A stretch of DNA of 29,846 nucleotides from the IMG/VR virus record IMGVR_UViG_3300005613_000304, positions 1-29,846 of that record. One strand, written 5' to 3'. A program made the position numbers and the translations under genes. The notes beneath the pieces are model-generated. The model saw only the letters and a list, made by a program, of their open reading frames with translations. It did not search any database and was not told where the DNA came from. The DNA is from a virus. Positions 1 to 29,846 of the stretch are shown here, in pieces; the first letter of the stretch is position 1, and each line of letters starts with the position of its first letter.

Positions 1-140
1 CTCATCGTGTTCTGTGCTTCCGGCGTGAAGTACCGCTTTCCTTGTCGTCTAGCCCTGGACCATGGCAACGGCAGGCGGTCGACCCGAAACCGGACTGCGC
101 CCACCGTGTCGACATCCCATATTACGACTGCATCCCACAT
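1..140 (-). CDS. RusA-like Holliday junction resolvase (partial, runs off left edge)
   Basis: Only the N-terminal 46 residues are in the window. After a short beta-like start the chain reads FRVDRLPLPWSRARRQGKRY and then FTPEAQNTM. This resembles the start of RusA-family resolvases, where a strand is followed by a proline/arginine-rich loop and an aromatic-Thr-Pro motif. RusA enzymes are small dimeric nucleases that cut Holliday junctions and sit among replication genes in many lambdoid phages. The start chosen is the ATG at 140, which overlaps the TAA of the upstream membrane-protein gene (TAATG) and has a G-rich ribosome site before it; an ATG at 152 is also in frame but lacks one. The catalytic aspartates of RusA lie further in and cannot be seen here. 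The family call is an inference from the N-terminus and gene context. Confidence 0.55.
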   Translation of the reverse strand, partial: MWDAVVIWDVDTVGAVRFRVDRLPLPWSRARRQGKRYFTPEAQNTM

Positions 141-337
141 TACCGCCCCCATCGTCGCAGATTTCGCCTGTGTCGCATTTTGTCGAGCGGGATGACTGGA
201 CACTCACCCCCGTCGTCCAAATCGCGCCTGGGGGCAATCCAGGCGGCAATCTGAGCAAGGGCCAGGAGTCCCAAGACTGTGGCGATCCCCCCGGCACAGA
301 ATCCGATACCTATCAGGGCTAAGGCGTCATCGGTCAT
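140..337 (-). CDS. small single-pass membrane protein
   Basis: A 65-residue protein with one clear hydrophobic segment at about residues 5-34, rich in Ala, Leu, Ile and Gly, followed by an acidic stretch and an Arg-rich tail (KMRHRRNLRRWGR). It looks like an inner-membrane protein with a charged cytoplasmic end. An AGGTGA ribosome site precedes the ATG. The gene starts 18 bases after the helicase-loader gene ends, and its stop overlaps the start of the RusA-like gene, so it is very probably a true member of the leftward replication operon. Function is unknown. It is too small and too early in the gene order to be called a holin with any confidence. Confidence 0.6.
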   Translation of the reverse strand: MTDDALALIGIGFCAGGIATVLGLLALAQIAAWIAPRRDLDDGGECPVIPLDKMRHRRNLRRWGR

Positions 338-355
338 TTCTATTCACCTATGCTA

Positions 356-1150
356 TCAATTGGTTACACATTCAAACACTTGCCTCATCTTGTTGCGCAA
401 GCATCGGATCATTTTAGGAGTTACCCGCGTGTTTTGCCATTCTGGAATGGATTTTTCGATGATATCAGAACGCACTTCTGGCCACCAATCATCCGGCATC
501 CATGCAGGGCGAAGGGAGTTGATGCGAGCACAAAACTCGTCGTGATCAAGTTCTCCATCCGCCGTGTATTGCATAGGGCCGACATCCCTTGGTATCTCAC
601 TTGTCTGTGCTCTGATTAGATCCAGTCGTGCTTTGGCTGGTCCATGCGAAGCCTCCCGTCGTGATGCTTTTAGGCGGTCTGGTGTCCTATTTTCCATGTC
701 GCCGGCAATGCTGCGCATTCTGGCGCGAATGGTATGCCTTCCAGAGTCAGAATGTGGGTCGATATTACCGAACGCAGCCGTACCACCGATCATGAGAAGC
801 GCATCTTGAGATGATACCGATAACGGGCTGCCGTGGCACATGTGTTGCACGATCTGATTTGTCAGTGTTTCTGCAAGAGTATCGTCGGTCACGGAGACGC
901 CCAGAATTTGCTTAAATTCTGCAATGCTTGGATATTGTTTAAATCCGTCGCGTATTTTCACAAATGCACGATTGAACTGGTCGACTGTGCATTGGTACGA
1001 AAAAAGATCGTCCTCCCATGATCGAATCGTCTCTGGATCCTTCATTTGCAGCGAATACGAGGGAACGAACGTCGTCAGTTTCAATAAAAGTTTGCGAATA
1101 TATTGCTTTGTCGCTATCATTTGCTCTGGGGGACATGTCATGTTACCCAT
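356..1150 (-). CDS. phage replication protein, helicase-loader-like
   Basis: A 264-residue protein directly after the replication initiator. Residues about 12-95 form a helical domain with a Trp (SWEDDL), a Tyr-rich helix and the phrase PSIAEFKQIL. The pattern 'helix, then P-S-x-x-E-F' is typical of small phage helicase loaders such as lambda P and the SPP1 G39P type, which bring the host or phage replicative helicase to an initiator-bound origin. The rest is charged, with an Arg/Ala-rich middle (about 150-175) and a C-terminal basic helix. No Walker A motif is visible, so it is not a DnaC-type ATPase. The ATG at 1150 has AGGAAAG before it; the gap from the initiator stop is 12 bases. Gene order (initiator, loader, RusA) supports the role; sequence similarity is weak. 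Confidence 0.55.
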   Translation of the reverse strand: MGNMTCPPEQMIATKQYIRKLLLKLTTFVPSYSLQMKDPETIRSWEDDLFSYQCTVDQFNRAFVKIRDGFKQYPSIAEFKQILGVSVTDDTLAETLTNQIVQHMCHGSPLSVSSQDALLMIGGTAAFGNIDPHSDSGRHTIRARMRSIAGDMENRTPDRLKASRREASHGPAKARLDLIRAQTSEIPRDVGPMQYTADGELDHDEFCARINSLRPAWMPDDWWPEVRSDIIEKSIPEWQNTRVTPKMIRCLRNKMRQVFECVTN

Positions 1151-1162
1151 CTTGTTCTTTCC

Positions 1163-2077
1163 TCAAACGTTGATTTCGATATCAGCAACCGATTCCCAGA
1201 GTAGCCGCTCTCGGAATCGCTTATCGGTCTTCATTTGCGCGATTACATTGTCTATTATTAACCTCCCATTTTCTGATTTTCGCAACAACCCTTCAGGGGT
1301 TTGGGGACTACGAAGCCCCCAGAATTGATCGTGACGTATGAACTCCAGGATGAGCAGGATTGATTGCGCGTTCAGATCCCTGGCTTTCGCCAGTTTGCAG
1401 ATACCTCGTTCAATGGATGATGTGGACGGTGGAGTCACACCGGTGTCTTCGAGGTATTCGGACCAGTCGTTTACCAAACCATAGTCATCTGACATAAGCG
1501 AGACATTGGTATGGACATCGACAACGGCAATAGCATTGGTATTGGCAATGTCTCGTGTTACGTGTCCTTTTTCTCTCTTTTCTTCTTCCGATCTTTCTTC
1601 TTCATCTAAAGAGTGATTAGCGATAGGTGCATGTGGTGCACCTAGTTCGTCAGGATAGGTGCATGTGGTGCACCTAGTTTGGATAGGTGCATGTGGTGCA
1701 CCTATTTCCGGGGACTGTGATGGCCGGTGCCACCGGCTGGGTGGAGTCAGGGCGTAGCATCGTCTTCGCCGGTCTTCGATCCAGTCCGGCAACGGAGCCT
1801 CGACAACCATTCCCAGGGAGATGAGATGCTGCCGCGCAGCGATGAGTTGACGCTTTGACATGCCACAATCTGCAGCCATCTTGTCGACGCCCTTGAAACA
1901 TCGGTTAGATTTGGAGCATAGTCGCGCCATCTCGGCATAGACACGGAACTGATAGGGGTTCAGACCCATGGCAAAGGCATCGAAGTCGAACCACACTGGC
2001 GGCTTTCGTTCGTCAATTACCATTATTTCTTCGGAGTTTCCTTGTTGATTTTGGCGGGATCGTGTAATATTGCCCAT
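1163..2077 (-). CDS. phage replication initiator with winged-helix domain (lambda O-like)
   Basis: A 304-residue protein. Residues about 38-100 read as a winged-helix DNA-binding domain: a helix (NPYQFRVYAEMARLC), then a recognition segment (MAADCGMSKRQLIAARQHL) and a wing. The middle, about residues 120-165, is low-complexity and is encoded by three DNA iterons and a purine-rich tract. The C-terminal part, about 195-290, is a helical domain. The layout 'DNA-binding N-terminus, origin DNA in the middle, C-terminal partner-binding part' matches lambda O, which binds its own gene. The likely role is to bind the iterons, melt the adjacent tract and recruit helicase through the next gene. The first ATG (2077) has AGGAAAGG upstream; an in-frame ATG 18 codons in is an alternative. 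A hairpin in the 5' leader may affect expression. Confidence 0.75.
   Translation of the reverse strand: MGNITRSRQNQQGNSEEIMVIDERKPPVWFDFDAFAMGLNPYQFRVYAEMARLCSKSNRCFKGVDKMAADCGMSKRQLIAARQHLISLGMVVEAPLPDWIEDRRRRCYALTPPSRWHRPSQSPEIGAPHAPIQTRCTTCTYPDELGAPHAPIANHSLDEEERSEEEKREKGHVTRDIANTNAIAVVDVHTNVSLMSDDYGLVNDWSEYLEDTGVTPPSTSSIERGICKLAKARDLNAQSILLILEFIRHDQFWGLRSPQTPEGLLRKSENGRLIIDNVIAQMKTDKRFRERLLWESVADIEINV
1563..1704. other. candidate replication origin inside the initiator gene
   Basis: On the coding (minus) strand three iterons are followed by a purine-rich, AT-richer tract at about 1614-1563, which encodes a run of Glu, Lys and Arg. In lambda the order in gene O is the same: iterons, then a strand-asymmetric A+T-rich melting region. 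The iterons are read in different frames, so their DNA sequence and not the peptide is conserved. The origin role is inferred from this architecture. Confidence 0.7.
1622..1704. repeat. three iterons with internal dyad symmetry
   Basis: The 19-base unit AGGTGCATGTGGTGCACCT occurs exactly at 1625-1643, 1657-1675 and 1685-1703. Each unit has perfect 7-base inverted arms (AGGTGCA / TGCACCT) around TGTGG, and the identity extends to GAT before and A after. Start-to-start spacing is 32 and 28 bases. These spacings are not multiples of three: units 1 and 3 encode GAPHAPI while unit 2 is read as CTTCTYP. Selection for a DNA-binding site is the simplest explanation. Confidence 0.9.
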
Positions 2078-2106
2078 ACGAACCTTTCCTATTCAAGGGT
2101 TTCGTC

Positions 2107-2137
2107 AAAACCGGAGCGCGCCAACGCTGCCGGTTTT
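2107..2137. promoter_or_regulatory. 12-bp hairpin in the leader of the replication operon
   Basis: AAAACCGG at 2107-2114 pairs with CCGGTTTT at 2130-2137, and AGCG (2115-2118) pairs with CGCT (2125-2128). G2129 is bulged and the loop is CGCCAA. It lies 30-60 bases upstream of the initiator start. It could be an attenuator or weak bidirectional terminator in RNA, or an operator in DNA; the sequence does not decide between these. Confidence 0.5.
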
Positions 2138-2141
2138 CCTA

Positions 2142-2161
2142 TTTTCCAGACTGTCTGAAAA
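2142..2161. promoter_or_regulatory. candidate operator dyad between divergent operons
   Basis: The core CAGACTGTCTG (2147-2157) is a perfect 5+1+5 palindrome. It is flanked by TTTTC on the left and AAAA on the right, giving an imperfect dyad of about 20 bases. A weak minus-strand TTGAAT element lies just upstream of it, so a repressor bound here could cover the start of the leftward operon. The binding protein is unknown; the HTH protein at 4815 is one candidate. Confidence 0.35.
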
Positions 2162-2208
2162 CAGGAATTCAAGTTTACATCCTTCTGGCCAGCCGCTCAA
2201 CGCAGTGC

Positions 2209-2237
2209 TAGAAAAAAGCACCATGCTGCGATATAAA
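2209..2237 (+). promoter_or_regulatory. candidate sigma70-type promoter for the small RNA
   Basis: TAGAAA (2209-2214, 4 of 6 match to TTGACA), a 17-base spacer, then TATAAA (2232-2237, 5 of 6 match to TATAAT). Transcription would start at about 2243-2245, almost exactly at the base of the first long stem of the predicted RNA. The agreement between the promoter and the fold strengthens both. Confidence 0.5.
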
Positions 2238-2240
2238 CGA

Positions 2241-2450
2241 GTGGTTGCGTGATGGGCGAGGGTGGAGCAATGGTTGCACCCCGGCCCGGTTTCCATCACG
2301 CGACACCTTTTTCGTTTCGGTCCCTTCGGGGAACCGAGCCTCTGGCACCTCACCAGGGGTCTCTCTTCGACATCCGTGTCCGGCTTCTCGTCAACGGGTC
2401 GCACGGATAAAAGCCCCGTATTACAGCAGATACGGGGCACCATTTTTTTT
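2241..2450 (+). ncRNA. structured small RNA, about 205 nt, family not recognised
   Basis: The region has no credible gene but a chain of strong helices on the plus strand. (1) A long stem pairs 2245-2255 with 2293-2303, extended by 2241-2243 with 2304-2306 past a bulged G; it encloses a cruciform arm (GGGT 2260-2263 / ACCC 2278-2281 and GCAA 2267-2270 / TTGC 2274-2277). (2) CGGT and CCC at 2318-2324 pair with 2329-2336 around a UUCG tetraloop with one bulged A. (3) 2339-2345 pairs with 2353-2359 around a 7-nt loop. (4) ATCCGTG at 2372-2378 pairs with CACGGAT at 2402-2408. (5) A terminator hairpin ends the RNA. A promoter fits the 5' end and a second promoter follows the terminator, so it looks like an independent transcript and not a leader of the exonuclease gene. 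It resembles no riboswitch or tRNA that I know. Function is unknown; antisense or protein-sequestering roles are possible. Confidence 0.65.
2413..2450 (+). terminator. rho-independent terminator of the small RNA
   Basis: A perfect 9-bp stem, GCCCCGTAT (2413-2421) with ATACGGGGC (2430-2438), has an 8-nt loop. It is followed after ACCA by eight T (2443-2450). The four-base gap before the T run is slightly longer than usual. Confidence 0.8.
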
Positions 2451-2462
2451 GTAAAATTGTGG

Positions 2463-2491
2463 TTGAAAAAATAGTAAAACGAAGGTAAAAG
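2463..2491 (+). promoter_or_regulatory. candidate promoter of the rightward recombination operon
   Basis: TTGAAA (2463-2468, 5 of 6 match), a 17-base spacer, then TAAAAG (2486-2491, 4 of 6 match). It lies just after the small-RNA terminator. The start would fall near 2498, giving a leader of about 20 bases with GGAGGT (2505-2510) before the ATG at 2519. Confidence 0.45.
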
Positions 2492-2518
2492 GGCATCTCT
2501 AAATGGAGGTGTACCGCA

Positions 2519-3367
2519 ATGAAAACAGGCGTGTTTTTTGACGTCCCAATGGACGAGTATCTTGCCGTTGAGGCTTTGTCAGCTTCAGGGGCAGAATGTT
2601 TGATATCACACGGGAAATGGGGGTTTTACATGCGAAACCTTCACCCCGATCGCGAACGAAGGCAGACCAACGCGCTTGCCGACGGCGAGCTGTTACACAC
2701 GTATCTACTCGAACCCGAGCGATTCGGGCGCGAATACATGCGGGGACCGGACGGGCCGGAGGACAAACGGTTGAAGATCTGGAAGGAAGCGATCGCAGAA
2801 GCCGAGGCGTCGGGGAGGCAAATCCTGAAACCCTCCCAGTACGAATGGCTGGCCCGGTGCAGAGCGGAGGTGGAAGCCCACCCATTCGCGAAATCTGCCA
2901 TCCTGAGCGACCAGGGACTCTCGGAGGTCACTGTCTACTGGGAAATGGGCGGCGTCCCGTGTAAGGCCCGATTTGACCGTTTGATGCCGAAGATCGGAAT
3001 TGATTTAAAAAAGACCAGAGACGCATCGGACGAGGGGTTCATGCGCGAGGCTGAACGCTACCGGTACGACATCAAGGCGTCCTGGTATCTGAGCGCATGC
3101 CAGGCAATGCTGGCGCTCGGAGATGACCGATTCCAACAGACGCATTTCGGGTTCGTTGCCGTCGAACAGAACTGGCCCCAGCTTGTGAACGTGTTCGCCT
3201 ACGAGATCGACGACCTGCGGCGGGCAGACCGGCAGATTGCTGCGGCGGTGGAGCTGTACCGCGACGGTCTGGAGAACGGATGGGGCCGGGATGACCTGCA
3301 CGTCAAGCGTCTGCACCTTCCGGCATGGGTCAAAAACAGGGAGGACGACGATGATGTCGGAGCGTGA
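2519..3367 (+). CDS. RecE-like exonuclease, PD-(D/E)XK nuclease superfamily
   Basis: A 282-residue protein matching the phage exonuclease family (DUF3799 / C-terminal RecE type). The N-terminus SASGAECLISHGKW and the segment ALADGELLHTYLLEPERF fit the family's start, where a conserved 'G-x-x-x-H' helix follows the substrate-binding loop. The catalytic core is visible as R-F-D153 followed by D162-L-K164 (GIDLKKT), then an alpha helix with Tyr (YDIKASWYLSACQAML). Such enzymes resect one strand of linear double-stranded DNA and hand single-stranded DNA to a partner annealase, here the RecT gene 200 bases downstream. GGAGGT lies 8 bases before the ATG. The length is right for the stand-alone nuclease module, far shorter than full E. 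coli RecE. Confidence 0.85.
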   Translation: MKTGVFFDVPMDEYLAVEALSASGAECLISHGKWGFYMRNLHPDRERRQTNALADGELLHTYLLEPERFGREYMRGPDGPEDKRLKIWKEAIAEAEASGRQILKPSQYEWLARCRAEVEAHPFAKSAILSDQGLSEVTVYWEMGGVPCKARFDRLMPKIGIDLKKTRDASDEGFMREAERYRYDIKASWYLSACQAMLALGDDRFQQTHFGFVAVEQNWPQLVNVFAYEIDDLRRADRQIAAAVELYRDGLENGWGRDDLHVKRLHLPAWVKNREDDDDVGA

Positions 3368-3605
3368 ACAGCTTCACGATTTGAAGCGAAGAGCTACTGC
3401 GATAGCTGAATTGATTCACTCGTTGAACATAGACATTGCGAAGTTTTCTATTGCCCAGGGCGGTAAAATCGACAATGACAAGGCGTGGTTTCGGTGGTTC
3501 TGCCGGGCGTTTGCGAAATCTGGAACAATCAAGACCTGCATGGTAGATTTCAATCTATTTTTGAGAAAGGCAGTTGAGCATTATGACAAACCAACAGATA
3601 GTTAA
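3351..3605 (+). CDS. small protein between exonuclease and RecT, unknown function
   Basis: An 84-residue protein (83 if the second of two adjacent ATGs is used). It overlaps the exonuclease end by 17 bases and ends 20 bases inside the RecT gene, so translation is probably coupled to both. GGAGG stands 5 bases before the start. The N-terminal half is a charged helix (EQLHDLKRRATAIAEL) and the centre is aromatic (KAWFRWFCRAFAK). No family is recognised. Its place between the two arms of a recombination pair suggests an accessory or regulatory role, but that is context only. Confidence 0.7.
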   Translation: MMSEREQLHDLKRRATAIAELIHSLNIDIAKFSIAQGGKIDNDKAWFRWFCRAFAKSGTIKTCMVDFNLFLRKAVEHYDKPTDS

Positions 3606-4485
3606 GCGCGACCCACGGGTCGACAGGCTGAACGTACTTGTGGCGAAATCTATGCCCGAGCTGGAGAAGACCATTCCGGCATCGATGCGCAAGCACCTGA
3701 CCCCCGACCGAATCACCAAAATCATCATCTCGGCAACGCTGCGACAACCGAAACTCCTCGAGTGTGAACCGGCATCCATCCTCAAAGCAGCGATGACTGC
3801 AACGAGCCTGGGGCTTGAGTGCGACGGCGTTCTCGGTGGCGCCTACCTCGTGCCTTACGGCCGGGAGGCCCAGTTCATCATCGGCTATCGGGGCTTGATT
3901 GAGCTGGCACGGCGCAGCGGGAACCTCACCAGCATCGAGGCCCACGTCGTGCGTAGGGGTGATTCGTTCCGTTGCAAGCTAGGCACTGAGGGTTCAATTG
4001 AGCATGAACCTAACTGGGAAGCCGACGAGCTGGGGGAGATGTTCTGTGTGTATGCGGTCGCGAAATTCCGGGACGGTGGTGGGCATCAGTTCGAGGTGAT
4101 GACTCGCGCCCAGGTCGATGCGATTCGGAAGTCCTCCAAGGCCGGAAACTTCGGGCCATGGAAAGACCATTACGAAGAAATGGCGAGGAAAAGTGTGGTT
4201 AGACGTCTATGCAAGTACCTCCCATTATCTGTGGACGTGCGGCAGGCATTGGTTGCAGAGGACGACAGCGCAGAACCGCCTAGGACAAGCACGGTAACCG
4301 AGGTAAACGCAATTCTGGGGGAATCTATCGATGCACAGGCATCACAAGGGCACACGGATCTATCTAGAGTCGACCGAGGGATTGAATCCACAGGACTTAG
4401 CGCGGTTCTCGACCCTGGAGCCGACGACGGGCCGGTGGTACACGATGGACAGTCGCATCGCCGAGGCGTGGAAACTGGGGATTGA
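3583..4485 (+). CDS. recT: RecT-type single-strand annealing protein
   Basis: A 300-residue RecT family annealase. Family hallmarks are clear: the early helix with IPASMRKHLTPDRITKI, the core segment SILKAAMTATSLGLECDGVLGGAYLVPYG, the phrase FIIGYRGLIELARRSG, and the late MARKSVVRRLCKYLPLS. RecT-type proteins coat and anneal complementary single strands made by the partner exonuclease. They can serve repair, genome circularisation or exchange with resident prophages. The start could be TTG at 3574, but ATG at 3583 (MTNQQIV) is the more usual choice. The last 65 residues or so are low in similarity to the family and share DNA with the next gene over about 155 bases. Confidence 0.92.
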   Translation: MTNQQIVKRDPRVDRLNVLVAKSMPELEKTIPASMRKHLTPDRITKIIISATLRQPKLLECEPASILKAAMTATSLGLECDGVLGGAYLVPYGREAQFIIGYRGLIELARRSGNLTSIEAHVVRRGDSFRCKLGTEGSIEHEPNWEADELGEMFCVYAVAKFRDGGGHQFEVMTRAQVDAIRKSSKAGNFGPWKDHYEEMARKSVVRRLCKYLPLSVDVRQALVAEDDSAEPPRTSTVTEVNAILGESIDAQASQGHTDLSRVDRGIESTGLSAVLDPGADDGPVVHDGQSHRRGVETGD

Positions 4486-4861
4486 AATCGAGAAAATTGC
4501 CCACCCTCCGAAGGGGGTGGGCGAAAATCCAGTTGAAGTATCCAAGGAAGACGAGTATCACGCTTGGCTCGTGCGTTTTCAAGCGGCTGCCCAGGATTTG
4601 GTGGCAGACACGGCGGGGAAATCCTATGGATCACAAGTCTATTGTGCCCTGAACGGATTCTGTCAATACCTCAAGGCTCGAGCGCCAGAGGTCATGCTGA
4701 AGGAGTTCTCAGAAGCAGTAGATTGGTATTTCTTCGGCGGTGTATATGCAGAGTCCACCGAACGTATGTACCGCCGATGGATTCGCAAAACTATAGACAA
4801 AATGGAGGCAAAAAATGAATCGGATAGTGATGCCGGGAATGGTACCCAACTCCGAATTTGA
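4331..4861 (+). CDS. hypothetical protein overlapping the RecT 3' end
   Basis: A 176-residue reading frame, +1 to RecT, starting at an ATG with GGGGGA 8 bases upstream. A later in-frame ATG at 4445 would remove most of the overlap and give 138 residues. The C-terminal half is helical and aromatic (YCALNGFCQYLKARAPE, then EAVDWYFFGGVYAEST and ERMYRRWIRKTIDKM). It faintly resembles the helical core-binding domain of tyrosine recombinases, but no catalytic domain follows, so no function is assigned. The reading frame is continuous and ends inside the next gene's start region, as expected for a real operon member. The exact start is the main doubt. Confidence 0.65.
   Translation: MHRHHKGTRIYLESTEGLNPQDLARFSTLEPTTGRWYTMDSRIAEAWKLGIEIEKIAHPPKGVGENPVEVSKEDEYHAWLVRFQAAAQDLVADTAGKSYGSQVYCALNGFCQYLKARAPEVMLKEFSEAVDWYFFGGVYAESTERMYRRWIRKTIDKMEAKNESDSDAGNGTQLRI
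4499..4522 (+). other. strong intragenic hairpin just after the RecT stop
   Basis: GCCCACCCTC (4499-4508) pairs with 4513-4522 in a 10-bp stem (one G-T pair) closed by a CGAA tetraloop. It starts 14 bases after the RecT stop codon. No T run follows, so it is not a terminator. It may slow ribosomes or protect the upstream mRNA end. Confidence 0.55.
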
Positions 4862-5066
4862 AAGAATCAAGGCGGCAATGACAGAGCTGCGGATCAAGTG
4901 GAACGCAAACCGGGTCGAGGGTGCTCGTGTTTGTCAGGTGCCAGAAGGAACTTTTAAGCGATGGATGGGCGGGCAGAACCTCCCAGGTACAGCAAGCGTG
5001 AAGAAATTCTGGCGGGCTTGTGAGCTGTCGGGGATTGAGGTGAGTGGGAGGCGGCGGAATGAGTGA
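4815..5066 (+). CDS. small helix-turn-helix protein
   Basis: An 83-residue protein. Residues about 28-72 have the spacing of an HTH domain: a helix around RIKWNANRVEGARVC, then QVPEGTFKRWMGGQNLP as turn and recognition helix, and a final helix KKFWRACELSG. This is the pattern of Cro/Xre-like or replication-accessory HTH proteins. It could be the regulator that binds the dyad near 2150, though that is speculative. TGGAGG lies 6 bases before the ATG. The gene overlaps the previous one by 47 bases, and the next frame starts within its last codons (ATGAGTGA), so it is embedded in a translationally coupled chain. Confidence 0.6.
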   Translation: MNRIVMPGMVPNSEFERIKAAMTELRIKWNANRVEGARVCQVPEGTFKRWMGGQNLPGTASVKKFWRACELSGIEVSGRRRNE

Positions 5067-5220
5067 CTACGTTGAGCAATGTAGCGAGTGATTTTGCGTG
5101 AGAGATGTGTGGGAGATGCAGGATCCTCGCCCTGACTATCAGTCATGGGTGTGCCAATATCCGACAGCGCGAGCATTGATTGAGTCAGTTGGTGGGAAGG
5201 TGATTGATGGGAAAGCCTGA
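5059..5220 (+). pseudogene. small gene interrupted by an in-frame TGA (or recoded)
   Basis: From the ATG at 5059 the frame reads MSDYVEQCSE, meets TGA at 5089-5091, and continues in the same frame as FCVRDVWEMQDPRPDYQSWV and then CQYPTARALIESVGGKVIDG to a stop at 5218-5220. The whole would be 53 residues. The start is well supported: GGGAGG is 8 bases upstream and the ATG overlaps the previous stop in the usual ATGAGTGA arrangement. The end overlaps the start of the next gene, as expected of a complete gene. A single TGG to TGA change would explain it, since Trp fits between Glu and Phe. Alternatives are read-through, selenocysteine, or reinitiation at GTG 5098. Function is unknown; the DPRPDY stretch is distinctive. 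Confidence 0.55.
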
Positions 5221-5410
5221 GACCTACGAGGTCAAAACCGATTGGACACACGACAACTTAATGGTGTGCCAGAGTTGCAAGTTCTTCAATGATTTCTTAG
5301 ACGAACAGGGGATGGAGAGCTGTTCTCATCCCGATCACTACTGGCAGGGAACCTACGGCGATGGGCCGGAGTGGAACGGTTTCTGTAAGCAGTGGGAGGC
5401 TAATTCGTGA
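5207..5410 (+). CDS. small Cys-rich, probable zinc-binding protein
   Basis: A 67-residue protein with four cysteines and two histidines: CQSCKFF near residue 21, then MESCSHPDHYW and GFCKQWE at the end. The Cys-x2-Cys followed by two later Cys suggests a small metal-binding fold. GGGAAGG stands just before the ATG; a TTG one codon earlier is less likely. It is one of two small cysteine proteins in this cluster (the other begins at 5757). No function is known. Confidence 0.65.
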   Translation: MGKPETYEVKTDWTHDNLMVCQSCKFFNDFLDEQGMESCSHPDHYWQGTYGDGPEWNGFCKQWEANS

Positions 5411-5428
5411 TAAGGAAGGGAGAATTCA

Positions 5429-5722
5429 ATGGTGAGTGTGCAATTTATGAGATTTCTTGATAGACATATGGATAAGTTTCTTCATTTCATAGCAGGAATT
5501 ATCGTAGCGAGTATCGCAATCCCTATTGGAATGTTGTTTGGGCTCACAGGAAATAGATTAGCAGGTCTAGCTTTACTATCTTCGATATTGGTGGGCCTTG
5601 GAAAGGAGTGGTGGGATAGTCGAGAAGAGGGCACCGGCTTCGATTCTTTCGATTTGATGTCGACGATTTTGGGTGGTTGGGTGATCGCAGGCATCACGTT
5701 CTTATATTATTCCTTGAGGTGA
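5429..5722 (+). CDS. small membrane protein resembling the YfiM/VanZ-like group
   Basis: A 97-residue protein with three hydrophobic segments at about 17-36, 42-56 and 75-95. Conserved-looking charged residues fall in a pattern seen in YfiM-like proteins: DKFLHF near the start, GLGKEWWDS in the middle, and FDSFDLMSTILGG before the last segment. In that group the His, Glu and Asp residues line a membrane pocket of unknown role. AAGGAAGGGA lies before the start. The gene is AT-richer than its neighbours, a hint of separate origin. A holin role cannot be excluded from topology alone, but the motif pattern and early position argue against it. Confidence 0.6.
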   Translation: MVSVQFMRFLDRHMDKFLHFIAGIIVASIAIPIGMLFGLTGNRLAGLALLSSILVGLGKEWWDSREEGTGFDSFDLMSTILGGWVIAGITFLYYSLR

Positions 5723-5756
5723 TTGTGATTAAATCCATGGATGAGGGGTGTGAAGA

Positions 5757-5954
5757 ATGGGTAGAAAACAGATGACATATGTCATCAAAATCCCATACAA
5801 TGGTGAGCCTCCAGAGGCTTGTTTTATGTGCAATGACTGTCAACAGAATCCGCACACCGACACTCATTCTTGCGGGTGGCTCGATAAGGTAATTTATGTC
5901 GACGTAGAGGAAGCGAGACCGGAATGGTGTCCTATCGTCAAGGAGACTGAGTGA
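5757..5954 (+). CDS. small Cys-rich protein, unknown function
   Basis: A 65-residue protein with five cysteines: CFMCNDC near residue 22, SCGWL in the middle, and EWCPIVKE at the C-terminus. The ending RPEWCP is a recurring phrase in small phage proteins that are thought to bind zinc. An in-frame ATG five codons later is an alternative start. The stop overlaps the ATG of the next tiny frame (TGATG). Confidence 0.6.
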   Translation: MGRKQMTYVIKIPYNGEPPEACFMCNDCQQNPHTDTHSCGWLDKVIYVDVEEARPEWCPIVKETE

Positions 5955-6019
5955 TGGGGTGGGAAATCAATAAGAAGTACGAAAACGAGCAACACAACAG
6001 CAGTGGCCATACTGTTTAA
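5954..6019 (+). CDS. possible 21-residue micro-ORF
   Basis: An ATG overlaps the preceding TGA (TGATG) and opens MGWEINKKYENEQHNSSGHT plus one residue before a TAA. Translational coupling to the upstream gene is possible. There is no other evidence that the peptide is made, and it may be a broken remnant. Confidence 0.25.
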   Translation: MGWEINKKYENEQHNSSGHTV

Positions 6020-6068
6020 CACCGATCCCTGCTACCATGCGACGAGCTACTCTTTTGGAGGAAACGGG

Positions 6069-6320
6069 ATGAAACCGCCGATCAGTTACTACGGAGGAAA
6101 GCAACGCATGGTGAGTAAGATCGTTCCGCTGATCCCTCGCCATACCATCGACCGGCAGAAGGTGGCGACGCATGCAATCCGATGCGAGATGTTGAAATCC
6201 ATGATTGACGACGGCCTGCTGACCGTTGAGGAAGGGCTCGCGCTGATCAACGGGACGCCCATCAGACCACGACCTTGGTGGGTGCGGGTGTGGCGGTGGG
6301 TTAAGCGCCGTTTGCGCTGA
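6069..6320 (+). pseudogene. remnant of a D12-class (Dam-type) adenine methylase, internally deleted
   Basis: The 83-residue frame starts MKPPISYYGGKQRMVSKIVP and then LIPRHT, which is the typical N-terminus of D12-class DNA adenine methylases with the SAM-binding Y-x-G-G-K motif. In the family the next residues lead to an E-P-F-x-G-G motif, and the catalytic DPPY follows much later. Here the chain jumps at residue about 27 to an unrelated helix (IDRQKVATHAIRCEMLKSM) and a Trp/Arg-rich tail, with no DPPY. It is therefore probably a deletion fusion and not an active enzyme. GGAGG lies 7 bases before the ATG, so a short peptide may still be made. The methyltransferase gene immediately downstream may have made it dispensable. 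Confidence 0.55.
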
Positions 6321-6343
6321 TTTGCGCCGGTATGCGCCGGGCG
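6305..6343. repeat. four tandem 9-10 base GCGC-phased repeats
   Basis: GCGC recurs at 6305, 6314, 6324 and 6334 in units close to GCGCYGNTWT. The repeats span the end of the methylase remnant and lie in the gap before the ParB-methyltransferase gene. The 10-base phasing puts each unit on the same DNA face. It could be an operator array or simple slippage. Confidence 0.45.
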
Positions 6344-6414
6344 TATAGCCCCTTTCCTTGACGCCTTCCCAAAAATAGCCGAAAACAATAGTATAATCGC
6401 ATGGGAGGCTCGGT

Positions 6415-7626
6415 ATGGTCAAAATACATAAGCAAATTGTCATGATGGAAATCAAGAAGCTGAAACCGTATGAGCGGAATGCTAAGAAGCATCCTGCCTC
6501 ACAGATCGACCGGTTGGCAATGCACATCGAGGGCGTCGGGTGGGACCAGCCTATCGTCGTGGACGAAGACATGGTCATCCTCAAAGGCCACGGTAGGGCT
6601 ATGGCGGCGCGCAAGATCGGATTGACCGAGGTTCCCGTCATCGTCGCCGAAGGGCTGTCAGAGGCCCAGAAAAAAGCCGTGCGCCTGGCCGACAACAAAC
6701 TGGCGGAGTCCGAATGGGACGAGGACTTGCTGAAACTCGACCTCGGGGATTTGGAGCTGGCCGGGTGGGACGTGGGGGAACTGGGGTTTGAGGGGTTTGA
6801 GCTGGAGGGAGAAGGCGATGGTGGCACCGAAGGCAACACCGACCCGGACGCCGTGCCAGAGGACGCGCCAGCGGTGGCGAAGAGGGGGCAGATTTGGCAG
6901 CTCGGCAAGCATCGGGTGATGTGTGGGGATTCGACCAGTGAGGCGGATGTTGGGCGGTTGATGGGGGGAGAAAATGTTGATTTGTGCTTTACAGATCCCC
7001 CTTATGGAATTTCAGTGGTGGGCGGTGGCGGAACGCCTAAGTTCGGAAAGGTGGGCGGTGGCGGAACGCCTAAGTTCGGAAAGGTGGGCGGTGACAAGGT
7101 GGTCCCATCTAAAACGTATCGAGTCGTCGAAGGTGATAATGACACCGAAGTTGCAAAAAAAGCGATAGAAATAATCATAAAGTATTCTAAAAACCAGGTC
7201 ATATGGGGTGGGAATTATTTCACTGACTGTTTAACACCATCTCGTTGCTGGTTCATATGGGACAAGCAGAACACTGGAAACTTTGCCGACGCAGAGTTGG
7301 CTTGGACTTCATTCGATAAATCTGTTCGTATTTTTCAATGGACGTGGAATGGAATGAGTCGGCAAGGAAATCGAAAAGATGAAGGAAAAACTAGAGTTCA
7401 TCCAACTCAAAAACCAGTTGGGCTATTTTGTCTATTGTTTGCCGAACTAGAGTTTAACACCTGTTTTGAGCCTTTTTTGGGATCAGGGTCAACGTTGATA
7501 GCGTGTGAAAAATCAGGAAAGCAATGTTTTGGAATCGATATCGAGCCTCACTACATTGATACGGTCATCAAACGCTGGGAGGAATTCACGGGCAACAAAG
7601 CCGAACTGATCGAGGATGCATCATGA
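6415..7626 (+). CDS. ParB-like domain fused to a DNA N4/N6 methyltransferase
   Basis: A 403-residue fusion. Residues about 10-100 are a ParB/Srx-like nuclease-binding domain (PYERNAKKHPASQID, then ILKGHGRAMAARKIG with the G-H-G-R motif, then LADNKLAE). After an acidic linker (about 130-160) comes a beta-class methyltransferase: DPPYG at 194-198 and FLGSGST at 354-360. The order catalytic motif first, SAM motif last defines the class. Such proteins methylate adenine-N6 or cytosine-N4 in phage DNA and often sit beside terminase. They may mark DNA for protection or packaging. The stop overlaps the small-terminase start (ATGA). The methylase half, from about 7120 to 7550, is clearly AT-richer than the ParB half, which suggests domain-level exchange. 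GGGAGG precedes the ATG. Confidence 0.88.
   Translation: MVKIHKQIVMMEIKKLKPYERNAKKHPASQIDRLAMHIEGVGWDQPIVVDEDMVILKGHGRAMAARKIGLTEVPVIVAEGLSEAQKKAVRLADNKLAESEWDEDLLKLDLGDLELAGWDVGELGFEGFELEGEGDGGTEGNTDPDAVPEDAPAVAKRGQIWQLGKHRVMCGDSTSEADVGRLMGGENVDLCFTDPPYGISVVGGGGTPKFGKVGGGGTPKFGKVGGDKVVPSKTYRVVEGDNDTEVAKKAIEIIIKYSKNQVIWGGNYFTDCLTPSRCWFIWDKQNTGNFADAELAWTSFDKSVRIFQWTWNGMSRQGNRKDEGKTRVHPTQKPVGLFCLLFAELEFNTCFEPFLGSGSTLIACEKSGKQCFGIDIEPHYIDTVIKRWEEFTGNKAELIEDAS
7018..7083 (+). repeat. 33-bp perfect tandem duplication inside the methyltransferase gene
   Basis: Two identical 33-base units, 7018-7050 and 7051-7083, are followed by a partial third (7084-7093). Each encodes VGGGGTPKFGK in frame, residues 202-223. 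The duplication sits right after the DPPYG motif, in the loop that usually leads to target recognition. Confidence 0.92.
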
Positions 7627-8084
7627 AAACCGCCCCCAAAAAAGGCGCAGGCCGCAAGCCGAAATCGACCGAAGAGGCCATCGATTCAATCGTCACGCAG
7701 GCGCGTGAGGTGGCGAAGTTCGTCAAGCTGGGCATGACCATGACGGACGCCAGTCGGGCCGCAGGCATCAACCCCCGCACGCTTTACTCGTGGTTGGAAA
7801 AGGCAAAGCTGGGGAAACCCGGCTATGCGCAGGTTGAGGACATCCTGGAGGTCTCCCGTGCCCAGGGCCAGGCCGTGCTGGCGCAACGCATCGCCAAGGC
7901 ATCCGAATCCGACTGGAGGGCCGCTGGGTGGATCCTCGAACGCCGCCACCCGGAAACCTGGGGCAAGCAAATGGACGTGAACCTATCGGGCGGGCTGGAC
8001 GTGAACGTGGGCAAACTCTCCGACGACGAGGTCGACGCCGAGCTGGCGCGGGCCGAGGCGGAGCTGAAGGAGATTGAGGGATGA
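7623..8084 (+). CDS. terminase small subunit
   Basis: A 153-residue protein. After a basic N-terminal tail come helices with a clear HTH (TMTDASRAAGINPRTLYSWL, residues about 39-58). A second conserved part follows: ESDWRAAGWILERRHPETWG, about 99-118. The last 25 residues are an acidic coiled helix (DAELARAEAELKEIEG). This layout is common in small terminases, whose HTH part recognises the packaging site and whose helical part forms a ring with the large subunit. Position directly before MazG-like and large terminase genes supports the call. Start and stop both overlap neighbours by four bases (ATGA). Confidence 0.8.
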   Translation: MKTAPKKGAGRKPKSTEEAIDSIVTQAREVAKFVKLGMTMTDASRAAGINPRTLYSWLEKAKLGKPGYAQVEDILEVSRAQGQAVLAQRIAKASESDWRAAGWILERRHPETWGKQMDVNLSGGLDVNVGKLSDDEVDAELARAEAELKEIEG

Positions 8085-8335
8085 TACGCAGACACCAACT
8101 CCCAACGAACCTAGGCCGCCACATGTGGGCGAAGCTCCACGACCCCCGCAACGTCGCCAAGGGCGACAACTGGCGGGGCATGAGCGTTGACGAGTTGTGG
8201 CTGCACATCCTTACCGAGGTGGACGAGCTGCGCGTGTCCCTAATGCACGATGGCAAGAACGAGATTCTGGGCGAGATTGCCGACGTGGCGAATTTCCTGG
8301 CCATGCTGGCGGATAAGGTGGAGGCGGAGGGGTGA
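8081..8335 (+). CDS. MazG-like nucleotide pyrophosphohydrolase domain protein
   Basis: An 84-residue all-helical protein. The metal-binding pattern of the MazG/all-alpha NTP-PPase superfamily is visible: TEVDEL (about residues 46-51) and, 18 residues on, GEIADVANFLAML. Acidic pairs on two helices would coordinate magnesium. Phage MazG-like proteins hydrolyse non-canonical NTPs or (p)ppGpp-like alarmones; the substrate here is unknown. The gene lies between the small and large terminase genes and overlaps both (ATGA at its start, GTGA at its end), which is unusual. The protein is near the minimal size for the fold, so a purely structural role is possible. Confidence 0.65.
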   Translation: MIRRHQLPTNLGRHMWAKLHDPRNVAKGDNWRGMSVDELWLHILTEVDELRVSLMHDGKNEILGEIADVANFLAMLADKVEAEG

Positions 8336-9783
8336 TTCCCCAACTCGCCCGCATGCCTCCCAAGCAGCGCCTGCTTCTGCTGAAACGGGAAAAGCTGCGC
8401 CGAGCTCGCGAGCGTGCGAGTCGCCCCGACTGGCGGGTGGCCCTGGTCGATTCCCTGTTCCCGAAACAGGCTGCGTTCGTTCTATCGCCAGCCAAGACCA
8501 AGATCGGACAATGCACCCGTCGTGCCGGCAAGACCCACGGTAGCGGAGCGATGCTGTTCTTGGCTGCAGACCGGCATCCCGGATCCACGGCCCTATATCT
8601 CGCCCTGACGCGCAAATCTGCCAAGCGACTACTCTGGCCTAAGCTCAAGTCGATGGCTCGCGCCTACGGTATTCCTGCGACGTTCAATGAGTCCGACCTC
8701 ACGGTCTCGCTCCCGAACGGTTCGCAAATCCTGCTCTATGGTGCCGACCAGGAAAACATGGCCGAGCGTCTGCGTGGCGATGCCTACTCAATCGTCGTGG
8801 TGGATGAGGGCGCGTCCTTTGGCGAGAACCTCGAATACACCTTGACGGACGTGGTCGAACCGGCGCTTCTCGATTTCCAGGGCACGCTGGCCATGGTGGG
8901 AAGCCCCGGTGTCATCCTCGCGGGCCCGTTCTATGACGCGGCCACGGACGCATCCCGAGGCTGGGAGGTCCACAAGTGGTCCGTGCTCGATAACCCACAC
9001 CTGCCCCATGCGGAGCGGTGGATTGCGGATCTCAAGCGCCGACGTGGCTGGGCAGACGACAACCCAACCTACCTGCGTGAGTATATGAATGTTTGGACTG
9101 AGGATCCCGACAGCCTGATCTACCGATTCCGGCCAGGCGTGAACGAGTTCTCCGAGCTGCCCGGCAACGTGAGCAAATGGCACCACGTCCTTGGTGTCGA
9201 CCTTGGCTTCGATGACCCCGCAGCTTGGGTGGTCATTGCATGGTCCGATGAGTGCCCAGCCGCCTACATCGTTCATGCAGAGAAGCACCAAGGCTGGATA
9301 CCGGCCCAGTGGGCAGAGCGCACGGCAGAACTGCAGAAGCGCTACAACGTCGACGAAACCTTTGCCGATAGTGGGGCGCTCGGGAAGGCCATCGTCGAGG
9401 AGATGCGTACCCGGTATGGGCTGGCAATCGAGGACGCGGTGAAGAGCGACAAGATGGCCAACATTGAGTTGATGAACGGCGATTTTCAGTCTGGGCGACT
9501 GTTCGTCCACGAGTCGCTGCAGGAGATAAAGCATCAATACCGCGTGTTGGTGAAGGATCGCAGCGGTAAGCGTGAAGACCCGACGCTACCAAACGATTTG
9601 CTTGACGCAGCGCTCTATCCGTGGAGGTCATCGCGCCCGTACTGGTATCGGGAATCCGTCAAAGGCCCAGAACAAGGCTCGCTCGAATGGTACGAACAGC
9701 AAGAGAAGCGACAAATAGAACGACTTGAGAGACAATCGGAACAACTGCGCCCATGGTGGGAGCGTGACGAACTGTTTGCATAA
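8332..9783 (+). CDS. terminase large subunit
   Basis: A 483-residue packaging motor. The ATPase part has Walker A CTRRAGKT (61-68), an R-R-x-G-K-T type that is common in phage terminases, and Walker B VVVDEG with D158 and E159. A coupling motif region follows around VGSPG. The nuclease part shows GVDLGFDDPAAW with D290, FADSGA with D346 and DLLDAALYP with D425, the three acidic positions of the RNase H-like fold. It pumps DNA into the procapsid and cuts the concatemer. The start is a GTG overlapping the previous TGA, with a GGAGG-rich site; the first in-frame ATG (8353) has no ribosome site. Length is normal for the family. Confidence 0.93.
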   Translation: MIPQLARMPPKQRLLLLKREKLRRARERASRPDWRVALVDSLFPKQAAFVLSPAKTKIGQCTRRAGKTHGSGAMLFLAADRHPGSTALYLALTRKSAKRLLWPKLKSMARAYGIPATFNESDLTVSLPNGSQILLYGADQENMAERLRGDAYSIVVVDEGASFGENLEYTLTDVVEPALLDFQGTLAMVGSPGVILAGPFYDAATDASRGWEVHKWSVLDNPHLPHAERWIADLKRRRGWADDNPTYLREYMNVWTEDPDSLIYRFRPGVNEFSELPGNVSKWHHVLGVDLGFDDPAAWVVIAWSDECPAAYIVHAEKHQGWIPAQWAERTAELQKRYNVDETFADSGALGKAIVEEMRTRYGLAIEDAVKSDKMANIELMNGDFQSGRLFVHESLQEIKHQYRVLVKDRSGKREDPTLPNDLLDAALYPWRSSRPYWYRESVKGPEQGSLEWYEQQEKRQIERLERQSEQLRPWWERDELFA

Positions 9784-9796
9784 TCGGAGGGAACCG

Positions 9797-10000
9797 ATGG
9801 AGATCGAACGGATTGAAAGCATCCTGAACCTCATGCTTGCCAAGGGCGTTTCGGCGTTCGAGGTGGGCGAGTTGAAGGTCAACTTTCGCGTGGATGCTGG
9901 CGTGGAACAGATAAAAAGCAACACCGACAAGCCTGTCGAGACGCTGGGCCGCAGGGCCACGCTGAACGATGAGCTTGGCATCGACGATGAGGATTACTGA
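9797..10000 (+). CDS. small acidic protein between terminase and portal
   Basis: A 67-residue protein with a GGAGGG site 5 bases before its ATG. The first 35 residues are a helix and a short beta-like stretch (AFEVGELKVNFRVD); the last 30 are acidic (ELGIDDEDY). It ends 2 bases before the portal start. No family is recognised. Small proteins in this position are seen in several podovirus-type genomes, with unknown role. Confidence 0.7.
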   Translation: MEIERIESILNLMLAKGVSAFEVGELKVNFRVDAGVEQIKSNTDKPVETLGRRATLNDELGIDDEDY

Positions 10001-10002
10001 CA

Positions 10003-11961
10003 ATGCAGCCACAACAGACCAACCAGACGAAGTGGTGGGAGGCCGAAGGTCGGGACGCTGCCATGCGTGCCGTGGCGATGATTTCTCAAATCAACACGGC
10101 GCAAATTGGCTTCCATCAGGACAACCTGCGGCATCTTCGGATGTACGAGAATCGTGACTACCTCGCTGCAGCGGTGTCGTCCTACATGGTCAAGACCTAC
10201 GCGCCCACGCGACGCACTGGTGGCAACAGGACGTCGAACCGCATGGCGCTGAACGTCTCCAAGGCTTGCATCGATACCCTTGTATCGAAGCTGGGCAAAG
10301 AAAGGGTCAAGCCAACCTACCTCACCAACGGCGGGCTTATCGAGCGTCGTTCCCGTGTCCAAAAGCTGAATGACTGGCTCTATGGCGAGTTCTACCGAAC
10401 TGGCATTTACGACTGGAACAAGTCGGTGTTGCGCAACGCTGCCATCTTTGGCAAAGGTGGAATCAAGATTTTCATTCGCACCAAGGACAACGGCAAGCAC
10501 GAGGTGGCGGCTGAACCCGTGTTTATGCCCGAAATCCTGATTGACCCGTATGACGGCTACTACGGCAATCCGTCGTGCCTGTATCAGCAGAAGTTCGTTA
10601 CGAAGGACACACTGCGCAACAACAAGTTTTTTGCCAGCGCATCGGCCCAGGCTGCCATTGACCTGTCGATGTCGGTGTCGTCCATCTCGGGCGTGACTGC
10701 CCACGACAGTACGGTCGTGTGGGAGGCGTGGCGCAAGAAACAGGACGGGAAGCCCGGCAAGCACATCATCTTTCTCGACAGCGGCATGCTCTGGGAGGAG
10801 GACTGGGACGACTGCGAGTTCCCGATGGATTTCCTCGACTACGCGACGCCCCCCATTGGCTTCTTCGGCTTGGGCGTCTGCGAGGAGTTGATTCCCATTC
10901 AGGTCGAAATCAACCGGCTTGCCAATCACATCCGCGACAGTCTGATTCTGTGTGCCAACCCCCGAACCTACATCCCAGCGGGGGCAAACATCATGAAGCC
11001 CCTGTCGAACCAGATCGGTGGCGAGTGGGTCTATCACGGTGGCCAGCCTCCGACGACGGTGGCACCGCAGGCTGTGAGCCAGGACACGTTTGCGCAATTG
11101 GAGAATCTGTACCGGAAGGCTTTCGAGATCGTCGGCCTATCGCAGATGTCTGCCACGGGGCGCAATACCCTTGGTGCATCCGCTTCCGGTGAGGCCATTC
11201 GGCAATACGTGGACGTCGAGACCGACCGCTTCGCAGAGCTGCAACAGAACTGGGAGGATTTCCACGTTCGCATGGCCCGCAAGATGCACAAGATGGCCCG
11301 CAAGATTGTCGAGATGGACGGCAGCTATCCGGTGACGTGCTACGACCTTGATGGCAAGCGCAACACGGGCGTGTGGGAGATCGACTTCAAGGATATCGAC
11401 GTTCCCGAGGACAGCTACACCATTCAGTGTTTCCCACAGTCGGCCCTTCCGAAGCTCCCCGGCCCGCGCCTTGCCACGATCAAGGAGTGGAAGGACGAGG
11501 GCTACATCGAGAAGGACCAGGCGCGGGAGATGATGGACTTCCCAGACCTGAAGGGCCAAATGCAATACATCCTGGCACCGCGTCGGGTGATTGAGCGGGC
11601 GCTCGAAGAAATGGCTTACCAACCGAAGCCCCAGGGAACGACCAAATGGAAGTCGGTTACACCCGAACCAAACATGGATCTGGCCTACGGCATGCAGATG
11701 GGATCTGCCATGTACAACTTTCTTCTGCTCGAGCTACCCGAGGACACGGACGAGGAACGGAAGGAAAAGGGAATCCGGCTTGACCTCATTCGGCAGTGGA
11801 TCAACAAGTGCGACGCTCTGGGCAAGCTGAAGGCACAGACCATGACACCCCCAGCCCCAGGCATGAGTCCAGGCATGGCACAGACATCGCCTATGGGGCC
11901 GGACGGGGCACCGGTGGGCATGCCTCAGCAGGCGCTCGGAGCACCAGGAATGACAATGTGA
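10003..11961 (+). CDS. portal protein
   Basis: A 652-residue protein after the terminase genes. The size and the order match podovirus (P22/T7-type) portals, which form the dodecameric channel at one capsid vertex. Features fitting the fold: an N-terminal helical part, NRMALNVSKACIDTLVSKLG (about 79-98) as the wing entry, the phrase PIQVEINRLANHIRDSL (about 299) as the stem/crown helix, and SGEAIRQYVDVETDRFAEL (about 396-414). The C-terminal 45 residues are Met/Pro/Gly/Gln-rich (PGMSPGMAQ) and look disordered, perhaps contacting DNA or ejection proteins. It is not related by eye to the shorter HK97-type portals. Confidence 0.85.
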   Translation: MQPQQTNQTKWWEAEGRDAAMRAVAMISQINTAQIGFHQDNLRHLRMYENRDYLAAAVSSYMVKTYAPTRRTGGNRTSNRMALNVSKACIDTLVSKLGKERVKPTYLTNGGLIERRSRVQKLNDWLYGEFYRTGIYDWNKSVLRNAAIFGKGGIKIFIRTKDNGKHEVAAEPVFMPEILIDPYDGYYGNPSCLYQQKFVTKDTLRNNKFFASASAQAAIDLSMSVSSISGVTAHDSTVVWEAWRKKQDGKPGKHIIFLDSGMLWEEDWDDCEFPMDFLDYATPPIGFFGLGVCEELIPIQVEINRLANHIRDSLILCANPRTYIPAGANIMKPLSNQIGGEWVYHGGQPPTTVAPQAVSQDTFAQLENLYRKAFEIVGLSQMSATGRNTLGASASGEAIRQYVDVETDRFAELQQNWEDFHVRMARKMHKMARKIVEMDGSYPVTCYDLDGKRNTGVWEIDFKDIDVPEDSYTIQCFPQSALPKLPGPRLATIKEWKDEGYIEKDQAREMMDFPDLKGQMQYILAPRRVIERALEEMAYQPKPQGTTKWKSVTPEPNMDLAYGMQMGSAMYNFLLLELPEDTDEERKEKGIRLDLIRQWINKCDALGKLKAQTMTPPAPGMSPGMAQTSPMGPDGAPVGMPQQALGAPGMTM

Positions 11962-12001
11962 CGCACTTGACATTTGACTTTTTTTCACAGTGGAGGTGAT
12001 G

Positions 12002-12895
12002 ATGAATACAGCAGACCCAGCAAGTCAGTTCGGGGGCGGCACCCCCGGTCAGACACCCGGCCAAAGTGATGGAGGCGGGGCAGGGCTCACACAGGACGGG
12101 CAGTCGTTTTGGTCTCAGAACGCCGGATACCTCGAATCGATCCGCCGACGCATTGGCGGTGGGGAACCCCAAGCGGCACCGCAGCAGGCGGCGCCTGGCG
12201 GTGACCCGGATTGGGAGGACTTCCAGCGGTGGAAGCAAGCGAAGGCTTCCAAAGACCCTCGTGCCCTTCTCGACGTAGCAGGCTTGCAGCCGCGTGACGT
12301 CCTCGATTCGATGATCTTCGGTGGTGGCCAACAACAGGCCCCGGCACCGGATCCGATCGAGAGCGTCAAATCGGAGCTGAACGAACTCCGAAAAGCGATG
12401 CAAGAGGACCGCCAGGCGCGGCAATCCGTCGAGGAGAAAATTCGCGAGAGTCAGGCCAAGGGGCGCTTCGTCGAAAACGTGCGATCCATGCAGGATCTCA
12501 CACTCGTTCAGTCATGGGGCGATGAGGCTTTGGATACCGCTTGGAATGTTTTCCTCCAGGCGAGCGAAGAAGCCAGCAAGGCGGGGCAGCCAATGCCATC
12601 CTTGCGTCAAGCCGCCGTGCAAGTCGAGAACTACCTGAGGAAGCAAGCCAGCCGACTTGGGTCAGTGCTAGGGGGCGGGGCAGCCACGTTGGAACTGCTC
12701 CAAGATGGAAATCAACCCCCACCACAGCAGGGCATCAGTCACGCGCCCGCTGCCGGAACCGTTACACCTCCGGCACCGAGTCCAACACTGACGAACGTCG
12801 GCGGCAACGTCGGGGCTCGCCCTGCTGGTCCAGTCTCCAAGGATGAACTTCGGAGACGTGCGCTCGAAGCCGCAAAGGCTTTCGCCCGCCAGTAG
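12002..12895 (+). CDS. scaffolding protein (probable)
   Basis: A 297-residue, Gln/Gly/Pro-rich and strongly helical protein immediately upstream of the capsid gene. It has a disordered N-terminus (about 1-35), a predicted coiled coil with EDRQARQSVEEKIRESQAKG (about 137-156), and a short basic C-terminal helix (SKDELRRRALEAAKAFARQ). Scaffolds bind coat protein through such a small C-terminal helix and leave or are cleaved before DNA enters. GGAGGTGAT precedes the ATG at 12002. The call rests on position and composition; no family motif is seen. Confidence 0.7.
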   Translation: MNTADPASQFGGGTPGQTPGQSDGGGAGLTQDGQSFWSQNAGYLESIRRRIGGGEPQAAPQQAAPGGDPDWEDFQRWKQAKASKDPRALLDVAGLQPRDVLDSMIFGGGQQQAPAPDPIESVKSELNELRKAMQEDRQARQSVEEKIRESQAKGRFVENVRSMQDLTLVQSWGDEALDTAWNVFLQASEEASKAGQPMPSLRQAAVQVENYLRKQASRLGSVLGGGAATLELLQDGNQPPPQQGISHAPAAGTVTPPAPSPTLTNVGGNVGARPAGPVSKDELRRRALEAAKAFARQ

Positions 12896-12905
12896 AGCAC
12901 GATTG

Positions 12906-12943
12906 AGCCACCGCGTATGTGCTGACAGCGTGACAAGGTGGCT
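12906..12943 (+). promoter_or_regulatory. hairpin that could mask the capsid ribosome site
   Basis: AGCCACC (12906-12912) pairs perfectly with GGTGGCT (12937-12943) across a 24-nt loop. The 3' arm contains most of the AAGGTGG ribosome site used by the ATG at 12947. The stem would lower capsid translation unless it is melted, possibly by ribosomes reading the scaffold gene that stops at 12895. Confidence 0.45.
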
Positions 12944-12946
12944 ATC

Positions 12947-14143
12947 ATGACATTCAATCTCACACGAGCTTCTGCGATTCTAAAAGAGCGTTATCCTGAC
13001 GAAGAAGTGAAGCGGATGACCTACACCAATCGTCCATTTTTCGCCATGCTTGAGAAGGATGAAGAGTTCAACGGCGAGCAGATGAAGGTGCCGCAGAAAT
13101 ACGGCAATCCTCAGAACCGTTCGACCAAGTTCTCGCAGGCCAAGGCTGGCATATCCAGCTCCAGCTACGAGGCGTTCATCATCACCCGTGCGAAGAACTA
13201 CAGCTTCGCCAGCATCGACAACGAGACTTTGCTTGCCACAGAAGGCAACGACGGCGCGTTCCTGCGTGCTGCCGAATCCGAGATGGACGGTGCCTACGAC
13301 AGCATTGCCAATGACCTGGGCTTCCTGGTCCTCGGCGACGGCACCCACAAGATCGGCACAATCTCTAGCGTGGCCGCTGGAGTCATCACCCTTACCGACG
13401 CCAACGACACGGTGAACTTTGAAGTTGGCATGGTCCTTGAGACCAGCTCAACCCTCACTGGCACCGCTGTCAACAGCGGCCAGGGCACCGTGACCGCAGT
13501 CGACCGCGACGGCGGAGAAGTCACCTACTCGGGAACAATCGCTGGCATCGCAGCCAACGACTACATTTTCCCTGCAGGCGACAAGGGCAGCGGCATCAAG
13601 GGTCTCGGCGCGTGGGTTCCTTACGGATCCGGTCGTGCGACCGCGCTCGCTGCGTCGTTCTTCGGCGTCACCCGTACCACGGACGAGACTCGTCTTGGTG
13701 GCTGGTACAAGGACTATTCCACGCTGCCTATTGAGGAAGCCCTTTCCAAAGGGATGGCGCTTCTCGGTCGCGAAGGCGCAATGCCTGACACGATTTTCCT
13801 CAACCCGATGGACTGGGATGAGCTGAAGCGCTCCCTCGGTTCCAAGGTGCAGTACGTCAACCGCACCGTGGCCCAGGTTGGATTCTCCGGTATCCAAATC
13901 ATCGGCTACAACGGTGTGTGTGAGGTCTATGCAGACCGCTGGGTGCCTTACGGCTACGGCACAATCCTGCAGATGAACACCTGGAAGCTGTCTTCGCTTG
14001 GAGCTCCGATCCGGACGTTCGACAGCGACGGGCTTCTGTCGCTCCGATCGCAGACCAGCGACGGCATCGACATTCAGCTCTTCTCGTATGCGCAGCTCCG
14101 GTGTAACGCCGTCGGCTACAACATGTGGGTGAAGCTCCGCTAA
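12947..14143 (+). CDS. major capsid protein
   Basis: A 398-residue coat protein with the general layout of HK97-fold phage capsids: an N-arm, an E-loop-like segment near KVPQKYGNPQNRS (about 49-61), and a long helical P-domain. Between residues about 130 and 214 lies a beta-rich insertion with small-residue repeats (GTISSVAAGVITL, then GQGTVTAVDRDGGEVTYSG), an I-domain-like insertion found in several phage capsids. Late motifs include FLNPMDWDELKRS and YGTILQMNTWK. It forms the procapsid with the upstream scaffold protein. The ATG at 12947 with AAGGTGG is preferred over GTG at 12938. A terminator follows the gene. Confidence 0.9.
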   Translation: MTFNLTRASAILKERYPDEEVKRMTYTNRPFFAMLEKDEEFNGEQMKVPQKYGNPQNRSTKFSQAKAGISSSSYEAFIITRAKNYSFASIDNETLLATEGNDGAFLRAAESEMDGAYDSIANDLGFLVLGDGTHKIGTISSVAAGVITLTDANDTVNFEVGMVLETSSTLTGTAVNSGQGTVTAVDRDGGEVTYSGTIAGIAANDYIFPAGDKGSGIKGLGAWVPYGSGRATALAASFFGVTRTTDETRLGGWYKDYSTLPIEEALSKGMALLGREGAMPDTIFLNPMDWDELKRSLGSKVQYVNRTVAQVGFSGIQIIGYNGVCEVYADRWVPYGYGTILQMNTWKLSSLGAPIRTFDSDGLLSLRSQTSDGIDIQLFSYAQLRCNAVGYNMWVKLR

Positions 14144-14148
14144 CAACT

Positions 14149-14177
14149 GAGCGGGGTTTCCCCCCGCTCCCATTTTT
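14149..14177 (+). terminator. terminator after the capsid gene
   Basis: GAGCGGGG (14149-14156) pairs with CCCCGCTC (14162-14169) around TTTCC; CCA and five T follow (14173-14177). The T run is short, so read-through to the decoration genes is likely and would set coat protein above later products. It lies 6 bases after the capsid stop. Confidence 0.65.
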
Positions 14178-14191
14178 GGGAGATTTGAGCT

Positions 14192-14569
14192 ATGGCAGCT
14201 CCAAAGAATCATCTTACTGGCGCAGCGATTTTCCCGCTGAAAACGCTGTTTGTTGACATCACCGTGGGCGCTACTGGTGCCGTGACTTCTGCAGCCGGTT
14301 ACGGAGTGACTGCGGTTACCCGCACTTCTACCGGTCTCTACAACATCGTGCTTGACCAGGCATACGTGAAGCTGGTCGAGGTGGCCGTGACCCCAGTTGC
14401 GTCGACACTCGACGGTCTGGCTTTCTCGGTGAAGGCCGAGGACGTGGACGACAGCTCTGACCCCGAGGTCGACCTGTTTGTGTTCGACCCTGCGGCAGGA
14501 ACCGTTGTCGACCCCAACTCTGGCACGATCCTCAAGGTCAAAATCGTGGTGCAGGACACTGTGCTTTAA
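14192..14569 (+). CDS. small decoration/head-fibre-type protein, paralogue of the next gene
   Basis: A 125-residue beta-rich protein. Shared elements with the next gene are the G-A-T-G-A-V/P strand, a segment VTRTSTGLYNIVLDQAYVKL (about 44-63), then SVKAEDVDDSS and a final DPNSGTILKVKIVV. This pattern occurs in a widespread phage protein family found after capsid genes and is thought to bind the head surface. Here the two copies are intact and tandem, separated by 11 bases. An AAGGAGGT site for the next gene begins in this gene's stop. Function as a capsid-surface protein is inferred from position and family likeness. Confidence 0.65.
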   Translation: MAAPKNHLTGAAIFPLKTLFVDITVGATGAVTSAAGYGVTAVTRTSTGLYNIVLDQAYVKLVEVAVTPVASTLDGLAFSVKAEDVDDSSDPEVDLFVFDPAAGTVVDPNSGTILKVKIVVQDTVL

Positions 14570-14580
14570 GGAGGTGACTT

Positions 14581-15666
14581 ATGGGCACCAATCGCTGGGG
14601 CCAACAGTTTTCGATTGATTATTATGCCGGGGTGCATCACATCCACGGCAAGGCCACGATCGGCGCGACGGGTGCCCCTACCCTCGTCACTGCGCAAAGC
14701 CGTGGCATCACATCCATCACTAGAACAGCGCAGGGCAAATATCGCCTTGTGCTAGACTCTGCCTATCCGTATTTGATGTCAGCCACGATCAACCACATGA
14801 GCCCGAACCTGCAGGCGACTGCAATCAAGCTCACTGCTGAGGACGTGGATGGGTCGACCCCATATGTGGATTTTGCGGTGACTGACGCCCTTGCTGGCGT
14901 TGCTCGCACAGTTCCGACTGGCGTTACCGAGGTTCAGACATTCACATGTTTGGCCCAGGCGTCGTGTGTCGATGGGGATTACATCTGGTTTTACGACAAC
15001 GTAGGCGCTCGATGGGCCGTTGCTATCGATCTGACTGGCTCGTCTGCGGCCCCAACTGGTGCGAACTGGGTGGCGACCGCTGCGGCGAACAAGGGACAGG
15101 CTGATATCTCCGGCGCGACGACTAATGCCGACGTTGCCGCGATCGTGGTTTCGACTCTCAACGGTCTGACTGGGTTCACCGACAAGTTCACGCTGGTCGA
15201 TAACACCGACGGAACGATCACGGTAACGTGGGACGACAAGCGTGAGCAGGTAGCTACTGCAGATCCGCAGCAGGACGACGATGCGGCAGCGGGAACCTCC
15301 ATTGTCTCAGCTTCGGCGACCGATGGCCGCGAAGGTGCCGTTTCCATCGCTGGCGACACGATCCAGGTCTACAATCACAACTGGCCAACAGCCTTTCCTG
15401 TGAAGGTCTATGGCTCAAACGGTGTTCCTACCGGTCTGACCGAAGGGACCACCTACTATGTGATTGTGAGCGACTCCAACAACATTCAGCTCGCGACTTC
15501 TGCAGCGTTGGCCGCAGCAGGAACCGAAATCAACATCACCGCAGATGCGGTCGCGGATGGGACGCTTGAAATCGTGCCCCAGACGCAGGCAGCAGAAGCG
15601 GTCGATCCTGATTCCGGTGACGCTCTGTATTTTGATTTGGTGTTGCGTGCGACTGACGTGAAGTGA
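14581..15666 (+). CDS. decoration/fibre paralogue carrying a large inserted region
   Basis: A 361-residue protein. Residues about 27-107 and 338-361 correspond to the whole of the preceding 125-residue protein, so the family core is split. Between them are about 230 extra residues with two recognisable module types: one starting TFTCLAQASCVDGDYIWFYD (about 120) and one with GLTEGTTYYVIVSDSNNIQL (about 286). Such beta modules are common in phage fibres and bind hosts or each other. The gene has the strongest ribosome site in the region (AAGGAGGTGA). The insertion stays in frame and has normal codon use. It may extend a fibre from the head surface. Confidence 0.7.
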   Translation: MGTNRWGQQFSIDYYAGVHHIHGKATIGATGAPTLVTAQSRGITSITRTAQGKYRLVLDSAYPYLMSATINHMSPNLQATAIKLTAEDVDGSTPYVDFAVTDALAGVARTVPTGVTEVQTFTCLAQASCVDGDYIWFYDNVGARWAVAIDLTGSSAAPTGANWVATAAANKGQADISGATTNADVAAIVVSTLNGLTGFTDKFTLVDNTDGTITVTWDDKREQVATADPQQDDDAAAGTSIVSASATDGREGAVSIAGDTIQVYNHNWPTAFPVKVYGSNGVPTGLTEGTTYYVIVSDSNNIQLATSAALAAAGTEINITADAVADGTLEIVPQTQAAEAVDPDSGDALYFDLVLRATDVK

Positions 15667-15679
15667 GAAGGGGGATTCG

Positions 15680-15949
15680 ATGCTTGGCATGATGGGAACC
15701 AATAAAGAGCGCGGGGCCATGATGGGCTCAAACGCGGTACGTGAAATCGTGCAAGATTTGCTTGGAAACATCGTGTCGGTGTCGGACCCGTCTACCGCTT
15801 CACCTTCTCTGGTGGAAGCCGGAGGGGCCGTCATGGCGGCTCTGAAGGCCGACGACAAAGAGGCGTTCACGGCTGCTCTGCAGCGGTTCGTGACCATGGT
15901 CGATGAGCTTGAGGACGAAGGCGACGACTTCGACCTGGAAATGGGGTGA
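15680..15949 (+). CDS. small acidic hypothetical protein
   Basis: An 89-residue protein with a Met/Gly-rich start, a helix EIVQDLLGNIVSVS, a low-complexity Ser/Ala centre and an acidic end (ELEDEGDDFDLEMG). AAGGGGG lies before the ATG. It ends 3 bases before the adaptor gene. Family is not recognised; the position suggests a minor virion or assembly protein. Confidence 0.65.
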   Translation: MLGMMGTNKERGAMMGSNAVREIVQDLLGNIVSVSDPSTASPSLVEAGGAVMAALKADDKEAFTAALQRFVTMVDELEDEGDDFDLEMG

Positions 15950-15952
15950 TTC

Positions 15953-16633
15953 ATGGGCATCCTCAGAAACATGGTCGATATCATCGCCGAGGTCCGAGAC
16001 CTTGCCGACATGGAGAACACGGATTTCGTCACAGACAACGAGATCACGAACTACATCAATGATTCTCGTCGTGAGGCGTGGCAGATTTTGGCCGAGTCCT
16101 ACGAGGACTGGTACATTTCCAGCCACGACTTTGCGACGGTAGCAGGCACCCGCGACTATGCCCTGCCTGCCGATTTCATTCGGCTGCGAAAGGTGTTCTG
16201 GGTGCGTGACAAATCCACCAGCTCAGAGCGCGAGTATCCCCTGCGCCGGGTGACGTGGGATGCTACCGATTCGCGAGGCTGGGCCGGAGACAAACCGGAC
16301 AGGTTCATGTTGCGCGGGTCGAACCTGAGACTGTTTCCTTTGGTGGAAGCGGTCTACAACTATCGAATCTACTACACGGCTGCACCTGCAGCTTTGACAA
16401 GCACCTCCACTTCGGTCGAGTGGGAATATGGACTCGACCGGTTCTGTATTTGGGATGCAGTGGTTCGGTGCCTCATCAAAGAAAAATCCGATGCCACCGA
16501 TGCGCGTGGCGAGCGTGACCGGCACTGGGCTCTGGCCCTGAAGTCGGCAGACAACCGCGACGCGAGCGAACCGCGACGCACCCAGGAAGTGATGTACCGG
16601 GAAGATTCTGAATGGTGGGAAAGGGGGTGGTGA
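15953..16633 (+). CDS. head-tail adaptor/connector protein
   Basis: A 226-residue protein located after the capsid set and before the nozzle-like gene. It starts with a long helical segment (VDIIAEVRDLADMEN, then DNEITNYINDSRREAWQIL). This 'D-x-E-I-x-x-Y-I-N-x-S' helix is typical of phage connector proteins that extend the portal ring. A beta-rich centre follows (YALPADFIRLRKVFWV and RRVTWDATDS), then a helical end with WDAVVRCLIKEKSD. P22 gp4-like or gp6-like adaptors have similar size and place. The GGGGTGA site precedes the start and the next gene begins 1 base after the stop. Confidence 0.65.
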   Translation: MGILRNMVDIIAEVRDLADMENTDFVTDNEITNYINDSRREAWQILAESYEDWYISSHDFATVAGTRDYALPADFIRLRKVFWVRDKSTSSEREYPLRRVTWDATDSRGWAGDKPDRFMLRGSNLRLFPLVEAVYNYRIYYTAAPAALTSTSTSVEWEYGLDRFCIWDAVVRCLIKEKSDATDARGERDRHWALALKSADNRDASEPRRTQEVMYREDSEWWERGW

Positions 16634-16634
16634 A

Positions 16635-16922
16635 TTGCGACTCCCTGGCATCATTGACAAGACCCTTGAGCTATTGCCGTTCCAGGTACGGCAGTTCATC
16701 GAGGCGCTGCAACGAGACAACTTTCTGCGGCGTCGTCTCATTCAAGACATTGCTGTTTCCACAGCAGCCGTTAGCGTTCGCCACGGCCTAGGCTACGTGC
16801 CAGAAGGCTACATCGTGGTGCGCAAGAACGCGAACGTCACTGTCTACAACGGAACAATCGACAAGAATCAGATTTCAATCACGGCATCGGGATCGGCTAC
16901 GATTTCGATCCTAGTTTGGTGA
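16635..16922 (+). CDS. small beta-rich virion protein with TTG start
   Basis: A 95-residue protein whose only start in frame near the ribosome site (AAGGGGG) is TTG, 1 base after the adaptor stop. The first half is helical (VRQFIEALQRDNFLRRRLIQ); the second half is beta-like with the phrase VRHGLGYVPEGYIVVRK, a motif seen in small phage proteins between adaptor and tail genes. It ends 7 bases before the nozzle-like gene. Likely part of the neck or tail base; the exact role is unknown. Confidence 0.65.
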   Translation: MRLPGIIDKTLELLPFQVRQFIEALQRDNFLRRRLIQDIAVSTAAVSVRHGLGYVPEGYIVVRKNANVTVYNGTIDKNQISITASGSATISILVW

Positions 16923-16929
16923 GGGCGGG

Positions 16930-19800
16930 ATGGCACTAGCATATCAAATGGTCCCCATCCAACTGCAGGGGCTTGACCAGAAGACCGACCCGTTTGTGCT
17001 CAAGCCGGGTTCTCTCACCGAACTGAAGAACATGTGGATGGACAAGACCGGGACGTTGCGCAAGCGCTACGGGTTCGACGATCTGACTGGTTTGACGTCT
17101 GATACCGTAACCGTATCCGAATGGAATAATCAGATCGTTCGGTGGACGACAACGACAGCCCAAATAATCACGTCAACGGACGTCATTGCGACAGACGTAA
17201 GACAGCACGCCGGAAGCTATGAGTTTCACGACATAGGGGGCTCTCTTGTTTCTTCAGACGTGTATCATTATGCAGAAGGACCAGACTACGGTATTTTTGT
17301 AAAAAGAACGTCTGCAACAACTGTCGAAATACAGTTTGTCGATCTCATTACTCGCGCATGCTTTAACTCGGAGTCGTTCACGTACGACGGAGCCCATGTT
17401 GTAGCGACATCGACTGGAGTTGCAGCAGTGCTATGGACCACCGGGTCAGGCGTGGCTGACATGGTTTTATGGCATTGGGTTGGATTCGATAGCGCTGGCA
17501 GTCCTGACGTCGACGTTGCTGGAGGCACGATTGTCAGCGGTAGCCTAATCGAGCAAGTGGACGTCGTATGCACTGGCACAAAGGTTTGTGCAGTTTATAG
17601 CGATACGACAGATTTGCGGCTGGCTATTGCAACCGTTAGTCCGTTCGCTGTTGATTCCGATTCTGTTGTTGAAGCCGCAGTGACAGCCACCAGAACTGCT
17701 ATTGGCTTGCAGGATGCTACACAGGGATTTGTCGCTTACACGCAGGAGCGGACAATTGCCGGCCCAGCATATCGAACAGATGTCCGTTATAGGTTTTTCA
17801 CCATAGCTTCTGGACCAACGGGAACGGCAACCAATCTAGTTACGTATTCGCCAGCAAGCCTTTATTCTCCGTCACGACTAACAGTCGTCTACTCTGCAGT
17901 GACGTTAAATTGGAAAGTTTTGTTCGACTGGGATTCGTTGTCTCCGATAACTCCGAGTACCGTCGAAGTTTGGGAACACAATATCGGAACAATTCAGTAT
18001 CGAGACAGCAACGTTCAGCTCGCATCGAGAGCTTTCTATTATCAGGGATTCTTGTGCGCCTACTTATCAGCAGATCGACCGACGACAGATGAGACGAATG
18101 TCAGTCTGGCATTAAGGGCATACCCAGACCCTAGCAACAACCCACCGTGGGGGTTGTGGTCTGACTATCTGTTTCAAGGCAGGACTCGCCCAGCTCCAAC
18201 AGGTTGGGCAATGCCTGGCATTACGGTGAGTGGGACATCGATAACAGCACTGTTGCCGTATTCTGGAAATCGGTACGAACAAGCAAAAATTGCAGTCCGT
18301 TCGGCTGCAGGAAAGCCGCTGTTCGGGTATTGGAATCGGGCTCTATTGCACAATGTAACGCCGAACATAATGACGTTCGATGGGCGGCGCACGTTCCCTG
18401 CGGGTTTTCCTACATGGCCTATCATTACTGGAGTGTCAGCATCCGGCACGGGGTCATTTACTGGCACGTATGGATACACGGCGGTTTGGGAACGAATAGA
18501 CAACCTCGGTAACGTTTGGCGCTCTGCTCCGAGTCTCGTATCGACCGTTGTTGCATCGTCTGACGCCACCTTTAACGTGACCGTAAAGGCTCCGCCATTT
18601 TTCGATTCGACGACGGATTCATTCAGTCTCGTGCTATACCGAACTACTGCTAATGGCACGATTTTCTATCGTGTGACGGAATCAGCAGTATCGACGACGA
18701 CAGTCACGGTGGTTGAGCAGACACCCGATGCCGACATTGCCTCCAACCCCCTGCTCTACACCGATGGCGGTGGCCTGGAGAACGTCATGCCTCCAGCCGT
18801 GGAAGCGTGGTGCATCGCCCGCGACCGCGTGTGGATTGTCAGTGCCGAGGACCAGAACATCTACCCGTCGAAGCTGCGCATCTCGGGCGAGGGTCTTGGG
18901 TTCAACGACGCCCTGCGCATCACAATCAACGGGTCGGGCGACCTCCGCGCCATTGCCGGAATGGATGAGAAGGTTTTGGTGTTTGGGGAGGAGTCGACAT
19001 GGGTGATCTACGGCGTGGGCCCGGACGACCTAGGCTCGGGGAACTTCGAGAACCAGCAAATCAGCGATGACCTCGGATGTATCGAACCCCGGTCAATCAT
19101 GCTGGGCGACTCGGGGCTCTACTTCCAGTCACGCAAGGGGCTCTGGCGATACGGTAGGGATCTATCTAGTCAGCCGGTCGGTATCCCTGTCGACGCCTAT
19201 CGCACAGAAACGATTGTGGGGGCGATGAGTCCCAGCGACCGACTGGCGTATTGGTGGTTCACCGCATCGGGCACGATTCTCGTGTGGGACGAATATCACC
19301 AAATCTGGAGCAGGTTTCTGTCGGACGTGGCCAAGGGCTCTGCGTTGGTCAATCAAAAGCCTGTTTTTCTGACAACGGGTGGTGAGGTATTCCGTGAAAA
19401 CACATCGAGCTATCAAGACGACTCTGGGAATTATGAGTGCAGCATCACAACGGGCTGGCTCAATTTTGCAGGAGTGCAAGGTTTTCAAAAGGTCCGTCTT
19501 GTGTCCATCTTGGGAACATCTCAGACGGCGGACTTCAATCTGGTGGTCACTGCGGCATACGACCACGTCGACACCACCGTATCGACATGGACCGCTTCCA
19601 ACGCGACCGTCAAACCAGCAGGCACGGCCTACCGATGGGAGTTCAAACCCAAGCGGCAGAAGTGCACGACCATGCGACTTACAATTACGCAGACGTCTGC
19701 TGCGGAGGGCGCATCGATAACGGGTCTAGCTGTTGAGGCTGGTCTTATTCCTGGAATTGCACGACGCCTGAAGGGCGCAAAACGAGTGGAGGGCACCTGA
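16930..19800 (+). CDS. tail nozzle/hub protein (P22 gp10-like, probable)
   Basis: A 956-residue beta-rich protein. The start GLDQKTDPFVLKPGSLTELK (about 14-33), followed by NMWMDKTGTLRKRYGFD, is the hallmark of phage packaged-DNA stabilisation or nozzle proteins of the P22 gp10 type, which plug the tail below the adaptor. From about residue 610 a conserved stretch with AWCIARDRVWIVSAED, GDLRAIAGMDEKVLVFG and STWVIYGVGPDDLGSGNF looks like beta-propeller blades. The middle, about 17110-18720, is AT-richer with many non-preferred codons, unlike both ends. The stop overlaps the next start (TGATG). The nozzle call comes from the N-terminal motif, size and place. Confidence 0.78.
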   Translation: MALAYQMVPIQLQGLDQKTDPFVLKPGSLTELKNMWMDKTGTLRKRYGFDDLTGLTSDTVTVSEWNNQIVRWTTTTAQIITSTDVIATDVRQHAGSYEFHDIGGSLVSSDVYHYAEGPDYGIFVKRTSATTVEIQFVDLITRACFNSESFTYDGAHVVATSTGVAAVLWTTGSGVADMVLWHWVGFDSAGSPDVDVAGGTIVSGSLIEQVDVVCTGTKVCAVYSDTTDLRLAIATVSPFAVDSDSVVEAAVTATRTAIGLQDATQGFVAYTQERTIAGPAYRTDVRYRFFTIASGPTGTATNLVTYSPASLYSPSRLTVVYSAVTLNWKVLFDWDSLSPITPSTVEVWEHNIGTIQYRDSNVQLASRAFYYQGFLCAYLSADRPTTDETNVSLALRAYPDPSNNPPWGLWSDYLFQGRTRPAPTGWAMPGITVSGTSITALLPYSGNRYEQAKIAVRSAAGKPLFGYWNRALLHNVTPNIMTFDGRRTFPAGFPTWPIITGVSASGTGSFTGTYGYTAVWERIDNLGNVWRSAPSLVSTVVASSDATFNVTVKAPPFFDSTTDSFSLVLYRTTANGTIFYRVTESAVSTTTVTVVEQTPDADIASNPLLYTDGGGLENVMPPAVEAWCIARDRVWIVSAEDQNIYPSKLRISGEGLGFNDALRITINGSGDLRAIAGMDEKVLVFGEESTWVIYGVGPDDLGSGNFENQQISDDLGCIEPRSIMLGDSGLYFQSRKGLWRYGRDLSSQPVGIPVDAYRTETIVGAMSPSDRLAYWWFTASGTILVWDEYHQIWSRFLSDVAKGSALVNQKPVFLTTGGEVFRENTSSYQDDSGNYECSITTGWLNFAGVQGFQKVRLVSILGTSQTADFNLVVTAAYDHVDTTVSTWTASNATVKPAGTAYRWEFKPKRQKCTTMRLTITQTSAAEGASITGLAVEAGLIPGIARRLKGAKRVEGT

Positions 19801-20858
19801 TGGGGTTCGGTGATTGGGTAAAGGACACGGTCGGAGGCATCGGCACTGCGGTCGGAGGATTGGGTGAATCCATCGATCCTACTTCGAGTCTAGGAGTTGG
19901 TGAAAGGTTCGAGAAGGGTGCTCGAGGTCTGTTGGCAGTCAATTCTCTCGGGCAGACTGAGGCTATCCGAGCAGGCATAAAGCAAACGAAAGGATTCACC
20001 GACGTCAAGCCCGCAGATTGGTCGAGGATGGCCGACGAAGAGGCCGAGATGGAGGAGAACCGCAACTGGCTCAAAGGTCTTTACGAGTCAGCGGGTCAGA
20101 GGCAGGCACCACAGGCCGCAGCTCCCACTGACATCAGTCGGGCCGGGGTTCGGGACGTGAACGCGACCTCTCTGGGTGCAGCCCCACAGGCGACAGCCGC
20201 GCAAATCGACCCACGCGCAATGCAGATGACCTACGATGCCGCCCAGGGGCTCGCCCCCAGCGCTGCACAGGCAATGCTCCAGTCGGGTGTTTCCCAGGCC
20301 GGACAACTCGGCATGGCGCTCGCCGGTGCTCGCGGTGGATACAACCCAGCGGCGATCCGTGGTGCCCAGCGGGAAATGAGCGCGTCGGTGCAAAACGCAG
20401 CTGCGCAGTCTGCTGGGTTGAGAGCTCAGGAAATGGCGCAGGCCAGACAAGAGTTTTCAAGCCTCGCCACGTCCTCGGCCCAGCTCGGACAACAGGCGGA
20501 GCTGTTCAACAAGACTCAAGAGGGTCAGTTCAAGCTGGCATATGCCGAGAATGCATTGCGAGCCCAGGCCGCAAATCAGGCGGTTGACCTCGACGTCCTG
20601 AAGACCAACGCAGCACGGGGCGACACCTTCGCCCTGGCAAACCTGCAGGCTCAACTCCAACAGTCTGGGATGAACGACGCCATGCAGCTCGCCTACGTGG
20701 CGCAGATTACCGGCATCGATACCACGGCGCTCGCGACCGAGATGGCACGAATCAGTGCAGACCAGCAACGGTATATGGCTGACCTCAAGACCAGGCTGGG
20801 GCTGGCGTCCGGGGTTACTAAGTCCGTGTCGCAGACTTTTGCAGCCGGGGGGATGTAG
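19800..20858 (+). CDS. internal virion/ejection-type protein 1
   Basis: A 352-residue, Ala/Gln-rich and almost entirely helical protein, the first of three such genes in a row. The N-terminus (GDWVKDTVGGIGTAVGGLGE) is glycine-rich and amphipathic and could touch membrane. The core has runs such as SAQLGQQAELFNKTQEGQF and ATEMARISADQQRYMADLK. P22 gp7/gp20/gp16 and T7 gp14/15/16 sit at the same place in their genomes and are ejected with the DNA to build a channel across the envelope. No specific family was recognised, so the role comes from composition and gene order. Confidence 0.6.
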   Translation: MGFGDWVKDTVGGIGTAVGGLGESIDPTSSLGVGERFEKGARGLLAVNSLGQTEAIRAGIKQTKGFTDVKPADWSRMADEEAEMEENRNWLKGLYESAGQRQAPQAAAPTDISRAGVRDVNATSLGAAPQATAAQIDPRAMQMTYDAAQGLAPSAAQAMLQSGVSQAGQLGMALAGARGGYNPAAIRGAQREMSASVQNAAAQSAGLRAQEMAQARQEFSSLATSSAQLGQQAELFNKTQEGQFKLAYAENALRAQAANQAVDLDVLKTNAARGDTFALANLQAQLQQSGMNDAMQLAYVAQITGIDTTALATEMARISADQQRYMADLKTRLGLASGVTKSVSQTFAAGGM

Positions 20859-20860
20859 CG

Positions 20861-22495
20861 ATGGGCATGCGAACACCGATCAACCTATTCGAGATGGGTG
20901 TGCAGCCGACTGCACCCGGTCAGATTCCTGCAGCTCAGGCTGCGCAGGCGGCACAAGCGCCATCCCAAGAACCGCTGCCGGGCGAGACCCCAGCCCAGTA
21001 TCAGGCCCGGATGGCTCAGGGCGGAGCGATCCCCCAGGGGGCGGTCCAAGTGGACAATCCGCTGGTAGCTGCCGTAACCAACCTGAAGGATGGTGGTGGA
21101 GCGGCACCAACTAGTGAAGCACCGGCCCCCGACGAGCGCCCACCGGTTCCACCCCAACCAGAACAGGCGGCGGGCGGAATGGTGATGCCCGGGGGAATGG
21201 TCTACACACCTCCGACCACCGAGACGATGACCCAGACGACAATCAAGCCGGGGGATCCTCGAGCACTGGCCATGGTCGGCGAGGTAAACGCAGCCCAGCA
21301 ACAGTGGACTCAAGCCTATCAGGCGTCCCAACGGGAGATGGAGAAGATCGACCGGGACATGGCGCAGGACGAAATCTTGAAGCAAGCCATGGATGCCAAA
21401 CAGGGAGAGCTGAAACAGCTTCTAGACAGTCCCGACACATTCAAAGCGACCGTCGACCGTGTCGCTAAACTCCGCGACCAGTTTGACCAGGCCGTGACTC
21501 GTTCCGTGCAGCGGGTGGACCCCAACAAGTTCTGGTCCGACCGTGACGTCGGCGACCGGGTGACCGGCGGGATCGCCCTTCTGCTCGGCGGGCTGGCGCA
21601 GGGGTTCGGTGGTGGAGGCGGGGAAAACCCAGCGTGGCGAATCATCGACCAAGCCATCACCCGCGACATCGAGGCCCAGAAGTTCAACATTGCGCAGGCC
21701 CGAGAAGAGGCTGCTATGTTCGGTGACCAAATCAACACCGAGCTGGCCCTGCAGAATTGGGTGGACAAAAAGAAGGTCGAACGGCTGGCCATGGCTGACG
21801 CTCTGATTGTCTCCTCGCTGTCTCAGTACGAGGCGCGGGCCAAGACGGTGGAACAGAAGCGGGCTGCGGCGTCGGCACTGTATGAGGCAAATATAAGAGC
21901 AGCAGAAAGCAAAAGAGCGGTTTACGAAATGGCAATGGACCAAATCACCACCACGGTTCAGAGCCAGCAGAAGGCCGGGAAGCTGGGTGCTCCAGAGGGC
22001 TATGAATGGACGCCATGGGGATACGCCCCGTCCAAGGAAGGCAGCAAGGTTATTAGTCAGGCTGCAGTGACGCATGACGAGATTGGCGACCTTCTGCGAC
22101 AGATGGAAAACCACGTCAACACAGTGGGAACGACGGCATGGTCTCGCGATAGCAAGGGCAAGGCTCTAGCGCTGGCCAACAGATTCGTCGGTCTGCAATC
22201 GCAAATCATGCAATCAGGTACTCTCGGCGAAAGCGAGTACGCTCGATATATGGAAAACAGCCCAATCACACTCGACTATTTCGATGGACTGAAGGACCGT
22301 GAGCAGGCTATCGCGACTTTGCGGGAGATGCGCCGACAAAACACCACGACCGCTATCAATATGGCACGGAGCTACATCCCGCAGCAGTTTATCCGATTCC
22401 CAGAGCATGCGGGTGGCCTACGTGAAGCGTGGAAAACAGCAACGGGCAGAGCCGTGCCGTCCGATTACAAACGACAGCAGGGCGGGGGCAAATAA
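20861..22495 (+). CDS. internal virion/ejection-type protein 2
   Basis: A 544-residue protein. Residues 1-130 are Pro/Ala/Gln-rich and probably disordered. From about 140 a coiled coil begins (AQQQWTQAYQASQREMEKID). Then comes a Gly-rich hydrophobic segment (GGIALLLGGLAQGFGGGGG, about 228-246) followed by ITRDIEAQKFNIAQAREEAA, a combination seen in internal virion proteins of several phages. The C-terminal half is helical with alternating charges. The stop overlaps the start of the next, giant gene (TAATG), so the three ejection-type proteins are probably made in a fixed ratio. No enzyme motif is visible. Confidence 0.6.
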   Translation: MGMRTPINLFEMGVQPTAPGQIPAAQAAQAAQAPSQEPLPGETPAQYQARMAQGGAIPQGAVQVDNPLVAAVTNLKDGGGAAPTSEAPAPDERPPVPPQPEQAAGGMVMPGGMVYTPPTTETMTQTTIKPGDPRALAMVGEVNAAQQQWTQAYQASQREMEKIDRDMAQDEILKQAMDAKQGELKQLLDSPDTFKATVDRVAKLRDQFDQAVTRSVQRVDPNKFWSDRDVGDRVTGGIALLLGGLAQGFGGGGGENPAWRIIDQAITRDIEAQKFNIAQAREEAAMFGDQINTELALQNWVDKKKVERLAMADALIVSSLSQYEARAKTVEQKRAAASALYEANIRAAESKRAVYEMAMDQITTTVQSQQKAGKLGAPEGYEWTPWGYAPSKEGSKVISQAAVTHDEIGDLLRQMENHVNTVGTTAWSRDSKGKALALANRFVGLQSQIMQSGTLGESEYARYMENSPITLDYFDGLKDREQAIATLREMRRQNTTTAINMARSYIPQQFIRFPEHAGGLREAWKTATGRAVPSDYKRQQGGGK

Positions 22496-25400
22496 TGGCG
22501 CACGTCTTCGACTACGGCCAAAACAAATGGGTGGACATGCCCGACGAGCAGGTCACTGAAGCCGTCAAAAGCGGCATGGTGCAGTTCGGACAGGGCCGAA
22601 AGATCCAGGTCTTCGATTGGGAGGGAAATCCCACCCTGGTTGACGCCGATGAAGCCAGCCAGGCTTTCCGAAACGGCTACAGCTACGCAGGGCCATCGAT
22701 GATGTCGCAATACCTGCGACAAGAGGGCGAGCGCCTGCAGCTCGAAGCCCAGGACACTCCGATGGGCATGGTGGCCGCTCCTATCCTGGGTGCGGCCCGG
22801 TCTCTTACGTTCGGTGGGTCCGACGCTTTGATTCGCGCCACCTACGGGCAGGAGGGCGTAGACGCGGTTCGGTGGAACGAAAAGGCAAACCCCAACCTGA
22901 CAATGGCTGGTGAGATCGCGGGGGCCGTGACTCCCATCGGTCTGCCGGGTGCCGTCGCTCGGGTGGGAATCCGGGCTGGAGCTCGAGCTGGAGCGCGGGC
23001 AGGACTGGCCACGAGTCGGACGATCCAAGCCGTGGGCGCTCGCATCGGCGCACCTGCTTTGGGTTCCAAGCTGGGTTCCCTGGCGGGCGGAGTCGTCGCC
23101 CGGGGCACCGTGCCTGCCGTGGCTGGTGCGATTGAGGGCGGGGCGTTCGGCGTTCAGCAGTCCATCAGTGATTTCGCGTTGGACCGGGCCGAGGCGACAG
23201 CCGAGAACGTCATCGCTAACGTGGGTTTGGGTGCCATGTTGGGCGGCGGGATCGGGTTTGGCATGGGAGCGGGTGGCAAGCTTTTGCGCGAGACCGGCAA
23301 AGCTGCCATGGACTGGCAGAAGACCACCAAGGCAGTGCCGTTTCGTCAGTTCATCAAGACTACCTACCCAAAGGTCTTCAAGGCGATGCGCGGTCTCAAG
23401 GGCGAGGCAGCCGATGCCGTTGATCGAGTATTCGATGACGAGAAGCTGGCTCAGCGGATTTTCAACCTCCAGGACAACCCGGAGGCCACTGTCGACGAGC
23501 TGGTCGGCGCAATCGAAAGCCTGCGCGACATGGGCAGGACGATTGAGGCAGGCGTGGGGGAGGTTCGGAAGGGGATTGTTAAATCCCTTGATGGAACTAC
23601 CTCAGAAATAAAATTTGGCATCCCGAGGGATGTCGTATCAGAGCCGGGATACGTCTATCACGCAACCAATGCTGACGGTATCGACGGGATGATTCGCTCC
23701 AGAAAAGTCGACGTTTACAGTCCGAGTCATGGCACGCCTGAACAAGACGTTTGGCCAGACATGACGGATGAGATGCGGTCATATTGGAATCGAGACCCAC
23801 AGATCGCAAAAGACTTTGTACCGACTGCAGGCGGCAGAGAAGCGATTGTCAGAACGAAAATGACTCCTGATTTCAAAGTTGAAAGAGGAACAGGTGACAT
23901 TGTTAGAACGACGCCATTATCTACGAAAAACGTGGAGATCCTGACAGACGATGGATGGAAACCGCTGGCGCAAGCGCAGGAAGTAAACTACCCGAAAGGG
24001 TCATTAAAGATATCCACTGGAACTTCTAACCTCCGCACTATCCGCAAGCAGTGGCGGGGCGTGGGGGAGGTTCGGAAGAGGGTGATTAAACAACTGGACG
24101 ATGCGCAAGCTCCACAGTTGTTTCATGGCAGAGCGGACGGTGACGTGCTGACCGATGGCGTCAAACAGTGGTCGCAAGACATCAACGTCGCTGATTCATA
24201 CGCTGGAAAGACCGGTTCTGTATGGCAGTTGAAGCCAGGAACCAAGTTGGTCGATGCAAATCGAGTCAAAATGCAAGTGCTCGAAGAGATCGAACGATCG
24301 CCAGCATATCCGAACTGGATCTACGATGTGGATATGTTTGAAAAAAACCCTTTGAAATATCTAGATCCTATCGACCCAGAGGAAATTGTGACGTCCGCGG
24401 GATTTTGGGACAATCCCGAGTTTGTGGACTGGTTTTCTACAGTATTCCCTGATGTATCTGCCATAAAAACCAATAATGGAGCAGTCTCACTAAATCCATC
24501 ATTAGGGACTAGAATAGATAAAGGAATAATTGAAGGCCAGAGGGTAATTAAGCCAGAAAAAGGGATCGACCTCCGTGCCATCCGCAAGCAGTGGCGGGGC
24601 GTGCAGAAAGCTTTCGATCAAGACCCGTTCATTCAGCAAGTGCGACGAAGCCCAAACGTCTATGGCGGCAAAACGCTCACCCTCATTGAGGAAGCATCAA
24701 ACGAGATCAACCTTGCAATGCGCAAGGCCAAGACTCCCAGCGAGGCTCACGACGCCATCAGGACCGTACTCACAGACATCAATCAGGCTTTCACCCGGTA
24801 CAAGCAATCGGGAGAAGTGTCGTTCGATGCACTTGCCAAATGGCGCGACAGTGCCAACAAGTTTTCAAGAAACACCAAAATATGGGGAAAAGAGGCGAAA
24901 CTCTATGGAGATGTGAACGACTCATGGGGGCGGTTCATGGCAGCCCGCAATCAGTTGTTTGGCACGACCAGGGAAAACGTCGGCGTCTTCATGCGCAAGA
25001 ATCCCGTGACAAAAAAGATTGAGATGGACCCCAAGAAAATCCGCCTGTACCTCGAAAAAGCGGCCCAGCCTGAAACGAGGCAGCTCCACGATGCCATCAA
25101 GGTCTATGAGAACGAGGCTGCACGGATGGCTGGGCACATCAAGCGTGGCAACGTGCCAACCAACATGCTCGTGACCCCAGACGAGGCCCTGGAGATGATC
25201 GCCAAGTCGAGGGAGGTCGTGGATGACCTCTTTTTCGCAAAGGCCAACAACGTCCTTTTCAACCGGCAACAGAGCTGGACGGGCCGAGCTCTGCAGGCCG
25301 GCCAGACCCTCGGTGTCGGTGGCATCCTTCCCGGCGCGATGCTCGGTGGACCCCTCGGGGCGATGGCAGGCGCAGCCTTGGGAACAACTCTGGGCGCGGC

Positions 25401-26232
25401 ACTGTCTGAACCTCGGTTCATGATGCGATACGCCCACGGCGTGGCTTTGAGTCAGACTGAGATGGCCAAGCGGGTCAATGGCGTGGTCAAATCCTTTTTG
25501 AACAACAAGCCGGTCATGCAACGCCTGGGGGCTGCGGCCACCCTGGGGGCGAGCTACACGATGGCGCGAGCGGCCCACAGTCTCGGGGTGCAACGGGAAC
25601 GGGGCGAGGCGGAGGTCGACTACCTCACCCGTGCCGTATGGCAGTATGCCGGAAAGCCGATGGAGATGGAAAACGCGATGCGGCAATCCCTGTATGGGAT
25701 GCCTGGGGCGCTCCCAGAGGCCTACTACCCAACAGTGAACGCGGCCCAGCGGGCGGTGGATTTCCTGTCTACCAAGGTGCCCCCACCGTCGCAAGACCCG
25801 TTCGAGCCCACCACACCCGAGCGGATGAGCATTGGACAAGAGGCCGAGCTGCAGAGCTACACCGAGGCGATTTGGAAGCCCGGCAAGATTCTGGACGAGA
25901 TGCGCGACGGGACGCTGAAGACCGAGACGATTGACGCAGTGCGTGCGGTATATCCCGAGTTCTACCGGGAAGTGACCGGCAAAGTCCTCGAAGAGCTTGC
26001 CAGCCGGAAGCTCAAACTGTCGCAGGCGCAGCAGGTTGACGTGGCACTCCTGCTTGGCAGGCCGCTGACGTACGGGCTACAGAATCTCGACACAATGCAA
26101 ACAGCGGTGCAGATGGCTCGCAGCCAGGATGGGCAGGATTCTCAACCACGGAAATCAACCGGGCCGAGCAAGACGGCCACACTCGCAATGAGCGGATCCC
26201 AGGAACTACAGGCACGTCGGAGGGAAGGATAA
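22495..26232 (+). CDS. giant internal/ejection-type protein with two ADP-ribosyltransferase-like cassettes
   Basis: A 1245-residue protein; the start overlaps the previous stop (TAATG). Residues 1-75 form a small beta module. About 100-290 and 939-972 are Gly/Ala-rich and could span membrane (PGAMLGGPLGAMAGAALG). The centre holds two AT-richer cassettes. The first, about 363-512, has YVYHATNADGIDGMIRSRKV with H389 and an S-Y pair at 429-430. The second, about 535-690, has QLFHGRADGDVLTDG with H544 and ADSYAGKTGSVW with Y569. His and later Ser-Tyr are typical of H-Y-E ADP-ribosyltransferases and of 'ART-PolyVal' domains in phage polyvalent proteins; the catalytic Glu cannot be assigned by eye. 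Long helical parts on both sides (for example LIEEASNEINLAMRKAKT) resemble ejected proteins. If active, the ARTs would enter the host with the DNA, like T4 Alt. Confidence 0.68.
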   Translation: MAHVFDYGQNKWVDMPDEQVTEAVKSGMVQFGQGRKIQVFDWEGNPTLVDADEASQAFRNGYSYAGPSMMSQYLRQEGERLQLEAQDTPMGMVAAPILGAARSLTFGGSDALIRATYGQEGVDAVRWNEKANPNLTMAGEIAGAVTPIGLPGAVARVGIRAGARAGARAGLATSRTIQAVGARIGAPALGSKLGSLAGGVVARGTVPAVAGAIEGGAFGVQQSISDFALDRAEATAENVIANVGLGAMLGGGIGFGMGAGGKLLRETGKAAMDWQKTTKAVPFRQFIKTTYPKVFKAMRGLKGEAADAVDRVFDDEKLAQRIFNLQDNPEATVDELVGAIESLRDMGRTIEAGVGEVRKGIVKSLDGTTSEIKFGIPRDVVSEPGYVYHATNADGIDGMIRSRKVDVYSPSHGTPEQDVWPDMTDEMRSYWNRDPQIAKDFVPTAGGREAIVRTKMTPDFKVERGTGDIVRTTPLSTKNVEILTDDGWKPLAQAQEVNYPKGSLKISTGTSNLRTIRKQWRGVGEVRKRVIKQLDDAQAPQLFHGRADGDVLTDGVKQWSQDINVADSYAGKTGSVWQLKPGTKLVDANRVKMQVLEEIERSPAYPNWIYDVDMFEKNPLKYLDPIDPEEIVTSAGFWDNPEFVDWFSTVFPDVSAIKTNNGAVSLNPSLGTRIDKGIIEGQRVIKPEKGIDLRAIRKQWRGVQKAFDQDPFIQQVRRSPNVYGGKTLTLIEEASNEINLAMRKAKTPSEAHDAIRTVLTDINQAFTRYKQSGEVSFDALAKWRDSANKFSRNTKIWGKEAKLYGDVNDSWGRFMAARNQLFGTTRENVGVFMRKNPVTKKIEMDPKKIRLYLEKAAQPETRQLHDAIKVYENEAARMAGHIKRGNVPTNMLVTPDEALEMIAKSREVVDDLFFAKANNVLFNRQQSWTGRALQAGQTLGVGGILPGAMLGGPLGAMAGAALGTTLGAALSEPRFMMRYAHGVALSQTEMAKRVNGVVKSFLNNKPVMQRLGAAATLGASYTMARAAHSLGVQRERGEAEVDYLTRAVWQYAGKPMEMENAMRQSLYGMPGALPEAYYPTVNAAQRAVDFLSTKVPPPSQDPFEPTTPERMSIGQEAELQSYTEAIWKPGKILDEMRDGTLKTETIDAVRAVYPEFYREVTGKVLEELASRKLKLSQAQQVDVALLLGRPLTYGLQNLDTMQTAVQMARSQDGQDSQPRKSTGPSKTATLAMSGSQELQARRREG
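23551..24078 (+). repeat. 21-bp direct repeat marking the start of each ART cassette
   Basis: The same 21 bases occur at 23551-23571 and 24058-24078, 507 bases apart, encoding GVGEVRK in frame. The codons that follow are similar (KGIVKSLD and KRVIKQLD). The copies lie just before the two ART-like cassettes. Confidence 0.88.
24040..24603 (+). repeat. 24-bp direct repeat bordering the second ART cassette
   Basis: Twenty-four identical bases occur at 24040-24063 and 24580-24603, exactly 540 bases apart, encoding IRKQWRGV. The similarity extends upstream (NLRTIRKQ and DLRAIRKQ). The second cassette is thus framed by two copies of the linker, as expected from tandem duplication or homologous cassette exchange. 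Confidence 0.88.
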
Positions 26233-26597
26233 TGGGGCAGAATTTACGGAAGGTCGGGCCGGTCGTCGTGATGGACGCCTTGAGTGCGGCAACGAATCAA
26301 TCGGTAGAGGTCGACATCGGAAACTGTACCAGTCTGACACTGCTGTTCTGGTGGGACACGGGATCGTCTCTCGTTGGTGCGTTCGAGGTCGATGTGCTGC
26401 GGCGCGAGAAGGCATCGAACGCTGGCGTGGATGAATGGCACCCGATCACCCTGTCGCCAGCGATTGCCGTTTCCGGCACATCCGGGCAGGCCGATGCGGT
26501 GCTGACGGGTGACGTGCGCAAGATTCGGGTGCGGTACAATGCCACGTCTGGAACTGGCAACGTTTACGCGGCCTACAATGCCACGACGAGGGGGTGA
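26232..26597 (+). CDS. small beta-rich virion protein
   Basis: A 121-residue protein starting in the previous stop (TAATG). It is made of short beta strands (VEVDIGNCTSLTLLFWWD, then FEVDVLRREKAS and KIRVRYNATSGTGNVYAAYN). The pattern resembles small tail or fibre-base proteins that present one domain to each fibre. It lies immediately before the fibre gene. No specific family is recognised. Confidence 0.6.
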   Translation: MGQNLRKVGPVVVMDALSAATNQSVEVDIGNCTSLTLLFWWDTGSSLVGAFEVDVLRREKASNAGVDEWHPITLSPAIAVSGTSGQADAVLTGDVRKIRVRYNATSGTGNVYAAYNATTRG

Positions 26598-26600
26598 CCG

Positions 26601-28328
26601 ATGACTTCTCGATGGCCAGCAATGAGTGCCAGTCTCGCATCTATCAATGACATTGGCGATGTTTCGATCACGAGTGCGGCGCAGGACGATGCGCTTGAAT
26701 ACAACGGCACCTCGTGGGTTAACCGGGTGCCTGTGCGCAACGCACTGAATGGCGAACCCACGGGGTTTCCCAACATCACAGACACAACACTTGCTGCGTC
26801 CGTTTCTGTTGGTGCTGGGGGGTCGGTCACCCTTGCCAAGGTCGGTACAGACTTCGACATCTGGGCCGATGCCACGCGCTACACCAAGAGTGCAGACGAA
26901 GTGTTCACAATCCCGGCTACCACCGGCCTATATTTCTGCAAATACGACTCGACGGGTGTTGCATCAGCTTCAACAACTCCGTGGTCAATTTTGACCGACG
27001 TTCCCGTAGCGTTCCTGTACTACAACGATACGACCGGTGACTACTTTCTGGGCGAAGAGCGCCACGGCACGGAGATGGATGCCGCTACCCACTACCGTCT
27101 GCATTTTGGCGGTGGTGCCGTCTGGTATTCGGGATTCGCTGCGAGCGGCTACGTTCTGGGATCGGATACCCTTGCAGACGTGCAAATTGCCATCGATGCT
27201 GGCACGTTCGGAGACGAGGACATTACCCTGACACTGACAGCGAAGGCGGAGGGCGATAACTGGGACAAGTGGTATCGTGAGGGTGCCACGGGCCCATGGC
27301 GCAAGACCGCAGCCACAGACACGATCCCTGCGTTCCATGCGTCGAACGTTCCGAAAATCAACCAGGACACAGGCGGCGGAACCTGGGCTCTGGTGAGCGT
27401 GACCAACAACTACTATTTTAATGTCTACGTGGTAGCTACCAATAGCTACGAGACTGCGAATCGTTTCGTCCTCATACCCGGTCAATCCGACTATGCAAAC
27501 TCTGCACTGGCCGAGGCAGAGGAGTTGAGTAGCCTTGACCTGGGTGATTTGCCAAGCCCGGAAATCATCCCAATTTACAAGATCCAGTGCCAATACAAAA
27601 CTAGCTACACCGGCAATAACGCCCGTATCGAAATCATCGACGTCGAAGACTTGCGCGGCACCAACAACCCTGGCGTTGCTGCAAGCGTGACGACGCATAA
27701 CAGTCTGGGCGGGCGAGCGGATGCCAACGCGCATCCTTCGCAGGCGATTGCCACGACCGACGTCACCCTCGCGGGCCAGCTCGACAGCACGGTCGAGACG
27801 AACCTTGGTCTGGCTCTGGGTCGGTTGGATGACTTCGGCTACGTTCCAGTGTGGGCGACCGGCCTTGTCTATCGCATAGGCAACGTCGTGAAACAGGACC
27901 ACAAGACCTTCTACTGCCTCACCGCCCATACGGCTGCGGCGTCGTTTGATACCGACAATGCTGCCGGGTACTGGTCGATGATTGGAAACGGCGGTCTAGC
28001 CAACAAGGTGCAGACCACAGACGCGACGGTGACGACGATATCGAGCCAGACGGTGCCGTCAAACGTGGCATGCTCCGTGATTGTCCGAGTCTCCGCTTTC
28101 GAGCCAGCAACGGGTGACAGCAAGGCGTGGGCGCTTGAATACCACATCAAGAACGTCGGCGGCACATGCACGGCAAACAGGATATCAGAGCGAGCATACG
28201 AGGACGCGGGGGCGACAGCATGGGCGGCAGCGTGCGATTTCAGCGGCACGACGTTCCGGGTGCGAGTGACGGGCGAGGCCGCTCACACGATAAACTGGAA
28301 CGCGACATGCGAGCACAGTTACTTCTGA
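26601..28328 (+). CDS. tail fibre with carbohydrate-binding-like module
   Basis: A 575-residue beta-rich protein. Residues about 1-60 look like a fibre-base part (INDIGDVSITSAAQDDALEY, a common fibre phrase). HNSLGGRADANAHPSQAI (about 369-386) is a recurrent tail-fibre motif. Residues about 418-460 (WATGLVYRIGNVVKQDHKTF, then YCLTAHTAAASFDTD and YWSMIG) match the small aromatic carbohydrate-binding module of chitinase CBM5/12 type. The final 100 residues are another beta domain, perhaps the tip. Likely role: receptor binding on a host surface polysaccharide. No enzymatic motif is seen. Confidence 0.75.
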   Translation: MTSRWPAMSASLASINDIGDVSITSAAQDDALEYNGTSWVNRVPVRNALNGEPTGFPNITDTTLAASVSVGAGGSVTLAKVGTDFDIWADATRYTKSADEVFTIPATTGLYFCKYDSTGVASASTTPWSILTDVPVAFLYYNDTTGDYFLGEERHGTEMDAATHYRLHFGGGAVWYSGFAASGYVLGSDTLADVQIAIDAGTFGDEDITLTLTAKAEGDNWDKWYREGATGPWRKTAATDTIPAFHASNVPKINQDTGGGTWALVSVTNNYYFNVYVVATNSYETANRFVLIPGQSDYANSALAEAEELSSLDLGDLPSPEIIPIYKIQCQYKTSYTGNNARIEIIDVEDLRGTNNPGVAASVTTHNSLGGRADANAHPSQAIATTDVTLAGQLDSTVETNLGLALGRLDDFGYVPVWATGLVYRIGNVVKQDHKTFYCLTAHTAAASFDTDNAAGYWSMIGNGGLANKVQTTDATVTTISSQTVPSNVACSVIVRVSAFEPATGDSKAWALEYHIKNVGGTCTANRISERAYEDAGATAWAAACDFSGTTFRVRVTGEAAHTINWNATCEHSYF

Positions 28329-28339
28329 GTGGGGGTGGT

Positions 28340-28516
28340 ATGAAGTTTGGGAACCATGGCCGAAACCGTTTGCAGCTCGCAGATATCCGAAGGAAGTCGA
28401 TGCAAAAAGTTATGCGCGGCAATGATAAAGTGAAACCGAATCGATACGAGATTCAGGAAAAGGAACGCAAGGAGAAGGAACGCCAGAAACCAACCAGACG
28501 GGAGGGTCGGGAATGA
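28340..28516 (+). CDS. small highly basic protein
   Basis: A 58-residue protein with a GGGGGTGG site before the ATG. About 40 percent of residues are Lys, Arg or His, with a charged helix EIQEKERKEKERQKPTRREG at the end. It might bind nucleic acid or act as a small assembly factor. The stop overlaps the next gene's start (ATGA), so it is part of the late transcript. No family is recognised. Confidence 0.55.
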   Translation: MKFGNHGRNRLQLADIRRKSMQKVMRGNDKVKPNRYEIQEKERKEKERQKPTRREGRE

Positions 28517-29846
28517 GGATGATTTGGCTTTGGCTTTGTTTGATGCTGGCGCTACCTGCCAGCGCAGGGAGTTATTGGACGCTACCGGATGAACAGCGCG
28601 GGGCGAGTGCGTTTACGGGGGCGCAGACATTCAACGCTGGCGCTTCCATCGCCAACGGACAATTTCTCACGCTGACAGGCGCAACAGCGTCGCGAGCTTT
28701 GACACTCGATGCGAGTTCCAGGCTGGCGGTTAGTGCTACGACTGCCACACAGCTTGGGTATCTCAGTAGTGCTACTGGAACAACGGGAACTACATCATCA
28801 AATCTGGTATTCTCTGCTTCTCCTACGCTCACAGGTAACCCCGTACTCCCAGCCTCCTTCACGGTTGGGGCTAACACATTCGCTCGGTCAGGCGCTCATA
28901 ACCTGACACTGACCACGAGCGCCACAACCGCCGCCACACTCCCTGCAGGCACAGTGACCCTTGCTCAGTTGGGAGCACAAACCTTCACAGGACTCCAGAT
29001 ATTCAACGCAGGCGCGATTATTGACGACGGCGTAGACGGCAGGATAACCCTAACAAACGCGGAAGCGTCCAACGGGATTTACTCCACCACACCGGGGTTT
29101 GTCGCATATAAAGCAATGCAGTTTAGAGCCTCGTCCTACTCTATCAGGCAGGACGGGGCGACCGAGATTGCGAATTTATCCTCCACAGCAATCGACCTCA
29201 AAAAGTCAGTCACTTTCTCCGGCGGCTTTGCGACGCAGACAATCGCAGGCACCCCGACGTGGAGTGGGGCGCATACTTTTCAGGACACCCTGACCATATC
29301 AAAAACAGGTGCAGAGAGTCTCTTATCTGTCACGGCGCTAACAGGTCAACGCGCCCGCGTTCGACTCATCGCACCTGCTGGTCAGGACGGTATCGTCGCA
29401 GCTGCAGCCAATGGTGATTCTAATGCGTGGTATTGGGGGTATGATGCTACCGATTCCCATTGGAAATTGGCATATGACGCCGCGCTAGGTTTTGCGTCGC
29501 CTATTATTGATGTCTCCACCTCAGCAATCGACCTCAAAAAGCCGGTGACTTTCGATAGCGCCCTCTGGCTAGAAGGTTTTACATCTTTTACTCCATTCTC
29601 GACTTATACGAGCTACATCGGAGGAAAAGAGGGGGGCTTTGTCGCCGATTCCAGCGCTCCTATGAGCACATCAGTAGTAAAGGGACTCTACTACGACGGG
29701 ACGTGGAGGCGCGGATACGACAACCGGACTGGCGTCATTATGTATACTTCGTCAGTTACGGCTACAACAGGAAAAGTCTGGGGAATAATAAGCGACTCAT
29801 CCATAAGTCATGCGGTAGGAGATACCGCTAGTGTGACGAATGAAAT
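28513..29846 (+). CDS. fibre-like repeat protein with Sec signal peptide (partial at right edge)
   Basis: The frame is open from the ATG at 28513 to the window end (444 codons seen). The first 18 residues, MRMIWLWLCLMLALPASA, are a textbook Sec signal peptide with cleavage before GSYW. The mature part is Ser/Thr/Ala/Gly-rich and repetitive: SAFTGAQTFNAGASIANGQF, later LGAQTFTGLQIFNAGAII, and two similar AIDLKKSVTF and AIDLKKPVTF blocks. These are typical of phage tail-fibre shafts or similar surface proteins. A signal peptide on such a protein is unusual because virion proteins assemble in the cytoplasm. The ATG overlaps the stop of the preceding small gene. The C-terminal domain and any enzyme or chaperone part are outside the window. 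Confidence 0.75.
   Translation, partial: MRMIWLWLCLMLALPASAGSYWTLPDEQRGASAFTGAQTFNAGASIANGQFLTLTGATASRALTLDASSRLAVSATTATQLGYLSSATGTTGTTSSNLVFSASPTLTGNPVLPASFTVGANTFARSGAHNLTLTTSATTAATLPAGTVTLAQLGAQTFTGLQIFNAGAIIDDGVDGRITLTNAEASNGIYSTTPGFVAYKAMQFRASSYSIRQDGATEIANLSSTAIDLKKSVTFSGGFATQTIAGTPTWSGAHTFQDTLTISKTGAESLLSVTALTGQRARVRLIAPAGQDGIVAAAANGDSNAWYWGYDATDSHWKLAYDAALGFASPIIDVSTSAIDLKKPVTFDSALWLEGFTSFTPFSTYTSYIGGKEGGFVADSSAPMSTSVVKGLYYDGTWRRGYDNRTGVIMYTSSVTATTGKVWGIISDSSISHAVGDTASVTNE

Follow-up and report, generated by a model that had tools for sequence, protein, structure and literature searches.

Could a single particle protein of a short-tailed phage carry two host-modifying enzymes into the cell along with the DNA? 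The question is raised by a 29.8-kb virus record (IMGVR_UViG_3300005613_000304, 29,846 nt; all of it analysed and here called the window), in which one uninterrupted frame encodes a protein of 1245 aa. A sequence-only reading had placed this protein among the podovirus ejection proteins and had seen in its centre two different ADP-ribosyltransferase (ART)-like cassettes, which the particle would deliver as T4 does with Alt. We favour, with moderate confidence, a gp16-like ejection protein that carries payloads, with cassette 1 a real ART and cassette 2 a separately acquired payload (Table 1).

Table 1 Features of the window discussed in the text (positions in nt of the window)
Feature	Position	Strand	Remarks
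PDDEXK-type protein gene	2519-3367		DUF3799 family
RecT-like annealing protein gene	3574-4485
Portal gene	10003		upstream of the 1245-aa gene
Major capsid gene	12938		upstream of the 1245-aa gene
Tail protein gene	15953		upstream of the 1245-aa gene
956-aa protein gene	16930		phrog_511 'internal virion protein' match
1245-aa presumed gp16-like ejection protein gene	22495..26232	+	one uninterrupted frame; scaffold plus two inserted cassettes
Gly/Ala-rich hydrophobic segment 1	22885..23334	+	about aa 131-280; 41% G+A; Kyte-Doolittle peaks 1.3-1.5
Connector repeat A, copy 1 (GVGEVRKGIVK)	23551..23583	+	33 nt; D2 family; 88% identical to 24058-24090
Cassette 1 core	23584..24027	+	predicted ART domain; conserved part aa ~380-493
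H389 codon (YHAT, strand 1)	23659..23661	+	first of presumed H-Y-D triad; invariant 13/13
Y430 codon (RSYW, strand 2)	23782..23784	+	second of presumed triad; invariant 13/13
D468 codon (GTGD)	23896..23898	+	presumed third of triad; TGD invariant 13/13
Connector repeat B, copy 1 (LRTIRKQWRGV)	24029..24063	+	35 nt; D1 family; 91% identical to 24569-24603
Connector repeat A, copy 2 (GVGEVRKRVIK)	24058..24090	+	D2 family
Cassette 2 core	24094..24567	+	ART-like motifs only; H544 24124-24126, Y569 24199-24201
Connector repeat B, copy 2 (LRAIRKQWRGV)	24569..24603	+	D1 family
DNA connectors			GGCGTGGGGGAGGTTCGGAAG and CATCCGCAAGCAGTGGCGGGGCGTG
Gly/Ala-rich hydrophobic segment 2	25255..25464	+	about aa 921-990; 34% G+A; Kyte-Doolittle 1.3-1.4

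The two cassettes indeed lie back to back in the centre of the open frame, and the span first assigned to them, 23585-24570, agrees with the edges given by repeats and by composition. Direct repeats bound both cores in the layout A-core1-B/A-core2-B, with the first B running into the second A at the hexamer GGCGTG (24058-24063), which belongs to both. The best 33-nt match inside the gene was 30/33, compared with at most 24/33 in 40 codon-shuffled genes. Over the 30 nt immediately inside the cores, identity is down to 27% and 23%, and the cassette edges are therefore sharp: the two units have their ends in common and their middles not. Both cores are also AT-richer than the flanks, as the sequence-only reading had noticed, with a GC content of 0.484 (core 1) and 0.462 (core 2) vs 0.631 (N-flank) and 0.592 (C-flank). 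GC3 is high in the N-flank (0.727), the middle connector (0.773) and the C-flank (0.716) and low in core 1 (0.466) and core 2 (0.462). The difference from the flanks is significant for either core (Fisher p 3e-9 for core 1 and 5e-10 for core 2), and the three connectors, when pooled (GC3 in 35/45 codons), differ from the cores (p 2e-5). This contrast suggests that the cores are foreign to the scaffold and that the connectors belong with it. The cores are not the sole low-GC coding stretch of the window, 6910-7600 being lower still. Judged from this mosaic, recombination appears to have stacked foreign payloads inside a GC-rich ejection protein.

Cassette 1 is very likely an ART, as judged by family alignment and structure prediction. 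AlphaFold, given a 13-member alignment, returned a model with a pLDDT of 86.9 and a pTM of 0.79. The best solved structures found with Foldseek were KptA/Tpt1 (probability 0.99; E 0.018, which is not below 0.001), and Tpt1/KptA was also the best match in VIA-align (Z 8.2, rmsd 2.3, 82 aligned), where all of the best 50 matches listed are ART-fold proteins (Z 8.2 to 5.5), including ART toxins (about 7), the Rhs ART toxins TreX/TreTu (6.8), Arr (6.3) and DarT (5.7). A Z near 8 alone is ordinary; it is the unanimous match list, together with the invariant order of H, Y and D, that points to the ART fold. The sequence-only reading had placed its four named residues correctly, with H389 in YHAT and Y430 in RSYW of cassette 1 and H544 in LFHG and Y569 in SYAG of cassette 2. 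To the first pair we add D468 as the presumed third catalytic residue, assigned by conservation and order, not geometry. A presumed triad of the H-Y-[EDQ] type is present in 13/13 members alongside the predicted fold. Cassette 1 lacks the R-S-E (Arg-Ser-Glu) active site and has H-Y-D, which Iyer et al. 2017 (PMC5512222) describe for the active sites of polyvalent-protein ARTs.

The family to which cassette 1 belongs has no name and includes 12 other phage loci at 27-40% identity. The conserved part of the cassette matches the C-terminus of PHROG 3147 (E 1.4e-19) and that of a 575-aa mycobacteriophage Bixzunavirus protein (40.5% identity over 114 aa; tblastn E 3e-18), and matches were found in 181 mycobacteriophage records among the 50,697 phage records searched. 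Scans of viral contigs supplied further relatives, bringing the alignment to 13 members, in which YH, Q, WPD, RxY, FxP, R, E, TGD and WxP are invariant. Pfam and NCBIfam have no model for the family; weak Pfam matches to Tox-ART-HYD1 appeared in 2/13 members and to KptA in 1/13, and neither of the window's cassettes matched ART-PolyVal (PF18760). Searching PDB sequences with the cassette 1 profile returned chance-level matches and a weak DarT match only (E 0.7-1.1), and a method requiring exact peptide words found no relatives of either cassette in genome contigs.

Most of the relatives lie in large proteins of 439 to 2510 aa, with neighbours that include a portal gene (contig L018), a head protease and a major head protein (L008) and a virion structural protein (L020). 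The Bixzunavirus homologue adjoins tRNA genes, and recognisable virion genes are not around it. Among other phage polyvalent proteins, that of L014 (24-7556) has the cassette-1-type domain paired with a Pfam ART-PolyVal domain (E 1.7e-28), and in L006 (5176-7458) it occurs with a weak ART-PolyVal match. Several further features of these relatives were seen in passing. A putative gene in L009 (3983-4375) is a 130-aa open frame consisting of the cassette-1 ART domain alone. In L016 (2483-8476), an FFHATT segment lies, by eye, just upstream of the cassette-1-type ART. The 'ParB-like' gp83 of mycobacteriophage MoMoMixon (L002, 1621-3348; 575 aa), which has a cassette-1-type C-terminus and gave no Pfam match, shows by eye two more stretches with ART-like motifs, KIYRGIS...HWTT and LVHFTRPEIRDKII...YSFFTT.

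Cassette 2 gave no match in Pfam, PHROGs, NCBIfam or PADLOC and no confirmed relative in viral or genome contigs, and its single-sequence AlphaFold model was unusable (pLDDT 31.6). An origin as a duplicate of cassette 1 was rejected (hhalign probability 0.2%; no DNA similarity just inside the cores), as was membership in ART-PolyVal: hhalign against an ART-PolyVal alignment of 8 sequences from other phages scored 9.4, below the shuffled mean of 11.6, with no signal above the 60 shuffles. Also rejected as a relative was gp33 of Salicola phage SCTP-2 (database E-value 4; independent C-terminal tail test failed, P 0.30). Pairwise, gp33 is 26% identical to cassette 2 over 122 aa and shares HGRxDG and NVAxxY with it, at a z of 10 that is no evidence, the match being the best pick of the whole collection; a protein that looks like a VanY-like carboxypeptidase scores comparably against gp33, which we keep as a lead only.

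These results bear directly on the proposal of the sequence-only reading that the protein holds two catalytically active ARTs, each with its own target, which we consider possible, with the balance leaning against it. By eye, H544-G in cassette 2 is followed by [S/T]...NVA..Y and a late hydrophobic stretch in an order resembling that of ARTs. What the poor model shows of secondary structure (strand 13-17, helix 25-28, strand 46-50, helices, strands 125-129 and 135-139) is not in conflict with an ART, and relatives such as L014 join a cassette-1-type ART with ART-PolyVal. However, the below-shuffle hhalign score, the lack of a Pfam match and the low pLDDT argue against it, and where cassette 1 has its strand-2 Tyr, cassette 2 reads by eye Q558/W559. 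Because Y569 aligns by eye with F441 of cassette 1, it is probably not the strand-2 residue if cassette 2 is an ART. Of the two ARTs proposed, then, cassette 1 stands on its family alignment, confident model and ART-fold matches, but cassette 2 found no profile or structure support; we regard it as a second payload, possibly but not demonstrably another ART.

The repeats and composition suggest how such a protein may have been assembled. Each core would have come from a lower-GC source and been placed between connectors A (GVGEVRK..IVK) and B (LR.IRKQWR). The simplest routes to the arrangement A-C1-B/A-C2-B would be an in-frame fusion of two one-cassette versions at the shared hexamer, or a tandem duplication after which one core was replaced. 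The phage's own RecT-like annealing protein could have done the joining, and the PDDEXK-type protein may also supply recombination; the DUF3799 PDDEXK-like and RecT-like neighbours are likely a RecE/RecT-type recombination pair. Searches with the terminase and the 956-aa protein led to one related phage contig, L021, which stops before the 1245-aa gene; a relative with a single cassette, or with neither, did not turn up. A more speculative extension, to which we give only tentative credence, is that the middle of the protein is a payload exchange site, where related phages would hold different, mutually unrelated effector cores between the same A and B, recombination at these connectors would exchange or stack them in frame, and cassette 2 would be an effector of an undescribed family. 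This predicts other cores between the same connectors in relatives and, if true, would amount to polymorphic-toxin-like payload swapping inside a DNA-ejection machine.

Is the scaffold itself an ejection protein? The 1245-aa gene lies downstream of the terminase as well as of the structural genes in Table 1, in the order 956-aa gene, 352-aa gene, 544-aa gene, 1245-aa gene, 575-aa gene; the product of the last has a weak carbohydrate-binding-module match, just under the Pfam cut-off. In T7-like phages, the gene order is gp14-gp15-gp16-fibre. The Gly/Ala-rich segments that had been described as fit for membrane contact are present and hydrophobic, both cassettes sit between them, and a basic stretch, ARRREG, ends the protein. 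T7 gp16 is likewise large, with 1318 residues, two putative transmembrane regions and a basic C-terminus (PMC8954989). The window's protein thus resembles gp16 in its place after the tail genes, its size, its two hydrophobic regions (recognised from hydrophobicity only) and its basic C-terminus; it differs in that the enzymatic domain of gp16 is an N-terminal peptidoglycan hydrolase, whereas here the enzyme would be an internal ART cassette. At the sequence level, the scaffold showed no PHROG match at E below 0.02, no Pfam match and no relative among the 50,697 phage records; in viral contigs, phages and plasmids, matches outside cassette 1 were absent, and no homology was detected to known ejection proteins, T7 gp16 included. 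The placement among podovirus ejection proteins is therefore supported by position and general anatomy, by analogy with gp16, but not by homology.

This leaves the alternative that the scaffold is a polyvalent protein merely encoded among virion genes, which we consider unlikely. Its absence of homologues and PHROG matches is compatible with that view, as is the lack of a lytic transglycosylase domain. On the other hand, the gene is the third of three large genes between a putative tail nozzle gene and fibre-like genes, like T7 gp14-15-16, and its product approaches gp16 in length, paired hydrophobic regions and basic terminal stretch (PMC8954989).

Taking the protein as gp16-like, we infer the following course of infection. 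The 1245-aa protein would be packed in the particle and then ejected, so as to span or cross the envelope. After ejection, the C-terminal domain of T7 gp16 protrudes into the cytoplasm (PMC8954989), and with a comparable topology the cassettes could reach this compartment, where NAD+ is. Cassette 1 would enter the cell with the DNA, bind NAD+ in the cytoplasm and transfer ADP-ribose to a protein or nucleic acid of the host early, before phage gene expression; cassette 2 would probably add a second activity. It is quite improbable, in our judgement, that cassette 1 is instead a degraded or purely structural ART fold (e.g. for binding only) kept for the ejection machine. Enzymatic domains are swapped among ejection proteins, which gain and lose them (PMC8954989), but the presumed triad and the WPD, E and TGD motifs are intact in 13 divergent copies on unrelated scaffolds, which argues for selection on catalysis, and the domain also exists as a stand-alone frame. 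Iyer et al. 2022 (PMC9503650) mention that ARTs encoded close to packaging genes might instead protect the packaging apparatus from immune attack. A late action inside the infected cell (e.g. on rival phages or the phage's own virion proteins) is equally improbable in our judgement, since the size, position and hydrophobic segments of the protein match gp16-like ejection proteins, which enter the cell.

The comparison with T4 Alt is apt for delivery and for the general reaction, Alt being an ART that arrives with the virion and modifies host proteins as infection begins. It fails for the clade: Alt belongs to the R-S-E clade, in contrast to the H-Y-D of cassette 1, and is a myovirus head protein, not part of an ejection scaffold. 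Arr, the rifampin ADP-ribosyltransferase, is a small H-Y-D enzyme. Its structures (PDB 2hw2, 9iaf) share the ART fold with cassette 1 (Z 5.6-6.3, 14-18% identity), but it modifies a drug, stands alone and has no detectable sequence relation to cassette 1. The Bixzunavirus 'ParB-like' proteins (PHROG 3147) have a C-terminal domain homologous to cassette 1 with all motifs kept, yet it is part of an unrelated 575-aa protein beside tRNA genes, with no ART annotation in the records seen. The phage polyvalent-protein ARTs (PF18760; PMC5512222) have the H-Y-D configuration and occur, one or several, inside very large multi-domain proteins of the virion region. The 1245-aa protein has the make-up of a polyvalent protein, joining an ART cassette and a second foreign core to a large non-ART scaffold among virion genes. 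Cassette 1 lies outside PF18760, in its separate unnamed family, and a further difference is that the cassettes here are flanked by near-identical direct repeats, within a scaffold whose composition is unlike theirs.

Several divergent ARTs in one polypeptide had been put forward as a new variant of this theme. They are not: several ARTs in one injected polyvalent protein, up to 12 copies, have already been published (Iyer et al. 2017, PMC5512222), L014 also pairs two, and virion packaging of phage ARTs is known from the literature. What appears to be new is that the cassette 1 family can be assigned to the ARTs, that such a domain lies in a podovirus-type ejection scaffold, and that two cassettes stand there side by side, bounded by repeats. 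In a broad survey, ~3% of podoviruses encode any ART (PMC9503650). If our reading is right, it would link DNA ejection in a short-tailed phage with the delivery of enzymes that modify the host, and the repeat-bounded cassettes would illustrate in concrete terms how polyvalent proteins acquire domains. The assignment also provides a function prediction for the PHROG 3147 C-terminal domain family across its mycobacteriophage records.

Two further observations concern other genes of the window. The 361-aa product of 14581-15666 matches its 128-aa counterpart in L021 only over aa 1-102 and 337-361; the ~235 aa extra have no Pfam match, and their GC3 is normal. The gene at 6415-7626 encodes a ParB-like N-terminus fused to a DNA methyltransferase; no other coding stretch of the window is as AT-rich as the 3' part of this gene (about 6910-7600).
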